Source of the DNA: Phycisphaerales bacterium
GTDB lineage: Bacteria > Planctomycetota > Phycisphaerae > Phycisphaerales > UBA1924
Direction: 5' to 3'
DNA length: 64,000 bases
Assembly: GCA_040221175.1 (NCBI GenBank)
Contig: JAVJVK010000004.1
Coordinates: 790,268-854,267 of the forward strand
The translations under genes were made by a program, and so were the position numbers. Positions 1-64,000 of this stretch are shown here, piece by piece (position 1 is the first letter of the stretch; each line of letters opens with the position of its first letter). Below the pieces are notes generated by a model. That model was given only the letters and a program-made list of their open reading frames with translations. It was not told the origin of the DNA and ran no database searches.

Positions 1-2421
1 CAGAAGTGGCGCATGCGCGTGCCGCTCATCGACCCGCAGGGAAACTTCGGCTCCATCGAGGGCGATCCGCCCGCGGCCATGCGATACACCGAGGCCCGCA
101 TGCACCACGCGGCCGTCGACATGCTCCAGGACATGGACCTGAGCACCGTCGACATGCAGCCCAACTACGACGAGCGTCTGCTCGAGCCCAAGGTGCTGCC
201 GGGACGCTTCCCGAACCTTCTGGTCAATGGATCGCTGGGCATCGCCGTGGGCATGGCCACGAGCATGCCGCCGCACAACCCCAGCGAGATTCTCGACGCC
301 ATCACGCGCGTCGTTGACAATCCCGACATCGAACTGCTCGAACTCATGCAGGACGAGGTCGACGCCGAGGGCAATGTGACGCGCCTGGGCGTCAAGGGCC
401 CCGATTTCCCCACCGGCGGCGTCATCGTCGGGCGGCGCGGTATCGGCGAGGCCTACGCCAACGGCCGCGGCAAGGTCTACCTCCGCGGCGTGTGCCACGT
501 CGAGGAACTGAACAAGGACCGCCAGCAACTCGTCATCGACGAGATTCCCTACAACCTCAGCCAGCGAAACCTGGTCGAGAAGATCGTCGAGGCCGTCCAG
601 GACGAGCGCATCAAGGACATCAGCGACATCCGCAACGAATCCGGCCGCCAGGCAATGACGCGCGTAGTCATCGAACTCAAGCGAGGCGCCGACCCGGCCG
701 TCGTCGAGAACCAGCTCTACCAGTTCACGCCCCTCCAGCAGACCTTCAGCATCATCAACATCGCGCTGGTCGGCCGCCGCCCGGTGACGCTCGGCCTCAA
801 GGAACTCATCGAGCACTACATCGACCACCGCGTCGAGGTCATCCGCCGCCGCACCGAGCACCTGCTCCGCGAGGCCCGCCGCAAGGCCCACCTGCTCGAG
901 GGCCAGATCTACGCCGTCATCGATATCGACGAGATCGTCAAGCTCATCCGGAGCAGCTCGACCCGCGAGGAAGCGATTCAGAAGCTCATGGATCGGCGCT
1001 ACCGCATCCCGCCCGAGCACCCCGCCGCCAGGCAGATCCCCCAGCGCCTGCTCGACCACGTGGCGAAGTTCGAGGACCTCGGCGGCGTCGCCCTGACACG
1101 CCACCAAGCAGAGCAGATCGGCTCGATGCGTCTCATCCAGCTCGTGGGCCTTGAGATCGAGCGCCTCGTCGACGAGTACACCAAGCTGGTGGGCGAGATC
1201 GAGGACTACGAGGAGATCCTCGCCAGCCGCCCCCGCGTATTGCAGATCATCCGTGACGACTGTGAGGCCATGAAGGCCCGCTACGGCGATGCCCGCCGCA
1301 CCGCCATCGAAGATGCCGTGGGCGAGATCGACATGGAGTCGCTCATCCGCGAGCACGACGTGGTGGTCACCATCAGCCGCGGCGGCTACGCCAAGCGCGT
1401 GCCCGCCGAGACGTATCGCGCCCAGGCGCGCGGCGGCAAGGGCATCCGTGCCGGCACGAGCAAGGACGAGGACTTCGTCCAACACCTTTTCGTCGCCAGC
1501 ACGCACGACCACCTGCTGTGCTTCACCAACACCGGCCGCGTCTTCAAGATGAAGGTCTACGAGTTACCCGAGATGGCGCGCACCGCCAAGGGCCGCGCCA
1601 TCGTCAATCTGCTCGACCTGAAAGAAGGTGAGAAGGTCTGGGCCTTCCTGACGATCAAGGACTTCGAGGCGAACAGCCAGTTCCTCACCTTCGCCACGCG
1701 CGGCGGCATCGTCAAGCGCACGCCGCTCCGGGCCTACCGCAACGTCAACCGCTCGGGACTCATCGCCGTGGGCCTGAAGGAAGGCGACGAGCTCTACGAC
1801 GTTGCACTCACCAACGGCAACGACGACATCCTGCTGGTCACCAGCAATGGCATGGCCATCCGCTTCGCCGAAGACGATGTCCGCGTCATGGGCCGCTCGG
1901 CCGCCGGCGTCAAGGGCATCGATCTGGCCGACAGTGCGCGCGTCATCGGCTTGGTCGCCATCCCCATGGTCGAGGACGAAGACGGCGACCTGATGACCGA
2001 TCCGGCCGCCATCGAACGCAACCTCTGCCTGCTCACCGTGACCGAGACCGGCTATGGCAAGCGCACGCCCGTCGACGAGTACCGCGTCCAGCCAGAGACC
2101 GGCAAACCCCGCAGCCAGAGCCGCGGCGGCAAGGGACGCCGCGACATCGCAACCGGCGATCGCAATGGCGAGGCCGTCACCGCCGTCGGCCTCTTCGACG
2201 GGCAGGAGATCATGGTCATCTCGCGCAGCGGCCAACTCGTCCGCATGGCCGGCGAAAGCATCCGCGAAACCAACCGCGGCACCAAGGGCGTTCGCGTGGT
2301 CAAGCTCAACGAGGGCGACGATGTCATCGCCGTCGCGCCCGTCGCAGAAAGCGACACGGCTCCGGGAGACGCCGCGACGACCGACGAGCCCCCCGAAGAC
2401 GCAGGCGGTACCGAGTCATGA
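1..2421 (+). CDS. gyrA: DNA gyrase subunit A, 5'-truncated by window edge
   Basis: Breakage-reunion subunit of type II topoisomerase, which with GyrB introduces negative supercoils. The frame is open from base 1, so the true start lies upstream. The active-site segment AMRYTEARM is present with the catalytic tyrosine at bases 85-87. If this matches E. coli Tyr122, roughly 90 residues are missing. The winged-helix/tower core is followed by a long coiled coil (about bases 830-1350) and a C-terminal beta-pinwheel. A GyrA-box-like QARGGKG sits near base 1421, which favours gyrase over topoisomerase IV. A second SRGGKG occurs near base 2121. The tail is acidic and poorly conserved. The stop overlaps the start of the STAS gene (ATGA), implying translational coupling. 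Confidence 0.96.
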
Positions 2422-2768
2422 CAACCGACTGGTCGGACGACATCGTGCTGGCCAACCTGGCCGACGAGCCCGCGCTCAGCGACGAGATGGGCACCATCCT
2501 CGATCGCATCAAGGGCCTCGAAGGCGCCGACACGATGCCCAACGTCGTGCTCGACTTCTCGAACGTCACCTACATCAACAGCTCCAACATCGCCCAGTTG
2601 CTCCAGCTCCGCCAGGCGCTCGAGCCCGCCGGCCGCCAGCTCCGACTCGTGGCCGTCCAGGGCGACGTCCTCGAAGTCATGCGCACGACCGGCCTGGACC
2701 GCGTGCTGAGCTTCTCGCCCGACATGCTCACCGCCCTGGCAAGCGTCCAGATCGACCACGAGGACTGA
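2418..2768 (+). CDS. STAS-domain protein, anti-sigma-factor-antagonist type
   Basis: A single STAS domain of 116 residues, the fold of SpoIIAA/RsbV antagonists that bind anti-sigma kinases. The central strand-helix segment VVLDFSNVTYINSSNIAQLL matches the family pattern, in which a serine at this position (here in INSSN) is usually the phosphorylation site. The start ATG overlaps the gyrA stop by 4 bases and the antiporter gene begins 21 bases downstream, so it may be cotranscribed with both. No partner kinase or phosphatase is visible in the window. Family assignment is firm; its partner and pathway are unknown. Confidence 0.82.
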   Translation: MTTDWSDDIVLANLADEPALSDEMGTILDRIKGLEGADTMPNVVLDFSNVTYINSSNIAQLLQLRQALEPAGRQLRLVAVQGDVLEVMRTTGLDRVLSFSPDMLTALASVQIDHED

Positions 2769-2789
2769 CCGGCCGACCTCGGGGGGACC

Positions 2790-4460
2790 ATGCAGATCGT
2801 CACCGAAGGCTTCGCGAGCGTTGCGGCGCTGCTGGCTTTGGTCGGCGTGCTGGGGGCCGTGGCCCTGCTCTTGCGCCAACCGCTGGTCGTCGCGTTCCTG
2901 GTTGCGGGCATCCTCGGCGGGCCTGCGGCGCTCGGGCTCGTGGGACACGGCGACGAACTCGAAGTATTCGCCGAGTTGGGCATCGCCATCCTGCTCTTCC
3001 TCGTCGGGCTCAAGCTCGACGTGGGCATCATCCGGCAGATGGGCGTGGTCACGCTCTTGGCCGGTCTCGTGCAGGTTGCCTTCACCGCCGGCGTCGGGCT
3101 CCTGCTCGCACAGCTCCAGGGCTGGTCGTGGGCAGCCAGCGCCTATATCGCGCTGGCGCTCTCGTTTTCCAGCACCATCATCATCGTCAAGCTGCTCAGC
3201 GATCGGCGGGAGATCGATTCGCTCCACGGCCGCCTGGCCGTGGGCATCCTGATCATCCAGGACATCGTCGTCATCCTGGCGCTCATCCTGCTGCCGGCGC
3301 TCGACCGCGGCGAAGGAGACCAGGCCGGCCTGTCGCAGATCGCCGGACAAATCGGGCTGATGCTGGTGAAAGCCATCCTCGCCGGCGCCGTGCTCGCGGC
3401 GACAACGCGATGGGTAATCCCCCGACTGGCGCACCACCTTGCAAGGTCGACCGAACTCCTGTTGTTGGCGTCCATTGCCTGGGCAGTCGGGCTTGCGGCC
3501 GCGGCCGATCTGCTTGGCTTCAGCAAGGAAGTTGGCGCATTCGTCGCGGGCGTCAGCCTGGCTAGCACGCCCTTCCGCGAAGCCATCGGCAACCGCCTGG
3601 TGCCCGTGCGAGACTTCCTGCTGGTCTTCTTCTTCATCGAGCTTGGCGCGGGCCTTCAACTCGATCGCCTGGTGGGCGTGCTGCTGCCGGCGCTGGCGCT
3701 CTCGCTGTTCGTGCTGATCGGCAAGCCCATCGTCATCATGGCCATCCTCGGTGTGCTGGGCTATCACAAACGCACGAGCTTCTACGCCGGCCAGACGCTC
3801 GGCCAGATCTCCGAGTTCTCGCTCATCCTGGGGGCCCTGGGCGTATCGCTGGGCCACGTGCCCGAAGAGGCCCTCGCGCTACTGACGCTGGTCGCGCTCA
3901 TCACGATCGCCTGTTCCACCTACGGCATCGTGAACCTCGCCTGGCTCTACGACAGGCTCGCGCCCGTGCTTGGCGTCTTCGAGCGAGATCACCCCACGCG
4001 CGAGTTCAGTGACACGTCCACAACGCCGCTCCACGTCGATGTCATCCTGATCGGCCTGGGTCGCTACGGCGGTCGCATCGGGCGCCAGCTTTCGGCCCGC
4101 GGGTTGTCGGTCTATGCCGTCGACTTCGACCCCGGCGCAATCAGACGCTGGAACGAAGAAGGACGCCACGGTCGCTACGGCGACGCAACCGATCCAGAGT
4201 TGTGCTCGAGCCTGCCCCTCAGGCAAGCCCGACTGGTCGTCTGCTCTGCGCCCGAGCTACGCACGAACCGGGCACTGCTCGACGCCTTGGGCAAGGCTGG
4301 CTACCGGGGCGGCTTCGCGGGCACTGCCCACAACCATCGCGAGGCACGCCGGCTCCGACAACTCGGCGCAGACCTGGTGCTCGAGCCGTTCACCAATGCC
4401 GCCGACGAGGCCGCGGATCGACTGGCGCCCATGGCCACGGGGAACGCCAGCGCCCCATAG
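2790..4460 (+). CDS. CPA2 family cation:proton antiporter with TrkA-N domain (Kef-like)
   Basis: Inner-membrane monovalent cation/proton antiporter of the KefB/KefC type, 556 residues. About 390 N-terminal residues are hydrophobic and form 12-13 membrane segments. Then comes a cytoplasmic Rossmann TrkA-N domain beginning VILIGLGRYGGRIGRQL (about residues 415-430), with the GxGxxG nucleotide-binding pattern and an acidic VDFDP end of strand 2. The usual TrkA-C domain is absent; the protein ends soon after TrkA-N. A run of G's (cggggggacc) precedes the ATG as ribosome site. Function is probably K+ or Na+ efflux coupled to protons; the ion cannot be told from sequence. Confidence 0.88.
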   Translation: MQIVTEGFASVAALLALVGVLGAVALLLRQPLVVAFLVAGILGGPAALGLVGHGDELEVFAELGIAILLFLVGLKLDVGIIRQMGVVTLLAGLVQVAFTAGVGLLLAQLQGWSWAASAYIALALSFSSTIIIVKLLSDRREIDSLHGRLAVGILIIQDIVVILALILLPALDRGEGDQAGLSQIAGQIGLMLVKAILAGAVLAATTRWVIPRLAHHLARSTELLLLASIAWAVGLAAAADLLGFSKEVGAFVAGVSLASTPFREAIGNRLVPVRDFLLVFFFIELGAGLQLDRLVGVLLPALALSLFVLIGKPIVIMAILGVLGYHKRTSFYAGQTLGQISEFSLILGALGVSLGHVPEEALALLTLVALITIACSTYGIVNLAWLYDRLAPVLGVFERDHPTREFSDTSTTPLHVDVILIGLGRYGGRIGRQLSARGLSVYAVDFDPGAIRRWNEEGRHGRYGDATDPELCSSLPLRQARLVVCSAPELRTNRALLDALGKAGYRGGFAGTAHNHREARRLRQLGADLVLEPFTNAADEAADRLAPMATGNASAP

Positions 4461-4487
4461 CATTCTCTCGAAAGTGAGGGAAACCTG

Positions 4488-5429
4488 ATGGGCAAGCTGT
4501 TGAAGATCGCCGCCGCCGTGCTCCTCCCGCTCGTCGGCCTGGTCGTGTTTGCACTGGTGCTCGGCTGGATCTACGTCGACTCCCTGGCCGAACGCGGCGT
4601 CGAGCGCGGCGCCACCTACGCACTGGACGTGCCCACCGAACTCGGCTCGGCCGACGTCGGCGTGCTGTCGGGCCGCGTGGAACTCTCCAGCCTCTCGGTC
4701 GACAATCCCGATGGCTTCGAAGCCCAGCACTTCCTGACGCTCGGCAATGCCGACGTCAACGTCACCCTCGGCACGCTCATGGATGACGTCGTCGAAGTAC
4801 CAAGCCTCACGCTCGCGGGCATCGACCTGCACCTCGAACGCACGACCGACGGCGCCAACTACAAGGTCATCATGGACAACCTCGCCCGCTTCGAGAGCGG
4901 CGAGCAGAAGGACCCCGACCCGGACGCCAAGAAGTTTGTCGTCCGCACGCTGGCCATCCGCAACGTGACCATCCACGCTGACATCGTGCCAATCGGCGGC
5001 GCCATCGGTGATCTGACGACCACCAAGCTCACCGTCGACGAGGTCGTCCTGCGCGACGTCGGCTCGGGCGGCGAACCCATGACGATCGCCGAAATCACCA
5101 CCGTGGTCGTCAAGGCCATCCTCGCCTCGGCCATCGAAGTCGGCGGCGGCGTCATTCCCGAAGACGTACTCGGTGAGATCGGCGGTCAACTCGCTTCGCT
5201 GCTCGATCTCGAAGACATGGGCGTGGGCAACATCGAAGGACTGGGCGAAGCGGCCGCCGACCTGCTCGGCGCGCCCGTGGAAGGGGCCATCGAGGAAGCT
5301 GGCGAAGCGATCGAAGACGCCGGCGAAGCAATCCAGAAAGAAGCCGATCGAGCCAAGGAACGCCTGGGCGGACTCCTACCCGGCCAGAAGAAGAAAGAAG
5401 ACGAGCCGAAGCCCGACGACCCCGGCTGA
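4488..5429 (+). CDS. AsmA-like membrane-anchored protein
   Basis: 313 residues. An N-terminal membrane anchor (about residues 5-28) is followed by a beta-rich region resembling the start of AsmA/DUF748 proteins (pattern LSSLSVDNPDGF then a series of IDLHLER-like strands). The end is helical and alanine/glutamate-rich (about residues 255-313), with repeated GEAIEDAGEAI units and a charged KKKEDEPKPDDPG tail. AsmA-type proteins act at the cell envelope in lipid transport; that role is family knowledge and not shown here. A GAGGG ribosome site lies about 7 bases before the ATG. It converges with the TPR gene, leaving 9 bases between stops. Confidence 0.6.
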   Translation: MGKLLKIAAAVLLPLVGLVVFALVLGWIYVDSLAERGVERGATYALDVPTELGSADVGVLSGRVELSSLSVDNPDGFEAQHFLTLGNADVNVTLGTLMDDVVEVPSLTLAGIDLHLERTTDGANYKVIMDNLARFESGEQKDPDPDAKKFVVRTLAIRNVTIHADIVPIGGAIGDLTTTKLTVDEVVLRDVGSGGEPMTIAEITTVVVKAILASAIEVGGGVIPEDVLGEIGGQLASLLDLEDMGVGNIEGLGEAAADLLGAPVEGAIEEAGEAIEDAGEAIQKEADRAKERLGGLLPGQKKKEDEPKPDDPG

Positions 5430-5438
5430 TTCTTTCAC

Positions 5439-6542
5439 CTATCTCGGCTGAGACTTGAACTCGCGCTGATCGGCCAGCCGCTCGGCGAGCTTGGCCGCAC
5501 TGGCATGCCCGGCTTCCTTGGCCCGCCGTGCGTACGCCAGCGCCGTCGGACGATCATCGGCGCGGTCGAACCAGACGGCGGCCTCGAAGGCAAGCTCTGG
5601 GTCCTTGGGTCTGGCGTCCGAAGCCGCTCGGTACATATGTGCGGCTTCCACCGGTTGCTTCATCATGCCGTAGCACTCGCCCGCCAACCGGAGCACGGGC
5701 TTGGTCCGCATCGCATCGGGCGATAGCGAGTTGATCACCACGACCGCCTTGGATGCGTCACCCATCCGCTTGAGGGCCCGCGCCTGGATGATCTTCCACG
5801 CATCGGTTTCGGGATCATGGTGCCGAGCCCGACCTGCGTGCTGCAACGCCATCTCGGCCTTGTTCTCGCGCAGTGCGATCTCGGCCAGCATGCCCCAGAT
5901 CCGCGGGTCATCGGGCGAGGCATGGCGCGCCCGCGCCAGCGCGGCGGTCGCGGGTGCGTAGTTGCCCGCTTCGAGTTCGGCCTGCCCGAGGAACAACGCA
6001 TACTGCGCGTTGGAAGGCTCCGCCTCGTGCGCCAGGCGAAGGTGGGCGATCGCCTCGGTCCCCCGACCAAGCCGGGACGCCAGCGTGCCTGCGGCAAAGT
6101 GCAACTGCGGGTCGGTTCGCCCCAGGGTGATGGCCTGCGAGAACTGGTCGTACGCGGCCTGGTGATCTTCCATCGCCAGATACGCCTGAGCAAGTGCGAC
6201 GCGCAACTCGCGATCCCGATCCGCTCGGGCCACCATCGGCTCCAACACGGCAAGGGCCATGGCGGGCTCACCATCGGCGATGTAGGTCTGGGCCTGCTCC
6301 ATCGCCGAAGCGACGTCGACGCTCCGCGGCGGAGCCCCGGCCTGGGCGGCCGCCGCCGAACTGGGCGGCGGCTTGGAACCCTGCCAGAACACGGCCAGCG
6401 CCACCACCAGGCCGATCGAGAGGACCCCGACGGCAAGCGTGCCCAGACCCAGCCCCTTCCGGGAGGGCTCCTCGGCCTCGTAGCCGGGGAATCGAGATGG
6501 CAGGCGGTCCAGGGCGAGCCTGGCCTCTTCGTGTGGTGTCAT
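5439..6542 (-). CDS. Membrane-anchored TPR protein
   Basis: 367 residues. The cytoplasmic N-terminus starts MTPHEEARLALDRLPSRFPG, then one membrane segment (about residues 33-50), a linker rich in alanine and proline, and an array of tetratricopeptide-like helix pairs (about residues 85-360; for example AYLAMEDHQAAYDQFSQAIT). TPR arrays mediate protein-protein contacts. No catalytic motif is seen. The gene is divergent from valS. A weak GATAGT hexamer ends 8 bases before the start codon and there is no Shine-Dalgarno sequence, so the message may be leaderless. Confidence 0.72.
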   Translation of the reverse strand: MTPHEEARLALDRLPSRFPGYEAEEPSRKGLGLGTLAVGVLSIGLVVALAVFWQGSKPPPSSAAAAQAGAPPRSVDVASAMEQAQTYIADGEPAMALAVLEPMVARADRDRELRVALAQAYLAMEDHQAAYDQFSQAITLGRTDPQLHFAAGTLASRLGRGTEAIAHLRLAHEAEPSNAQYALFLGQAELEAGNYAPATAALARARHASPDDPRIWGMLAEIALRENKAEMALQHAGRARHHDPETDAWKIIQARALKRMGDASKAVVVINSLSPDAMRTKPVLRLAGECYGMMKQPVEAAHMYRAASDARPKDPELAFEAAVWFDRADDRPTALAYARRAKEAGHASAAKLAERLADQREFKSQPR

Positions 6543-6630
6543 TACGACTAACTATCGGCTTGCTACACTCGCTTTTCATCCCCATCAGCCCGGATAACTG
6601 TCGGCAGACCATGCCTTGGCCCCTTCGACC

Positions 6631-9600
6631 ATGCCCGAACTACCCAAGCAATACGACCCGAAAACCGCCGAGGCCAACGCTTGGCGGCGATGGGACGACG
6701 CCCACGCCTTCTCGGCCGACCCAAGGGCCGTCCTTCGCGGCGAACGCCCCGCCTACGCCGTCGTCATTCCCCCGCCAAACGTCACCGCCAGGCTGCACCT
6801 GGGCCACGCCCTGAACACCACCGTCCAGGACGCCCTCGTCCGTGCATACCGCATGAAGGGCTTCGAAACCCTATGGATGCCCGGCACCGACCATGCGGGC
6901 ATTGCCACCCAAACGGTCGTCGAACGCCGCCTCATGGAGAGCGAGGGAAAGCGGCGCACCGACTTCGCCCGCGAGGACTTCGTCGCCCGCGTCCAAGCCT
7001 TCAAGGACGACTTCGAGGCCCAGATCACCGAGCAGTTCAAGGCCATGGGCGCCTCGTGCGACTGGGACCGCCAGCGCTTCACCATGGACGAGGTCTGCGC
7101 CCGCGCCGTCCGAGAGGCGTTCTTCATCCTCTTCCGAGACGGCTTGATCTACCGCGGCAAGCGCTTGGTCAACTGGGACCCGGTGACCGGCACCGCCCTG
7201 GCCGACGACGAGGTCGACATGATGGAGGTCGACGGCTCGTTCACCTACCTGCGCTATCCGCTGGTGCATGCGTCTAAGAACGAACACGACCCGCGCGACA
7301 CCGAGCCAGTAACCTGGAGCGAACTGGCCGCGCGCGGCTACCCGACCGAGCACGTCGAGGGCGAGGACGAAGAGCCCGCCCACATCACCGTGGCCACCAC
7401 CCGCCCGGAAACCTACCTGGGCGACACGGGCGTGGCCATCAACCCCAAGGACGCCCGGGCCAAGGCCCTGCGCGGCCTGCGGGCCCAGTTGCCCATCGTG
7501 GGCCGCGTGGTGCCGATCGTCGAAGACGACTACGTCGTGCTACCCGACCCCGAGAGCGACGACGCCAAGGCAAAGATGGCCACAGGCTTTCTCAAGGTTA
7601 CACCGGCCCACGACCCCAACGACTACGAGATCGGCCGCCGCCACCACCTGCCCATCATCAACGTCATGGCGCCCGATGCCAGCATCAGCGCCGACTTCGG
7701 CTGGACCGAGGCCGACCCAGACGGCGCTCGCGATGCGCACATCTTCATGGGCAAGCCCCGCGAAGAAGCGCGCAAGCTCGTCCAGCGGGAATTCGAGGCT
7801 CGCGGCCTGCTCGCCGGCGTCAAGCCCCATCGCCACAGCGTGGGCCACAGCTACCGCAGCCACGCGGCCATCGAGCCCTACTTCACCGACCAGTGGTACG
7901 TCCGCGTCACCGACGACCGCCTGCGCGGCAGCGCCCAGCGCGCCCTGCACCGTACCCAGCGCGAGAGCGAGGGCTTCAAGCCCCGCACAGGCGTCAAGAC
8001 CGACTCGACCATCAAGTTCCATCCCGCTCGCTACGCCAAGACCTACGAGCAGTGGCACGACAACCTGCGAGACTGGTGCATAAGCCGCCAGCTCTGGTGG
8101 GGACACCAGATCCCCGTGTGGAGCAAGGCCTTCGGCACCTTCACCAACTTCATTGGCGAAGAAGACTCCAAGCAGGACAAGCTCGTCAACCTCATGATGA
8201 GCCTGCGCGACCATGATCCCTCGACGCCCATCGTCTACCGCCTGATCAGCGCCAGCGACATGGGCGTGCCCCTGCGAGACCCCGCCGAGATCCAGGAATG
8301 CGAGGATCTGGTGTGCATGGTCTGCGTGCGCAGGCCCGGCGCCTTCGAGACAGAAAAGTATGGCACGATCGAGTTCGAGAGCCTGCTCGAAGAGGCTGGC
8401 TTCGAGCGCGATCCCGACGTGCTCGACACCTGGTTCAGCAGCGCGCTCTGGCCAATCTCCACCATGGGCTGGCCCGAACCGGCCATCGCCGGCGAGGAGT
8501 TCGACGGCCTGCTCGAGGCATTCAACCCCACCAGCGTCCTGTGCACCGCCCGCGAGATCATCACACTCTGGGTGAGCCGCATGGTGATGTTCAACCGCTA
8601 CTTCCTCACCGACCAGGGCCAGGAGCCCGGCGCCGGCCGCGTGCCCTTCAACGACGTCTTCATCCACGCGATGATCCAGGACGGCCTGGGACGCAAGATG
8701 AGCAAGAGCCTGGGCAACGGCGTTGACCCGATGGACATTATCAAGAGCCACGGCGCCGACGCCATGCGCTTCACCCTCGCCCATATGACCACGCACACCC
8801 AGGACGTGCGCATGCCCGTCGAAGTTGATCCGCAGACCGGGCGCAACACCAGCCCCAAGTTCGACATCGGCCGAAACGTCTGCAACAAGCTGTGGAACGC
8901 AGCCCGCCTGACGCTGGGCATCCTCGATCAATCCGATCCGCTCCCCGATATGGTCGATCCCGACGAACTGGGCGTGGTCGATGCATGGATGCTGGCGCGA
9001 CTCGGCCAGGCCGTCGACGAGATCGACGCGGCGCTCGAGAACTACAACTTCCACGCCTATGCCGAGGTGTTCTACAACCTGTTCTGGCGCGACTTCTGCG
9101 ACTGGTACCTCGAAGCCATCAAGCCCACCGTCCGCGAAGACGCGAACCAGCGCGGCGTCCTGCGCCTCACCCTCGAAGCCATCCTCCGCCTGGCCCATCC
9201 CATCATGCCCTTCATCACCGAGGCCATCGGCGAGCAGTTGGGTCACCATCCGCTTCCCCAACTCGAAGGCTTCGACCTGGGCACGCCCGGCAAGGCAGGC
9301 ATCATGGCAACGGCGGCTTGGCCCGCCATCGACGATGCGCGCCGCAACGCCGACGCCAGCGCGTTGTTCGAGCGTGCCCGGGGCCTGGTCACCGCTGCTC
9401 GCGAAGTGCGCGCCAAGCACAACGTCAAGCCCAGGCGCATGGTCACCCTGCACGCACCCAGCGAACTCACCAGTGCCATCCAGCCCGTTGCCAGCGTCGT
9501 CAGCACACTGGCCGAACTCGACTCCATCACCACCGAGCCGGCCAACGGCGAGGCCGCGACTTTCGCCTACGACGGGTGGGAACTGCGCCTGTCGAACCTG

Positions 9601-9813
9601 GCAGACGAGGTCGATGCCGGCGCCGAACGCGAACGGCTGGAGCGCGAAATCGGCGAACTCGAAGGCTCACGCCGGACCCTCGAGGGCCGCCTCGGCAATC
9701 CCGGGTACACCGAGAAGGCCCCTGCCAAGCTCGTCGAACAATCTCGCGAACAGCTGGAACGCGTCAAGCAGGAACTTGCGACCGCGCGGCAGGCCCTGGA
9801 GCGCTTGAGCTGA
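6631..9813 (+). CDS. valS: Valyl-tRNA synthetase
   Basis: Class I aminoacyl-tRNA synthetase that charges tRNA-Val. The HIGH-type motif reads HLGH (in ARLHLGHALN) and KMSKS is intact (GRKMSKSLGNGVDP). The editing domain lies between, and the C-terminus carries the arginine/glutamate-rich coiled coil typical of ValRS (LEREIGELEGSRRTLEGRL). I place the start at the ATG at 6631; an in-frame TTG at 6616 would add five residues. The segment between IPVW (8110-8121) and DPDVLDTWFSSALWP is 96 residues long. It is much longer than in common ValRS and keeps only a CEDLVCMVC remnant of the usual zinc-binding knuckle. A TACACT hexamer at 6564-6569 could be the -10 of its promoter, giving a leader of about 55 bases. 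Confidence 0.97.
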   Translation: MPELPKQYDPKTAEANAWRRWDDAHAFSADPRAVLRGERPAYAVVIPPPNVTARLHLGHALNTTVQDALVRAYRMKGFETLWMPGTDHAGIATQTVVERRLMESEGKRRTDFAREDFVARVQAFKDDFEAQITEQFKAMGASCDWDRQRFTMDEVCARAVREAFFILFRDGLIYRGKRLVNWDPVTGTALADDEVDMMEVDGSFTYLRYPLVHASKNEHDPRDTEPVTWSELAARGYPTEHVEGEDEEPAHITVATTRPETYLGDTGVAINPKDARAKALRGLRAQLPIVGRVVPIVEDDYVVLPDPESDDAKAKMATGFLKVTPAHDPNDYEIGRRHHLPIINVMAPDASISADFGWTEADPDGARDAHIFMGKPREEARKLVQREFEARGLLAGVKPHRHSVGHSYRSHAAIEPYFTDQWYVRVTDDRLRGSAQRALHRTQRESEGFKPRTGVKTDSTIKFHPARYAKTYEQWHDNLRDWCISRQLWWGHQIPVWSKAFGTFTNFIGEEDSKQDKLVNLMMSLRDHDPSTPIVYRLISASDMGVPLRDPAEIQECEDLVCMVCVRRPGAFETEKYGTIEFESLLEEAGFERDPDVLDTWFSSALWPISTMGWPEPAIAGEEFDGLLEAFNPTSVLCTAREIITLWVSRMVMFNRYFLTDQGQEPGAGRVPFNDVFIHAMIQDGLGRKMSKSLGNGVDPMDIIKSHGADAMRFTLAHMTTHTQDVRMPVEVDPQTGRNTSPKFDIGRNVCNKLWNAARLTLGILDQSDPLPDMVDPDELGVVDAWMLARLGQAVDEIDAALENYNFHAYAEVFYNLFWRDFCDWYLEAIKPTVREDANQRGVLRLTLEAILRLAHPIMPFITEAIGEQLGHHPLPQLEGFDLGTPGKAGIMATAAWPAIDDARRNADASALFERARGLVTAAREVRAKHNVKPRRMVTLHAPSELTSAIQPVASVVSTLAELDSITTEPANGEAATFAYDGWELRLSNLADEVDAGAERERLEREIGELEGSRRTLEGRLGNPGYTEKAPAKLVEQSREQLERVKQELATARQALERLS

Positions 9814-10790
9814 GACGCGTCCTCCCACTCCTGCTCGTCTGCGCTGCCATGCTCACCGGCTGCGCCGGTGGCGCAACATCCGATGGCGTCCAGCGTCGCC
9901 AACCGTGGCCCTACATGCAGCGCGAGGGCGTGCAGATCACCACGCGAAACTACCACCTGCTCACCACCGCACAGCACCTGCCCATCGCCGACAAGCTCCC
10001 CGCCTTCCTCGAGGCCTCGCTCGCCCGACATCGCACGTTCGCCGGTTCCACCCTCGGAGGCCCCGCCCTTCCCGGTCCGCCCGGGCGCATGCAGATGTTC
10101 TTGTTTGCCGACCGCGAGGAGTGGGCCCAGTTCACGCGCGCAACGGTCGACCAGAGCGCACACCCTCTGCTGGCTATCGAAATCGGCGGCTACTCGGCCG
10201 GGGGGCGAGCCGTGTTGTTCGCACTGCCACCGCAGTATGACAGGCTGACCCTCAAGATCGCTGCTCACGAGGGCTGGCACCAGTACGTGCAGCGCGCCTT
10301 CCGAGAACCGCTACCGACCTGGGTCGACGAGATGATCGCCGTCATGGCCGAGGGTTTCGTCGTCGACGCCCAGGGAACCTATCGCTTCGAACCACTGCTC
10401 AACCCCGAGCGGCTCAGCCAGCTCCAAGCAGTCGACCAAGCAAGCCGATGGCGGTCGCTCGATCAGTTGCTCGACGGCGACCCCACGATCCTGCTGGGCA
10501 GCGACCCGGCCCGCGCGGTGGACTACTACGCCCAGCTCTGGGCTCTTGGTCTCTACATGGCAACCGACGCACAACGCTGGAGCGGCATCGAACGCCTCCT
10601 CCGCGATGCCGCCCGCGGCCGAATGCAACGCGAACTGGGCCGACCGCCCGCGAGCGATCTCGGCCTTGTTGCATTTCATCGATACGTCACGGCAAATCTC
10701 GACGCGATGGACGACGACTACCGCGCGTTCGCCAGGGCGCTACTCGACGAAGCCTCGGCCGTCACCCGGTCGGGCTCCACGCCAAGATAA
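9810..10790 (+). CDS. Lipoprotein with HExxH zinc-protease-like motif
   Basis: About 326 residues. The only start giving a complete lipoprotein signal (MRRVLPLLLVCAAMLTGC, lipobox LTGC, Cys18) is CTG at 9810, which overlaps the valS stop as CTGA. The next in-frame ATG (9849) would leave only four residues before the cysteine. The body contains AAHEGWHQYVQ, an HExxH motif at about residues 153-157, with WVDE 17 residues further on. This arrangement resembles gluzincin-type peptidases and DUF1570-like proteins, so an exported zinc peptidase is inferred. The last 73 bases overlap the 3' end of ftsI on the other strand. The motif is clear; activity and exact start are uncertain. Confidence 0.66.
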   Translation: MRRVLPLLLVCAAMLTGCAGGATSDGVQRRQPWPYMQREGVQITTRNYHLLTTAQHLPIADKLPAFLEASLARHRTFAGSTLGGPALPGPPGRMQMFLFADREEWAQFTRATVDQSAHPLLAIEIGGYSAGGRAVLFALPPQYDRLTLKIAAHEGWHQYVQRAFREPLPTWVDEMIAVMAEGFVVDAQGTYRFEPLLNPERLSQLQAVDQASRWRSLDQLLDGDPTILLGSDPARAVDYYAQLWALGLYMATDAQRWSGIERLLRDAARGRMQRELGRPPASDLGLVAFHRYVTANLDAMDDDYRAFARALLDEASAVTRSGSTPR

Positions 10791-12706
10791 GGCAGCACCT
10801 GCTCGACGATTCGACGCACCGCGGGGCCCGCCACGCTCGATCCATAATACTGGTTGCGGCGAATGGTCTCCGGCCCGGGGTCCTCGATGCTCACCATCAC
10901 CACCACGCGCGGACGATCCAGCGGCGCACCAGCAACGAAGCTCGAGACATACTGACGCTCCAGGTAGCCCCGCGCTCCCGGCGGCCGGCGATGCCAGGAT
11001 TCCGTTCGCTCGGGCGCCACCTGGGCGGTGCCAGACTTGCCGAACATGTTGTACGCGAAGGGAGCCTCGCGGCGCATTTTCTCGTCAAGCTTCTCGGCGA
11101 TCTCCACCATCACGGTGCGCGTCGCCAGCGCCGCCTCGGGCGAGACCGCTCGGCGCGCCACCAGCCCGTCCGGCCCGCTGACGCCCACGGCACTGAGTCG
11201 AAGCGAGGGCACTGTCCCCGCTTCGCTGCCGTTGCGGGCAAACGCGCAGTAGGCCCGTGCCACTTGCGCGACGCTCGTGGTCACTTCCTGGCCGAACGCG
11301 ATCGACACGTGGGTGTAGTCGTTCCATTCCTTCAGCGAGCGCAACGTGCCGTGCGCCTCGTCGGGAAGGCCCACCCGCGGCGGCTCACCCACACCAAAAC
11401 GTTGCAGCGCTGCCCGAAACTCGGCGGGCGTGAACTCCTGCGCCGCCAGCGCCATGCCGATGTTCGATGAGTTCACCAACACCTCGGCCCACGTCTGCTC
11501 GCCGTTGGCGCGCACGTCGCTCAGCCGCCGACCATTGATGAACGCCACGCCACCCGGCGCCGGCTCGAATACGCGATCGAGCAGTTCCGGATGCGCGTCG
11601 GTCAGCGCCGCCCACACGAACGCCTTGAACGTCGAACCCGGCTCGTACGCGTCTTCCACGACGCGATTCCGACCGATGGCAGGGTCCTGCTCACGCAGCG
11701 GATCCGGTCGGACGAACTGGAATCGCCGGAAGAGATCGACGCGACGCGGCCATTCGCTCCGTGGCACGCGATCGTCGGCCCACGGATACGGCACATTGTC
11801 GACCTCGCGCAGCACGTCGGCCATAGCCAGCACTTCGCCCGTCGCCGGATCGAGCACGATCACCATCCCGCCCGCCGCGTCCGCGTCTTCGACCGCCCGC
11901 GCAAGCTCGGCCCGCGCAATGCGCTGGATCTCCAGATCGAGCGAGAGGTGCAGCGGCTCGGCCGGTTCGGGCGTCCGCGCGGCGCCCCGTGCGATCCATA
12001 ACGGGCGGCCTGCCGCGTCGTGGGTGTACGTGATGGCGCCGGGCTGTCCTTCCAGCCGTTCGCGCATCGTCCGCTCCAGACCCTCGCTGTACTGTGGCTC
12101 GCTTCCGACCTTTCCCACGATCGACGCCGCCAGGTCGCCACCCACGCGATCGCGGATGGCCTCGCGCTCCAGGTGAATGCCCGGCAGCGGATGCGCCCGG
12201 ACGATTGCCAGACGATTATCATCCAGATACCCGCCGATGCGGACGTACCGGATCAACGGCTTCGGCTTGTCCTCGGTGGGATTGGCCTTGGCCGCCTCGA
12301 TCGCTCGCCGACGATCACGGTTCTCGGCCAGCGCCACCTGGATGCGACGATCGATATCGAAGTCGTTCTCGCCGGTCATCCACGCCATCGCCGCCGCAAG
12401 TTCATCGATCGAAATGCGGTCCTTCTCGAGTTGCTCGGCAATCTCGACCGGGTCGAAAAACACGCGGTGGACGTATCGCGATACGGCCAGTGGTCGTCCG
12501 CGCCGATCGAGGACGTCGGCACGCGGGACACCAATGGTGTGCTGACGCTCCCGGGCTTCCAGCACAGCCATGATCCGAGGAGGCGGCGCCGCCTGCAACA
12601 GGGCGACACGCACCACGATGACCAGCAGCATCGCCGAACACCCAATGCCCAGGGCCGGAGCAACCCATCGCACGCGATCGCCCGTTGGTTGCGTCTCACC
12701 GGTCAT
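10718..12706 (-). CDS. ftsI: Division-type penicillin-binding protein (FtsI/PBP2-3 class)
   Basis: Monofunctional class B transpeptidase that cross-links peptidoglycan, here probably at the septum. It has 662 residues: a short cytoplasmic tail, one membrane anchor (about 17-38), a dimerisation/pedestal domain and a transpeptidase domain. All three active-site motifs are present: STFK (Ser358), SSN (413-415) and KSGT (557-560). The start ATG lies inside the end of the upstream FtsL-like gene (11-base overlap), as expected in a dcw-type operon. There is no PASTA domain. It ends 73 bases inside the convergent lipoprotein gene. The FtsI name rests on cluster context and domain order. Confidence 0.9.
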   Translation of the reverse strand: MTGETQPTGDRVRWVAPALGIGCSAMLLVIVVRVALLQAAPPPRIMAVLEARERQHTIGVPRADVLDRRGRPLAVSRYVHRVFFDPVEIAEQLEKDRISIDELAAAMAWMTGENDFDIDRRIQVALAENRDRRRAIEAAKANPTEDKPKPLIRYVRIGGYLDDNRLAIVRAHPLPGIHLEREAIRDRVGGDLAASIVGKVGSEPQYSEGLERTMRERLEGQPGAITYTHDAAGRPLWIARGAARTPEPAEPLHLSLDLEIQRIARAELARAVEDADAAGGMVIVLDPATGEVLAMADVLREVDNVPYPWADDRVPRSEWPRRVDLFRRFQFVRPDPLREQDPAIGRNRVVEDAYEPGSTFKAFVWAALTDAHPELLDRVFEPAPGGVAFINGRRLSDVRANGEQTWAEVLVNSSNIGMALAAQEFTPAEFRAALQRFGVGEPPRVGLPDEAHGTLRSLKEWNDYTHVSIAFGQEVTTSVAQVARAYCAFARNGSEAGTVPSLRLSAVGVSGPDGLVARRAVSPEAALATRTVMVEIAEKLDEKMRREAPFAYNMFGKSGTAQVAPERTESWHRRPPGARGYLERQYVSSFVAGAPLDRPRVVVMVSIEDPGPETIRRNQYYGSSVAGPAVRRIVEQVLPYLGVEPDRVTAEASSSSALANAR

Positions 12707-13004
12707 CGCGGTCTTCCAGGCCCACCAGGGCGGCTTCGGCCTCGTCGGGCGTTCGTGCGTCGAGTTCCGCCAAACGCTCGCGCAACTCGGCCGGACCGAT
12801 GTGTCGAGCGATGTCCGCCCGCAGCCGACCGGATGCTTCATCAACGCGCATCACGCGAAGCCGCAACGAGGCAAACTCGTGGGCGGCCTGCGTTCGCATC
12901 TGTCGGATGGTCAGCAGCGCCCCGGCAATCCCGACCAGAGCGATGACGCAGAAGGCCAGCTTGCAGCCAAAGGCGTTCCCGATCTGGACTCTCGCACGCG
13001 CCAT
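12696..13004 (-). CDS. FtsL-like bitopic division protein
   Basis: 102 residues. One membrane segment (about residues 14-33, KLAFCVIALVGIAGALLTI) is followed by a charged helical region, RLRADIARHIGPAELRERLAEL, that could form a short coiled coil. Size, topology and position directly before ftsI match FtsL, whose sequence is poorly conserved; the call therefore depends on context. It overlaps ftsI by 11 bases and sits 2 bases after the LysM gene stop, so the four leftward genes look like one operon. Confidence 0.62.
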   Translation of the reverse strand: MARARVQIGNAFGCKLAFCVIALVGIAGALLTIRQMRTQAAHEFASLRLRVMRVDEASGRLRADIARHIGPAELRERLAELDARTPDEAEAALVGLEDRDDR

Positions 13005-13006
13005 GC

Positions 13007-13963
13007 TCAGGAGCTCGGCAGCTTCAAGACCATGCCCGCACGCAGGTTGTCCGGGTCCTTCAACACGTCGCGGTTGAGCGCGATCAACTCGTGCTGGCGA
13101 CGCACCGTGCCCAGCAACTCCTGTGCGATCTCTCCCAGCGTATCACCCGACTTGACCGTGTACGTCAACGGATTGCTGGGCGGCGCCGGCGTGCTGCTCC
13201 GCTCGGCACGCGCGCTCGTCGTGGGTTGCTCGGAGCCGACCCCCTTGATCGGATCGAGGATCCGCAGGGTCACACCCTCGCGCACCGACCCGTTCTCGCC
13301 CACGCGGCCGGCGTTGTCCTCCGCGATGCGCCGCCACGTATTCCCATCGCCGTAATAGCGGGCCGCGATCTTGTAGAGCGACTCGTTGGGCTGCACGTGG
13401 TGCTGGACCACCATCGGCTCGGTCGAGACCTCGCGCGACACCGCCCGGGCGCCGTCCTGGCCCATCGCGGCCATCCCGTTGGGCTTGGAGATCTGCGCCA
13501 GGCCCGTCAGCTTCCGAACACCTTCGGCAACCGCCTCGGCGCCCTCGGCGACCGAATCGCCCACGACATCCAGCACGCTGCGGCTGCGAGCGGGCTCGCC
13601 CGGCACGTACAGACCGCCGTCGCCGCCCAGGACCAACTGGATCGGCTCGGGCTGGGGCCGCTCGGCGACCGGTTCGGGGGTCGGGGCGACGACCTCGCGC
13701 GGCTCGGGCGCGGAAGCCAGAGCGCGGTCGGTCGTCTCGATCTGTCGCGCCGGACGCCCGCGGTACTCGGCCTGGGCCGGTGGCAGCGTGACCACCCGCC
13801 GGAGAGCCTGGCCCTCGCTGGCGTCGACCACCACGGTCGCGTCGTGCGGGGCATCCTCAAGGTCGGCCGAACGAGCAGCCGCCAGGTGATCACTGATCAG
13901 CAACCCCACCACCAGGACGGCGGCGAATCCGAGTACCAGGGCCAGCTTCTGCTCTCGGGTCAA
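13007..13963 (-). CDS. Membrane-anchored protein with two LysM domains
   Basis: 318 residues starting at TTG 13963. That codon overlaps the rsmH stop (TTGA) and has GGGGGA nine bases upstream. A membrane anchor (about residues 7-27) is followed by a proline/glutamate-rich linker and two C-terminal LysM repeats. The first is degenerate (about 190-245, NESLYKIAARYYGDGNTW) and the second typical (about 265-316, YTVKSGDTLGEIAQELLG). LysM binds N-acetylglucosamine polymers such as peptidoglycan. It lies between rsmH and the ftsL-like gene, a place with no LysM gene in the usual dcw order, suggesting a wall-binding role in division. TTG start inferred from the overlap and ribosome site. Confidence 0.8.
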   Translation of the reverse strand: MTREQKLALVLGFAAVLVVGLLISDHLAAARSADLEDAPHDATVVVDASEGQALRRVVTLPPAQAEYRGRPARQIETTDRALASAPEPREVVAPTPEPVAERPQPEPIQLVLGGDGGLYVPGEPARSRSVLDVVGDSVAEGAEAVAEGVRKLTGLAQISKPNGMAAMGQDGARAVSREVSTEPMVVQHHVQPNESLYKIAARYYGDGNTWRRIAEDNAGRVGENGSVREGVTLRILDPIKGVGSEQPTTSARAERSSTPAPPSNPLTYTVKSGDTLGEIAQELLGTVRRQHELIALNRDVLKDPDNLRAGMVLKLPSS

Positions 13964-14955
13964 CGCGACGGTCCCCCTTCCACGTTCGGGGTCAATTCGA
14001 TGGCTCGCAGGCGGGCCGACCGGGCTCGGCGATTCAGCGCCGTTTCGGCATCGCCGGGAACGATGGGCTTGCGGGTCAGCCGACGGGCCAGGCCCTGATC
14101 GCTCAGCGACACGAATGCACGCTTGACCATCCGATCCTCGAGAGAATGGAAGGAGATAAAGGCCATCCGTGCCCCCTGGGCGAGCCATCGGCCACGCCCG
14201 TCCCTGTTCGCCGCTTCGCCTGCTCGAACCGGCTCTGTCCCGCTCTTCGTCGACCCGGCTTGAGACGAGATCGCCTCGAGAAGGGCCGAGAGCGCGCCCA
14301 ACTCGTCGTTGACGGCTATTCGTAACGCCTGGAACGTCCGAGTAGCCGGGTCGATGCCGCCACCAGTGGTGCAGGACCGGACGAGATCCGCGAGCGCGCG
14401 CGTGGTGGTTATCGGTTTCGACTCCCGGCAAGCGACAACTTTCCGCGCAATCCGCCCGGCACCTCGTTCCTCGCCGAACGTCCACAGAATCTCGGCGATT
14501 TCGGCCTCGCTGGCCGTCGCCAGAAGTTCCGCCGCGCTCGTCCCCGACGTGGGATCCAGACGCATGTCCAGCGGCCCATCCTGACGAAAAGAGAACCCCC
14601 GCTCCGGGTCATCCACCTGCGGGCTGGCAAAACCAAGATCCGCCAGCAACGCGTCGGCAGCCAGACCCCGTTCCTGCAGCGCCGCAGGGAGCCCTGCAAA
14701 CGAACCATGCACGGCCTCGATGCGAGTCCCTGGCTGGGTTGCCCGAACCCACGAAGCCGCACGCGCCAGCATGGTGGCATCCAGATCGTTCAGCACGACC
14801 ACGCCGTCGGGGCCCACCCGCTCGGCCGCCATCGCCGCGTGCCCTCCCAGGCCCGCCGTCGCGTCGACGTACACGTCCCCCGGCCGCAACGCCAGAACAT
14901 CGAGCGATTCCTGCGCAAGCACGGACTGGTGGCCACCGGCAGACATTCCAAGCAT
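13960..14955 (-). CDS. rsmH: 16S rRNA (cytosine(1402)-N(4))-methyltransferase
   Basis: SAM-dependent methyltransferase (MraW) of 331 residues that modifies C1402 of 16S rRNA. Motifs include HQSVLAQESLD at the N-terminus, the SAM-binding VDATAGLGGHAAMAAERVG, GLAADALLADLGFASPQVDD, and the C-terminal FISFHSLEDRMVKRAF that is diagnostic for the family. A start three codons downstream (14946) is also possible. First gene of the leftward division cluster; its start is 39 bases from that of the divergent sppA gene. The usual upstream mraZ is missing. Confidence 0.95.
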   Translation of the reverse strand: MLGMSAGGHQSVLAQESLDVLALRPGDVYVDATAGLGGHAAMAAERVGPDGVVVLNDLDATMLARAASWVRATQPGTRIEAVHGSFAGLPAALQERGLAADALLADLGFASPQVDDPERGFSFRQDGPLDMRLDPTSGTSAAELLATASEAEIAEILWTFGEERGAGRIARKVVACRESKPITTTRALADLVRSCTTGGGIDPATRTFQALRIAVNDELGALSALLEAISSQAGSTKSGTEPVRAGEAANRDGRGRWLAQGARMAFISFHSLEDRMVKRAFVSLSDQGLARRLTRKPIVPGDAETALNRRARSARLRAIELTPNVEGGPSR

Positions 14956-14982
14956 GATTGCACCCCGCACCACCGGCGGCAG

Positions 14983-14988
14983 TACAGT
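14983..14988 (+). promoter_or_regulatory. -10-like TACAGT, leaderless geometry for sppA
   Basis: TACAGT ends 6 bases before the sppA ATG (14995), so transcription would begin at or next to the start codon. No Shine-Dalgarno sequence is present and no TTGACA-like -35 is evident. Confidence 0.5.
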
Positions 14989-14994
14989 CCTGCC

Positions 14995-16002
14995 ATGAAA
15001 GCGCTCCTCGCCCTTGCCTGCTCGTTCCTCCTGCTCGCCGGCTGCAGCCCCTTGGGCCTCACCGTCCGCTTGGGCCCCGCCAACGACCAGGTCGTAGCCT
15101 CCCAGGTGCTCGAGATGGGCCAGGGCCCCGGCAAGGCCAGCGACCGAGTGGCCATGGTGGTCGTCCGAGGGCTCATCACCGACACCCCCACTACCGGACT
15201 GCTGGGCGAGAGCAGCGCTCCCATTGATGACCTCGTGGCCCACCTCAAGCTCGCCGCCGACGACGAGCGCGTCAGGGCGGTCCTCCTGCGCATTGATTCC
15301 CCCGGCGGCACCGTCGCCGGAAGCGAGACCGCCTACCGGGAAGTCCGCGCCTTTGCGCGGCGGACCGGCAAGCCCGTCATCGTGTCCATGGGCGAGGTCG
15401 CCACCAGCGGCGGCTACTACCTGGCGCTGGCCGGCGACCACATCATGGCCGAGCCCACAACCCTCACCGGATCCATCGGCGTGCTCATTCCGAGCTTCAA
15501 CGCAAGCGAAGGACTCGGCAGGCTGGGCATCCGAACGCTGTTCGTAACCAGCGGCCCCAACAAGGACTTAGCCAACCCGCTCGCGCCCGTCCAGGAACAG
15601 CACTACGACATCCTGCGCGGCATCGTCGGCGAGTATTACGCGCGGTTCCTCTCGCTCGTGCTCCGCCGCAGGCCCGGCCTGCTGCCCGAGGAAGTTCCCA
15701 CCGCCACCGATGGCCGGGTCATGACCGGAGACACCGCCGCGGCCATCGGTCTGGTCGATAGCCTGGGCGGCGTACGCGAAGCCATGGCCAAAGCAATGGA
15801 ACAGGCTGGCGTCGAGCGTGCCATTCTCATTCGGTACGGCCCGCGGGGAAACGCGCCTCGAACCGCCTACGCCACCTCCGCAACGCCCGCGCCGTTCATG
15901 GCTGACAACTCGGTCAGCCTGCTCCGCGTCGAGGGCTCGGCGCTCTCGGCGGGCGCACTCGGGTTGCGTCCGGGCGTGGGCTACTACGTATGGGTTCCCT
16001 AG
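14995..16002 (+). CDS. sppA: Signal peptide peptidase SppA-type S49 peptidase, lipoprotein
   Basis: 335 residues. Lipoprotein signal MKALLALACSFLLLAGC with lipobox LAGC (Cys17). The S49 core has VLLRIDSPGGTVAGSETAY and the nucleophile region GEVATSGGYYLALAGD, followed by TLTGSIGV. S49 enzymes degrade cleaved signal peptides and membrane-protein fragments. The length fits the short single-domain class (B. subtilis type). Lipidation is unusual, since most short SppA proteins use an N-terminal membrane anchor. The gene is divergent from rsmH and followed by ftsW 64 bases later. Confidence 0.9.
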   Translation: MKALLALACSFLLLAGCSPLGLTVRLGPANDQVVASQVLEMGQGPGKASDRVAMVVVRGLITDTPTTGLLGESSAPIDDLVAHLKLAADDERVRAVLLRIDSPGGTVAGSETAYREVRAFARRTGKPVIVSMGEVATSGGYYLALAGDHIMAEPTTLTGSIGVLIPSFNASEGLGRLGIRTLFVTSGPNKDLANPLAPVQEQHYDILRGIVGEYYARFLSLVLRRRPGLLPEEVPTATDGRVMTGDTAAAIGLVDSLGGVREAMAKAMEQAGVERAILIRYGPRGNAPRTAYATSATPAPFMADNSVSLLRVEGSALSAGALGLRPGVGYYVWVP

Positions 16003-16066
16003 GGACCGTGCGTTCGCCCGCTTTTGCACCGGCAAGCGACGGCCATCCGATACGTCTTCTTGAGAC

Positions 16067-17380
16067 GTGCGCCCGGGCTGGACCATCCTGATCTGCGTGC
16101 TGACGCTGCTGGGCGTCGGCTTGGTCATGGTGCGCTCGGCCGATACACGCGTAAACCCCATCCCAACCCCCGAGCCATTGGACTTCAGCCAGGGCGCCGC
16201 GCTGCTGGTCGTTCCGGACCCGCCCGAACCCGTTGATCCGACGTTCACCGAAGCGATGGGCGACATGGCCGCTTCCCGGGCCGCCGTCTACGCGGGGCTC
16301 GCGCTGCTCGCAACGCTCGCCTGCGCAGCCATGCCGGGCGCATTCCTCGACCGGGTCGATGCACTGGGCGAGGCAAGACGGCCAGGTGTCTGGCTGGCAG
16401 TCGCCGTGCTGCTGATCGTGATCGTCCTGGTTCTGGTCTACGTCCCCGGCCTCAGCCGGGAGGCCAAGGGCGCCAAGCGATGGGTCGAGCTGAGCCTGCC
16501 GGTCGTCGGCCAGTTCAGCTGGCAGCCAAGCGAACTCGCCAAGTGGGCCCTCCCCGCGGCGATCGCGGTCTTCGCCGCCGCCCGCGGGCCGGCCATCGGC
16601 ACCATCCTCAAGGGGCTGCTGCCAGCCGGGGTGGCCATCGCGCTTGTCTGCGGCCTGATCATGCGTGAAGACCTGGGCACCGCGGTGCTCATCGGCGCTG
16701 CCTGCGGCGTCGTGCTCCTGGCCGCTGGCATCCGCTGGTGGCACGTGGGCGTGCTGGCCGCGGTCGCCCTGGCCGCGTCCGTGCAGGCCGTCCGCACCAG
16801 CCCTTATCGAATGGAACGCATCACAAGCTTCCTCGACCCATGGGCCGATCCAGCTGACACGGGCTACCACATGATCCAGAGCCTGGCGGCCATTTCCGGC
16901 GGGGAATTGACCGGTCGCGGCCTGGGCAACGGGCTGCACAAGCTGGGCTACCTGCCCGAAGACACCACGGACTTCCTCTTTGCGATCATCTGCGAAGAGC
17001 TCGGCGTGCTCGGCGCTGCTGGCGTCGTGGGCGTGTTCGCGCTGCTGACCTGGGCGTGCATCGGCGTGGTTCGCCACGAGAAGGGCGCCGCCTGCCAGCT
17101 CATCGCGTTGGGCATCACCGCCACGGTGTCGCTCCAGGCCATCATGAATTTGGCCGTCGTCACAGGCCTTGGGCCAACCAAGGGCATCGCCCTGCCCCTC
17201 GTCAGCGCAGGCGGAACCGGCTGGGTGCTCACCGGCGCTTCGCTGGGCATCCTGATCGCCCTCGACCGCCGCCAGGCCGCGCGCGCACCCGCGACAGCCG
17301 AGGCGCCCCAGCCGGACCATGAGCCCGGCCGCCAGCAGACCCTGTTCACCCGGTTGGGAGCGACCGAGGCGCCGGTTTGA
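16067..17380 (+). CDS. ftsW: FtsW/RodA-family SEDS glycosyltransferase
   Basis: Polytopic peptidoglycan polymerase of the SEDS family, 437 residues, GTG start. The first membrane segment is followed by an unusually long extracytoplasmic stretch rich in proline (about residues 27-62), then the remaining membrane segments. SEDS landmarks include LGNGLHKLGYLPEDTTDFLF and the following EELG. The C-terminal tail is short, hydrophilic and cytoplasmic. It is coupled to murG by a TTGA overlap. Assignment to division (FtsW) instead of elongation (RodA) is by neighbourhood with ftsI, rsmH and murG. Confidence 0.9.
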   Translation: MRPGWTILICVLTLLGVGLVMVRSADTRVNPIPTPEPLDFSQGAALLVVPDPPEPVDPTFTEAMGDMAASRAAVYAGLALLATLACAAMPGAFLDRVDALGEARRPGVWLAVAVLLIVIVLVLVYVPGLSREAKGAKRWVELSLPVVGQFSWQPSELAKWALPAAIAVFAAARGPAIGTILKGLLPAGVAIALVCGLIMREDLGTAVLIGAACGVVLLAAGIRWWHVGVLAAVALAASVQAVRTSPYRMERITSFLDPWADPADTGYHMIQSLAAISGGELTGRGLGNGLHKLGYLPEDTTDFLFAIICEELGVLGAAGVVGVFALLTWACIGVVRHEKGAACQLIALGITATVSLQAIMNLAVVTGLGPTKGIALPLVSAGGTGWVLTGASLGILIALDRRQAARAPATAEAPQPDHEPGRQQTLFTRLGATEAPV

Positions 17381-18516
17381 GCCCCCGGGCGTCCATCGGC
17401 ATTGCGTTCCTGGGCGGCGGGAGCGGAGGGCACATCTACCCCTCCCTGGCAATCGCAGACGCCATGGAGCCACTGCATCCAGACGCCAAGGCCGTGTTCC
17501 TGACCGGCGACCGCACCGCGGACGAGCAAACGCTGGCGGGCCAGTTGGTGTTCCACGAGCCCGCGCAACGCGTGGCGCTCCACGCCCGGCCACCCTCTCC
17601 CAAGCCACGGGCGCTTCTTGCCTTCCTGCGCGCCTGGGGACAGGCCGTCCGCGACGGCCGTCGTGCGCTGCGCGAACTCAAGGCGTCGAGCCAGACCGTC
17701 GTTGCGTTGTCCACGGGTGGATACGTCTCGGCCCCCGCTGCCATGGCCGCTCGAGCCGAACGCGTGCCCCTGATTCTCGTGAGCCTGGACGTGCGCATCG
17801 GCAAGGCCAATCGGTTCGTTGGGCGGCTTGCGAAAGCGAAGCTGGTGGCCCAGGCCGAGGCGCCCGCCGGCTGGCGCGCCATCGGCCCAATCGTGGGCCG
17901 GCGAGCCACCGCGCCGGCGGCCAGGCCCGAGTGCCGTCGCATGCTGGGCCTCGATCCGAGCCTGGCCACGCTGCTGGTCATGGGAGGCAGCCAGGGCGCA
18001 ACTTCGATCAACGAATTCATGCGCGAGTTGTGCGTTCAACACGCCAACGATCTGAAAGCCTGGCAGGTGCTCCACCTGGCCGGATCGGTTCAGGCGGCTG
18101 ACGAAGCTCGCGCCTCATACGAGACCGCCGGCATCCACGCACGCGTCCTCGACCGGCTGAGCCCGATCGGGCCGGCGTGGGGCGCGAGCGACCTGGCGCT
18201 CTGCCGCAGCGGCGCCGGCACGGTTGCCGAGGCCCACGCCAACGGCGTGCCGGCCGTCTTCCTGCCCTATCCCTATCACCGCGACGAGCATCAGGCCGCC
18301 AATGCGAGCCCTCTGGCCGACGCCGGCGGCGCCGTACTGCTGGAAGACCGCATTGCGCCCGAGGCCAATCTCCAAGCCGTCGCCCCAACGCTGCTGGACC
18401 TGCTTGCCTCTGCTCAGAAGCGAGAAGCGATGTCGCAGGCGCTGCAACGCCTGCCCCGCCAGGACGGGGCGGCCGCGTGCGCCCGCGAGTTGTCCCAGTA
18501 CGCCATTCGCTGCTGA
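17377..18516 (+). CDS. murG: UDP-GlcNAc:undecaprenyl-PP-MurNAc-pentapeptide GlcNAc transferase
   Basis: GT28 glycosyltransferase that makes lipid II from lipid I at the inner face of the membrane. 379 residues. The N-terminal glycine-rich loop FLGGGSGGHIYPSLAIAD matches MurG G-loop 1. The C-terminal half has LLVMGGSQGATSINEFM and the donor-binding region CRSGAGTVAEAHANGVPAVFLPYPYHRDEHQ (split here by eye, about residues 270-300). The start is TTG 17377, overlapping the ftsW TGA; no better in-frame start precedes the G-loop. It completes a rightward ftsW-murG pair. Confidence 0.93.
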   Translation: MSPRASIGIAFLGGGSGGHIYPSLAIADAMEPLHPDAKAVFLTGDRTADEQTLAGQLVFHEPAQRVALHARPPSPKPRALLAFLRAWGQAVRDGRRALRELKASSQTVVALSTGGYVSAPAAMAARAERVPLILVSLDVRIGKANRFVGRLAKAKLVAQAEAPAGWRAIGPIVGRRATAPAARPECRRMLGLDPSLATLLVMGGSQGATSINEFMRELCVQHANDLKAWQVLHLAGSVQAADEARASYETAGIHARVLDRLSPIGPAWGASDLALCRSGAGTVAEAHANGVPAVFLPYPYHRDEHQAANASPLADAGGAVLLEDRIAPEANLQAVAPTLLDLLASAQKREAMSQALQRLPRQDGAAACARELSQYAIRC

Positions 18517-18553
18517 GAGCCCGTAAACGAGAGGGTGCAGCGACGAACTCTGG

Positions 18554-18559
18554 TATACT
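18554..18559 (+). promoter_or_regulatory. -10-like TATACT upstream of 18567 gene
   Basis: TATACT ends 7 bases before the ATG at 18567; the intervening tgcgccg has no ribosome site. This suggests a leaderless transcript for the 18567-20470 gene pair. Confidence 0.55.
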
Positions 18560-18566
18560 TGCGCCG

Positions 18567-19115
18567 ATGGGGCAGAACGGACAAGATGGAGCACGCTCGC
18601 TCTCGGGCATCGACCCCTGCTGCGTGCTGTGGACACCCCCGGGCGAGCATCCCCCACGCGAACTGCTTGCCTCGCTCCAGCGGCGGAACCTGGCGTGGGT
18701 GGGCGTGCAGGACGGCTACTCGGCCATGACCGAGATCCTGCTGCGGCGACGGGCCGGCGGCGGGCCACGGTCGGCCGTGCTGGTACTGGTTCACCCGACC
18801 AAGCTCGACTTATCGGGCCTTGTCGTCGATGCCCTCGCCCGCTTTACCGGGCCCGTGGCGGTGTGGAGGTTCGATCCTGACGCCCAGCCGGTGCTTGCCG
18901 CAGCCCAGAGACACGAACTGGCCACCGTGTTCGTGCGAACACAAGAAGAGGAGTCACGGCCCGCTCGCACGGCAGGGAACCGGCCGCAAACTCCTCAAAC
19001 GAATGCCCAGCCCCGACCCCAGCCCGAAGAGGACGAGCCCACCGCCTCGTCGATCCTGAGCGAGGAAGAGTTGAGCATGCTCCTGGCCGACCGGTCGGAG
19101 CGTTCGGGTCGATAA
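18567..19115 (+). CDS. Protein of unknown function, receiver-like fold suspected
   Basis: 182 residues, not recognised. The first about 120 residues alternate short hydrophobic strands and helices (CCVLWTPPGEHPPRELLASL, SAVLVLVHPTKLDLSGLVVD, GPVAVWRFDP, ELATVFVRT), a pattern like a response-regulator or Rossmann fold. No phospho-acceptor aspartate arrangement is evident. The tail (about 125-182) is proline/glutamine-rich and acidic, ending SEEELSMLLADRSERSGR. It precedes the GGDEF gene by 11 bases, so the two are probably cotranscribed and may act in one signalling path. Translation from this frame is supported by its own TATACT promoter and by the downstream spacing. Confidence 0.6.
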   Translation: MGQNGQDGARSLSGIDPCCVLWTPPGEHPPRELLASLQRRNLAWVGVQDGYSAMTEILLRRRAGGGPRSAVLVLVHPTKLDLSGLVVDALARFTGPVAVWRFDPDAQPVLAAAQRHELATVFVRTQEEESRPARTAGNRPQTPQTNAQPRPQPEEDEPTASSILSEEELSMLLADRSERSGR

Positions 19116-19126
19116 GCGGGCGAATC

Positions 19127-20470
19127 ATGGGAGCCGACGTGGCGAGCAACGGAACATCCCAGCACGGCACGGCCGCCAACGGCAACCGGACCGACGGACC
19201 TGCGCGCATCGTGCTGGTGGGTCGGACCGGGCTCGACGGCGTGCTGGCCGCGCCCGCCACCACCGAGATGGTGCGCGTGCGCAGCGGTATGGACGCGCTG
19301 GGCGAGGTCTCGGCCTGGAGCCGCCAGCGGCACGACCAATCGGGCGAGCAGGTCGTGGTCCTGGGCGAGGCTATCGACGCGGACCCCACGCTGCTGCGAG
19401 CCCGCAAACTGGTCGAGGCGCTCCGCAGGCTCGATCCGAACGTGCGCGTTCTGGCCGTCGGCCGACCGCTGCACGATGAGGGCCAGGAACAAGGCGAAGA
19501 CACCTTCGACGGATGGCTGGACATCGATGACCCGGCCTTCTCCTCCCGCGTGCTGCTCCACGGCCAGCGTGCCGCACGAGCCGCAACGCCCGATTCGCCT
19601 CCAGCCGGGCGTGCGGTCGAAGTGCACGCCCCCGAGCCACCGGCGCCACCCGCCAGGCCCGTGCCGGCCGACGACCGGCACCTGGTCGAATTGATGCTGG
19701 AGGGCAACCCGATCGCTCCCGCCGCAGTTGAGATCGCCTCGCGTCGCCTTGGCGTGCCGCTCACGCTGGAAGATGCCTCGGGCCGGGACGCCGGGCCGGG
19801 CCGGGCGCTCCTGCCGGGGCTGGAAGGTCAAGTGCTGGTCGGGCCGCGGGCCACGGGTGAGCAGTTGACCGATGCGGCCGAGTGGCTGTCGGGCTGGCTG
19901 CGCTTGGAAGCTCGCCAGCGCACCCTGGCGGTCGAGGCGAACACCGACCCGCTGACCGGGGCCTGGAACCGCCGCCACTTCGACGCGACGCTTGCCAAGG
20001 CGATCCAGGCCGCCGGCGAGGCCCGCCGCGACCTGTCCGTGCTCGTCTTCGACATCGACGACTTCAAGCAGTACAACGACGAGCACGGCCACGACGCGGG
20101 AGACGAGATCCTGCGGGAAGTCGTCCAACTGCTCCAGAGCGTCATCCGCCCGACGGACAAGGTTTGCCGCATCGGCGGCGACGAGTTCGCCGTCATCTTC
20201 GATGATCCCTCCGGCCCTCGAGAGCCGACCAGCCGCCACCCGCGATCGGTCGTGGGGGTTGCCAAACGCTTCCAGCAGCAGGTGGCCGCCAAGCGATTTC
20301 CCAAGCTGGGCGAAGACGCGCCGGGCCGACTGACGATCTCCGGCGGGCTGGCGACCTTCCCATGGGACGGCCTGGACGGCGCCTCGCTCGTGCGCGCGGC
20401 CGATCAACGCGCCATGGAAAGCAAGCACCAGGGCAAGAACGCCATCGAACTGGGCCCGTCGAGCGACTGA
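19127..20470 (+). CDS. Diguanylate cyclase with GGDEF domain
   Basis: 447 residues. The C-terminal domain (about 270-445) makes cyclic di-GMP from GTP. It has DPLTGAWNRRHFD, FDIDDFKQYNDEHGHDAGDE, an intact GGDEF active site (RIGGDEFAVIF) and an RPTD inhibitory I-site five residues before it, so it is probably an active, feedback-inhibited cyclase. The N-terminal about 140 residues (ARIVLVGRTGLDGVL ... VVVLGEAIDADP ... VRVLAVGRP) resemble a receiver domain without the usual acidic pocket. No membrane segment is seen, so it should be cytoplasmic. It likely forms a unit with the preceding 182-residue protein. Confidence 0.9.
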   Translation: MGADVASNGTSQHGTAANGNRTDGPARIVLVGRTGLDGVLAAPATTEMVRVRSGMDALGEVSAWSRQRHDQSGEQVVVLGEAIDADPTLLRARKLVEALRRLDPNVRVLAVGRPLHDEGQEQGEDTFDGWLDIDDPAFSSRVLLHGQRAARAATPDSPPAGRAVEVHAPEPPAPPARPVPADDRHLVELMLEGNPIAPAAVEIASRRLGVPLTLEDASGRDAGPGRALLPGLEGQVLVGPRATGEQLTDAAEWLSGWLRLEARQRTLAVEANTDPLTGAWNRRHFDATLAKAIQAAGEARRDLSVLVFDIDDFKQYNDEHGHDAGDEILREVVQLLQSVIRPTDKVCRIGGDEFAVIFDDPSGPREPTSRHPRSVVGVAKRFQQQVAAKRFPKLGEDAPGRLTISGGLATFPWDGLDGASLVRAADQRAMESKHQGKNAIELGPSSD

Positions 20471-20476
20471 GCGCGC

Positions 20477-21517
20477 TCAGGCCCGCCCGACGCCCACACG
20501 CAGCAACCGGGTGTGCCCCATTGGGGCCGCAGGATCGCACACGAACGACACGTGGTCGGCACAGGCGGCCGGGACGACAATCGTGTGGCCGGCATGCACC
20601 GGAAGGCATGCATCGTCGTCGCCGTCGACCACGACCTCGCCCACGCCGCTGATCAGCATGAGCACCTGACACCGACCGTCGAAGGCCAACGGGATCTCGT
20701 CGCCCCCGTGCGGCCGCGCCTCGTCGATCGAGAAGGCGTCCAACTCGCACAAGCGGCCGGCTTCCTCGTCCGGACCCAGCCGCCTGGTGGCCGGTGGAGG
20801 CCCGCCAAGGATGCACTCGACGGCCTGATCGAGGTGCAACTCGCGTCCGGCTCGCCCGTGCTCGCGAGCCCAGTCATAGACGCGAAACGTGGTGTCGCTT
20901 GGCGTCTGCACCTCGGCAACCATCGTTCCCGCACCAAGCGCGTGGATCGTGCCGGTGGGCAACACGTGCAGGTCTCCCACGCGCGACGGGGCACTGTGCA
21001 GCAATGCGGGGACGTCGCCGCCCTGCTCGGCCGCGCGGCGCACGGCCTCGGGCGATGCATCGGGCATCAGGCCCTTCAGGATGCGCGCGTGCTCGTCGGC
21101 TTCCACAACGTACCAGCACTCGGTCTTGACGTGTGCATCGGCGTGCGCGGCTGCATACTGCGGGCTGGGATGCACCTGGATCGAAAGATCCTCCCGAGCG
21201 TCCAGGTACTTGACCAGCAGCGGAAATCGACCCTCGATGGGCGCCGCCAAACCGAGCAGGTCGCTCCCCCACAGCCGGACGGCATCACGAATCGTCTGCC
21301 CGGCCAAGGCGCCTCGAGCAATCGTCGAGGACACGCCCGCGCCACCGGCCCCCGATGCGCTGGTGGTATCAAGGTCGGCCAGTTCCCAACTCTCGCCGAT
21401 GCTCCCGCCCTGGGGAACATCCTTGCCCAGCGTGGCAAGACGCCGACCGCCCCAGACCTTCTCGAAAAGCCTGGGCTCGAGCACGAACGGTCGTGGTTGT
21501 GGGATGGCGGCCGCCAC
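20477..21517 (-). CDS. manA: Mannose-6-phosphate isomerase, class I
   Basis: Zinc-dependent cupin enzyme interconverting mannose-6-phosphate and fructose-6-phosphate, 346 residues. It starts at GTG 21517 giving VAAAIPQPRPFVLEPRLFEKVWGG. Metal-ligand segments are visible: IQVHPSPQYA (Gln and His), KTECWYVVEA (Glu) and LPTGTIHALGAGT (His). It begins 8 bases after the stop of the fabZ-like gene, so it belongs to the same leftward group. Likely feeds GDP-mannose and polysaccharide synthesis. Confidence 0.9.
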   Translation of the reverse strand: MAAAIPQPRPFVLEPRLFEKVWGGRRLATLGKDVPQGGSIGESWELADLDTTSASGAGGAGVSSTIARGALAGQTIRDAVRLWGSDLLGLAAPIEGRFPLLVKYLDAREDLSIQVHPSPQYAAAHADAHVKTECWYVVEADEHARILKGLMPDASPEAVRRAAEQGGDVPALLHSAPSRVGDLHVLPTGTIHALGAGTMVAEVQTPSDTTFRVYDWAREHGRAGRELHLDQAVECILGGPPPATRRLGPDEEAGRLCELDAFSIDEARPHGGDEIPLAFDGRCQVLMLISGVGEVVVDGDDDACLPVHAGHTIVVPAACADHVSFVCDPAAPMGHTRLLRVGVGRA

Positions 21518-21525
21518 GACGCCCG

Positions 21526-22077
21526 TCAGCCGCCCTGTTCGGCGACGGGATCGATGGCCATGCCCGAGACGGTGGCCTCGAACGCGACGCGATTCTGGAC
21601 CACGCCCTGCACGTTGGCCGTGAAGCGACGGCGGCCGAACTTGATCTCTTCTCCGAGCACGTAGAGCTCGTCGCCGGGGGCGACCATCGAACGGAAGGCG
21701 GCGTTCTCGATCCGCAGGAACGCGGCCAGGAACGGATCCTTCTGGCGGATGAGGAACATGAAGCACGCCAACTGAGCGCCAGCCTCGATCTGGAGCACGC
21801 CGGGGAACATCGGCTTGCCAGGGAAGTGCCCGGCCACCCAGAATTCGTCGTCGGCAACCGAGCGCGCGGCGACGGCCTTGGTGTAGCCCTCGTTGTGCCA
21901 AACCAAGCGATCAATCAGTCGCATCTGCCCGCGATGGGGCAGCACGCGTTCGACACCAGCCGTATCGAGCACGTGCGCGCCAAGATCGATCCCGGTCAAC
22001 GGGAACAACAGCCCCTTCGCGCCCGCGGGCGTATTGGTGGGGCCGGTGGCCGGTGTGTCGCTCGATACCGTCGGCAT
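21526..22077 (-). CDS. FabZ-like hotdog-fold 3-hydroxyacyl-ACP dehydratase
   Basis: 183 residues. The FabZ/FabA signature is present: VLPHRGQMRLIDRL near the N-terminus and the active-site motif GHFPGKPMFPGVLQIEAGAQ, with catalytic His and Glu. The enzyme class dehydrates 3-hydroxyacyl-ACP in fatty-acid elongation. An N-terminal extension of about 35 residues is not usual for FabZ. The neighbours are an H1-like protein gene and manA, not fatty-acid genes, so a specialised acyl pathway is possible. It starts 9 bases after the H1-like gene stop. Confidence 0.85.
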   Translation of the reverse strand: MPTVSSDTPATGPTNTPAGAKGLLFPLTGIDLGAHVLDTAGVERVLPHRGQMRLIDRLVWHNEGYTKAVAARSVADDEFWVAGHFPGKPMFPGVLQIEAGAQLACFMFLIRQKDPFLAAFLRIENAAFRSMVAPGDELYVLGEEIKFGRRRFTANVQGVVQNRVAFEATVSGMAIDPVAEQGG

Positions 22078-22086
22078 GGGGGGAGT

Positions 22087-22260
22087 TCAGTCCTGCTTGC
22101 GCAACTCCAGGACTTCCTTGCGGAGTTCCTGTGCCAGGTTCTTGATGTCCTGCATTGCCGTGCGAACGCGGGTGCCCGCGGCCTTGTTGCCCGCCTTGAC
22201 CTTGTCCATGTCTTCGGCGATGGAATCAAGGATCTGCTTCATTTGCTCGTATTGCTGCAT
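22087..22260 (-). CDS. Histone H1-like (Hc1-type) nucleoid protein
   Basis: 57 residues, beginning MQQYEQMKQILDSIAEDMDK. The central KAGNKAAGTRVRTAMQDIKN and following AQELRKEVLELRKQD are characteristic of the small Hc1-type proteins found in Chlamydiae, Bacteroidetes and Planctomycetes. Hc1 binds DNA and condenses the nucleoid. In this form only the conserved helical part remains and the lysine-rich tail is absent. That tail type is encoded separately at 60987. A possible -10 (TATGAC on the minus strand near 22316) would give a leader of about 45-50 bases. It heads a tight group with the fabZ-like gene and manA. Confidence 0.82.
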   Translation of the reverse strand: MQQYEQMKQILDSIAEDMDKVKAGNKAAGTRVRTAMQDIKNLAQELRKEVLELRKQD

Positions 22261-22422
22261 CGACCTGGTCTCCCACGTGGTGCCCGGAATGCGTCGGCCC
22301 TGCGGGCCGGCTGTCATACTTCCCATCCCCGGTGGCCGGGGCAAGCGTTGAGCCGCCCTGAGGGCCCAAGAGGGCCCCCAAACCGCAAAAATCGACCAAA
22401 CAGCGGCCGGCCTCGCCCCAGT

Positions 22423-23451
22423 CTAGCCACCCAAAGCCCGCACAGATCGCTCCAGCACGGCCAGGGCCCCGCTCAGATAGATCGCATCTCCCTCGTGCTC
22501 CAGGTTTGCCGGGGCCGCCGCCGAAGCGATGAGCCGCTTGCTCTGGAGCAGCCGGGCATACTCGTCCTCCACGGGCAAACCCGCCTCACGCCGGGCCCGG
22601 GCGATCATCGAAACCGGCTTGAGCCCGCACAACCGCTCTGTGCGGCCCCAGAACTGTCGCTCCAGATACAGGCCGTCCTCGGCCCAATGCCCGGGGTGCA
22701 CCATGCCCAGGTCTATCAGGGCGCACCGCTGGCCGTTGTGGCCGTGAACGTTGTTGGAGGGTTGCCGCCACATGGCGTTGGCCGGATGGAGATCGCCATG
22801 CAGCCACGCGTTGACGGGCCGCGCCCTCCACATCGCCATCGCTTCGGGCAGGAGCTTTCTGGCGTGCTTGAGCGCGTTGTTCCAGTGCTGGGCGTCTGGG
22901 ATGGTGTTCTCGTGGGCCATCTGCCGAGCCTGATCGTGGGCGTGCGCCCAATCGGGCTCGATTGGCCGCCCAGTGGGCTGGAACCTCCGCTCAGCACGAA
23001 TCTGGAAGTCGCAGGCCGCATCGATCAATGCACGCAGGCCGTGCTCATCGAAGTGCGTGGCAACCGTGCCCCCCTCGAATCGCTCGACGACCAGCCAGCA
23101 AAGGTCGTACGCGCCCAAGTGGTCGGCCGAGGCCAGCACGCGTGGGGTCGATAGTGCGACACAGTCGGGCGCCGTCCAGCCTTGCTTCCAGCAATCACCC
23201 AGCGCGGCCGCCCATCGTCGCTCGACCGGGCCCACGGGCACCTTCACCATGCAGGGCACGACCGACCCGTCTTCGAGGGTCCACGTGGAGAAGCCCGTGG
23301 CCGCGCCGCCGCGCTGCCAGCTGGTCCTGAACCATTCGATGTCACCGAGGTTGTCGCCGGCGGCCTGTTTTACCACCGGGGCCAGCATCGCCCCGAGCGC
23401 CAGCGGATCGCTGGTGTCCAGGGCGGTCGCATTGGGCTGCGGATCGGCCAT
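22423..23451 (-). CDS. Aminoglycoside-phosphotransferase-fold kinase
   Basis: 342 residues of the APH/choline-kinase fold. Catalytic loop WLHGDLHPANAMW and the metal-binding CALIDLGMVHPGHWAEDG (DxG variant with Asp-Leu-Gly) are present. The N-lobe contains VVPCMVKVPVGPVERRW with the probable ATP-binding lysine. Members phosphorylate small molecules (sugars, choline, antibiotics); the substrate cannot be inferred here. The start ATG 23451 follows GGAGGCGCC with an AGG closer to the ATG. The gene stands alone, 53 bases downstream of the C26 hydrolase on the same strand. Confidence 0.78.
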   Translation of the reverse strand: MADPQPNATALDTSDPLALGAMLAPVVKQAAGDNLGDIEWFRTSWQRGGAATGFSTWTLEDGSVVPCMVKVPVGPVERRWAAALGDCWKQGWTAPDCVALSTPRVLASADHLGAYDLCWLVVERFEGGTVATHFDEHGLRALIDAACDFQIRAERRFQPTGRPIEPDWAHAHDQARQMAHENTIPDAQHWNNALKHARKLLPEAMAMWRARPVNAWLHGDLHPANAMWRQPSNNVHGHNGQRCALIDLGMVHPGHWAEDGLYLERQFWGRTERLCGLKPVSMIARARREAGLPVEDEYARLLQSKRLIASAAAPANLEHEGDAIYLSGALAVLERSVRALGG

Positions 23452-23503
23452 CGCCTGGTGGCGCCTCCCTTGCCCTGGTCCGCGTCGCGCCAGCGGGGCC
23501 GTC

Positions 23504-24226
23504 CTAACCCCGGCACGCCCGGACGAACACACTGTACACGCCCAAACCGAGCGCTCCGTTTCCGCTCAATTCGGGATGCCACTGCACTCCTACGTAGAAA
23601 GACCTCTCCGGGTTGTGCACCGCCTCGATGATCCCATCGGGAGCGACCCCAGCAACCGACAGCGAACCCGCGTCTGCGACCGCCTGGCGGTGACGGCTCA
23701 GTGGGTTATCGGGGCTTGCCGAAATCCATGCCGGCGCACCTTCCTTCGCCTCGATCCCATGTGGACGCCGCCAATGGAGCGACCAGGCCTGGCCCAGCGT
23801 GTCGGGCAGGTGCTGGTCGAGACGCCCGCCGGCCAGGAGCGCCATCATCTGCATGCCGTAGCACACGCCCAGCACGGGCACATCGGGCCGATCGTCAAGC
23901 GCCTGGATCAGGGCGGCGTCGTAGGACTGGCGCAGTTCGATGACCGGCGTCACCCGCGGGTCGGTCGGCTCGCCGAAAGGCTCCGTGCGAGGATCGTCGC
24001 CACCGATCAGGAGCAGTCCGTCGACCATGCCCAGTTGTTCGGGAATCTGCCCGATGACCGGCGGGAGGACGATCGGAAGCCCGCCCGCGGCGACGACCGC
24101 GTCGATGTAGGTCATGCGGCAGCAGGACCGGAGGGCCGGCGGGGCGGCGGGATCGGAGCTTGGCGCCACGTCGACGTCGCCGGCGATGCCGATGAGCGGT
24201 CTGGCGAGCTGGCGTGAGTGGCCCAT
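23504..24226 (-). CDS. Class I glutamine amidotransferase-like hydrolase (peptidase C26, PuuD-like)
   Basis: 240 residues. Family that hydrolyses gamma-glutamyl bonds, such as gamma-glutamyl-GABA in putrescine breakdown. The catalytic cysteine lies in VLGVCYGMQMMALLAGG and the His-Glu pair in VGVQWHPEL. The N-terminal RPLIGIAGDVD and MTYIDAVVAAGGLPIVLP match PuuD-type proteins. A GGAGG ribosome site lies 7 bases before the ATG. No other putrescine genes are in the window, so the substrate is open. Confidence 0.88.
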   Translation of the reverse strand: MGHSRQLARPLIGIAGDVDVAPSSDPAAPPALRSCCRMTYIDAVVAAGGLPIVLPPVIGQIPEQLGMVDGLLLIGGDDPRTEPFGEPTDPRVTPVIELRQSYDAALIQALDDRPDVPVLGVCYGMQMMALLAGGRLDQHLPDTLGQAWSLHWRRPHGIEAKEGAPAWISASPDNPLSRHRQAVADAGSLSVAGVAPDGIIEAVHNPERSFYVGVQWHPELSGNGALGLGVYSVFVRACRG

Positions 24227-24279
24227 GGTCGGCCTCCGTGCCGATGGTGCGTTCGTGCCCCGCGCCCGGGGCAGCGGAG

Positions 24280-24285
24280 TATGCT
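24280..24285 (+). promoter_or_regulatory. -10-like TATGCT, leaderless geometry
   Basis: TATGCT ends 6 bases before the ATG at 24292, with gcgccg between and no ribosome site. Confidence 0.5.
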
Positions 24286-24291
24286 GCGCCG

Positions 24292-25710
24292 ATGTCCACG
24301 AAGCCGGTGATCATTGCCCTGTCGGCCGCCATCGCGATCGTGGTCGCCTCCACCTGGCTGCTGCGACCACCATCGGCAAGCACGGCGCTCCAGCCCCAGT
24401 CGGTGCTGGATGTCGACGCGGCGTCCATCGTCTCGTTCGAGACCCGCGGCGCGGCCGGCGAGGGCGCCCGCATCGAACGCGTGCTGACGGGCTGGCAACT
24501 GGTCAGCCCCGACGGTCCACCATGGGCCGTGGAAGACGGGCGTGCCCGCGCCGCCGCCCGCATCCTCGCAGACTTGCAAGGACGCCCGGTCGACGAACCC
24601 CAGTCAGCCCCGGTAGCCATGACGCTTACTATCAAAGACGCCCGTGGCCGGACGATGTCTCTGGGCCTGCGCGAGCCGGTGGTCGGTGGCCGGCGGATCG
24701 TCGACCGCATCGATGCCGACGGCGTGCTCCAGCGGTTTGCCATCGACGAACCCCTGTACGAGGCGTTCGTCGAGACCGGGCTGCCGGCCTGGCGTAATGC
24801 GGGCCTGCTGGGCGCCTTGCCCGGACGCCCGGCACGCCTGGAACTGGCGCGGGGTTCCTCCCGCCTTGAACTCGCCCGCGTTGATGGCCGGTGGTCGCTG
24901 CGCGCGCCGGTGGCGACGCGCGCGAACGAGCAGGGCATCGAGTCCCTTCTTCAGGCGATTGCCCGGCTTCGGGTCGAACGCTTCGACGAGCCCGCGCCGC
25001 CGGCGGTCCAGGCGCAGGATCCGGTGACCATCACCATCGAGGCCGATCGCAGCGAGCCGGGAGACGATCCCACCCGGCCCGTGCGCATCACAGAACGCTT
25101 GACGCTCACGCTGCACGGACCGGCCGACACGGGCGGTCGATTGACGCTGGTGGGCGTCTCCCGCGAGCAGGCGTATCGAACCGCTGGAGCCGCGGTCGAG
25201 TACCTGGGCGCCACCCACGTCGCCGTCGATCTGGAACCTTTACAGAACGTGACGCTCGAGCCCCGTGGGTACGTGGCGCCCACGGCCTTGGACGGCGACG
25301 CGTCGATGATTGCGCGCCTCACGCTGGATGAACGTACGTACGAGCGCACGGCCTCGGGATGGAGCGAGCAGGGCCGCGACCTCGCAGCTGAGCGAGCCGC
25401 CGCGCTCGACGCGTTGGCTGCGCTTCTCACTACGACGACGATGACGGGCGTAGAACTGACCGACGCCCCGACGCCCACCGGAAGCGCCTCACGCCCCGTC
25501 ACCATCACTGCGGCGACCATCGCTGGTGAACCACTGACGCCCCCCGGCGGCCTTGTTCTGCGGGTCGTCCAGACGCCCAGCGGAGCGTCGGGCGCGCTGG
25601 TCATCGGCGACGGCGTGACGCGCGAGTACACCGATGCCGCGAGCACAGCCACGGCCCGCGCAGCAATGGTGCTCAGCGAACCAGACGCTGATCCATCAAG
25701 CGGCGGCTAG
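24292..25710 (+). CDS. DUF4340-like membrane-anchored protein
   Basis: 472 residues. One N-terminal membrane anchor (about residues 4-22, VIIALSAAIAIVVASTWLL) is followed by a long beta-rich exported part. Repeated units of the type IVSFETRG...IERVLTGWQLVSPDG and RLTLDERTYERTASGWS match the DUF4340 pattern, in which short strands end in a W-x-L/W-S turn. Related proteins often accompany gliding-type ABC exporters; none is present here. Its TAG stop lies in a CTAG palindrome that also supplies the stop of the opposing gene. Confidence 0.68.
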   Translation: MSTKPVIIALSAAIAIVVASTWLLRPPSASTALQPQSVLDVDAASIVSFETRGAAGEGARIERVLTGWQLVSPDGPPWAVEDGRARAAARILADLQGRPVDEPQSAPVAMTLTIKDARGRTMSLGLREPVVGGRRIVDRIDADGVLQRFAIDEPLYEAFVETGLPAWRNAGLLGALPGRPARLELARGSSRLELARVDGRWSLRAPVATRANEQGIESLLQAIARLRVERFDEPAPPAVQAQDPVTITIEADRSEPGDDPTRPVRITERLTLTLHGPADTGGRLTLVGVSREQAYRTAGAAVEYLGATHVAVDLEPLQNVTLEPRGYVAPTALDGDASMIARLTLDERTYERTASGWSEQGRDLAAERAAALDALAALLTTTTMTGVELTDAPTPTGSASRPVTITAATIAGEPLTPPGGLVLRVVQTPSGASGALVIGDGVTREYTDAASTATARAAMVLSEPDADPSSGG

Positions 25711-26831
25711 TACCCGCTGGAGACCATCTTCGCGGCGCGCTCGCGGATGCCGTCGAGCAATTCGCGTACTTCGGCGGCCATCTTACTATTGGGAAACTCG
25801 GCGATGATGCGCTCGCCGTGATTGGCCGCTTCGACCCATCGCTTGTCGCGCACCGCCAGCTTGAACTTGGCCCCCAGGTTGTTGCGAGCCTTGCCAATGA
25901 CGCCCCGGGCGACCTCCCTGAAGGGCGCCGCTTCGTCCTCGGTCAGGTGCTGGTCGAGTCGCTTGAGCAACTCCATCGCTTCTTCGACGCGTTCGTCTTC
26001 TGCTGCTTCGAGGAATTGTCGTTCCAGGTCGACCTTGAATCGCTCGACTTCTCGCTCGACCCGCTCGGGAGCCGCCTGGGCCCTGGGGGCGTCTGGGAAC
26101 GTCCGTGCAATGCGCACCGCTTCGCGCTGGGCTTCTTCCCATTGCCGATGCAGCACGAGATCTTCGAGCTGGCTCATCGCGTTGTTGAGCTGGCGCTCGA
26201 GCGTGGCGCGCCGTGATCGGTCGATGCGGCGACGGAAGTTCTCGGCGTCCTGCCGGTAGCCGAAGCGATCGGCAAGCTCGCCCGACAGCACGAGCGCGGC
26301 GTCCCAATCTTCGGCGGCGATGTCCTCTTCGATGGCTCGACGCAGCAAGGTGCGCTCGCGCGAGCGATGCAGCACGCGCCGGGCGTCGTCGCTCAGCGCC
26401 GCCTGCTCGCCCAGCGAGCGCAGCGCCAGCGTCGCTGATTGCAGGTCGCTGCGGGTCTGGCGAACATCTCGCACCAGGTACACCAGCCCAACCGACGCCG
26501 GCGCAAGCACGACGGCAAGCACCATGGCCAGCAGGCCCGCAACGCCCATGCTCTCGGGAACGAGCAGGCCGGCGGTGGTTGCTGCCTCGCCGGGCGTCAG
26601 CGTCGTTTGGGGGTCGCCCGAAAGAATCGCCTGGAGATCGATGCCAGCTGCGCTCGCGGCCGCGGCTGGACGCAGCGCCCACAGCACGACGGCCGCGAGC
26701 CCGAGCACGAAGACGAACCCGTGGCTCAGCAGGACCAACGCCATGGGCCACCTGCTGGGGCGAGAACGCGGGATCGCCGGCTCGAGCGAATCGAGGGTGG
26801 TCTGGGAAGATTCGGGTTGCTGCTGGTTCAT
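25707..26831 (-). CDS. Two-TM protein with long helical cytoplasmic region, unknown function
   Basis: 374 residues, not recognised as a named family. Two membrane segments (about residues 30-52 and 95-120) flank a short extracytoplasmic loop. The rest is helical and highly charged with TPR-like spacing (RRAIEEDIAAEDWDAALVLS, RVEEAMELLKRLDQHL). It is likely a scaffold or adaptor at the membrane. The start is firm: AAGGAG lies 9 bases before the ATG. Convergent with the DUF4340-like gene, sharing CTAG as the stop of both. Confidence 0.65.
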   Translation of the reverse strand: MNQQQPESSQTTLDSLEPAIPRSRPSRWPMALVLLSHGFVFVLGLAAVVLWALRPAAAASAAGIDLQAILSGDPQTTLTPGEAATTAGLLVPESMGVAGLLAMVLAVVLAPASVGLVYLVRDVRQTRSDLQSATLALRSLGEQAALSDDARRVLHRSRERTLLRRAIEEDIAAEDWDAALVLSGELADRFGYRQDAENFRRRIDRSRRATLERQLNNAMSQLEDLVLHRQWEEAQREAVRIARTFPDAPRAQAAPERVEREVERFKVDLERQFLEAAEDERVEEAMELLKRLDQHLTEDEAAPFREVARGVIGKARNNLGAKFKLAVRDKRWVEAANHGERIIAEFPNSKMAAEVRELLDGIRERAAKMVSSGY

Positions 26832-26931
26832 GAGCGGCTCTCCTTGCCGTCGCGACGCATCCTCGGCTCTCTCCACTATAACGGCCGATCCGCCAGGTTG
26901 ATGCAGCCCGGGTGCCCGATCGACGCGGGAG

Positions 26932-26937
26932 TACACT
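26932..26937 (+). promoter_or_regulatory. -10-like TACACT, leaderless geometry
   Basis: TACACT ends 5 bases before the ATG at 26943; no ribosome site is present. The same hexamer and the same 5-base gap recur at 46431-46442. Confidence 0.55.
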
Positions 26938-26942
26938 GCGGC

Positions 26943-27626
26943 ATGGAGAAGATCGACATTTCCGGACGCATACAGGACATGAACAAGGAGGCTGCACTCT
27001 GGACGGCCAGCCTCGGACCGTTCGAGACCAATGCGTACGTGTACACGCCCGATGGCTCGCATGCCTGGATCATCGATCCGGGCCTGGGGCCGCAGCCGGT
27101 GATCGATCTGGTACGTGAACACGGGTTCTCAATCGACGCCATCCTGCTCACGCACGCCCACGCCGATCACATCCTGGGCCTGCCCGAGGTGACCAAGGCA
27201 TTCGCCGATGCGCCCGTATTGATCCATGAAGCCGAGCGGGAGTGGATCGCCGATCCGGCGCTCAACCTCAGCGCCGGCTTCGGCATGCCCTATAGCGGGC
27301 CCGAGCCATCGCGCCTGCTCGCACACGGCGACGAGGTCTCGGTCGGCTCGGAGTCGTGGAGCGTGCGGCATACGCCGGGCCACAGCCCCGGCGGCTGCGT
27401 GTTCATCGCGCCTGGCGGCTCGCTGGCCATCGTCGGCGACACCCTGTTCTCGGGAAGCATCGGACGCACCGACCTGCCCGGCGGCGACTTCGACCAACTC
27501 GCCCAGAGCATCCGCCGAGAACTCTACGGCCTCGATGCCGCCTGCTTGTGCCTGCCCGGGCACGGCCCGCCGACCACGATCGGCCAGGAGCGGGCGCACA
27601 ACCCGTTCGTTCGGCGCGAAGGCTGA
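26943..27626 (+). CDS. MBL-fold metallo-hydrolase, glyoxalase II-like
   Basis: 227 residues. The metallo-beta-lactamase signature LLTHAHADHILGLPEV (HxHxDH) is present. Further metal ligands lie in TPGHSPGGCVF (His), IVGDTLFSGSIGRTDLPGGD (Asp) and CLPGHGPPT (His). The FETNAYVY start of the domain is typical of YcbL-type hydrolases. These act on thioesters such as S-lactoylglutathione or related small molecules. An internal ATG at 26979 is possible, but the TACACT position supports 26943. Confidence 0.88.
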   Translation: MEKIDISGRIQDMNKEAALWTASLGPFETNAYVYTPDGSHAWIIDPGLGPQPVIDLVREHGFSIDAILLTHAHADHILGLPEVTKAFADAPVLIHEAEREWIADPALNLSAGFGMPYSGPEPSRLLAHGDEVSVGSESWSVRHTPGHSPGGCVFIAPGGSLAIVGDTLFSGSIGRTDLPGGDFDQLAQSIRRELYGLDAACLCLPGHGPPTTIGQERAHNPFVRREG

Positions 27627-27646
27627 GCGAGCGGCCGTCCCAATCA

Positions 27647-27682
27647 CAAACCGGGGCCGACCCAAAGGCCGACCCCGGTTTG
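27647..27682. terminator. Imperfect 16-bp hairpin between convergent genes
   Basis: CAAACCGGGG at 27647-27656 pairs with CCCCGGTTTG at 27673-27682, with partial pairing continuing inward. It sits between the MBL hydrolase and the convergent protease. There is no clear T-run on either side, so termination efficiency is uncertain. Confidence 0.5.
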
Positions 27683-27715
27683 CTCCAAGGAGGGGACGCT
27701 TGTGCGGCCGTTGAA

Positions 27716-29905
27716 TTAACAGCCGGTATCGAACTCGCTCTGGAACGCCAGGAAGTCGAACAGGGTCAGGCTTCCATCGCCGTCGAAGTCCGCGGCCGGG
27801 TCGCCGCTGGCGAAGGCCGACTGGAACGCGAGGAAGTCGAAGATGGTCAGGTCTCCGTCGCCGTCCATGTCGACGCGGCAATCACCACACTCCAAACCCT
27901 CGATGCGCAGGGCATCGATGGCGGCCTCCATGACCGAGTCGTTGGGGCTGTCGGACACGGTAAAGCGAACCTGCACCTGCGAGGTGAGGCTGATGTGGTC
28001 GGTCAGGTTCCACCGCATGTGCGTCCAGGCGTCGCCACCCATCGAGTGATCGACGCGCTCGAGCTCGATCCATCGGCCGCCGGCGTCGTCGGAGATCTCG
28101 ACCACCAGGCGGTCCTGGTCGCCCAGTCCGGCGCGCTGGTCGTCGTTGGAGAACCAGCGGGCGTAGCTCAGCACGGCGTTGCTCGGCACGCCGCTGAGGT
28201 CAAAGACCGGCGAGGTGAGCGTGGTCGGTCCGCCGTCGAGGTCTTCGCCGCGATCCGAGCCGGTGACGTAGGCGTTGCCCGAGCCATCGAAGTCGCCCGA
28301 GGCGGCGCCGCGGAATCCATCGGGCACGCCCAGCTCCCAGCCGCCGTCCAGGACGACGCCATCGACCGACCAGCCCGGGGCGGACTGGAAGTCCTGGTCG
28401 ACCGCGGTGACCACGGCGGTGGCGGCCAACGCGTCGTAGCTGACGCCGGGCGCACCAAATGGCTCGATGGTCTCGCGGCCATCGGACGTCGCACGGACGT
28501 AATACTCGACGATGGAACCACAGTCGAGCGCCGGGAACGTCGCCTCGAACTGGTCGCCGCCCAGCGGGACGAGCAGCGAACTGGCAAATGCGCCACCGTC
28601 GACGCTGTAGAACAGCTCGGCCGAGCCGGGGTCGAGCGGGCCGTCGACTTCAATGATCGTGACGGCAAAGCTCTGGGGCGAACCGGGGTCGACCAGGTCG
28701 AGATCGGGCAACGAGATTTCGATGCCGCGGATGGGCGGGCAGCAGACGCCTTGCGGATTGGCCAGAGCGTCCTGGAACTCGGGGCGATCGATCGCCGTGC
28801 CGTTGTTGCCACTGGTGGTGCTGCAGCCAGCGTGCGTGTGCACGCCGATGGCCAGTCCGGTCGCCTCTTCGATCACCGGTGAGCCCGAGTTGCCGCCGGT
28901 GGTGTCGGTCTGGTATGAGATGCCGTAGCCATCCTTGCGGACGAACGGGCCCAGGTGGGTCTTCTGGACCTGGTTCCACGAGAGCGGCGCGCCGGTGCCG
29001 AACGTGCTGCCGTAGCCGGTGATGCGGATATCACCCGCCGAGGTGGGCGCCGCCGGCGCAAGGCGGTAGAACTCGCCCTGCGCCTGGCCTGCGGTCAGGC
29101 CGGTGTCGCTGTTGGGGAAGGTGCCGAAGTAGGCCCAGTCGTTGCCAATGCCAAGGCCGCCGTTGGACTGCATCGAGTCGTCATCGACGGGGTACTGGTC
29201 TTCGGGCGCCGCCATGACGATGGAGCCGCTGGTGGTGCTCAGCGGAACGTTGAACTCGACGACGTCGGCGCTGAACGTGCAGTGGCCGGCGGTAATGAAG
29301 CACTTGGCACAGTCGTCGATGATCCACGCCGTGCAGCCCACGGGCAGCAGGCGGGCGTTGCGCGGGTCGCTCGAGAGTTCGCGGTCGTCAACCGAGCCGC
29401 AGATGCTGTCGAAGCCCGCGCCCTGGGTGAAGCCGCTGCCGGCGGTCAGGCCGTTGATGACCACGCGACCCACGCCCTCACCCGGGGTGGCCAGCACTTC
29501 CACGAGCAGGGTGTCGCCGTTGAAGTAGGCCGTCTTGTGCTTCCACTGCTTGATGGTGTGGCTGTTGAGGTGCTGGTCGTGCCTGTCCTTCAGGCTGGTG
29601 ATGCGAAGGCGCATGTTGTCGGGCAGCACGGTCGACTCGGCATCGAAGCGAACGCGGCTCCAGCCGGCGCCCGGAGCCGTCATCGTGGTCGAGAACACGA
29701 CCTGCTCCTCAGCACCCATCCCCGGCTGCCCGGGGAGCCCCAGCGGGCCGCTGTCGAGTCGGTTGGCCACATCGAACTGCTGCAGTGGGTCGGCCTGGGC
29801 CAACGCCGGAGCGGTAGCGCTCAGCACGCTGCCGCACACGCACGCAAGAACCGCCGCGGCCACGCCGCCGCGACGAACGCCTCGAGAAACAGCATCAAAC
29901 GCCAT
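27716..29905 (-). CDS. Secreted trypsin-like serine protease with C-terminal GC-type dockerin module
   Basis: 729 residues. A signal peptide with cleavage near APALAQA is followed by a propeptide-like region. The chymotrypsin-fold catalytic domain has CFITAGHCTF (His208), GIGNDWAYFGTF (Asp) and DTTGGNSGSPVIEE (Ser340). The second half is beta-rich, with WIELERVDHSMGGDAWTHMR and similar repeats of jelly-roll or MAM-like type. The C-terminus is a duplicated EF-hand-like module, DMDGDGDLTIFDFLAFQ then DFDGDGSLTLFDFLAFQ, bracketed by Cys and ending in Gly-Cys. This module type is recognised as the GC-type dockerin domain in Phycisphaerales. GGAG lies 11 bases before the ATG. Likely a surface-attached or secreted degradative enzyme. 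Confidence 0.88.
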   Translation of the reverse strand: MAFDAVSRGVRRGGVAAAVLACVCGSVLSATAPALAQADPLQQFDVANRLDSGPLGLPGQPGMGAEEQVVFSTTMTAPGAGWSRVRFDAESTVLPDNMRLRITSLKDRHDQHLNSHTIKQWKHKTAYFNGDTLLVEVLATPGEGVGRVVINGLTAGSGFTQGAGFDSICGSVDDRELSSDPRNARLLPVGCTAWIIDDCAKCFITAGHCTFSADVVEFNVPLSTTSGSIVMAAPEDQYPVDDDSMQSNGGLGIGNDWAYFGTFPNSDTGLTAGQAQGEFYRLAPAAPTSAGDIRITGYGSTFGTGAPLSWNQVQKTHLGPFVRKDGYGISYQTDTTGGNSGSPVIEEATGLAIGVHTHAGCSTTSGNNGTAIDRPEFQDALANPQGVCCPPIRGIEISLPDLDLVDPGSPQSFAVTIIEVDGPLDPGSAELFYSVDGGAFASSLLVPLGGDQFEATFPALDCGSIVEYYVRATSDGRETIEPFGAPGVSYDALAATAVVTAVDQDFQSAPGWSVDGVVLDGGWELGVPDGFRGAASGDFDGSGNAYVTGSDRGEDLDGGPTTLTSPVFDLSGVPSNAVLSYARWFSNDDQRAGLGDQDRLVVEISDDAGGRWIELERVDHSMGGDAWTHMRWNLTDHISLTSQVQVRFTVSDSPNDSVMEAAIDALRIEGLECGDCRVDMDGDGDLTIFDFLAFQSAFASGDPAADFDGDGSLTLFDFLAFQSEFDTGC

Positions 29906-30125
29906 GATCGGTCCACTCCTGGATCTTCGCTGGGCCCTTGGAAGCCCGAGCCTTGGATCGGGGACGATAGTCGGGAAACCCCGAATCTCACGTCGAGCGC
30001 TCCCCGGGGACACCCGCCACGTGGATGGGGCTACACCGCCCCCGCGACCGACGTTTCAGACCGCAGACGCGCCAAGCACCGCTCTCCGCACGGCAACCCC
30101 GCGTGCGCGGCCCGGTAACGCAGGC

Positions 30126-30518
30126 ATGGCACTCGATTCGTCACAGGCCGCCATGGTCGGCCGCGTCCGAGTTCTCAGAACCGCCACCCTCTGGGTGCTT
30201 CGTCTCGTCGGGGTTGCCGTGCTCGCCCGAGGCCTGTACTTGTGCATCAACCGCGTGGTGTTCGGGCTGACGCAGGGCGACGTCGCGCTGGGCTGGAACG
30301 CGCACATGGGCGTGGGCGAAGAGCACATGCTCGCCGCGGGCATCGCCGCGACCCTTGTTGGCGTCGCCCTGGTGCTGCTCGCACGCCCTTTAAGCCGCTT
30401 TGCCATCGCCATGCCGGATCCCGGCTGCCCGGCGTGCGGGCACACGGGGGAGGTGGACGGGCAGGGGAAGTGTGTTGAGTGTGGGTGGGAGCTGATCGAT
30501 CGACGCGGCCCGGCTTAG
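30126..30518 (+). CDS. Small two-TM protein with C-terminal zinc ribbon
   Basis: 130 residues, function unknown. Two membrane segments (about residues 18-40 and 66-88) are followed by a cytoplasmic zinc-ribbon-like tail, GCPACGHTGEVDGQGKCVECGW, with two CxxC pairs. The 44530 gene carries similar CxxCG elements on a larger membrane protein. No Shine-Dalgarno sequence is evident. The stop overlaps the dxs stop on the other strand (TTAG). Confidence 0.6.
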   Translation: MALDSSQAAMVGRVRVLRTATLWVLRLVGVAVLARGLYLCINRVVFGLTQGDVALGWNAHMGVGEEHMLAAGIAATLVGVALVLLARPLSRFAIAMPDPGCPACGHTGEVDGQGKCVECGWELIDRRGPA

Positions 30519-32482
30519 GCCTGGACGTGCTCGACCTGGCGGCTCTCGTGCGCCAGCAACGCCCGCACCTGCTTCTCGATCCCCGCCGCGTCCAGCCCAA
30601 CCTCGGCAAGCTGGGCCTTGCGGCTGTCCTGCTTGATCCAGCGGTCGGGCATGCCGTGCCGACGGACGATAGCGTTCTTCAGGCCCATCTCCTCGATCGC
30701 CTCGAGCACGGCGCTGCCGAAGCCGCCGTGGAGGGTGTGCTCCTCGACGGTCAGGATGGGCACGCCGGCCTCGACCAACTCGGCAATCAGCGAGCGGTCG
30801 ACGGGCTTGGCGAAGCGGGCGTCGTAGACGCCGATGTTCAGTTCGGAAGCGACGCGCTCGGCGACGTCGACGCATGCCAGGGCGGGCACACCGAAGGCGA
30901 GGATGGCCGCGTCGGGCTTGTCTGTCTTGTCCGTGAGCAGGCGCGCCTTGCCCAACTCGAAGGGCGGGCACACGCTCGCGAATCGATCCGACACGTCGTC
31001 TCGCGGGTAGCGCACGCTCGACAGCCCGCGGTCGTACTCGCGCATGAACTCGAGCGACGCGCGCAAGCTTGGCTCATCAATAGCCGCCATGATCGCGGCG
31101 TCCGGCAGCGTGCGCAGGAGCGAAACATCGGCAAAGCCGTGATGCACCGCTCCATCGCCACCAACCAGCCCCGCGCGATCGAGGCACAGCCGCACCGGCA
31201 GGCCCTGGAGCGAGGCCTCCTGGAACGCCTGGTCGTAGGCCCGCTGCAGGAACGTGCTGTAGACCGCGAAGAACGGCTTGGAGCCGGTTTTGGCCAGGCC
31301 AGCCATCATGTCCAGCGCGTGGCTCTCGCAGATGCCCGTGTCCCACACGCGCTCTGGGAACCTCTCCATCGCCTCGGTCACGCCGGTGCCGTCGGGCATG
31401 GCGGCCGTGCAGGCGACGACCGCTTCGTCGCGTTCCATGAGGTCGACGAGCGCATCGCCGAACGCGCTGGTGAAGCTGCGCCCGCCGCTCTTGACGACGA
31501 CTCGGCAGCCCTCGCTCTGGATCTGCCCGCCGTCCTCCGCCGCGAAGGGCTTGGGCGAGTGGAACGTCCGCGCGTCGCCCTCGCTGAAGGCAAAGCCCTT
31601 GCCCTTGACGGTCTTGACGTGCAGCACGCACGGGCGATCGAGGTCCTTGACGGCCTCAAGGAATTCGATGAGCGTGGGCAGGTGGTGGCCGTCGATCGGG
31701 CCGACGGTGAGCAGGCCGAAATGCTCGAACCAGGTGTTCTCGGGCGCGCCGTCGCCGACCATTGCTTTGGCGGCCTCGCCCATGCGGTGGTATGCATCGC
31801 GCAACGCCTCACCGCCGGGGATGCCCTTGAGCAGTTCCTTGCCGGTGCGTTTCAGGCCCGTGTAGGTGTGGCTGACGCGAACGCGGTCGAAGTGCTGGGC
31901 GAGCGCGCCCTGCGGGCCGGCGATGGACATGCCGTTGTCGTTGAGCACGACGAGCATCTGCCGCTTGAGCGTGCCGGCGTTGTTGAGCCCTTCCATCGCG
32001 ACGCCGTTGACGATCGACGAGTCGCCGATGATCGTGACGACGCGGCGGCCGTCCTTGCGGGTCTTCGAGTCGTACGCCTCGCCATTGAGCGCGTCGCCGC
32101 GCGCCATTCCGACGGCCGTGGAGATGCCCGTGCCGGCGTGGCCGACGCGGAAGAGGTCGTACTTGCTTTCATCGGGCTCGGGAAAGCCGGCCATGCCTTC
32201 ACGGGTGCGGAGCTTGCTCAGCATTGGCAGGCGGCCGGTCAGCAGCTTGTGCGGGTAGCACTGATGGCCAACGTCGAAGAGCAACCGATCCCAGCCGAAG
32301 TCGAACACGCGGTGCATGGCGATGGTCAACTCGACCACGCCCAGGTTGGGCGCCAGGTGCCCGCCGGTGCGAGAGACCTGCTCGCAGATCGCCGCCCGGA
32401 TCTCGCCGGCGAGCTGCTCGAGCTGGTCAATGGACATCGAGCGGAGTTGCTCGGGCCCGGTCAGCGTGTCCAGCAGTGCCAT
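30515..32482 (-). CDS. dxs: 1-deoxy-D-xylulose-5-phosphate synthase
   Basis: First enzyme of the MEP isoprenoid pathway, condensing pyruvate and glyceraldehyde-3-phosphate with thiamine diphosphate. 655 residues. It has HLAPNLGVVELTIAMHRVFD, VGHQCYPHKLLTGR, VLNDNGMSI, GPIDGHHLPTLI and HVKTVKGKGFAFSE. The cofactor motif normally written GDG reads GDS (residues 153-155, in IIGDSSIVNGVAMEGLNNAG); the metal-binding Asp and the later Asn residues are kept. GGAGG lies 7 bases before the ATG. Downstream of ispA, 141 bases away on the same strand, forming a common isoprenoid pairing. Confidence 0.95.
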   Translation of the reverse strand: MALLDTLTGPEQLRSMSIDQLEQLAGEIRAAICEQVSRTGGHLAPNLGVVELTIAMHRVFDFGWDRLLFDVGHQCYPHKLLTGRLPMLSKLRTREGMAGFPEPDESKYDLFRVGHAGTGISTAVGMARGDALNGEAYDSKTRKDGRRVVTIIGDSSIVNGVAMEGLNNAGTLKRQMLVVLNDNGMSIAGPQGALAQHFDRVRVSHTYTGLKRTGKELLKGIPGGEALRDAYHRMGEAAKAMVGDGAPENTWFEHFGLLTVGPIDGHHLPTLIEFLEAVKDLDRPCVLHVKTVKGKGFAFSEGDARTFHSPKPFAAEDGGQIQSEGCRVVVKSGGRSFTSAFGDALVDLMERDEAVVACTAAMPDGTGVTEAMERFPERVWDTGICESHALDMMAGLAKTGSKPFFAVYSTFLQRAYDQAFQEASLQGLPVRLCLDRAGLVGGDGAVHHGFADVSLLRTLPDAAIMAAIDEPSLRASLEFMREYDRGLSSVRYPRDDVSDRFASVCPPFELGKARLLTDKTDKPDAAILAFGVPALACVDVAERVASELNIGVYDARFAKPVDRSLIAELVEAGVPILTVEEHTLHGGFGSAVLEAIEEMGLKNAIVRRHGMPDRWIKQDSRKAQLAEVGLDAAGIEKQVRALLAHESRQVEHVQA

Positions 32483-32537
32483 GCGAAGCCTCCCATCCCG
32501 ATCCGGATCGGCCACGAAGCCGAATCCCCAACTGCAT

Positions 32538-32566
32538 TTCTTAGGCGGAATCCCAATAGTTTTCAA
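32538..32566 (-). promoter_or_regulatory. Candidate sigma-70-type promoter for dxs
   Basis: On the minus strand, TTGAAA (32566-32561) and TAAGAA (32543-32538) are separated by 17 bases and lie about 55 bases upstream of the dxs ATG, in the only AT-rich stretch between ispA and dxs. Confidence 0.4.
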
Positions 32567-32579
32567 TGATTCTTGAAAA
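32560..32579. repeat. Short AT-rich inverted repeat upstream of dxs
   Basis: TTTTCAA (32560-32566) and TTGAAAA (32573-32579) form a perfect 7-bp inverted repeat with a 6-base spacer. It overlaps the candidate -35 of dxs, so it could be an operator. Confidence 0.45.
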
Positions 32580-32623
32580 TATCAGGGCCAACCCCCGGCC
32601 CGAGAACGCGGGCATCATCGACT

Positions 32624-33550
32624 TCATCGCGTTCGGCTGGCCAACACGCGAGCCACGTCTGCCAAATGTTGCCCCGCCTCGCCCAGGGGCTCCAGGGCGG
32701 ACAGGCTCGCCTCCAACAGCCTGGCAACTTCGTTCCGCGATGCGTCGACCCCCAGCACGCCCGGGAAGGTCAGCTTCCCGGCATCGGCATCCTTACCCGT
32801 ACGCTTGCCCGCCTGTTCGGTGGATTGCTCGACATCGATCAGATCATCGACCACTTGGAACATCAGGCCCACCGATTGGGCATATCGGGTGATGGCTTCG
32901 AGCGAGCGCTCGTTGCTGCCGGCGCTGATTGCGCCCATGCGACACGCCACCTGCAGCAGGGCGCCGGTCTTCCAGCGATGGATCAGCCGGAGGCGTTGCT
33001 CGGGCTCCGTCGCGTCGGCGCCGAACCCGCCCAATGAGTCCAGGGTCTGTCCGTCGATCATGCGGGCAGAGGCCTCTGCCAATTCGCCGATCAACCGGGC
33101 CGAAACCGGGGCGTCCGGCACGCGTCGGGCGAGCGCCCAGTATGCGGCATTGAGCATCGCATCGCCGGCCAGGAGCGCCACGGCCTCGCCCGCGTGCACG
33201 TGCAGGGTGGGTCGGCCACGCCGCAGGTCGTCGTCGTCCATGCAGGGAAGATCATCGTGCACGAGGCTGAACGCATGGACGAATTCGACGGCCGCCGCGG
33301 CCGGCAACGCGGCTTGATCCTGTCCGCCGCATGCCCGGGCGCAGAGCAGCGTGAGGGCGGGCCTCAGACGCTTGCCGCCGCCCAGCGCCGCGTAGCGGGC
33401 GCCATCGCGCATGATCTGGCTCTGGCACGCCTGATCGATGATCTCGGCGATCTCGGACTCGACCAGTTCTGCCAGATCGGCCACGAGCGCCCGCACCCGG
33501 CTCTCGAGCGCGGGGGCACTAGTTGATTGGGCCGTGGGCTCGCCGGACAT
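32624..33550 (-). CDS. ispA: Polyprenyl diphosphate synthase (farnesyl/geranylgeranyl type)
   Basis: Trans-prenyltransferase that extends allylic diphosphates with IPP. 308 residues. First aspartate-rich motif HDDLPCMDDDDLRRG, second QVVDDLIDVE, and GGGKRLRPALTLL for IPP binding. The DDxxxxD form of the first motif and two small residues before it (FSLV) fit the bacterial FPP/GGPP class; chain length is not certain. Its ATG is preceded by TACCGT with a 6-base gap and no ribosome site. It is followed by dxs. Confidence 0.92.
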   Translation of the reverse strand: MSGEPTAQSTSAPALESRVRALVADLAELVESEIAEIIDQACQSQIMRDGARYAALGGGKRLRPALTLLCARACGGQDQAALPAAAAVEFVHAFSLVHDDLPCMDDDDLRRGRPTLHVHAGEAVALLAGDAMLNAAYWALARRVPDAPVSARLIGELAEASARMIDGQTLDSLGGFGADATEPEQRLRLIHRWKTGALLQVACRMGAISAGSNERSLEAITRYAQSVGLMFQVVDDLIDVEQSTEQAGKRTGKDADAGKLTFPGVLGVDASRNEVARLLEASLSALEPLGEAGQHLADVARVLASRTR

Positions 33551-33556
33551 GGGACA

Positions 33557-33562
33557 ACGGTA
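33557..33562 (-). promoter_or_regulatory. -10-like TACCGT, leaderless geometry for ispA
   Basis: On the minus strand TACCGT ends 6 bases before the ispA ATG (33550). No ribosome site is seen. Confidence 0.4.
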
Positions 33563-33595
33563 CGATCACAGCCCGATCGAAGCCGGAGCACATCA

Positions 33596-34252
33596 GTGGA
33601 AGCCCTCGCAAACGGCATCAGGCATTGGTTCGAGGTTGGCGGGTGGGTCATGTACCCCCTCGCCCTGGTCAGCGTGCTCGGCCTGACGATCGTCTTCGAG
33701 CGTGTGCTGTTCTGGTTGCGATTGACCGGACCAGCCGTGCGGTCCCGAACCACCGCGCTGGCTGGCAAGCTCCGCAAGGGAGCGTTTTCCGACGTAATCA
33801 AGAACACGGCCGAGCGTCGCGACCCTTATTCGAGGCTATCCAGGGAGCTGAGCGAGGACGCATCGGGCATCATCGGCGAGGCCCAGGCCCGCGAAGCCAT
33901 CGAGAACCAGCGTTACGCGGTCGAGCGATTCCAGAGCGCACTGAGCATCATTATCACTGCCGCACCCATGCTGGGCATCCTCGGCACTGTTACGGGCATC
34001 ATCACGAGCTTTGCGGCCATCGGCGAGGCGGGCGACGGAGACCCTCGCCTGGTCACTGGCGGCATTGCCCAGGCCCTGTACACCACGGCGTTCGGCCTGG
34101 CGATCGCCGTCGCCGCGTTGTTCCCCTACGCGATCTTCAAGGGCCTCGCCGATCGGGCGCTCACGCGGCTCGAACTGCTGGCGGCCTCGGCGATGGAGGG
34201 CTCGAGCCGCAGGGGTTCCGAGTCGCTCAAAGACCCGCCCACTGGCGGATGA
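33596..34252 (+). CDS. MotA/TolQ/ExbB-family proton channel protein
   Basis: 218 residues starting at GTG 33596, which has GGAG about 8 bases upstream. Three membrane segments are arranged as in ExbB/TolQ: one near residues 13-35 and a pair in the last third. The pair includes APMLGILGTVTGIITSFAAI and GGIAQALYTTAFGLAIAVAALFPY. These proteins use the proton gradient to drive an ExbD/TolR partner. No ExbD/TolR gene follows; the next gene is the opposing EVE-domain gene, which it overlaps by 26 bases. Confidence 0.87.
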   Translation: MEALANGIRHWFEVGGWVMYPLALVSVLGLTIVFERVLFWLRLTGPAVRSRTTALAGKLRKGAFSDVIKNTAERRDPYSRLSRELSEDASGIIGEAQAREAIENQRYAVERFQSALSIIITAAPMLGILGTVTGIITSFAAIGEAGDGDPRLVTGGIAQALYTTAFGLAIAVAALFPYAIFKGLADRALTRLELLAASAMEGSSRRGSESLKDPPTGG

Positions 34253-34652
34253 TCTTGTCGAGCTTGGCGGGCACGGGCATGACGCTCAGCCTCGACTGAC
34301 GCACCAGGTCGAAGTCCTTGAATCGCTCGTCGGCCTTGATGTCCTTGAGCGTCACGGGCGTCTTTGCCTTCTTGCCGACGGTGACGTCGAAGAGCGGCGC
34401 CTTCATCTCGCCCTTGCCGTTCAGGCCCGGCTCCTCTGGGTCTTCGTACGGATCGGTGGCGACCTTGACCAGGCCCATGACGGCTTTGTCGTTGCCGGTG
34501 TGGTAGAAGAACGCCTCATCGCCCTTCTTGACGGCGCGCATGTGCATGCGCGCGGCGTTGTTGGCCACGCCCGTCCACGCCGTGCGCTTATCGCGCACCA
34601 TGTCGTCCCACGAGTAGTCGCCCGGCTCGGTCTTGATCAGCCATGTTGCCAT
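34227..34652 (-). CDS. EVE-domain protein
   Basis: 141 residues forming one EVE domain (PUA-like fold). The N-terminal WLIKTEPGDYSWDDM and GVANNAARMHMRAVKKGDEAFFYHTG are close to the thymocyte-nuclear-protein-1 family. EVE domains bind modified bases in DNA or RNA. Ends with PVPAKLDKIIRQWAGL. TATCCT ends 5 bases before the ATG and there is no ribosome site. Although some EVE domains occur in defence enzymes, there is no partner nuclease here. Confidence 0.9.
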   Translation of the reverse strand: MATWLIKTEPGDYSWDDMVRDKRTAWTGVANNAARMHMRAVKKGDEAFFYHTGNDKAVMGLVKVATDPYEDPEEPGLNGKGEMKAPLFDVTVGKKAKTPVTLKDIKADERFKDFDLVRQSRLSVMPVPAKLDKIIRQWAGL

Positions 34653-34657
34653 GATCG

Positions 34658-34663
34658 AGGATA
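34658..34663 (-). promoter_or_regulatory. -10-like TATCCT, leaderless geometry for EVE gene
   Basis: On the minus strand TATCCT ends 5 bases before the ATG at 34652, just downstream of the terminator of the preceding gene. Confidence 0.5.
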
Positions 34664-34674
34664 GCCAATGAAAA

Positions 34675-34702
34675 CAACCGCACGCCCGGGGGCACGCGGT
34701 TG
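34675..34702 (-). terminator. Rho-independent terminator of the Cys-rich gene
   Basis: CAACCGC (34675-34681) and GCGGTTG (34696-34702) form a 7-bp stem around a GC-rich centre. On the minus strand the stem is followed by TTTTC. It is placed 29 bases after the stop of the 34731 gene. Confidence 0.7.
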
Positions 34703-34730
34703 TCGTTGATTCCTGGATGAAGCGTCCGGC

Positions 34731-35192
34731 TTACTGGGGAGCCTTGGCCAGTTCCTTGCCGGCCTCGCACTTGCCGCAGCAGGCCTCGGCGTCCTTGCCG
34801 CAGGCATCGCCCGCGCAGGCATCGCCGCAGGCGTCGGCAGCGGCCTCACCGGCCTCGGTCGAGATCATCTCGACCTGGGCGGCGTCGCTCGAGCACGAGG
34901 TCTCGCAGCTGGCGCCGGTCTCGCAGCTGCCCGCGACTTTCTCTTCGGCGCAGCAGCCGTCGGTGGCGGCCTCGCCCGTTGACACGAGGGTGGCCTCGGT
35001 CGACTTGGCGCCTTCCATGAGGGCGCAGCAGGAGTCACCCTCGGCGGCAACGGCGGTGGTGGTCACCTCAGCGCCGGTGATGGCGCAGGAGGAACAATCG
35101 CCCGACATCATCCGATACCCGGCCACGCCGAGAACGGAAAGGCCGGCGATCGTCGCGATCACGATGCTGGTGGTCGAACCGGTGCGCTTCAT
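34731..35192 (-). CDS. Cysteine-rich membrane-anchored protein, unknown function
   Basis: 153 residues. A short positive N-terminus (MKRTGS) precedes one membrane segment (about residues 7-25). The exported part then holds 15 cysteines in about 125 residues, with CxxC, CC and CxxxC spacings (GDCSSC, DSCC, DGCC, SCETGASCETSC, ACGDACAGDACGK, EACCGKC). The rest is mostly Ala, Glu, Gly and Thr. No family is recognised; metal binding or disulfide-rich surface protein are both possible. The gene is well delimited: GGAGG lies 7 bases before the ATG, a TATACC -10 near 35223, and a terminator downstream. Confidence 0.68.
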   Translation of the reverse strand: MKRTGSTTSIVIATIAGLSVLGVAGYRMMSGDCSSCAITGAEVTTTAVAAEGDSCCALMEGAKSTEATLVSTGEAATDGCCAEEKVAGSCETGASCETSCSSDAAQVEMISTEAGEAAADACGDACAGDACGKDAEACCGKCEAGKELAKAPQ

Positions 35193-35514
35193 CTGCTGCC
35201 TCCTCGGTGCTCGCAGGGCCGCGGGTATAGCGCGGGCGAGCTCATGTGTTGGTGGGTGTGCCCCCAAGCGTATCCACCGCGCGGCCCGACGCCGCCGGCT
35301 TCTTATCACCACGATACTCCAATCGGCCTGACTTGTTCCCTCAGGCAATGGGCATTATCCCTAATTCGCGCTCGGAGCCAGTCGGGTGTACGTCTGATAA
35401 CTTTCGATCCGGATAGTTTTGGCGACACAGGCACCCACTCGGCGTGCAGTGGCTCGCTCAACCGGTCGATGTCTGCTCAGACACAGCGTCGGAGCAACCG
35501 GCAGAAGAACAGCG
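35193..35514. other. Intergenic region between divergent genes (322 bases)
   Basis: No credible coding frame was found. On the minus strand TATACC (35228-35223) can serve as the -10 of the Cys-rich gene. The stretch 35290-35420 is AT-richer than its surroundings and contains TTGTTC (35333-35338), 17 bases from TATCCC (35356-35361), plus GATAAC near 35394. Any of these could start the coiled-coil operon; none is convincing. Confidence 0.4.
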
Positions 35515-36627
35515 ATGCCCAAGTACGAAGACCAGCACAGCGTCGAGCAGACCTCCGAACTGGGGGACGGTGGCACCATGGACGGCTCCGAAGAAGCCGA
35601 CGTGGAGAACGTGCTTGCCTCCATCGAGCAGGAACTGAGCGCCCTGGTCGAGCGATGCGAGCAGACCACTGCACAGCATGCCCGCGAGTTGACGCATAGG
35701 CAAGCCGAGATCGACCGAACGATCCAGATCGCCATGAAGCGGCAGATCGAGATCGATCGCCGAGCGGCCGAGCTTCGCAGTCTGGCGGACGAAGTGGTCG
35801 CCGCCGAAGCGCGTCTGTCCGACCGCAGGCGTTTGCTGGCCGACCGCCTCCGGCGGCGCCGAGCCCGCATCGATGAACGACTGACGGCCGCCGTCGACGC
35901 GCACGCCCAGCGTGCCGCGCAGGAACTGGAAGCTCGGGCCGATGAACTGGCCACGCGGGAAGCTGCGTGCGAACTGGCGCAGAAGGACTTGGATGAGCGT
36001 GCCTCGTCGGTTCAGGCCGAGCACGGAAGGGTGCAGGAGCTCCGCAGGCTGATCGAAGATCAGGCCTCACTCACGGCCAAACATTCGTCGGCCATGGAAG
36101 CGCACCTGGCCAAGCGAGATCAGGCATCGCTCGAACTGCTCGAGCAGTTGCGGGACGCCTGCGGCCTGGCCGACAGGGTGCGAGAGCTGAACAACGAGGT
36201 GCGCGAAGGCCGGCTGGAAGTTCGCGAGAGCCGCGAGCGCGCAGAACAGGCCGAGCGCGACCGCGCCGAGGCCCGAGCGGGCCTGGAGGCCGCGCGAGCT
36301 CGCATCGCTCAGTTGGAGCACCGCGTCGAGGAACTCAGCCGCGAAAACCTCCTGCACGAGCAACGGCTGGCACGCACGACCCACGAACTGGAATCCCGCG
36401 AGGCACGGGTCCTCGAACGCGAACGACGAATGGCAGCCGAGGCGGATCGGCTGGCCCAGGACCAGGCCACGTGCGACGAGAAGCTGCGCGAGCTCGGACG
36501 CCGGCTTGCGGTGAGCGACCGAGCCGAGCGTGCGAGGAGGCTCGACCCGCGTACGCCCCTGGCGATCAGTTCGATGGCGTTGCCGGTCAGCGCCCGGCGG
36601 CGGCCCGAGATCCGGCTGGTGAATTGA
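35515..36627 (+). CDS. Long coiled-coil protein, first of a tandem pair
   Basis: 370 residues, no recognised catalytic domain. After an acidic N-terminus (about 1-35), residues 40-345 are almost continuous heptad-like coiled coil rich in Arg, Glu, Ala and Leu (RIAQLEHRVEELSRENLLHE). The tail is basic and proline-containing (RRLDPRTPLAISSMALP...RRRPEIRLVN). There is no membrane segment or signal peptide, so it is probably cytoplasmic. It is 9 bases upstream of the second coiled-coil gene and shares its composition; they probably interact. The start is the first in-frame ATG after the promoter region; only a weak AAGAA ribosome site is seen. Confidence 0.72.
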   Translation: MPKYEDQHSVEQTSELGDGGTMDGSEEADVENVLASIEQELSALVERCEQTTAQHARELTHRQAEIDRTIQIAMKRQIEIDRRAAELRSLADEVVAAEARLSDRRRLLADRLRRRRARIDERLTAAVDAHAQRAAQELEARADELATREAACELAQKDLDERASSVQAEHGRVQELRRLIEDQASLTAKHSSAMEAHLAKRDQASLELLEQLRDACGLADRVRELNNEVREGRLEVRESRERAEQAERDRAEARAGLEAARARIAQLEHRVEELSRENLLHEQRLARTTHELESREARVLERERRMAAEADRLAQDQATCDEKLRELGRRLAVSDRAERARRLDPRTPLAISSMALPVSARRRPEIRLVN

Positions 36628-36636
36628 GGCATACAC

Positions 36637-38496
36637 ATGGGCGACACCGACATGGGACATGGCGCAGAAGAACGAACGCAGCATCCTCAGTCTGCGGGGC
36701 TGACCGAGGATATCCGCGGGGTCATGAGCGACATCGAGCGTCGCCTCGATCGACTGCGCGCCGCCCACGCCGACCGCGAGCGGGAGCGCGAGGAACTCGA
36801 AGCCCGTAGCCAAGCCGTGCGCGAGCACGCCCGCCAGCTCGAAGCCGCCCGCGAAGAACTCGCCGAGCACCAGCGTGCCCACGCCGAAGCGGTTTCCGCC
36901 GCGGAAGCACGGTTCGCGGAACTCGACCGGCGCGAAGAAGCCGCACGCACCTCGTTCGAAGAGGCCAAGGCTCGCCACGATGCAGTTCGCGCGGAGCTGA
37001 CCCAGCAGCGAGCCGAGCTCGACCAGACTCGCGAGGAACTGCAGGCCGAGCGTGACGCGTTCGAGGCCGAGCGCTCGCGGATCGAGCAACTGGCCGAAGA
37101 CGCAAGCCAGCAGGTCCAGGACGTCGCCGAAGACCGTGCCGCGCTCGAGGCCACAGCCCGCGAACTCGACGAGCGTCAAAGGGATCTCGACGAACAGGCG
37201 TCGGTGCTTGCGGACCGCGTTCGCGAGATTGAATCGCGCAGCAAGGGCCTCGATGCGCGTGCCGAGCAACTGAAGGAGCAGGATCGCAAGCTGGCCGAAC
37301 TCAGTCGCCAGGCCGCCGAACGCCAGGAGAAGCTCTCGGGCGACAGCTCCGATCTCCAGCAGCAGAAGCAATGGCTGGCCGAGCAGACACGGCAGACCGA
37401 CCTGCTGCGGTCACGCGTGAAGCAGCTGGAGTCCGAACTCGAGCGTGCGAAGTCCGAGATCAATGAAGCCCAGGCGACGACCGAAGCGCCGGGTGTTGAC
37501 GAGGCCATCGAGCGCGAGCTCAATGAAACGCGACAGAAGCTTCGCGATGCCGCGGGCATCATCGCCGACCTGCGCGAGCAGCTGGATGTCGCGCGCTCGA
37601 CGAACCCGGCCGAACCGAGCGACCCCGACAGCGCCCACATGCAGCGCCGCCAGCGACGCCTTCGCTTCGTGCGTCAAACGCTCCGCCAGGAGCACGCCAA
37701 GATCGCCAAGGCCAGCGAGTTGCTGCGGCAGCGCTCCGCCGCGCTCGCCCAGCAAGCGTCCGGCTCACCTGAAGCCGCTCGCGAACCCAGCCCGAAGCCG
37801 CCAAAGGCCTCGGGACCGCTTGCGGCCGTGGCCCGTCTGGGCATGGGCATGGCGGGCGTAGCTGCCGCGATCGTCGTGCTGGCGGGCGTCAGTTGGGTTG
37901 CCTCGGGCGAATTCGTCACGCCGACCTATGCATCGAGCGTGACCATCGGGCACGACGCCCGCGGTCGCGAGGCTCTCGCCGAGGACCTGGCGGGCTGGCA
38001 AGCGTTCCACGAGAGCCTGCTCGACGATCCGCGGTTCTACGAGTTCGCGGCCGAGCGCATGCGTCAGCGTGGCCTTCTGGACCTGGGCGACGCCGTCTCG
38101 GTAAAGTCGTTCGTGGAATCGTCGGTCGGCTGGGCCTCGGGCCGCGACGGCGAGTTGATGCTCGAGGTTCGCGAGCAGGGAGCGGATCGGTCACGACGCG
38201 TTGCCGAGACCCTGGCCATCGCACTGGTGGGCCAGGCCAATTCGGCCCGCGAACGTCGCCCCGACGGGCTGCCCAGCGTCATCGCGAAGGACGCCCAGGC
38301 CGATGGTCGACCCCTGACCAACGAACGACCGCTGTACGCCGGCGGCATCTTCGCAGGCCTCGTGCTCGTCAGCGCGCTCATGGGCGGGGCGGTGTCTCGT
38401 CGGCTCGCATCCGTGCGTCGGCAGGCCGCGGCTGAGGGCCACACCGACTTAGACGACATGGGCGAACAAAGCGAAGGCCGCATCAGCATCGGCTGA
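36637..38496 (+). CDS. Coiled-coil protein with Wzz-like two-TM C-terminus
   Basis: 619 residues. Residues 30-370 form a long coiled coil. There follow a first membrane segment (about 397-423), an extracytoplasmic domain of about 140 residues, and a second membrane segment (about 567-590) with a short charged tail. The loop begins PTYASSVTIGHD and has LLDDPRFYEFAAERMRQRGL. This resembles the polysaccharide co-polymerase (Wzz) pattern, in which a Y-x-a-S strand follows TM1 and an L-x-S/D-P helix follows. The topology places the coiled coil in the cytoplasm. GAGG lies 8 bases before the ATG. Proposed as a membrane anchor for a coiled-coil filament or a polymer-length regulator; both are inferences. 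Confidence 0.72.
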   Translation: MGDTDMGHGAEERTQHPQSAGLTEDIRGVMSDIERRLDRLRAAHADREREREELEARSQAVREHARQLEAAREELAEHQRAHAEAVSAAEARFAELDRREEAARTSFEEAKARHDAVRAELTQQRAELDQTREELQAERDAFEAERSRIEQLAEDASQQVQDVAEDRAALEATARELDERQRDLDEQASVLADRVREIESRSKGLDARAEQLKEQDRKLAELSRQAAERQEKLSGDSSDLQQQKQWLAEQTRQTDLLRSRVKQLESELERAKSEINEAQATTEAPGVDEAIERELNETRQKLRDAAGIIADLREQLDVARSTNPAEPSDPDSAHMQRRQRRLRFVRQTLRQEHAKIAKASELLRQRSAALAQQASGSPEAAREPSPKPPKASGPLAAVARLGMGMAGVAAAIVVLAGVSWVASGEFVTPTYASSVTIGHDARGREALAEDLAGWQAFHESLLDDPRFYEFAAERMRQRGLLDLGDAVSVKSFVESSVGWASGRDGELMLEVREQGADRSRRVAETLAIALVGQANSARERRPDGLPSVIAKDAQADGRPLTNERPLYAGGIFAGLVLVSALMGGAVSRRLASVRRQAAAEGHTDLDDMGEQSEGRISIG

Positions 38497-38543
38497 TACG
38501 GCCCCTTCAGTCTTCACGACCGGCTGCCAGGCTGCGTTCGAGG

Positions 38544-39353
38544 TTAGAGATTGATCGTGGTGGTCGCCATGATCTGCTTGCTGCCACTGGCCAAGTCGAC
38601 GCTGACCAAAGCCAGCCGCATGCCATTCTCGAGGGCGAGGTTCTCGATCCGCTGGGTCGAGAGCTTTCCGGCCGAGGCAAACTGGCGCAGCGTCTTGCCG
38701 ATCTGGCCATTCGTACTCAGGACCACCAGGCCGTACTCAACGTTCTCGGCAGCCGGCAGATGGCCGCAGTGCAGCAGGGCCAGCCCCTTCTCGTCCAGAT
38801 ACTCCATCGATACGAGGATCTGCGAAGAAGGATCGACCGGCATGAAGTCGACGTTGACCACCGCGTCGCGGTTGAACAGGATATCGAAAGCTTCGGCCCC
38901 GTAGGCGCCGATGGCGCCCTCGAGGGCCAGGTTGCTCTCGAATCGCTCGTTCAGGTCGTTGTACCGCAGGGAAGAGTGACCGAACGCGACGCCGAAGGCA
39001 ACCGCAGCGGCTGCCGAGGCAATCGCTCCAACGCGCCAGAAGCGCGACACGCCGCGGCTCTTGCGGATGCTCAAGGGGTTCTCGGCATCATCGGCCTCGG
39101 CGGCCTTGGCGATGGCGTCGGCCAGCATGGCCTCGCGCACGGCCGAGAGCACGCGATCGCGCAGGTCGTCCGCCGGCATGACGTCGGGGAGTAAGCCCTG
39201 GAGGTTCGCCAGGCGAGCCTGTTCGCTCAGCACGCGCTCCTGCGTGGCCGGCGGCGCCGCCTTGAATGCCGCATCGAATGCGGCCGACTCGGCTTCGTCG
39301 AGCATACCCAAAGCGTCGAGGACGGCCAGTTCGATGAGATCGATCGTGTTCAT
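38544..39353 (-). CDS. Anti-sigma factor, RskA-like
   Basis: 269 residues. The cytoplasmic N-terminal part (about 1-90, DLIELAVLDALGMLDEAESAAFDAAF) fits the anti-sigma domain of the RskA class. One membrane segment (about 107-125) is followed by an extracytoplasmic domain resembling the RskA C-terminal domain (VNVDFMPVDPSSQILVSMEYL). The start ATG overlaps the ECF sigma stop (ATGA), the classic sigma/anti-sigma arrangement. Inferred to hold the sigma factor at the membrane until an envelope signal triggers release. Confidence 0.85.
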   Translation of the reverse strand: MNTIDLIELAVLDALGMLDEAESAAFDAAFKAAPPATQERVLSEQARLANLQGLLPDVMPADDLRDRVLSAVREAMLADAIAKAAEADDAENPLSIRKSRGVSRFWRVGAIASAAAAVAFGVAFGHSSLRYNDLNERFESNLALEGAIGAYGAEAFDILFNRDAVVNVDFMPVDPSSQILVSMEYLDEKGLALLHCGHLPAAENVEYGLVVLSTNGQIGKTLRQFASAGKLSTQRIENLALENGMRLALVSVDLASGSKQIMATTTINL

Positions 39354-39925
39354 GTTGCGGCTTCCTCGACGGCTCTCTCTCGCAGACGAACCAATGCCCG
39401 GCTGAGGGCGGATTTCACGGTTCCGATTGGCGTGTCCAGTTCCTCGCCGATCTGTCGGAGCGTCTGCCCCCCTAGATACGCACGGATCACCACCCTCTGT
39501 TGCAGTTCGGGCAGAGTCTTTACGAGTTCCAGAACGTCTTTATAACGCTCGTGTTGCTCGAGACCGGTCATTTCCCCTGACCCGCCTCCGGGGAGTTGCC
39601 CTGCCGACTCGCCAAAAGCCGTCGTCTTCAGGCGAGCCTGGCTGCGGCGGAGCCGATCCACAAGGTGCCGCCGGCTCAGCAGCATGACCCACGTGACCAG
39701 GGCTGCCCGCTTGGGGTCGTACCGATCGGCGGTCTTCCACAAGCGAACGAAGATCTCCTGGACGGCATCCTCGGCGTCTGCCCGAGTGGGCATGGTCTGA
39801 TAAGCCATGCGGTACACGAGCGAGCCGAAGCGGTCGTAGAGGTCGCCGATGGCCGATTCCTCCCCCGCTGCCACGCGTTGCATGAGGTCGAGGTCTGCCT
39901 TGGGATTTCGAGGATGCTTGGTCAT
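39350..39925 (-). CDS. ECF-type RNA polymerase sigma factor
   Basis: 191 residues with sigma region 2 (YRMAYQTMPTRADAEDAVQE, IFVRLWKTADRYDPKRAAL) and region 4 (LPELQQRVVIRAYLGGQTLR, QIGEELDTPIGTVKSALSRA). The segment ALVTWVMLLSRRHLVDRLRR matches the SigK/RpoE-like group regulated by RskA-type anti-sigma factors. AGGTGG lies just before the ATG. Cotranscribed with its anti-sigma factor. Its regulon is unknown. Confidence 0.93.
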   Translation of the reverse strand: MTKHPRNPKADLDLMQRVAAGEESAIGDLYDRFGSLVYRMAYQTMPTRADAEDAVQEIFVRLWKTADRYDPKRAALVTWVMLLSRRHLVDRLRRSQARLKTTAFGESAGQLPGGGSGEMTGLEQHERYKDVLELVKTLPELQQRVVIRAYLGGQTLRQIGEELDTPIGTVKSALSRALVRLRERAVEEAAT

Positions 39926-40123
39926 AGCCCACCTGCCACCACACAGGTCCGTCGGAACCGCCAGTTATGCCAGCCGATGTCCCAACGTTTCTATTCGTCG
40001 CCGGGCCCGATCAGGATCCTTCCCCGGAAATGGGTTTGAGGTCGGGGTTTGGAGATCCGTATCACTTGGTTGCATTTTGTTCGGTATTTGGCCAGCGGTT
40101 TCGAGCAGGGACAAATAATTCTC

Positions 40124-40153
40124 TTGTATTTCACCGTTGGTTTCGTGTATACT
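40124..40153 (+). promoter_or_regulatory. Candidate promoter of the pseudopilin gene
   Basis: TTGTAT (40124-40129) and TATACT (40148-40153) are 18 bases apart in a locally AT-rich stretch (about 40030-40160), about 33 bases before the chosen ATG. Confidence 0.5.
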
Positions 40154-40186
40154 GACGTCACACGATCAGCCGCCCGGGGAACGCGG

Positions 40187-40987
40187 ATGAGTGGGGTGAA
40201 TGTGAAATCTCGGTACCCAAGCACGAATCGGCGGTCTATCCGCCGACCGAACCGCGGCTTTACGCTGGTGGATGTCTTGGTGTCCATCGCTGTCATCATG
40301 GTGCTCATCTCGCTCATGATGCCCGCGTTGAGCAAGGCAACCGAGACCGCCCACCGCCTGGTGTGCTCGTCGAATGTCCGCCAGATCGGCATCGCCATGC
40401 TGATGTATGCCGACTCGAACAACGACTACATCCCCCCGACAACATTCTACGACCCCACACGCAATCGTGCCGAGCAGATGCTCATCCTGAGGCTCTCCAG
40501 CGTGTCCTCGGCCCCGCGAGACTACAGCCCGGAGACCGGTGGCTGGGATGGCTTGGGCCTGCTGTACTTCGGTGGGTACATCGATCATGCCGCGTGCTTC
40601 TACTGCCCGTCTCATGATGGCGCCCACCCGCTCTCGCAGTATTCCAACAGCTTTGGCGATGTGCCCGAGGTCGTTGTCGGCAACTACCAGTACCGCGGTG
40701 CCGGCCCGCTGGGTCAGCGGCACCTCAGCAAGATCGAGCCGCGGCGGACTGCGCTGGTCGCCGATGGCATGCGTTTGCGCAGCGACTACAACCACGACGT
40801 GGGCTCCAACGTCATGCGGGCCGACCTCTCGGTCACGTGGTTCCGCGACTACGGCGGCCGCATCCTGTCGCGGCTCCCGCTTCAGGAGGCCGACGCACGC
40901 TCGTCGGTCGTGATGGATGCGTGGGAACTCATCGACGACCAACTCGATGGCTCGTCGAGTGGCGACTCGCGTCGCGACGCCAACTGA
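40187..40987 (+). CDS. Type II secretion/type IV pilin-like pseudopilin
   Basis: 266 residues. A basic leader ends RPNRG, followed by FTLVDVLVSIAVIMVLISLM, a prepilin-peptidase site and hydrophobic helix. The canonical Glu at position +5 is Asp here. The C-terminal domain resembles the G-type/DUF1559 pseudopilins abundant in planctomycetes (AMLMYADSNNDYIPP, LVADGMRLRSDYNHD). The start is ATG 40187, placed after the TATACT promoter. An upstream ATG at 40049 would precede the promoter and is rejected; GTG 40196 is also possible. No pilus or secretion apparatus genes are adjacent. Confidence 0.78.
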   Translation: MSGVNVKSRYPSTNRRSIRRPNRGFTLVDVLVSIAVIMVLISLMMPALSKATETAHRLVCSSNVRQIGIAMLMYADSNNDYIPPTTFYDPTRNRAEQMLILRLSSVSSAPRDYSPETGGWDGLGLLYFGGYIDHAACFYCPSHDGAHPLSQYSNSFGDVPEVVVGNYQYRGAGPLGQRHLSKIEPRRTALVADGMRLRSDYNHDVGSNVMRADLSVTWFRDYGGRILSRLPLQEADARSSVVMDAWELIDDQLDGSSSGDSRRDAN

Positions 40988-41163
40988 TCGCCAGACGATT
41001 CCCGAACCTCGGTCATGTATCCCTTGCCAGACCGGGATCGGTCTTGCTTACGTCACATTGATCTGACACGACGGATCGCGCACGGCTGCCGTACCGTTGG
41101 AGCCCGTTGATCCCGCAGGCGCCGTGCCCGATGGCGCCGTGGACACCCGAAGGAGAAACCACC

Positions 41164-42189
41164 ATGGGAATGCACCGTGCTTCGTCGCCAATGCGCCAGG
41201 TCGTCGCTATGACGCTGGCCACGATCGCCCTGTCGCTGCTTTCTCCCCATGCCCGAGCCCAGTTGACGCCGGATCGAACCTACTACGGCATCGATCGCGA
41301 GATTCCCATCACGGTGGCATTGCCCGAGGGCGACGACGAAGAAGCCAGCATCGTCCTGTTTAACGCAGGGGGCGATCGCGTGGCGCGAGCCAACGTCTTG
41401 GCCGGCCGCGTCGATCTGGCCACGTTCTTCCCCATCCTGTGGGATCAGCAGCAACCGATGGTGCTGTTCGCCCAGCTCTATACCCCCGGAGACGCCGATG
41501 GCGAGGGATTGGGTACGCCCATTGGTGCGCCGCTGGTGATCCAGCCGCTGCTTACGCCCCAGCGTGCTTCGATCTCGAACAACACGGCGCAATGGCAGAA
41601 CGCCGGGCCCCGCGTCTTCTCGGGCGTGCGCGTGTACGTCGACAAGCTGCTGAAATTCGAGACGACCGAGGGCCCAATGGTGTTCCGCCTGCGCCCGGAC
41701 GTGGCGCCCAACACGGTGTGGCACATTCGCGAACTGGCGCGCGGCGGGTTCTACACCGACATCCCGTTCCATCGCATCCTGCCGACGCACCGCAGCGGCA
41801 AGCCCTTCGTCATCCAGGCCGGCGACCCGACCGGTTCGGGCAGCGGCGGGCCGGGCGTATTCATTGATCTGGAGCCCAGCGACCTGGAGCACAAGTTCGG
41901 CGTGCTCTCGATGGCGCGCACGAATGACCCGGACACCAACGGCTCGCAGTTCTTCGTCGCCCTCAGCCGAGAGGCCACCGTGCACCTCAACGGCCTGTAC
42001 ACGGCCTTCGGCGAAGCCATCAGTGGCGCCGACGCAATCATTGCGATCGAGCAGACACCGTTGGCGGATGCACGCATGGGCAGCCCCGTTGAGGCGCCGC
42101 GGATCATCAGTGCCGAACTGATCGATGCCGCTCCCTTCGGCACGGGCCCCAAGGCCATCGAGCGGCCGACAAGTTCGGGCGAGCGATGA
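41164..42189 (+). CDS. Secreted cyclophilin-type peptidyl-prolyl isomerase
   Basis: 341 residues. Signal peptide with cleavage near SPHARAQ. Residues about 27-155 form a beta-rich N-terminal domain of unknown role. The cyclophilin domain (about 160-320) has FYTDIPFHRILP, FVIQAGDPTGSGSGGPG, FGVLSMARTNDPDTNGSQFF and HLNGLYTAFGE, the standard active-site segments. Acts in folding of exported proteins. AAGGAG lies 8 bases before the ATG. Confidence 0.92.
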   Translation: MGMHRASSPMRQVVAMTLATIALSLLSPHARAQLTPDRTYYGIDREIPITVALPEGDDEEASIVLFNAGGDRVARANVLAGRVDLATFFPILWDQQQPMVLFAQLYTPGDADGEGLGTPIGAPLVIQPLLTPQRASISNNTAQWQNAGPRVFSGVRVYVDKLLKFETTEGPMVFRLRPDVAPNTVWHIRELARGGFYTDIPFHRILPTHRSGKPFVIQAGDPTGSGSGGPGVFIDLEPSDLEHKFGVLSMARTNDPDTNGSQFFVALSREATVHLNGLYTAFGEAISGADAIIAIEQTPLADARMGSPVEAPRIISAELIDAAPFGTGPKAIERPTSSGER

Positions 42190-42210
42190 AACAAACCGCG
42201 ATGCTTCGCG

Positions 42211-43179
42211 TCAGAAACGGTAGGAGACGCCGGCGAAGAGCATGAACGTCGGATCGGTTTCTGCACGCCTGAGGCGGTTGCCGTCCTCGTCTTTCACCTT
42301 GAAGCGTCGCCAGAGCTGCGAGCCTACGCCGGCATCGATTTCCAGCCCGGGCACGGGTTGCCAGTTGACGCCCAGACGCAGGTCGATCGACTTGTCTTGG
42401 AACACGCCCTCTGGCGCGAAGCCCTCGTCGTCGAGACGGTAGTTGCGTTCGTTGTATCCTGAGCGCAGGCGGAAGGCGAGCTCGTCATTCATCTGATAGG
42501 TCAGCACCGCACCCGCCAGCGTGCCCAAGCGCAGCGTCCAACGTTCGTCCAATTCGAGCGTCGCGTCAATCACAGGGAGAGGGAGAAACTCGACGCTGCC
42601 TTCCTGCTCGGCAGTGGCCACCAGACTGACACCAATGGAGATGTTTTCCGTAGCCTGATAAGCCGTCCCGACGCCGGCGCGCCACACGATGGAGTCTCCG
42701 ACGTCGGCGTTTCGCTCCCGCGCGAGCCCGATGCCACCGAGCACCAGCATGCTCCACTGCCGATCGAGGTTGTGGGTCACCAGAACATCGATGTTCTGGC
42801 GGTTGAAGTTCGCCACCGGGTTGCCATCGGCCGGGTCGAGCCCGAAGGCGCCCTGGAACTCGTAGAACGCGAACTCGTTGCTGAACTGGAAGAGCGCACG
42901 CGTCCGGCGCGAGGCAAACCAAACAACATCAAACTCGGTGCGCGTGAGCGTGCTGGTCGCGTCACCCCCACCATCAATATGCGGGACGCTGGTGGCCTCG
43001 AATCTCTGGGCGAGGGTGTAGATAAATCGCGGCGGCCCGGCGGGCTGGCTTGCTTCGGCTTGGTCTTCTGCAAGCGGCTCGCTGGCGCTTTGGGTCGGGG
43101 TGGGCTGCTCCTGGGCGCCTGCCACGCTGGTGAGCAGCAGGAAGGCGGTGCAGGCAAGGCAGGCTTGGGCTCGGGGCAT
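42211..43179 (-). CDS. Outer-membrane beta-barrel protein (DUF6268-like)
   Basis: 322 residues. A signal peptide with cleavage after SVAGA is followed by a proline/glutamine-rich linker and alternating amphipathic strands throughout (RFIYTLAQRFEATS, VWRAGVGTAYQATENISIGV, LRLGVNWQPVPGLEIDAGVG). The last residues LFAGVSYRF end in Phe, the usual outer-membrane assembly signal. The pattern resembles DUF6268-type barrels, but the family is not certain. GGAG lies 7 bases before the ATG; a TATCCT -10 near 43213-43208 would give a leader of about 25 bases. Supports a diderm envelope. Confidence 0.68.
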   Translation of the reverse strand: MPRAQACLACTAFLLLTSVAGAQEQPTPTQSASEPLAEDQAEASQPAGPPRFIYTLAQRFEATSVPHIDGGGDATSTLTRTEFDVVWFASRRTRALFQFSNEFAFYEFQGAFGLDPADGNPVANFNRQNIDVLVTHNLDRQWSMLVLGGIGLARERNADVGDSIVWRAGVGTAYQATENISIGVSLVATAEQEGSVEFLPLPVIDATLELDERWTLRLGTLAGAVLTYQMNDELAFRLRSGYNERNYRLDDEGFAPEGVFQDKSIDLRLGVNWQPVPGLEIDAGVGSQLWRRFKVKDEDGNRLRRAETDPTFMLFAGVSYRF

Positions 43180-43285
43180 GGGCGGGCTCCGGTAGGCTTG
43201 GCGGCAAGGATAGTCTTCACTAATCTCTCGGGCAGATTGCCTGGCCGGTCGCGTCACCATGCACACCTGACGGACCTCGCACCCA

Positions 43286-43291
43286 TAGGAT
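43286..43291 (+). promoter_or_regulatory. -10-like TAGGAT, leaderless geometry for ABC ATPase
   Basis: TAGGAT ends 7 bases before the ATG at 43299. It overlaps the alternative ATG at 43290, which argues for 43299. Confidence 0.4.
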
Positions 43292-43298
43292 GGCCGCT

Positions 43299-44204
43299 AT
43301 GACAGCTCCAGCCGCACCTGCCGCTCCGACCGATCCCCAGGCCAAGCCCGGCCAGTACCAGGGGGCCGAGCCCCCGCTGCTGTCGGTCAAGGACCTGAAG
43401 ACCCACTTCCCCGTCCGCAGCGGGCTGCTCCAGCGCGTGACCGGCTACGTCAAGGCGGTCGACGGGGTGAGCTTCGACCTGGGGCGTGGCGAGACGCTGG
43501 GCCTGGTGGGCGAATCGGGCTGCGGCAAGACGACCGTCGGCCGGACGCTGCTCAAGCTGATCCCGAGCACCGGCGGCAGCGTGACGTTCGAGGGCAAGGA
43601 CGTCATGAAGGCCCAGGGCGCCGAGATGAAGGCCCTCCGGCGCGACATGCAGATCATCTTCCAGGACCCCGCCGGCAGCCTGAACCCGCGCATGCGCATC
43701 GCCAGCATCGTCGGCGAGCCGCTCATCGTCCACGGGCTGGTCAAGGACCGCCGCCAGCTGCGCAAGCAGGTCGAGGAGTTGCTCGTGCGCTGCGGCATGC
43801 CCGCCGCCGCGGCCGATCGGTACCCCCACGAGTTCAGCGGCGGCCAGCGCCAGCGCATCGGCATCGCCCGCGCGCTCGCGCTGGAGCCCAAGTTCATCGT
43901 GTGCGACGAGCCCACCAGCGCCCTGGACGTGAGCATCCAGGCCCAGATCATCAACCTCTTGACCGACCTGCAGGAAGAGTTCGGCCTGAGTTATTTGTTC
44001 ATTAGTCATGACATGGCCGTCATCCAGCACGTGTGCAAGCGCATCGCCGTGATGTACAAGGGCAGGATCGTCGAGACCGGCAGCCGCGACGAGATCCTGA
44101 AGAACCCCCAGCACAAGTACACGCAGAGCCTGCTGAGCGCCGTGCCCGAGCCGGACCCGCGCCGCGTCAAGCAACGCGTGATCTTCGAGGGCGGGGCGAT
44201 GTAG
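43299..44204 (+). CDS. ABC transporter ATPase, OppF/DppF type
   Basis: 301 residues. Walker [13 protein letters not shown]-loop [14 protein letters not shown] signature [15 protein letters not shown], Walker [13 protein letters not shown] and the H-loop FISHDMAV are all intact. The C-terminal oligopeptide extension ([18 protein letters not shown]) is typical of OppF/DppF, which pairs with OppD to energise peptide import. The proline/alanine-rich N-terminus is short. No permease, OppD or binding protein is adjacent, so it is an orphan. ATG 43290 is an alternative start. Confidence 0.92.
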
Positions 44205-44319
44205 CGGCCGTGCGGGGCGAACCGTGAATTCGGGTTCACCCCAGGACCGGCCATGCCCGCGGGCATACATTGCCTCCGATCGCGCCGGCGCGCCGCCGGA
44301 CGCAGCAAGGAGAAGCAGC

Positions 44320-44481
44320 ATGGATCGCAACACCGAGAACAAGATCAACCCCGTCCGCGTCGCCCTGACCGGCGTGCTCGTCGCCATGGCCGTCGCCGCC
44401 GCCGCGTGCAACACGATGGAGGGCGCCGGCGAAGACGCCGAGGCCGTCGGGGATGAGATCGAGGAAGCCACCGACGGCTGA
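44320..44481 (+). CDS. Entericidin-like small lipoprotein
   Basis: 53 residues. N-terminus MDRNTENKINPVRVALTG, then a hydrophobic stretch ending AAACNTMEGAGEDAEAVGDE. The Cys-Asn-Thr-x-x-Gly-x-Gly-x-Asp pattern is typical of entericidin EcnA/EcnB lipoproteins; those serve as envelope toxin/antidote or stress-response lipoproteins. The tail is acidic and short. AAGGAG lies 8 bases before the ATG; a TACATT hexamer near 44266 may be the -10. A hairpin follows the stop. Confidence 0.75.
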   Translation: MDRNTENKINPVRVALTGVLVAMAVAAAACNTMEGAGEDAEAVGDEIEEATDG

Positions 44482-44507
44482 GCGGACGAAAACGCGTTCG
44501 ATCATCA

Positions 44508-44527
44508 AACGGCCCCCGTGGGCCGTT
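44508..44527. terminator. Hairpin terminator between convergent genes
   Basis: AACGGCCC (44508-44515), loop CCGT and GGGCCGTT (44520-44527) form an 8-bp perfect stem. It lies just after the entericidin-like gene and just after the end of the opposing zinc-ribbon gene. T-runs are weak. Confidence 0.6.
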
Positions 44528-44529
44528 CT

Positions 44530-45498
44530 TCATGCGCTCGCAGCTCGGTTCGCACCGTGCGTACGCGCATGGAACAGGAACCGGCGCAGGTCGTCGCGGA
44601 TGAGGCCGGCCGCGGTCGCCTGGCGGACGATCGCAACGATGCTCGTCAGGAGCACCGTAAGGCTCGCCAGGGCCCATGCGGCCTTGAGGATCTGGACGCG
44701 CGGCGACATGGTTGCGTGTCCGAAGACGACGCTCGCGGTGACCTGCGCCGCCACGCAGCCCGCGACGATCATGCTGGCCCACCAGGCTTGCCTCGCGTGC
44801 CCGGCTGCGCGACGGTTGCCCGCCCGCTGGGCCAATTGCCTGAGCACGACGGCTCCGCAGGCGTAGTGCGCGATGAGCAGTGCGCCCAGCACCAGCCCCG
44901 CGTAGGGAACCGGGATCGTGATGAATGGCTGGGAGATGAGCATGCTCGACAGCACCAGGCCCGCGGCAATGGCAAGCAACCGCGCTCCGAGCTGTGCACG
45001 CGTCGGGCCATCGACGGCCAGCCTGGGGTCGGGCGTCGCCGTGATCCACCAACCAACGCACCACACCACGATGCAGGCGACCGAGGGAAAGATGACCAAG
45101 ACGTCGCGCAGCCAGGGCACGAGCCCGCCCGAAGTCAGCATGGCGACGACGATGCCCAGAACGAGGCTGCCGATCCACACGGCAAAGAGCAACCCGACGC
45201 CGAGGCGAGTCAGCCAGAGGCCGCGATCGAGCGTGCACAGGTATGCCTCGCTCGAGAAGGCCAGCCCATCGCCGCGCAGCGACTGATCAATGGGCGTGGC
45301 GCACTCGGGGCACGGGCCGTCTTCGGGCAGGCCGGCAAGGTCGTAGCCGCAGGTGATGCAGCGGACGCTCGGGCGCCAGCCGCACGCTGGGCATGGCTCG
45401 TTCAGCGGAAGGTCGCCCAGCGCATGGCCGCACGCCCCGCACACGCGCGGCGGCGCGAGCGGGCGTGGCCTGGGGAACTTCGAGTCGGCCTCTGGCAC
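44530..45498 (-). CDS. Zinc-ribbon multi-pass membrane protein, unknown function
   Basis: 322 residues, GTG start. The N-terminal about 75 residues hold two zinc-ribbon-like units with four CxxC pairs (CGACGHAL, CPACGWRP, CITCGYDLAGLP, CPECATPI). The CGYDL-x-GL element recurs in many Phycisphaerae membrane proteins. About seven membrane segments follow (from residue about 92). No transport or catalytic motif is recognised. TACGAT ends 5 bases before the GTG and no ribosome site is seen. Confidence 0.65.
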   Translation of the reverse strand: MPEADSKFPRPRPLAPPRVCGACGHALGDLPLNEPCPACGWRPSVRCITCGYDLAGLPEDGPCPECATPIDQSLRGDGLAFSSEAYLCTLDRGLWLTRLGVGLLFAVWIGSLVLGIVVAMLTSGGLVPWLRDVLVIFPSVACIVVWCVGWWITATPDPRLAVDGPTRAQLGARLLAIAAGLVLSSMLISQPFITIPVPYAGLVLGALLIAHYACGAVVLRQLAQRAGNRRAAGHARQAWWASMIVAGCVAAQVTASVVFGHATMSPRVQILKAAWALASLTVLLTSIVAIVRQATAAGLIRDDLRRFLFHARTHGANRAASA

Positions 45499-45503
45499 GA
45501 GAC

Positions 45504-45509
45504 ATCGTA
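45504..45509 (-). promoter_or_regulatory. -10-like TACGAT, leaderless geometry (GTG start)
   Basis: On the minus strand TACGAT ends 5 bases before the GTG at 45498. Confidence 0.45.
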
Positions 45510-45531
45510 GTTCACATGTGCACCAGTCCCG

Positions 45532-46326
45532 TCAGCAGCCGAGCGTGAACCTGTTCTGGAACTCGAGGAAGTCAAAGATGGTAAAAGCGCCGTCGCCGTC
45601 GAGGTCGGCGCGCGGATCGCGGGCATCGAAGAAGTTCTGGAACGCGAGGAAGTCGAAGACGGTGAGTTCGCCGTCGCCATCCAGGTCCGTTGCGCAGAAT
45701 GGGCTGCCAGTGACCGTGAGCACGTAATGGAACGTGCCCCAATCGGGATTCCAGGGTTCGGGCTCGGCAATGCCGCAGGCATCACTGGCGAAGTAGACGG
45801 GCTTGGTCTCGCCCGAGCCGTTCGCGCCGGGCAGGAAGCTATCGCCGAACTCACCGCCGGCAAGGTCTCGCAGGCTGGGCACGCTGACCTGGACGACCAC
45901 GGCCGAGCCCACGGCGGCGAGCGCATCGACATCAACGCTCACCACCCCTCCTGAAACATCGCCGACGCTCGCCACGGCCGAACCGATCAGCGGAAGCCCG
46001 GTCTGCGGCGGCGTGCCCTCGGGTGCGGCGTAGAGATTCACCGCAATGTCTACCTCAAGCAGCGTGGGCAGCCGGAGGGACTCGATGCCGAACTGGACGC
46101 TGGTGACGCGCAGGTCTTGCATCACGCCCTGATCTCGAAGATCCAAGGACCGCCAGTAGCTGCTGGCCTCCACCGTCGCCGCCGTGCCGAGCGCAGGGCA
46201 GACCCGGCCAAAGCCAAAAACCACCTCGTCCGACGTGGTATGACTGAGACGGACGTCGTCCGCCGCAGCCAAAGAAGCAACGATGCACCCAAGCAAAATA
46301 CTGATAAAATCGGTACGCATCTCCAT
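45532..46326 (-). CDS. Secreted protein with GC-type dockerin module
   Basis: 264 residues. A signal peptide ends near SLAAA. The middle (about 20-205) is beta-rich and unrecognised (YWRSLDLRDQGVMQDLRVTS, VVVQVSVPSLRDLAGGEFGD). The C-terminus carries two EF-hand-like repeats, DLDGDGELTVFDFLAFQNFF and DLDGDGAFTIFDFLEFQNRF, opened by a Cys and ending Gly-Cys. Same tail as the 27716 and 51889 proteases, so all three probably share export and attachment. GGGAGG lies 7-8 bases before the ATG. Function of the central part unknown. Confidence 0.82.
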   Translation of the reverse strand: MEMRTDFISILLGCIVASLAAADDVRLSHTTSDEVVFGFGRVCPALGTAATVEASSYWRSLDLRDQGVMQDLRVTSVQFGIESLRLPTLLEVDIAVNLYAAPEGTPPQTGLPLIGSAVASVGDVSGGVVSVDVDALAAVGSAVVVQVSVPSLRDLAGGEFGDSFLPGANGSGETKPVYFASDACGIAEPEPWNPDWGTFHYVLTVTGSPFCATDLDGDGELTVFDFLAFQNFFDARDPRADLDGDGAFTIFDFLEFQNRFTLGC

Positions 46327-46430
46327 GATGATCCTCCCTTTATCAGCAGGTACCAGTGACCGGGATGCTCGGATGCGGCGTGAACCCGTTTCATTTCGAG
46401 AACGCCCGAACGCCAACGGCAACGTTAGCG

Positions 46431-46436
46431 TACACT
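46431..46436 (+). promoter_or_regulatory. -10-like TACACT, leaderless geometry
   Basis: TACACT ends 5 bases before the ATG at 46442; no ribosome site. Confidence 0.55.
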
Positions 46437-46441
46437 AGCAA

Positions 46442-46819
46442 ATGTTCTACTCGGTCCTGGTTGCCGTGCGGATCGCGCTCATCGCGGCTCTTGTCGCACT
46501 GTTGGGCCTGTTTGCCCTGCAGATGGTCCTCGCCGGGCTGATGCTCAAGTGGCTGTCCTGGCGGCCACCTGCTTCGGATCAGGAGCAACGGATGAGCGAC
46601 GCCCGCGCCGTGCTGTTCGCCGCGAGCACGCGCACCATGGATCGCCCATGGGTCGAAGATCGCTTCGGGCAACCCCAGAACGTTCGAGGCATGGTCCACT
46701 GGGACCATGTGTTCACGCTTGGGCCCGAGCCGGGCCTGCTGTCGTCCGATGACCTGTGGCTGTGCGTGGAGTACGACGAAGAGGGATACGTCAAGGCCGC
46801 GGCGATCCTCGACCGCTGA
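46442..46819 (+). CDS. Small membrane-anchored protein, unknown function
   Basis: 125 residues, not recognised. One or two tightly packed membrane segments (about residues 4-36) precede a soluble part. That part contains SDARAVLFAASTRTMDRPWV and ends LWLCVEYDEEGYVKAAAILD. The C-terminal region resembles a small outer-membrane-lipoprotein-assembly (SmpA-like) fold in its V-x-Y-D/E-E pattern, but this is only an impression. It ends 3 bases before pheA on the opposite strand. Confidence 0.55.
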   Translation: MFYSVLVAVRIALIAALVALLGLFALQMVLAGLMLKWLSWRPPASDQEQRMSDARAVLFAASTRTMDRPWVEDRFGQPQNVRGMVHWDHVFTLGPEPGLLSSDDLWLCVEYDEEGYVKAAAILDR

Positions 46820-46822
46820 GCC

Positions 46823-47941
46823 TTACAGCAGCCCTTTCGCCCGCGGGTAGCTCCCCAGCACCGTCAACCGCCGGCACTTGGTCTTGGCGTCCTCGATGGC
46901 CCCCACCACGGCCTCGTCCTGCATGTGGCCGGCGGCGTCGATGAAGAACATGTAGGTCCAGTTCTCGCGGCCGCTGGGGCGCTTCTCGATGTGGGTCAGG
47001 TTCACGCCGTGGGAGCTGAAGACCGCCAGCACGTCGGCGAGGGCGCCGGGCTCGTCGCTGGTCTCGAAGAGCATGCTGGTCTTGTCCTGGCCCGTGCGGC
47101 CTGTCTTCTCGCGGCTGAGGATCACGAAGCGTGTGATGTTGTTGGGCTGGTCCTGGATCGACTCGACCAGCACGCTCAGGCCGTACAGCTCGGCCGCGAG
47201 CGTGGTGCCGATCGCAGCGCTGCCGGGGCGGGCGCCGATGCTGCGCGCCTTCTCGGTTTCGTCGGCGGCCGTGATGGCGGCGCGGCTCGACGATGCTGCG
47301 GGGATCAACTCGGCCTTGGGGTATCTGGCGCTCAGCCAGTTGTGGCACTGTGCGAAGACCTCGGGCTTGCTATGGATCCGCGTGACGTCCTCGGCCGGGC
47401 AACCGGCCATCAACGCGTGGCGGATGGCGACCTGGGCCTCCGCATAGATCGAGACCTCGCCCGCGTGCTCGATGAAGGCGTCCAGCGTCTCGACGATGCC
47501 GCCAGCGGTGCTGTTCTCGATCGGCGCGAGCCCGTAGTCGACGTGGCCCTTGATGACCTCGTCGAACACGGCGCCGATGCTGGTGACGCTGGCGAACTCG
47601 ACGCTGGCGCCAAAGTGGGCTCGGGCGGCCAGATGCGAGTACGAGCCGGCAGGTCCGAGGTAACCGATGCGCAAGGGGCGCTCCAGTGCAAACGAACCGG
47701 ACATCATCTGTCGGTAGATCGCCTCGATGGTGGTGTCGCTCAGTGGGCCCTTGTTGCGGGCCTTGGCCTTGTCGAGCACCATGCGCTCGCGGTCGGGGGC
47801 ATAGATGGGCGTGCCGTCGTGCTGCTTGCGCTTGCCGACCTCGACCACCAGCCCGGCCCGCTCGTTGAGCAAGGCCACGATCTTCTCGTCGGCCTCGTCG
47901 ATGAGGCAGCGGAGTTCTTCGAGGGGGCGGGGGTGGTCCAT
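46823..47941 (-). CDS. pheA: Bifunctional chorismate mutase/prephenate dehydratase
   Basis: P-protein of phenylalanine synthesis: chorismate to prephenate to phenylpyruvate. 372 residues. AroQ-type chorismate mutase (about 1-90, LRCLIDEADEKIVALLNERA), prephenate dehydratase (about 97-280, YLGPAGSYSHLAA, PIENSTAGGIVE, NNITRFVIL) and a C-terminal ACT domain (GALADVLAVFSSHGVNLTHI, EKRPSGRENWTYMFF) for Phe feedback. The conserved ESRP motif is EKRP here. GATAAT ends 6 bases before the ATG, without a ribosome site. Confidence 0.95.
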   Translation of the reverse strand: MDHPRPLEELRCLIDEADEKIVALLNERAGLVVEVGKRKQHDGTPIYAPDRERMVLDKAKARNKGPLSDTTIEAIYRQMMSGSFALERPLRIGYLGPAGSYSHLAARAHFGASVEFASVTSIGAVFDEVIKGHVDYGLAPIENSTAGGIVETLDAFIEHAGEVSIYAEAQVAIRHALMAGCPAEDVTRIHSKPEVFAQCHNWLSARYPKAELIPAASSSRAAITAADETEKARSIGARPGSAAIGTTLAAELYGLSVLVESIQDQPNNITRFVILSREKTGRTGQDKTSMLFETSDEPGALADVLAVFSSHGVNLTHIEKRPSGRENWTYMFFIDAAGHMQDEAVVGAIEDAKTKCRRLTVLGSYPRAKGLL

Positions 47942-47947
47942 ACCGGG

Positions 47948-47953
47948 ATTATC
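47948..47953 (-). promoter_or_regulatory. -10-like GATAAT, leaderless geometry for pheA
   Basis: On the minus strand GATAAT (five of six bases of TATAAT) ends 6 bases before the pheA ATG at 47941. Confidence 0.5.
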
Positions 47954-47994
47954 GGGTGATTTCCCAGGCGGGTTTGGCCCGGACCCAAAGAAAA

Positions 47995-48018
47995 ACGCCC
48001 GGCACATAGACCGGGCGT
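47995..48018 (-). terminator. Rho-independent terminator of rplM-rpsI
   Basis: ACGCCCGG (47995-48002) and CCGGGCGT (48011-48018) form an 8-bp stem. On the minus strand it is followed by TTTTCTTT. It lies 36 bases after the rpsI stop. Confidence 0.85.
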
Positions 48019-48054
48019 GGAGGAGCGAACTGCCAGGCAGGAACTAAAGAAGCC

Positions 48055-48630
48055 TTATCGCTTCGAGAACTGGAAGCGGCGGCGGGCGCCGGGCTGGCCG
48101 GGCTTCTTACGCTCGACCTTACGGGCGTCGCGCGAGAGGAAGCCGGCGTCGCGCAGGGCGTCTTCCAGGCTCGGGTCATAGTCCCGCAGGGCGCGGGCGA
48201 TGCCCAGGCGGACGGCCTGGGCCTGGCCCATGTAGCCGCCACCGCTGCACCGCACGACCACGTCGAAGCGGCCCTTGGTGCCGGTGACGTCCAGCGGAGC
48301 GTACACGTCGGCGCGGTCGCGGTCTTCGGTGAAGTACTCGCTGACGGCCTTGAGCTTCTTGCGGGTGCACTGGATCTGCACGTCGCCCTTACCTTCGTCG
48401 GCGGCGGGCTTCATGCGGACGCGGGCCACGGCCCGCTTGCGGCGGCCCGTGCCCCACCACCAGCCATGGCGGTCGGGCGGAACGGCTTCGCGAACGCGGC
48501 GGGTCGTGGGCTCGCCGGCCTCGTCGGCGGCGACGGCCTGGGACAGCGCGCTGCCACCCAGCAGGCTCGAGCCGCTCGTCGCGGCGGTCTCGGTGGAATC
48601 GGTCGAAGTCGGGGTGTTCGTGTCAGCCAT
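48055..48630 (-). CDS. rpsI: 30S ribosomal protein S9
   Basis: 191 residues, against about 130 in most bacteria. The S9 body starts at about residue 60 (WGTGRRKRAVARVRM) and has GGGYMGQAQAVRLGIARAL and the basic C-terminus RRRFQFSKR, which reaches the ribosomal P-site tRNA. The extra N-terminal about 58 residues are Ser/Thr/Ala-rich and acidic. The start ATG overlaps the rplM stop by one base (TAATG), which fixes the long start unless an internal GTG is used. Operon rplM-rpsI as in most bacteria. Confidence 0.96.
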   Translation of the reverse strand: MADTNTPTSTDSTETAATSGSSLLGGSALSQAVAADEAGEPTTRRVREAVPPDRHGWWWGTGRRKRAVARVRMKPAADEGKGDVQIQCTRKKLKAVSEYFTEDRDRADVYAPLDVTGTKGRFDVVVRCSGGGYMGQAQAVRLGIARALRDYDPSLEDALRDAGFLSRDARKVERKKPGQPGARRRFQFSKR

Positions 48631-49064
48631 TAGAGCTTCATCTCCACCGGTTGCTGGGCCTGATGCGGGTGCTCGCTGCCCGCGTACACCTTGAGCTTCT
48701 TGAGCATGACCCGGCCGAGCCGGTTCTTGGGCAGCATGCGACGGACGGCGTCTTCGATCAGCGCTTCGGGCTTGCGCTCGCGGAGCGAGCCGAAGGTCTC
48801 GACCTTCAGGCCGCCGGGATAGCCCGTGTACCGCTGGCGGACGCTCTGGGCGTCCTTGCGACCCGTGAGCTTGACGGCCTTGGCGTTGGTCACGATGACG
48901 TAGTCACCCGTATCGACGTGGGGGGTGTACTCGGGGCGATGCTTGCCCATGAGCACCTGGGCGATCTCGGTGGCCATCCGGCCCAGCACCTGGTCCGTGG
49001 CGTCGACCACGTGCCAGTTCTGCTCGACCTCACCGGCCTTGGCCATATAGGTTTGCCGACGCAT
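48630..49064 (-). CDS. rplM: 50S ribosomal protein L13
   Basis: 144 residues. Start chosen at ATG 49064 ([12 protein letters not shown]) because AGGAGA lies 8 bases upstream. Typical L13 landmarks: [71 protein letters not shown] and [14 protein letters not shown]. First gene of the rplM-rpsI pair. Confidence 0.97.
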
Positions 49065-49340
49065 AACACTCTCCTGCGGCCAGCGACGCCAAAACACGTC
49101 GCCGGGGGCACTTCACGTACGCCGCCTACCGGGCGGGGCGGGCAGACGGGCTGGTGGGCCCGACTGCAGGATTGACCATTCGGTCCGCCGGGCGGGGGCA
49201 AAGGCCACCAGCCGCCACCATCCGGCGTGAGGGGAAGCGTAGACGCCCCCCGACGCCCGTCAAGCCCCGAACCACCGGGCAGGTCCCCACTTGGCGTGAT
49301 CGGGGTGGCCCCAGCCCCGCCCGTGGCCGATGATTGGTCG

Positions 49341-50870
49341 ATGGACCAGCCCCCCCAGACCTTCGGCGACGCCCAGCCACCCATGCACCCGCCCGGGCCC
49401 ATGCGCTCCCCCGACCCGGGAACCAGCGGCGCCGCCAAGCTCGCCTGGGTCGTGCTGATCCTCGTGCTGCCGCTCGTCGTGGTGATGCAGCAGTTGCAGG
49501 TCCGCGGCGAACCGGCCGAGGATCCCTCCAAGATCGCAGCGCCCCAGGGCGACAGCGTCGAGGTCGCCGCCCGCATGGGCACGCGGATCGCATACGAATT
49601 CCCCGCGGGCGCACCGAGCTTCCAGGAGCAGCTCGACGACGCAGCCGAGACGATCGATACACCGCTCCAGCGGTTACGTGCCGCGATCGCCTCGCGCGAG
49701 CTGGCCGGACCGGAGCGAACCGTGTCAGACCTCGAGTCGGTCGTCGCCGAACTCGAAGCCGGCGACGAACTCGATCCCGATGACCCAGACGCCGCGAACG
49801 AGAGAGCGCGCCGGGAGCAGATCCTGACCGATGCACGCACGCTGCTTCCCTACTACCAGGACATCGCTGCGAACGGCGAAGCCGCGGCGGCCCTGGATGA
49901 CGAGACCGTCAATGCGCTGATCGAACGGCATGGCTACTTTGGCGAGCTCGTCCGCATCGCACGGCTACCCGAAGAGCACGAGTTGCGAGAGGCCTTGCTC
50001 TCGGGCGCCATCGGCCCGTTCATCATCGTCGGCGCGATGATCGCCGTCATCGGCGTGGCCCTGCTGGCGGGCCTCGTGCTGGGCATCATGGCCCTGGTGT
50101 TGCTCGGCACCGGCAAGATCCGCCTTGCCATGCCCAGGCCCGCACCGGGCGGCAGCGTCTACCTCGAGACGGCCGTGCTCTTCGTACTGTGCTTCGCGTT
50201 GCTCCAGATCATGCAGGCAACCGCCGCCCTGATCGGTGAGTCGGCGGAGATGATCGCCGGCCTGGTTGCGTTGCCGGCGCAGTGGCTGCTACTTCTCGTG
50301 CCGCTCTGGCCGCTCGCTCGTGGCGTTTCCTGGTCACGCCTGCGCGATGACCTGGGCCTGCGGGCGCCTCGGGGTGTCACGCTGGAGATCTTCGCCGGCA
50401 TCGGGGCGTACCTGGCGATGCTCCCAATCGTGGTCGCAGGCGTGGCCGTCATGTTCGTGCTGCTGTTCCTCCAGGAGCAGTTCTTCCCCAGCGATCCGGA
50501 GGCCATGGGCCCCACCAACCCCATCCTCGAACTCGCCCGCACGCTCGACCCGGTGCTGCTGTTCATGATCTTCACGCTGGCGACCATCTGGGCCCCGCTG
50601 TGCGAAGAACTCGTGTTCCGCGGAGCCCTTTTCCGACATCTGCGCTCGCGCATGGTGCTGCCAATCGCAGCCGTGCTCAGCGCCCTGGTCTTCGGCATGA
50701 TGCACGGCTACGCGCTCATCCAGCTCATTCCCGTCACGGTCCTGGGCTTCAACTTCGCACTCATCCGGGCCTGGCGGGGATCGCTCATCGGCCCCATCGC
50801 CGCGCACGCCCTGAACAATGCCGTCGTGCTCACGCTGCTGTTCGCCTTCGCCCACGTGCTCTACGGCTGA
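49341..50870 (+). CDS. CPBP-family intramembrane metalloprotease
   Basis: 509 residues. A proline-rich N-terminus and one membrane segment (about 34-52) precede a soluble region of about 150 residues with no recognised motif. The polytopic CPBP (Abi/CAAX protease) domain follows. Signature elements are present in order: LCEELVFRGALF (EExxxR), FGMMHGYAL (FxxxH) and HALNNAVV (HxxxN). These enzymes cleave within membranes. Weak GATGAT ends 6 bases before the ATG. The bases between rplM and this gene (49065-49340) are GC-rich and hold nothing else I can support. Confidence 0.86.
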   Translation: MDQPPQTFGDAQPPMHPPGPMRSPDPGTSGAAKLAWVVLILVLPLVVVMQQLQVRGEPAEDPSKIAAPQGDSVEVAARMGTRIAYEFPAGAPSFQEQLDDAAETIDTPLQRLRAAIASRELAGPERTVSDLESVVAELEAGDELDPDDPDAANERARREQILTDARTLLPYYQDIAANGEAAAALDDETVNALIERHGYFGELVRIARLPEEHELREALLSGAIGPFIIVGAMIAVIGVALLAGLVLGIMALVLLGTGKIRLAMPRPAPGGSVYLETAVLFVLCFALLQIMQATAALIGESAEMIAGLVALPAQWLLLLVPLWPLARGVSWSRLRDDLGLRAPRGVTLEIFAGIGAYLAMLPIVVAGVAVMFVLLFLQEQFFPSDPEAMGPTNPILELARTLDPVLLFMIFTLATIWAPLCEELVFRGALFRHLRSRMVLPIAAVLSALVFGMMHGYALIQLIPVTVLGFNFALIRAWRGSLIGPIAAHALNNAVVLTLLFAFAHVLYG

Positions 50871-50873
50871 CGG

Positions 50874-51797
50874 CTATACGAGTACGTCGAGCAGGCCGGT
50901 GAGACCCAGCAGCACGCTGATCATGCCGTTGAGCGTGAAGAACGCCATCGGGATGCCCGCCGCCCCACGCCGAGAAAGCACGAGGTGCTCATAACCCAGC
51001 AAGATCATTGTGGCGGCGACACCGATTCCGAAGATCACGCCGAACATCGGCTCGGCGACGAGCACGCCTACGAGGCACGCAAGGGCGCCGGCGTGCATCA
51101 CGCGGCTGAGCATGTTTGCCCGCTTCCAGCCAAAGCGGGCGGGAATGCTCCGCAATCCCGCCTGCCGGTCGAAGTCGAGATCCTGCAACGCATAGATGGC
51201 GTCGAAGCCGGCCACCCAGAGCAGGACCATCGCTGCCAGGAGCCACAGGGCCGGGTTCGCGAGCGCTTCGATGCCCCCCACCGCGATGGCTGCCGCCAGT
51301 GGGCTCGCCGCCAGCGCACCGCCCAGGAACACGTGGCACCACCACGTGAATCGCTTGGTGAACGAATAGAAGGCAATCCATGCCAGCACCGGAACGCCCA
51401 GGAGCGCGGGCCACCAGTTGTCAAAGAACACGCCGAACAGCGCGCAAGCGGCAAGGAAGAGCAAAGCACAAGCCGCCAACGTCGCCCAGCCCGCAACGGG
51501 TTGCAGTTCGCCCGAAGCAAACACGCGATTTCGAGTCCGAGGATTGGACGCGTCGATAGCGCGATCCGCCAGGCGATTGACCACCATGGCCCAGGTGCGG
51601 GCTGCCACCATGCACACAACCACCAGGGCCAGCAAGCCCGCCATCCGCGGCCAGGCGATGCCCCCCGTCGGGAGACGCGGCGCCACCATGAACGCAGCCA
51701 GCACGGCAAACGGCAGCGCGAACACCGAGTGGGCCAGCTTGATGTCCCGGGCGATGAGCGCCACGGCGCTGGGGGCGGGTTGTGCACGGCTCGACAT
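50874..51797 (-). CDS. ubiA: UbiA-family prenyltransferase
   Basis: 307 residues, about eight membrane segments. First aspartate motif NRLADRAIDASNPRTRNR and second YALQDLDFDRQAGLRSIPAR match 4-hydroxybenzoate-type polyprenyltransferases (UbiA/MqnP). These attach a polyprenyl chain to an aromatic ring in quinone synthesis. In an organism using menaquinone via futalosine it could be MqnP; the sequence alone does not decide. TACATT ends 7 bases before the ATG, no ribosome site. Stop is 3 bases from that of the CPBP gene (convergent). Confidence 0.87.
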   Translation of the reverse strand: MSSRAQPAPSAVALIARDIKLAHSVFALPFAVLAAFMVAPRLPTGGIAWPRMAGLLALVVVCMVAARTWAMVVNRLADRAIDASNPRTRNRVFASGELQPVAGWATLAACALLFLAACALFGVFFDNWWPALLGVPVLAWIAFYSFTKRFTWWCHVFLGGALAASPLAAAIAVGGIEALANPALWLLAAMVLLWVAGFDAIYALQDLDFDRQAGLRSIPARFGWKRANMLSRVMHAGALACLVGVLVAEPMFGVIFGIGVAATMILLGYEHLVLSRRGAAGIPMAFFTLNGMISVLLGLTGLLDVLV

Positions 51798-51804
51798 GCA
51801 CGCA

Positions 51805-51810
51805 AATGTA
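51805..51810 (-). promoter_or_regulatory. -10-like TACATT, leaderless geometry for ubiA
   Basis: On the minus strand TACATT ends 7 bases before the ATG at 51797, with tgcgtgc between. Confidence 0.5.
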
Positions 51811-51830
51811 CGCGCCGGGACCAAAAGAAG

Positions 51831-51861
51831 ACGCCCGACCGGGACGAACCCGGCCGGGCGT
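51831..51861 (-). terminator. Terminator of the metalloprotease gene
   Basis: ACGCCCG-a-CCGGG (51831-51843) pairs with CCCGG-c-CGGGCGT (51849-51861) around a 5-base loop. On the minus strand it is followed by CTTCTTTTGG. It lies 28 bases after the metalloprotease stop. Confidence 0.72.
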
Positions 51862-51888
51862 TTGGATCCTCAAATGGTCACCTGGGCC

Positions 51889-53739
51889 TCAGGGGCAGCC
51901 AGAGGCGAACTGGTTCTGGAACTCGAGGAAGTCGAACACGTTCAGCACCGTGTCGTTGTTGAAGTCGGCAAACGGGCTTCCGCTGTCGAAGGCCGTCTGG
52001 AAGGCCAGGAAGTCGAAGAGATCGATGTTGCCGTCCTCGTTCATGTCGATGCGGCAGTACTCGTTGACCGAGATGCTGTCGACGAACCAGGCGTCGGCCG
52101 TATCGGCGCCGACCTCGGAAACTCGCAGGCGGAACTGGTCGCCGCTGGCTTCCAGGGGCAGCTTCCACTCGTTCAGGATGAACTGCTGCTGATCGGTGCC
52201 GTCCGACTGGATGGCGCCCAGCGCGGTCCACTGGCCGGTGAAGGTCGAGAAGTACTCCACGCGGAGGAACTTGCCGACCTCGACGAAGCGATGCTGCGAC
52301 CACACCCGCACGTACGAGGGCAACGTGCCGGGGGGCGGCACGTCGAACCGCGTGGTGGTGATGGTGCCGCCGGGCTGGAAGGTCAGCGCGTTGGGAGCGG
52401 TCACCGGGTTCACCACGGAGGGCGTGATCACGATCGAGCTCGCCTCGGCCCAGCGGTCGGGGTCCAGCGAGCGCGAATCATCGAAATCGTCGATGAACGG
52501 CAGGGGCTGGGGCTCGGGCTCGGTGACGAGCTCATCGACGCACGGCACCGCGTCCAGGAAGCCACGGATGACGCTGCGCGAGGTTGAACCAAAGCGGCTG
52601 ATGTCGCCGGCGCACCCGCCGATGCCCGGGCACATGATCCGGCAGTCGCCGCCCGAGCAGTGCTGCGCGTTGCAGTTGTGGCCGATCTCGTGGGCCAGTA
52701 CCGCCACGCGGGCGGCCGGGCTCAGCGAGACGTACTGGTTCACGTTGTAGCCGCGCGACGTGGTGCAGACACCCGACAGCCATGCCACGCCCAGCGTACC
52801 GCCCGCGAAGTTGCGTCCGCTGATGAGCGACGCAGTATCCCGGCGCACGCCACGCTGCTGAGACTGCCAGTGGTTCGTCATCTGCTGGAGCAGGGCTCCA
52901 CCGTCGGACGTGGTGTACGGGTCGGAAGACGTCGGCCGCACGATGATCGTGGTGATTTCGATGACCGTGTCGACGTCGCGCTCGTAGATCGCCGACACCG
53001 AGTTCACCTGCGACTCGACCGCGGCAATCACGGCCGTCTCGGACGAACCCCGGCTCTGGTAGAACTCGAAGTCGGTATCGACGCCAAGCTCGAGTTGCAG
53101 CGTCGCGTCGACACCGGGGCCTTGCGGTTCGAGTGGGGCCATGAGACCCGCCACCGGGTTATCGATGGTGCCGCAGAAGCCGTTCTCTCCGGAAAGATCG
53201 TTGTCCTCTGAGTAGACCACGTGCAGCGAGCCATCGGCTCCGCGGACGCGATCGCTCAGCGGCTCGATGACCCAGCTATTTTCAGCGCCATCGCCGATGG
53301 ACACCAGGGCCGTGAGCGACCCGCCGAAGAAACCAGCCGAAACGCTGCTGCCATCGATGCCTTCCACGAAACCGCGGTAGGTCGTCGGAGCCGGGGGAAC
53401 CATGCGCTCCATCGAGCCATCGGGCTGCTGCACGAGCACCTCGAAGGCCGGCGAACGCACGTCGTGCGGCCAGAGTTCGATCTGCACCGCCTGCTCGCCC
53501 AGCATGACTTCGGTCGTGATCGAGCCGTCGGCGCCGACGTCAAAGCCCAGGCGCTCGATCGAGTACTCGATCAGATCATCGAACACCAGCGGCGACTGCT
53601 GGCCGGAGGGCGCTTCGCCCTCCTTCAACAGCGTCCCTTGGGTCTCCTGCGCATGCGCGGTGCCCGCCGTCGCGAGCATGGCGGCAGTACATACCAACAG
53701 GCTCGCGGCTGTCCCGCGAGTCAAAAAACGTGCGTTCAT
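51889..53739 (-). CDS. Secreted metzincin-type metalloprotease with GC-type dockerin module
   Basis: 616 residues. Signal peptide (cleavage near GTAHAQ), a propeptide of about 190 residues, then a reprolysin-like catalytic domain. Its zinc motif is LAHEIGHNCNAQHC (HExxHxxxxxH, HEIGH at 350-354) with a Met-turn-like CRIMCPG. A beta-rich domain follows (about 425-560). The C-terminal module reads DMNEDGNIDLFDFLAFQTAF and DFNNDTVLNVFDFLEFQNQF, Cys-bracketed and ending Gly-Cys-Pro. The second calcium loop is less perfect than in the other copies. GGGAGG lies about 9 bases before the ATG. Likely degrades extracellular protein; sits next to a terminator. Confidence 0.88.
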   Translation of the reverse strand: MNARFLTRGTAASLLVCTAAMLATAGTAHAQETQGTLLKEGEAPSGQQSPLVFDDLIEYSIERLGFDVGADGSITTEVMLGEQAVQIELWPHDVRSPAFEVLVQQPDGSMERMVPPAPTTYRGFVEGIDGSSVSAGFFGGSLTALVSIGDGAENSWVIEPLSDRVRGADGSLHVVYSEDNDLSGENGFCGTIDNPVAGLMAPLEPQGPGVDATLQLELGVDTDFEFYQSRGSSETAVIAAVESQVNSVSAIYERDVDTVIEITTIIVRPTSSDPYTTSDGGALLQQMTNHWQSQQRGVRRDTASLISGRNFAGGTLGVAWLSGVCTTSRGYNVNQYVSLSPAARVAVLAHEIGHNCNAQHCSGGDCRIMCPGIGGCAGDISRFGSTSRSVIRGFLDAVPCVDELVTEPEPQPLPFIDDFDDSRSLDPDRWAEASSIVITPSVVNPVTAPNALTFQPGGTITTTRFDVPPPGTLPSYVRVWSQHRFVEVGKFLRVEYFSTFTGQWTALGAIQSDGTDQQQFILNEWKLPLEASGDQFRLRVSEVGADTADAWFVDSISVNEYCRIDMNEDGNIDLFDFLAFQTAFDSGSPFADFNNDTVLNVFDFLEFQNQFASGCP

Positions 53740-54015
53740 CGAAATAAACCTCCCCGGATGCATCCGGCTCGTGCCACGGCTCGAGCCAATTCTGAGCCTG
53801 GGCTCTCGTCCGTCCGCGAGCAAGGCAGGCCCGCGTGAACCCAGCGTCGAAGGGGCATAACGGCCACCATCGCGGCCCGTTACGCCCGATTCCAACGCCT
53901 ACCCAGGCACCCTATCACGGCGTGTGCCATCCGCAACCGTTGTGGCCGGTGATTGTCGTGTTTTCGACAAGTCGTGGCTTATAGGACGTTGTTACGGGTC
54001 CATCCCCCGATCGCG

Positions 54016-54021
54016 TATGCT
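54016..54021 (+). promoter_or_regulatory. -10-like TATGCT, decides start of AAA+ gene
   Basis: TATGCT ends 7 bases before ATG 54029. The alternative ATG at 54017 lies inside the hexamer and is therefore unlikely. Confidence 0.5.
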
Positions 54022-54028
54022 GGGCACT

Positions 54029-55525
54029 ATGGCCGAATCCAATCTCGATCGTTTGCGGGGACTGATGCGGGTGACCAGCCAGCCGGCCATCACCATCGCG
54101 ACCGCCGAAGAGGTGTACGCCCTCAATCTCGTGCGCGACGCCGCCGCCGATCAAGGCATGGTCTGCTACCGCTGGACGCTTACCGGCGGGCTCCAGGACG
54201 CGGCCATGGAAGACACCGGCCAGTCGAGCGAGACGCAACTGGCCGAACGCGCGCTCCGGCAGATCGCCAGCGAGGGCAAGCCGGGCGTGTACGTGATGCT
54301 CGACCTTGGACATCACCTCGACGAAGTGAAGGTTGCGCGCGCCCTGCGTGAGGCGTTGTTTCGCGCCAATGAGCAAGCCCAGCTCATCGTCCTGATCGAT
54401 CACGAACGCATCACCCAGCCCGTGCTCCGCCAGTACGCGGCCGAGTTCGAGATCATGCCGCCCGACACCGAGGAAATCGAGCGGCTCGTGCGCACGCAAC
54501 TACGAGCCCACCACCGCCACACGCCCATCGAAATCGACGTCAAGCGGAGCGAGTGGGAGGCGATGATCCGCAACCTTCGCGGGCTGACACGGCGGCAGAT
54601 CCAGAACATCGTGGCCGAGGTCGTTCGCGATGACCTCAGGCTGGATGGCGACGACCTGCCCCGCATCGTCGCCCGAAAGCGTGAGTACGTGAAGGCCGAC
54701 GGGCTGCTGGAGTTCATCGAGGCCCCCGCCACGCTCGACGACATCGGCGGTCTCAAGAACCTCAAGAAGTGGCTCTCCAGCCGTCTGCTGACCACCGAGG
54801 CCGAGGCCGAAGAGCACGGGCTGGATTCACCCCGCGGCGTTCTCATGCTGGGCGTGCAAGGGGCCGGCAAGAGCCTGTGCGCCAAGGCCATCAGCGCCGC
54901 CTGGAAGCGCCCGCTCCTGCGGCTCGACCCCACCTCGCTCTACGACCGCTACGTGGGCTCGAGCGAGAACCGCCTGCGGACGGCCCTGCACCAGGCCGAA
55001 CTCATGGCGCCCATCATCCTGTGGATCGATGAGATCGAGAAGGGGTTCGCGTCGGTCAGCAACAGCGGGGCCGACGGCGGGCTCAGCCGCCGCATGTTCG
55101 GCAGCCTGCTCACCTGGATGCAGGAGCACCGCGAGCCAGTCTTCATCGTCGCCACGGCCAACGACATCGAGAGCCTGCCACCCGAGCTGATGCGCAAGGG
55201 CCGCTTCGACGAGATCTTCTTCGTCGACCTCCCCGGCGAAGAGGCCCGCCAGGCGATCCTCGAGATCCACCTGCGCAAGCGCCGGCTGAACCCCGAGGAC
55301 TTCGACCTCAAGAAGCTCATCAAGGCCACCGAGGGCTTCAGCGGCGCCGAGATCGAGCAGGGCATCATTGCCGCCCGGCACGAAGCGTTTGCCCAGCGTC
55401 AGAGCGTGACGACCGAGGGCCTGCTGAGCGTTTTCGGCGAGAGCCCGCCCCTGAGCGTGACAATGTCCGAGAAGGTCGCCAAACTCCGCCAGTGGGCTAA
55501 GGGCCGGTGCGTGATGGCGGGGTGA
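54029..55525 (+). CDS. Ycf46-like AAA+ ATPase
   Basis: 498 residues. The N-terminal about 245 residues are the Ycf46-type non-ATPase domain (VYVMLDLGHHLDEVKVARAL, LIVLIDHERITQPVL). The AAA+ domain follows with Walker A GVQGAGKSLCAK (about 274-285), Walker B PIILWIDEIEKGF, sensor-1 region VFIVATANDIESLPPELMRK and arginine-finger GRFDEIFFVDLPG. Close in layout to the plastid/cyanobacterial Ycf46 proteins, implicated in CO2 use and photosynthesis regulation there; the role in non-phototrophs is unknown. Confidence 0.9.
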   Translation: MAESNLDRLRGLMRVTSQPAITIATAEEVYALNLVRDAAADQGMVCYRWTLTGGLQDAAMEDTGQSSETQLAERALRQIASEGKPGVYVMLDLGHHLDEVKVARALREALFRANEQAQLIVLIDHERITQPVLRQYAAEFEIMPPDTEEIERLVRTQLRAHHRHTPIEIDVKRSEWEAMIRNLRGLTRRQIQNIVAEVVRDDLRLDGDDLPRIVARKREYVKADGLLEFIEAPATLDDIGGLKNLKKWLSSRLLTTEAEAEEHGLDSPRGVLMLGVQGAGKSLCAKAISAAWKRPLLRLDPTSLYDRYVGSSENRLRTALHQAELMAPIILWIDEIEKGFASVSNSGADGGLSRRMFGSLLTWMQEHREPVFIVATANDIESLPPELMRKGRFDEIFFVDLPGEEARQAILEIHLRKRRLNPEDFDLKKLIKATEGFSGAEIEQGIIAARHEAFAQRQSVTTEGLLSVFGESPPLSVTMSEKVAKLRQWAKGRCVMAG

Positions 55526-55528
55526 GCG

Positions 55529-56032
55529 TCAGCCGTTCTGGTGCTCGCCCATGTCAGAGTCGCTCCACCAGCTCGGAAAGTTTCCGCCCTTCGACGCGTG
55601 GTACCAGCCCTCGAGCGTGCCGCCAACGAAGCGGAAGAATACCGGCTCATCGTGGACCATCCCGTAGCTCGAGCCCTCGTAGCGGTACACGCGGCGGTCG
55701 CGGACCTCATAGATCAGCGCCGTCTCGCCGTTAACGTCCTTCGAGCCGCGGTACACGGCCTCGGGGAAGATCTTGCGGAACTGATCGACGGTGGTGTCGG
55801 GCCCCAGCTTGCCCAGTCGGGCATTCTCGGCCTGGCTGAAGCTCGGCACGTCGGCCTTGGATCGCACGGTGAGCGCATCGTCCTGCTGGTCCGAGGTCAG
55901 CCGCGTCCGATCCTCCACGATGTACTCCTTCTTGCCGCCGCCAATCGAGAAAACACACCCCTGCGCGAGCAACGCTGCCGCCGCCAGGCCCAGACCCACC
56001 GCGACTCGCGTTCGATTCCTGTTCGTAGTCAT
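55529..56032 (-). CDS. Small exported lipoprotein-like protein, unknown function
   Basis: 167 residues. Signal-like N-terminus MTTNRNRTRVAVGLGLAAAA then LLAQGCVF, a weak lipobox with Cys25. The mature part is hydrophilic. It has a strand-rich C-terminal half (ALIYEVRDRRVYRYEGSSYG, FFRFVGGTLEGWYHAS) that looks like a SmpA/OmlA-type fold. AGGA lies about 9 bases before the ATG. TACAAT on the minus strand near 56087 is a possible -10. It ends 3 bases from the AAA+ gene stop (convergent). Confidence 0.6.
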   Translation of the reverse strand: MTTNRNRTRVAVGLGLAAAALLAQGCVFSIGGGKKEYIVEDRTRLTSDQQDDALTVRSKADVPSFSQAENARLGKLGPDTTVDQFRKIFPEAVYRGSKDVNGETALIYEVRDRRVYRYEGSSYGMVHDEPVFFRFVGGTLEGWYHASKGGNFPSWWSDSDMGEHQNG

Positions 56033-56132
56033 GTCCGACGTCCTTTCTTCCTCTCGTTGAAGGGCACGAATCCCGCGTGCCATTGTAGTGGGAAGTCGCA
56101 AAGGTTAGTTTCAACAAACTTGCGGAATCGTC

Positions 56133-57887
56133 TCACACCCGGAAGATCGCCCCCATCTTCTTGCCCAGCAAGGCGCTGGCGCCCACCAGCGTCACGGTCA
56201 GCAGGGCCATGCCCCACACGCCCATGGCGCTGGCGATGTAGGGGCCGTCGCCCTGGCGGTTGCTGAAGGCATAAATCGCCCGGGTGATCGGCCAGTCGTC
56301 CTGCTTCTGGGCGAGCAGCAGGCTGTCTGACACTTCCAGCATGCTGAAGGCGAACACCAGCAGCGCCCCGGCGATGATGTTGGCCAGGATCAACGGCAGC
56401 ACCACGCTGCGGATCGCACGCATCCGGCTCGCGCCCAGGTTCAGGGCCGCCTCTTCCATCTCGCCGCTGGTCTGCTCGAGCCCGGCGACCACCGACCGCA
56501 CGATGTACGGCAGCCGGCGCACGGCATAGGCAAGCACAAGCAAGGGAATCGGGTTCGGATCGACGCCCACCACCGACACCACGCCGTCCAGGGGCGCCGC
56601 GATCTCGCCGAAGCCCAGGTTGATCGAGCCGCGGAAGGGCCACGCCAGGCTCACCGCCACGAATCCGAAGGCCAGCACCAGCCCGGGCACCGCCAGCGGC
56701 AGCATGCACAGCGTGTCGAGCACGCTGCGCCCAACCGCCCTGGTCCGCACGATCAGGTATCCCACCGTCACCCCGATCGAGGCATTCAACACGACCGCCA
56801 TGGCCGAATAAACCAGGCTGTTCGCGATGGACCGGAAGGCCGCGTCGCTGCCCAGCGCCACGCCGAAGTGGGCCAGGGTGAAGCTCCTGGGAAGCAGGCT
56901 CTGGTACCACTGGCCCACGCCGCTGACGCTCATAAGCACCACGCCGATGTGGGGCGCGACAGCGAGGATCGTGACCAGAAGGAACGCCGCCGCCGCCAGC
57001 CAGCCCTTGGCCCCGCGCAGGGTGACTTCGCTGCTGGCCCGCGTCGCGCGGGTGCTCATGGCATAGCCCCGCCTGCCGAAGGCGATCTTGCCCGCGGCAT
57101 AGGCCGCCAGCGATGCGGCCAGCAACACGAACGTCAGGGCGTACGGACGGGCCGATCCCTCCACCTCGCTGAGCCCGTAGAAGATCTGTACGGCCGTCAC
57201 GCGGTCATAATCGAACATCAGCGGCGTGCCGAGCTCGGTGAACGCCCAGATGAAGACGATGGTGCCGCCAGCGAACAGGCCCGGCCGGATGAGCGGCAGC
57301 GTGATGCGCGTGAAGCGTCGCCACGGGCCGGCGCCCAGGTTCTCGGCGGCCTCGTTCATGGCCGGGTCGAGATTGGCCAGCGCCGCCGTCGCATTGAGGT
57401 AGAGGATCGGGTAGAGGTGCAACGCCTGCACGATGATCACGCCCAGGCCCTTGGCCTCGCCCATGACGTCCCAGTTGGTGCCCAGCAGGGTGTTGAGCAT
57501 GCCCTCGCGACCCATCAGGGCCCGAAAGCCGATAGCGCCCACGAAGGGAGGCAGGATCAACGGCACCAGAATGAGCGCACTGAACACGCCCTTGAATGGG
57601 AAACGGTGCCGGGCGGCCAGGAGCGCCAGCGGCACGGCGATGAGCCCGCTCAGGAGGGTTGTACCCGTCGCAATCCAGAAGGCATTGAACAGCCCTTCGC
57701 GGGTGACCGGGTCGCGGAACACCCGAAGCACATGGGCCAAGGTCCATCCGCCATCGCCCGTGGGATCAACGGCGAAACCGCCGCGGATGGTCAGCACGAT
57801 CGGATAAATCAGCGACAAGCCCAGGAACGCGACGAGCAGTACGACCAGCGTCTGCTCGATGAGCCGGCGCAAGGTCAACGCGTGCAT
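56133..57887 (-). CDS. ABC transporter permease with two fused domains, FbpB-like
   Basis: 584 residues, about 12 membrane segments forming two binding-protein-dependent permease domains. Each has the EAA loop: MNEAAENLGAGPWRRFTRIT in the first half and MEEAALNLGASRMRAIRSVV in the second. Fused permeases of this layout occur in Fe(III), thiamine and phosphonate importers (FbpB, ThiP). No ATPase or binding protein gene is adjacent, so the substrate is unknown. It starts 4 bases after the M16 gene stop, suggesting cotranscription. Confidence 0.9.
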   Translation of the reverse strand: MHALTLRRLIEQTLVVLLVAFLGLSLIYPIVLTIRGGFAVDPTGDGGWTLAHVLRVFRDPVTREGLFNAFWIATGTTLLSGLIAVPLALLAARHRFPFKGVFSALILVPLILPPFVGAIGFRALMGREGMLNTLLGTNWDVMGEAKGLGVIIVQALHLYPILYLNATAALANLDPAMNEAAENLGAGPWRRFTRITLPLIRPGLFAGGTIVFIWAFTELGTPLMFDYDRVTAVQIFYGLSEVEGSARPYALTFVLLAASLAAYAAGKIAFGRRGYAMSTRATRASSEVTLRGAKGWLAAAAFLLVTILAVAPHIGVVLMSVSGVGQWYQSLLPRSFTLAHFGVALGSDAAFRSIANSLVYSAMAVVLNASIGVTVGYLIVRTRAVGRSVLDTLCMLPLAVPGLVLAFGFVAVSLAWPFRGSINLGFGEIAAPLDGVVSVVGVDPNPIPLLVLAYAVRRLPYIVRSVVAGLEQTSGEMEEAALNLGASRMRAIRSVVLPLILANIIAGALLVFAFSMLEVSDSLLLAQKQDDWPITRAIYAFSNRQGDGPYIASAMGVWGMALLTVTLVGASALLGKKMGAIFRV

Positions 57888-57891
57888 GGGC

Positions 57892-59142
57892 TCAGGCCTC
57901 CGCCTTAGCTTCTTGGGCGGTCAGCGACGGCCCGAGGGTTAGGATCGTTGGATTGCCGCGGTCAAAGCCCGCGAGGTAGTCCCGCAGCGAATCGAGCGTC
58001 ACCGCGTCGATTTCGGCAACCCGCTCCTCCAGAGATCGACAGCGTGCCAGCTTCCGGTAGTCATTGGCAAGGGCTCCGGCCCGCGCCGAGGTCGACTCGC
58101 CGCCGAAGACGATCCGCGACTTCAGGCCCACGCGGGCCCGCTCGAACTCCTCGGCCGTCGGCGCCCCCTCGCTCGTGGCGATCCGGTTCAACTCGGCCTG
58201 GAGCACCTCGAGCGACTCGGCGGCCCGATCGGGCGTGGTGCCGACGTAGGCCGACACCCAACCGGCTTCACGCTCGGGCGTATACGCGGCGTGCACGGCG
58301 TAGCACAACCCGCGCTTCTCCCGCACTTCGCTGAACAGGCGCCCCGACATGCCCCCGCTGAGCACGGCGGTAGCCAATCGCTCGCAGGCGGCGTCCGGCG
58401 TGCCATCTCGCGGCGCCTCTCGAACGACCATGATCTGGACCTGGGCGCCATCGTCGTCCACGTGGTGCACGCCCCGTTCGCCCAGGCCCCGCGCCATCGG
58501 CTCGGCGGCCTGGCCCCACCAGCCTTCCAGGGCGGCATCCAACGTCTGCTGGGCCATCAGCGGATCGATGTCGCCGGCCAGCGCGATGATGCTGCCCCGA
58601 GGCACGAAGCCGGTTCGGATGAACTCGCACGCGTCGGCGTGCGTGCACGCCTCCAGGCCCTCCCGCGTTCCGTACGTCGATCTATTCAACGGCGGCGGCA
58701 GGTGGTGGGCCATGGCTTCGACGCCCACCCACTCTTGCGGGTCGTCCGTCAGCGCATCGAGTTCCTGGATGGCAAGGCTTCTGGCGGGCGCGAAGGCCGC
58801 CTCGTCCATCGTCGGCCTGACGATCAGGTCGGCCAGCAACGGCACGGCCTTGGTCAGGTCCTGGCCGACGAACGTGGCCGACAAGCGACTCGTTCGAACG
58901 CCCGTATCCAGGCTGCGGCTCACGCCGGCCGCGTCGAGCGCGTCGGCGTGCTCCCGGCTGCTCAAGCCGCCCGCCCCGCGTTGGGCCATTTCGGCCGCGA
59001 TTCCCGCGATGCCCAGCCGATCGTCAGGCTCGGCGGCCGCCCCGGCGGGCAGGGTCCAACTGAGCGCGCAGCTCTTGACGCCCGCCATCGATTCGACCAG
59101 CAGGACGGCACCGCACGCAAGTTCTCGGATCTCGATCGCCAT
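57892..59142 (-). CDS. M16-family peptidase-like protein lacking the HxxEH motif
   Basis: 416 residues with two M16 (insulinase/MPP) domains. Where the zinc motif HxxEH is expected, the sequence is GIAGIAAEMAQRGAGG (residues 44-59), with neither His. The second domain keeps the Arg/Tyr signature SGRLFSEVREKRGLCYAVHA. In this family the non-catalytic partner commonly has this pattern; an active subunit normally accompanies it but none is present here. TAAACT ends 8 bases before the ATG. It leads a two-gene group with the ABC permease. Confidence 0.82.
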   Translation of the reverse strand: MAIEIRELACGAVLLVESMAGVKSCALSWTLPAGAAAEPDDRLGIAGIAAEMAQRGAGGLSSREHADALDAAGVSRSLDTGVRTSRLSATFVGQDLTKAVPLLADLIVRPTMDEAAFAPARSLAIQELDALTDDPQEWVGVEAMAHHLPPPLNRSTYGTREGLEACTHADACEFIRTGFVPRGSIIALAGDIDPLMAQQTLDAALEGWWGQAAEPMARGLGERGVHHVDDDGAQVQIMVVREAPRDGTPDAACERLATAVLSGGMSGRLFSEVREKRGLCYAVHAAYTPEREAGWVSAYVGTTPDRAAESLEVLQAELNRIATSEGAPTAEEFERARVGLKSRIVFGGESTSARAGALANDYRKLARCRSLEERVAEIDAVTLDSLRDYLAGFDRGNPTILTLGPSLTAQEAKAEA

Positions 59143-59150
59143 GGTGGCGC

Positions 59151-59156
59151 AGTTTA
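59151..59156 (-). promoter_or_regulatory. -10-like TAAACT upstream of M16-like gene
   Basis: On the minus strand TAAACT ends 8 bases before the ATG at 59142; no ribosome site. Confidence 0.42.
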
Positions 59157-59292
59157 GCGGACGCTCGCCCGCCCGGCCCTGCGGCGGCATAATCGGCGCC
59201 ACCGCCACCACCGACCACATTCCACGCTCGCCAGCCCGCCGAACCCATTTCGATCGGCCCCGCAACCGATGGTCCCTTTTGAGAGGTACGCG

Positions 59293-60045
59293 ATGCCCAA
59301 TGGACGCTCCAGCATGCGCCGGATTGTGGACGTGGTCGCCCTGGGGCTGTGCCTCGTCGCGGCCACGCTCGTCGTCATCCAGCAGACGCGACAGGGCACG
59401 GTCGAGAACGTAGTCGTGCAGACCGAGTTGTCGCTTGCACGGTTTCACTCCACGCTCAAGGTCCAGGCCACCACCCGCGGGGTTGCCGTCAATGGTCGGG
59501 GCTGGCCCAACACGATCGAGGGCCACTGGTTCGGCGATGCACCCCCGCTCAACCACCTGCTCACCGGCGACCGACCGTGGGTCGAGATCGCGCCGGCCGA
59601 AGATGCCGACCGCGATCATCCCGCCGACCCGGTGGCGTTCGATACCGATGGGGTGAAGGCCCCGAGCTTTTGGTACAACCCCTACCGCGGCGTGGTACGC
59701 GCAAGAGTTGCGCCCCAGATCAACGACGAGCAGACCTTGGCGCTGTACAACCGGGTCAACGGCGTGTTCCTGGCAACCTTGGCGCCCGAGGGCGGACTGC
59801 GCAGCGCCGAACGGGAACGCGACGACGCGGAGCGGCTGCGTGAGATGTCCGAACGCGTGCGACAACTCGCCGAGTCGACCGGCGCCATCGTCACAACCGA
59901 CAACGTGGTGAAGGTGCGCCGCGTTGGACCCGAAGGTGAAGACGAGGAGCCCCAACCGCCCGAAGCGGAGCATCGGAGCGATCCGAGCCCGGCGGTCATC
60001 GACGAGCCCGGCGAGGGCTCCGATGCACCAAAAAACCCCCGCTGA
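59293..60045 (+). CDS. Membrane-anchored protein of unknown function
   Basis: 250 residues. One N-terminal membrane segment (about residues 9-30, RIVDVVALGLCLVAATLVVI) precedes an exported part. It contains GRGWPNTIEGHWFGDAPPLN and WVEIAPAEDADRDHPADPVA, then a charged helix (about 165-205). The C-terminus is proline-rich and acidic. Conserved-looking aromatic clusters (FWYNPYRGVVRARV) suggest a folded domain, but no family is recognised. GAGAGG lies 7 bases before the ATG. Confidence 0.6.
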   Translation: MPNGRSSMRRIVDVVALGLCLVAATLVVIQQTRQGTVENVVVQTELSLARFHSTLKVQATTRGVAVNGRGWPNTIEGHWFGDAPPLNHLLTGDRPWVEIAPAEDADRDHPADPVAFDTDGVKAPSFWYNPYRGVVRARVAPQINDEQTLALYNRVNGVFLATLAPEGGLRSAERERDDAERLREMSERVRQLAESTGAIVTTDNVVKVRRVGPEGEDEEPQPPEAEHRSDPSPAVIDEPGEGSDAPKNPR

Positions 60046-60065
60046 AGCCCGTGAGAGGGGTTTTT
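60031..60065. terminator. Bidirectional terminator between convergent genes
   Basis: AAAAACCCC (60031-60039) and GGGGTTTTT (60057-60065) form a 9-bp perfect stem with a T-run on each strand. The stop codon of the upstream gene lies in the loop and that of dapB at its edge. Confidence 0.88.
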
Positions 60066-60786
60066 ATCCCTTCTCGGATGCCAGTCCGAGCACGTCGGTC
60101 ATGTCGTAACGGCCGGGCTTCTGGTCGACGAGCCATGCCGCGGCACGCAGCGCACCGCGCGCGAACAGGTCCCTCGAGTGCGCCGTGTGCGAGAGTTCGA
60201 ACGTCTCATCGGGACCATCGAATCGGACGACGTGCTCGCCCACGATGCCCCCTGCGCGCACCGATGCGACGCTCATTGAACCAAACCGGGAAGCGCCGTC
60301 CGATGCCTTTTCGATCTCCGCCCGCAGCGCATTGGCGGTGCCCGAAGGGGCATCGACCTTCCCCGAACGGTGCCATTCTGCAATTGACGGAAAAAAATTT
60401 TCGCCCAGCGCGCGGGCGATTTTCTGGACCGTGTGGATGAGCACGACGCACCCGACGGAGGTGTTTGGCGCGACCAGCACGGGCACGCTCGTCGACAACT
60501 CGGCAAGCGCGTCAAGGTGCTCCTGCTCGAGCCCGGTGGTGCCAACCAGCAACGGCGCAGCGCGATCTCTGGCAAGCGCGATCGAATCGGGAATCGCGCC
60601 AAAATGCGAGAAATCCACGAGAATTTCGTGATTCTGGCGCGCGAGGTCGCACGCGTGGGCATGCGGATGCTCGCGGTCGATGCGCGCGACGACGTCGAAG
60701 CAATCATCGCCGGTGGCGAGCGCATCGATGCGCGAACCAAGAGCGCCCGAGGCGCCCACGAGCAGGATGGAGATGGGTCGTGACAT
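60064..60786 (-). CDS. dapB: 4-hydroxy-tetrahydrodipicolinate reductase
   Basis: Lysine and meso-diaminopimelate synthesis enzyme using NAD(P)H. 240 residues. N-terminal Rossmann start SILLVGASGALGSRIDALAT, PLLVGTTGLEQEHLDAL, APNTSVGC, and the catalytic region EWHRSGKVDAPSGTANAL. The conserved HHxxK is HRSGK here: the first His and the Lys are kept, the second His is Arg. C-terminus KPGRYDMTDVLGL is typical. It could also start two codons upstream at 60792. Confidence 0.93.
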   Translation of the reverse strand: MSRPISILLVGASGALGSRIDALATGDDCFDVVARIDREHPHAHACDLARQNHEILVDFSHFGAIPDSIALARDRAAPLLVGTTGLEQEHLDALAELSTSVPVLVAPNTSVGCVVLIHTVQKIARALGENFFPSIAEWHRSGKVDAPSGTANALRAEIEKASDGASRFGSMSVASVRAGGIVGEHVVRFDGPDETFELSHTAHSRDLFARGALRAAAWLVDQKPGRYDMTDVLGLASEKG

Positions 60787-60986
60787 GGTCATGTATCGCG
60801 TGACAGGCCCATTCGAGGGCATGAAAAAAATGTGGACGAAACGGAAAGTTCTAGTAGACTACTCAAGCCGCGTGGGGAACACACCCGATACACGCTGCGC
60901 GCGCCCTTTGTCCACCGAATGCCCGGCTCGCACATCGGCGCGTGTGGTAACCAGGCGAAGTCGGGCATGAGAGCAGGAGTTTGCTC

Positions 60987-61325
60987 ATGGCGAAGAAAGC
61001 CGCAAGGAAGAAGGCCACCCGCAAGAAGGCGGCCAAGAAAACGGCGAAGAAGACCACCCGCAAGAAGGCAACCCGCAAGGCCGGCGCTCGCAAGACCGCC
61101 GCCCGCAAGACCGGAACCCGCAAGGCCGGCACCCGCAAGAAGGCCGCCAAGAAGACGGCCAAGAAGGCCACTCGCAAGAAGGCGACCCGCAAGACCGCCG
61201 CTCGCAAGACCGGAACCCGCAAGAAGGCCGCCAAGAAGGCCACCCGCAAGGCCGGCACGCGCAAGACTGCTGCTCGCAAGACCGGCGCACGCAAGAAGGC
61301 AACCCGCCGCACCGTGCGTCGCTGA
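60987..61325 (+). CDS. Histone H1-like lysine/arginine-rich (Hc2-type) nucleoid protein
   Basis: 112 residues made almost only of Lys, Arg, Ala, Thr and Gly. It has short tandem units such as KKATRKK, AAKKTAKK and RKTAARKTGTRKAGTRKK, and no hydrophobic core. This composition matches Hc2-type H1-like proteins that condense DNA. The DNA itself is a degenerate tandem repeat of cgcaagaaggc-like units, so length variation between strains is likely. AGGAG lies 8 bases before the ATG and a strong terminator follows. An upstream TTG (60981) is not favoured. It complements the tail-less Hc1-type protein at 22087. Confidence 0.88.
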   Translation: MAKKAARKKATRKKAAKKTAKKTTRKKATRKAGARKTAARKTGTRKAGTRKKAAKKTAKKATRKKATRKTAARKTGTRKKAAKKATRKAGTRKTAARKTGARKKATRRTVRR

Positions 61326-61351
61326 CGCACCGCCCATGCCAGGCATTCTCT

Positions 61352-61379
61352 CGGCGATCCGGGTCGAACCGGATCGCCG
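61352..61379 (+). terminator. Rho-independent terminator of the Hc2-like gene
   Basis: CGGCGATCCGG (61352-61362), loop GTCGAA, CCGGATCGCCG (61369-61379): an 11-bp perfect stem followed by TTTTC. Confidence 0.9.
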
Positions 61380-61419
61380 TTTTCGTTGCGCCCGACGCAG
61401 CACGCGGCAACAATCACCC

Positions 61420-62058
61420 ATGCGCACCGACACGCACGCCGACGATCGAGACGCACGGGCCCGATTGCTCGCACACCTCGCGGGCGTCCTGGTCTGCGAG
61501 GCCGGGGCCGAGCCATGCCGCCTGGTCGTCGCCGAAGCGGGCGGCTTGGTCACTTTGCCCATGCACCGGGACCTGGACGAGGCCGGCCACTGGTCGTTCG
61601 CGGCGCGGCAGGAGTTGGACCCGGCCATCGAACTCTCGCTCGAGCCTCCCAGCGGAGTCGGCCAATTGTCCGACCCGGCCGAGATCGAGGCCGACCGCTG
61701 GCTGGCCTACCACGGCTCCACACCCCCGAAGTGTCGGTTGGTGTCGCTTGCAGTCTCGTTCGCTCGGTATGCGGACGACCAAGGACGCACGCAGGTGGCT
61801 GAGGACGTGCTGACGCCCAATCCGCTGCGTTCGCACGTGCCGGCGCTGTGCAAGTTGCTCAATGGCGACAGGGCGAAGCTGGCCGACGCGTGCGCGAGGC
61901 TGACCGGCGTGCGGCCCGAGTCGCCCATCGCGGTGGGCGTGGATGAATGGGGCGTGCACGTGAAGGCCGCCTTCGACGTGCTGCGGTTGGGGTTCGAAGA
62001 GCCGGCGATGGATGAGGCGGCGGCCAGGGCGGCGATCGAGGAGGTGCTGGGTGGGTGA
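61420..62058 (+). CDS. DUF2470-like protein
   Basis: 212 residues. The N-terminal half resembles a split-barrel (pyridoxamine-oxidase-like) region in spacing only. The C-terminal part (from about residue 140, VPALCKLLNGDRAKLADACA, then VGVDEWGVHVKAA and LRLGFEEPAMDEAAAR) matches the DUF2470 pattern of N-x-D-H-x-x-A-L, V-D-x-x-G, and F-P/E-E-P. DUF2470 often caps heme-utilisation or FMN-barrel proteins. Start at ATG 61420; AACAAT ends 5 bases before it and there is no ribosome site. Its 3' end overlaps the amidohydrolase start by 8 bases. Confidence 0.6.
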   Translation: MRTDTHADDRDARARLLAHLAGVLVCEAGAEPCRLVVAEAGGLVTLPMHRDLDEAGHWSFAARQELDPAIELSLEPPSGVGQLSDPAEIEADRWLAYHGSTPPKCRLVSLAVSFARYADDQGRTQVAEDVLTPNPLRSHVPALCKLLNGDRAKLADACARLTGVRPESPIAVGVDEWGVHVKAAFDVLRLGFEEPAMDEAAARAAIEEVLGG

Positions 62059-63292
62059 GCGGCCGGTGAGGATGCGGGAAGCGCACGCGCACGTGTTGGC
62101 GCACGGTCGAGCCATGGACATGGTGCAACTGGACGCCTGCGCCACCGCACAGGACATGCTCGACGCCATCGCCGATGCGGCCATCGGGCGCGACGTGGTG
62201 CTCGCGCACGGAGCTCGGCCTGAATCATGGGTCGAGCCGGGTTGGCCGACGCTCGATGAGCTCGACCACGCCAGCCCGGAAGCAAGCGTTGCGGCGTGGT
62301 GCTTCGACTACCACGCCATCATGGTGAATTCCAACGCGATGTCGACCATCGGCATCGATGTCAGTAGTCCGGATCCGCAGGGAGGCCAGATCGGGAGGAA
62401 GCCCGACGGAACCCTCTCGGGCGTGCTTTATGAGGCCGCTGCCGGCCTGGCGTGGAAGCAACTCGAACCGAAGGGCGTCGACCCAACGGCACTGCTCCGG
62501 GCCATCGAGCACCTCACGACGCATGGCTTCACCCATGTGCATGACTTGAAGTCCCAGCCCGACCTCGGCCCTGCGCTCGCGGGGCTGCAACGACCGCACG
62601 CCTTCGAACTCTCGCTGTACCCCCTGGTCCAGGACCTCCCCGAAGCCCTCAAGACTCGGCACGACTGGCAGTCCGACCAGATCCGCCTCGCGGGTGGCAA
62701 GATCTTCGTCGACGGCACGCTCAACAGCCGCACGGCATGGATGCTCCACCCCTTCGCCGATGGCCGGGCCGAACATCCGTCGGGCATGCAGCTCATGAGC
62801 GACAAGCAGATCGAGGACGCCATCCGGCTGTGCATGAGCGAGGGACTGCAACTGGCCGCCCACGCCATCGGCGATGCCGCCGTGCGGGCGGTGCTCGACG
62901 CCACCGAGCGGGCGCGGGCGCCGAGGGGCACCGTGCGCATCGAGCACGCCGAGGTGATCGACGAGGCCGACGTACCACGGTTCGCCGAGCTTGGCGTCAT
63001 CGCCAGCGTGCAGCCGTGCCACCTTCTGTATGACATCGAGGCATTGCGGCGGGCCTGCCCAGATCGGCTAGACCGCGTGCTGCCGCTGCGGGAGTTGATC
63101 GACAGCGGCCTGAAGCCCGGCCGCGACATCCTCTTCGGCAGCGATACGCCCATCGTGCGGCCCGACCCCGAAGACTCGATCCTCGCGGCGACCAATCGCG
63201 GGCGGGCGAATATGCGTCTTGAGGACGGCATCGCACCGGGGCAAGCGATCTCGCAGGCCGAGGCGTGGGCGTGCTTTGACGCGGATGCGTAG
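62051..63292 (+). CDS. Amidohydrolase, YtcJ/Amidohydro_3-like, compact form
   Basis: 413 residues. GTG 62051 is chosen because GAGGAGG lies 6-7 bases upstream and the gene overlaps the previous stop by 8 bases; GTG 62066 and ATG 62072 are alternatives. The first metal motif HAH lies at residues about 11-13 (REAHAHVLAHG), with GKIFVDGTLNSRTAWM, LAAHAIGDAAVRAVLDA, HAEVIDEADVPRF and FGSDTPIVRPDP downstream, as in Amidohydro_3 enzymes. The N-terminal beta-sandwich half present in YtcJ-like proteins (about 530-560 residues) is absent. Substrate unknown. Confidence 0.82.
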   Translation: MGERPVRMREAHAHVLAHGRAMDMVQLDACATAQDMLDAIADAAIGRDVVLAHGARPESWVEPGWPTLDELDHASPEASVAAWCFDYHAIMVNSNAMSTIGIDVSSPDPQGGQIGRKPDGTLSGVLYEAAAGLAWKQLEPKGVDPTALLRAIEHLTTHGFTHVHDLKSQPDLGPALAGLQRPHAFELSLYPLVQDLPEALKTRHDWQSDQIRLAGGKIFVDGTLNSRTAWMLHPFADGRAEHPSGMQLMSDKQIEDAIRLCMSEGLQLAAHAIGDAAVRAVLDATERARAPRGTVRIEHAEVIDEADVPRFAELGVIASVQPCHLLYDIEALRRACPDRLDRVLPLRELIDSGLKPGRDILFGSDTPIVRPDPEDSILAATNRGRANMRLEDGIAPGQAISQAEAWACFDADA

Positions 63293-63420
63293 AACCACGC
63301 ATTTTGCTAGGTGCTTTCCCGGAGCAAATCAGAATCGTTCCAAACTATTGCGTTCTATTTACACATAAGCGTGCCGCCCCAGACGTACGTCGGCTCGGCG
63401 CCTCAACCCTCGCTCTCTCG

Positions 63421-63451
63421 GGCGGGCTCAGACCTTCGGGTCGGGCCCGCC
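63421..63451 (+). terminator. Hairpin with UUCG tetraloop
   Basis: GGCGGGC (63421-63427) and GCCCGCC (63445-63451) enclose GACC-TTCG-GGTC (63431-63442) with short internal loops, followed by TTTCT. It lies 128 bases downstream of the amidohydrolase stop and just beyond the end of the opposing pseudogene. The bases between (63293-63420) contain an AT-rich stretch but no gene I can support. Confidence 0.6.
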
Positions 63452-63459
63452 TTTCTGGT

Positions 63460-63721
63460 TCACGGGCAGCCTGCAACGAGAGCACTCTGGGAGGCGAAGA
63501 AGTGGAAGACGGTCAACTCGCCGTCGTCGTCGAGGACGGCGGGGCAGTCATCAGCGCGTGCCGTCGTCGTAGACCTCCAGCGTCTGAACGCTCAGGCCGA
63601 AGCCGCCGCTGGCGCCGCCGTCCAGGCCAGACCAGGTGCAGACCTGCCCGGCCGCGACGCCGCCCATCGCTGCCAACGAAAGAGCGCCCAGGAACACTCG
63701 ACATTGATTCAGTGGCCGCAT
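63460..63721 (-). pseudogene. Frameshifted remnant of a secreted GC-type dockerin protein
   Basis: Read on the minus strand. From ATG 63721 one frame gives MRPLNQCRVFLGALSLAAMG, then GVAAGQVCTWSGLDGG and VQTLEVYDDGTR before a stop at 63551-63553: a signal peptide followed by a WSGLDGG-type beta-propeller beginning. A second frame, open from 63591, continues ADDCPAVLDDDGELTVFHFF and ASQSALVAGCP to a TGA at 63460. This is the C-terminal Cys-opened, Gly-Cys-Pro-closed dockerin module with only one repeat, and FDF altered to FHF. Joining the two needs one frameshift, and the long middle part usual in such proteins is missing. Either a decayed gene or a short intact one with a sequencing error. 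Confidence 0.68.
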
Positions 63722-63832
63722 TTCTCAGCCCTGCTTCTCCATGAGTACGGCGATCCACCGAGTTCTGTCGCGGAACCCGGCACATCCGCCCGTGAGCGGC
63801 TCGATCGGGCTCGGCGGTGGGAGTCGGTTTCC

Positions 63833-63838
63833 TAGACT
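63833..63838 (+). promoter_or_regulatory. -10-like TAGACT, leaderless geometry for uvrB
   Basis: TAGACT ends 6 bases before the uvrB ATG (63845), with ctgttg between and no ribosome site. Confidence 0.48.
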
Positions 63839-63844
63839 CTGTTG

Positions 63845-64000
63845 ATGCCCCCCCGCCCGTTCGAAATCGTCAGTAGCTTCAAGCCCATGGGCGACCAGCC
63901 CGCGGCGATCGAGGCGCTCACGAAGCGGCTGGAGTCCGGGGCCGACGCGGCCACGCTGCTTGGGGCCACCGGCACGGGCAAGACCTTCACGATGGCCAAC
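63845..64000 (+). CDS. uvrB: Excinuclease ABC subunit B, 3'-truncated by window edge
   Basis: The first 52 codons of UvrB, the DNA-damage-verifying helicase-like subunit of nucleotide excision repair. Visible: [20 protein letters not shown] and the Walker A region [15 protein letters not shown] at the window end. Family-typical N-terminus and spacing. No ribosome site; TAGACT sits 6 bases before the ATG. Confidence 0.95.

Follow-up and report, generated by a model that had tools for sequence, protein, structure and literature searches.

Two adjacent genes in a stretch of 64,000 nucleotides from a Phycisphaerales bacterium (hereafter the window) encode long coiled-coil proteins, and the second of these carries a membrane-bound tail resembling the polysaccharide co-polymerases (PCPs), which raises the question of what such a tail does at the end of a cytoplasmic rod. 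The coordinates of both genes and their parts are given in Table 1. The window's genome is 3.44 Mb.

Table 1. Features of the gene 1/gene 2 locus, with positions in the window and residues in the encoded proteins
Feature	Position	Strand	Description or basis
Gene 1	35515..36627	+	Coiled-coil protein of 370 aa with no membrane segment; detected in genus members only
Gene 1 coil, residues 26-335	35590..36519	+	Periodicity; first part resembles the gene 2 head
Gene 1 conserved C-terminal peptide (DPRTPL...RRRPELRLV type)	36544..36624	+	Alignment of 7 genus sequences
Gene 2	36637..38496	+	N-terminal coiled-coil arm, TM1, PCP-type dome and TM2, 619 aa
Gene 2 long helix (27-271), which opens with the family head	36715..37449	+	Model, periodicity, head profile
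Gene 2 helices 288-321 and 330-374; the latter holds the conserved basic juxtamembrane motif (R338, R341, L342)	37498..37758	+	Model, alignment
TM1, helix 394-426	37816..37914	+	AlphaFold2 model
Exterior domain, residues 427-563, PCP dome without crown	37915..38325	+	Model, structural and profile comparison
TM2 and helical continuation, residues 564-601	38326..38439	+	AlphaFold2 model
ECF sigma factor and RskA-like anti-sigma gene	38544-39925	-	Convergent with gene 2

The gene pair and its coiled coils

Gene 1 and gene 2 are separated by 9 bases in the window and by 9, 12 and 25 bases in three other genomes of the genus, while their longest frames overlap in the remaining three. The ATG at 35515 was preferred as the start of gene 1 over a longer TTG frame from 35419, because conservation begins there in the genus orthologues. 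No promoters were found for the pair and terminators were no commoner than in shuffles, so it is the spacing that suggests that both genes are probably on the same transcript.

A chance coil or spurious frames were ruled out by the orthologues and by hydrophobic periodicity, which was evaluated for the gene 1 and gene 2 proteins of the window, a period near 3.5 being heptad-like. Using the residue set ILMV, the best period was 3.54 in gene 1 and 3.50 in residues 22-325 of gene 2, with 0 of 500 shuffles matching in either case, and using AFILMV the periodicity was equalled by 2 of 500 and 3 of 500 shuffles, respectively. Residues 333-392 of gene 2 gave a mixed result (2 of 500 shuffles with ILMV, 285 of 500 with AFILMV). 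Gene 1 is also free of proline between residues 3 and 344. The preliminary description, which reported two neighbouring genes for continuous coils, is therefore borne out in that both frames are open and encode heptad-like coils, but its single 340-residue coil in gene 2 was overstated, because the full-length AlphaFold2 model (pLDDT 77, pTM 0.37) shows three helices separated by low-confidence breaks.

The region preceding TM1 in gene 2 varies widely in length across the family, with 186-860 residues in one frame in 39 of the 40 aligned loci; these lengths were taken from the longest frame and are hence upper bounds, and in the one other locus of this set (L047) the arm lies in a shifted frame. 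The coil begins with a short head that is common to the genus, represented by a gene 2 profile, and to 16 proteins from other genera (hhalign, 93.2%). The latter profile was built from those proteins, 16 of 40, whose sequence matched a pattern written by hand, with genus members absent. At the other end of the arm, R338 of the basic juxtamembrane motif is present in all 30 full-length aligned sequences and R341 and L342 are nearly invariant. Two copies in the family are interrupted, one by an in-frame TAG (L117, genome G062) and one by a frameshift between TM1 and the dome (L047, genome G051), reflecting either sequencing error or decay. SMC/Rad50 and eukaryotic coil families were also considered for gene 2 and rejected, as their matches cover the coil only and lie far below the cut-offs (36.2 bits for NCBIfam SMC_prok_B, against a cut-off of 567.35), and Pfam gave no match in gene 2 to an ATPase head family, a feature of SMC/Rad50.

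Gene 1 adjoins gene 2 in all seven genus genomes examined (the window and L056-L061), and the genes of L056-L061 are 44-74% (gene 1) and 48-77% (gene 2) identical to their window counterparts. The adjacency anticipated across related genomes is thus conserved within the genus but not seen beyond it, since, of 100 family genomes searched, gene 1 turned up in three, each a member of the genus, and in none of the 97 from other genera, a family count that is a lower bound with many first-look candidates unscored. Comparison of gene 1 with gene 2 using hhalign gave a score of 44.4 (72.6%), the best of 100 heptad-block shuffles reaching 32.0, and comparison with the head from other genera gave 25.0 (21.6%), with 0 of 300 shuffles as high and a best of 24.0. 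HMMER gave no significant relationship between gene 1 and the gene 2 head; here the shuffles of gene 1 are the one fair control, because high-scoring family-member decoys may include intact pieces of the head. Judged from these sequence comparisons, gene 1 is a probable tail-less paralogue of gene 2, and its derivation from a longer ancestral gene whose front half split away is disfavoured because gene 2 itself retains the family head (93.2%). The proline/arginine-rich peptide at the C-terminus of gene 1 is conserved in all seven genus sequences and is possibly a docking peptide. Tandem genes were also observed in another family (G056), where L053 carries two coil-dome genes of 871 and 641 aa, 36 bases apart, at 7198-11775 on the minus strand; these copies fall in two tree groups, each of which also holds one G044 copy.

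The membrane-bound domain of gene 2

As reported previously, only gene 2 has two membrane segments around an exterior domain, and these are placed by the model at TM1 and at a TM2 helix starting at residue 564, with 137 residues between them (about 427-563). Before TM1 the net charge is +5 and +2; the exterior carries -5, the segment that ends TM2 (561-590) +2 and the last 29 residues -3, a distribution that fits N-in/C-in sidedness. The gene 2 protein is therefore predicted to run from TM1 through a periplasmic domain to TM2, with both ends cytoplasmic, the sidedness following from charge.

For further comparison we used an alignment of 40 rows (A1), made of the window and 39 of the 40 loci fetched from 48 other matching genomes; eight of these genomes were not fetched with flanks, and one locus (L051) is absent from the alignment, having been missed by phmmer and later found by profile. 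AlphaFold2 on A1 gave a model with a pLDDT of 90.3, in which the segment between TM1 and TM2 consists, in order, of one strand, three helices, a pair of strands, a helix of 21 residues and a last strand. The modelled exterior has no long hairpin that could form a crown, and a single 21-residue helix (516-536) is present. Likewise, only 18 low-confidence residues follow the TM2 helix, and no kinase family was matched in Pfam or NCBIfam. Across the family both the dome and the juxtamembrane motif hold nearly invariant residues.

Profile comparison with hhalign placed A1 against 29 Wzc-type proteins, 28 from a search of the order and one from the window's own genome, selected after 2 of 31 loci (L102, L107) had failed a two-TM filter. 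Probabilities were 96.6-97.9% when TM1 was included and 95-96% for the exterior alone, whereas 40 column shuffles gave at most 0.5% and reversed profiles 0.4%; the C-terminal part of A1 alone gave only 8-22%. The A1 profile also reaches Wzc-type proteins, identified by eye, in two genomes (E 3.3e-4 and 1.1e-3). Weak profile matches in G063 and G027 were considered as divergent family members and rejected, as inspection by eye showed Wzc-type proteins that end in a kinase-like part.

Structural comparison of the A1 model agreed with this, with KpsE (E 6.8e-6) and Wzc (E 1.1e-4) as the best PDB matches in Foldseek, and with Z-scores in a second structural aligner of 13.4 for Wzc, 12.4 for KpsE, 9.5 for WzzE (8bhw) and 8.6 for WzzB (3b8p). 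Among the 50 Foldseek matches listed, TM-scores by query were 0.33-0.44 and rmsd values 7.5-15.1 Å, low TM-scores that may be due to different placement of the TM helices and crown. Because HMG-CoA reductase (Z 8.8) is also similar to the dome taken alone, the fold by itself does not settle homology, and it is the profile comparison that does. Taking profiles and model together, we conclude that the exterior domain of gene 2 is homologous to the Wzz/PCP dome, and the likeness to polysaccharide co-polymerases noted at the outset, together with the proposed match to Wzz structures, is upheld. Sequence searches showed less of this relationship: at E≤1 Pfam Wzz (PF02706) matched neither gene 2 nor the tail of gene 2, and it matched 3 of the 40 aligned tails at E≤10 (best 0.0048), a PDB sequence search with gene 2 alone returned nothing at E≤0.01, and with a profile it returned Wzc at E 0.018 through two collinear stretches, each insignificant alone. 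A viral structure library contained nothing at E≤0.001.

The closest known systems differ from gene 2 in what surrounds the dome. The KpsE dome, as described in the cited part of PMC11041684, consists of a four-stranded sheet and short helices, with the last strand before the C-terminal TM helix, and gene 2 resembles this class-3 PCP, its best Foldseek match, in TM1, in a four-stranded dome and in the last strand before TM2; however, KpsE has a helical-hairpin crown, which is missing from gene 2, and in gene 2 TM1 is preceded by an additional long coil. Wzc and other BY-kinase PCP-2 proteins share the dome between two TM helices but carry both a crown and a C-terminal tyrosine kinase domain, which gene 2 lacks. 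Compared with the PCP-1 proteins WzzE and WzzB, which have the same dome fold, the gene 2 exterior is about half the length and is preceded by an N-terminal arm of hundreds of residues. PCPs are described in a section of PMC12220298 as having an extended helical region in the periplasm with coiled-coil motifs, the crown, 'with few exceptions'. Since gene 2 has no crown and no glycan context in the window, we class it as a variant on the PCP fold and not as a PCP. By analogy only, it can also be compared with the eukaryotic golgins, which in the portion of PMC4707255 cited are long cytoplasmic coiled coils fixed at the C-terminal end, as in gene 2, although the gene 2 anchor is a two-TM bacterial domain and no homology is claimed.

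Distribution and gene neighbourhood

A search with the gene 2 tail matched 49 of 61 genomes (35 of 37 in the family), and a dome profile matched 43 of 61 sampled genomes of the order (14 of 16 in the family part), with a single match per genome in 40 of these 43. The dome profile found no match in 18 of the 61 order genomes, some of them large and nearly complete, so these either do without the gene 2 family or hold copies too divergent for the profile to find. In wider samples at least 24 of 148 genomes of the class matched, 21 of them in the order, as did at least 15 of 195 genomes of the phylum, with none found outside the class; part of the candidates were scored, and both counts are therefore lower bounds. 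Outside the order, G139 and G159 carry both coil and dome, the G159 copy lying near a contig start with an incomplete arm, while a match in G096 proved to be a different protein.

Scanning of 17 neighbouring frames in the window showed housekeeping, transport or regulatory genes wherever Pfam matched, including dxs, a polyprenyl synthase, ExbB/MotA, EVE, cyclophilin and an ABC ATPase, as well as genes for an ECF sigma factor and a likely anti-sigma factor. No glycan or polysaccharide gene was found among these 17 frames, four of which had no Pfam match. In the other loci, where recurrent neighbours only were looked at, an anti-sigma cluster recurs in 18, a sigma cluster in 14, and an EVE gene is also recurrent; a further cluster occurs in 10 loci, and its one scanned member is MqnE-like (423 bits against a cut-off of 434.55). 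A cysteine-rich protein without a Pfam match is encoded at 34731-35348 on the minus strand, with relatives in five loci, all of the genus.

The window's genome has a separate Wzc-type gene elsewhere (L076), which by eye has a kinase-like end and stands beside an exosortase-like frame, and this is likely the surface-glycan locus of the organism. Wzz matches showed no link with the gene 2 family, occurring in 18 of the 43 genomes that carry it and in 7 of the other 18 (Fisher p = 1). This is weak evidence because PF02706 detects poorly here, and the Wzc-type gene of the window's own genome itself scores below the PF02706 cut-off. The polymer-length role suggested for the exterior domain is thus weakly counted against, both by the window neighbours and by this missing link.

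Candidate roles for the gene 2 protein

The most economical reading follows from the anatomy, in which a dome stripped of crown and kinase is joined to a cytoplasmic rod. We infer, with a confidence that is evenly balanced, that gene 2 is a coiled-coil scaffold or tether in the cytoplasm, anchored in the inner membrane, with the dome serving as anchor and oligomeriser. By analogy with other PCPs, the dome and TM helices would bring a number of copies together as a ring or patch, from which a coiled-coil bundle of tens of nanometres would project into the cytoplasm; an α-helix usually rises 0.15 nm per residue, and the 245 helical residues of the longest helix would thus span about 36 nm. Binding sites for partners, such as the protein itself, a filament, the nucleoid or a membrane, could then lie in the distal head and in the basic helix next to TM1, and in the genus alone gene 1 may co-assemble with the gene 2 arm or extend it. 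The dome would perhaps touch an envelope polymer rather than set its chain length. The recurrence of tandem partners, gene 1 in the genus and the coil-dome pair in G056, was counted in favour of this scaffold, and the 18 order genomes lacking a match were counted against it.

The main rival is a role in a glycan machine, where gene 2 would be a divergent polysaccharide co-polymerase whose dome ring serves a glycan polymerase or exporter, and whose arm either takes over regulation from the kinase or brings in glycan enzymes. Homology of the dome to Wzc, KpsE and WzzE speaks for it, as does the octameric cage formed by the class-3 PCP KpsE round an ABC transporter (PMC11041684, in the part cited). 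However, gene 2 has neither crown nor kinase domain, no polysaccharide gene was seen among the scanned window neighbours, co-occurrence with Wzz is lacking (a weak point), and the genome has its separate Wzc-type gene; we therefore regard this role as a tentative alternative with a limited chance of being correct. A link between envelope and chromosome, in which arm or head would hold the nucleoid or segregation proteins at the membrane, is suggested only by analogy with pneumococcus, where capsule, division and segregation are linked through the capsule proteins CpsC/CpsD, RocS and ParB (PMC7022226, as far as the cited text goes) and CpsD, RocS and ParB act together. RocS with CpsC/CpsD resembles gene 2 in that capsule-type membrane proteins are joined to inner-cell organisation, and an arm this long, tens of nanometres, could extend as far as the nucleoid, but RocS is a separate DNA-binding protein whereas gene 2 is one chain, in which Pfam and NCBIfam scans matched no DNA-binding family. 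Its SMC and Rad50 matches being coil only and far below the cut-offs, this link is unlikely. That gene 2 is an inert or decaying membrane protein, with the coil as filler of biased composition, would accord with the widely varying arm and the two interrupted copies, but 35 of 37 family genomes retain the gene, some dome and juxtamembrane residues are nearly invariant and the head is common to the genus and other genera, which makes this the least credible explanation by far.

Returning to the scaffold, a more far-reaching form of it would have inner-membrane rings of crownless PCP domes carrying coiled-coil brushes that extend into the cytoplasm and that gene 1, as a soluble tail-less partner, links into a cortex organising division, shape or the nucleoid, and this we consider improbable. 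It bears on an expectation that the phylum has few standard division and shape proteins, of which one part stood: a search for FtsZ (PF00091), positive in 13 of 14 controls, found it in none of the 61 genomes sampled in the order, but MreB is present in the window's own genome. Division without FtsZ in PVC bacteria has been called a major mystery (PMC5147048, in the passage cited), and we found no description of the gene 2 protein in the open-licence PubMed Central literature.

The gene 2 protein would join envelope to cytoplasm in one chain, in 43 of 61 genomes of an order that appears to lack FtsZ, and a PCP dome without crown or kinase would separate the dome from control of glycan chain length. 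If the brush and cortex arrangement were true, it would amount to a membrane-nucleated cytoskeleton of a new kind in this FtsZ-less order.
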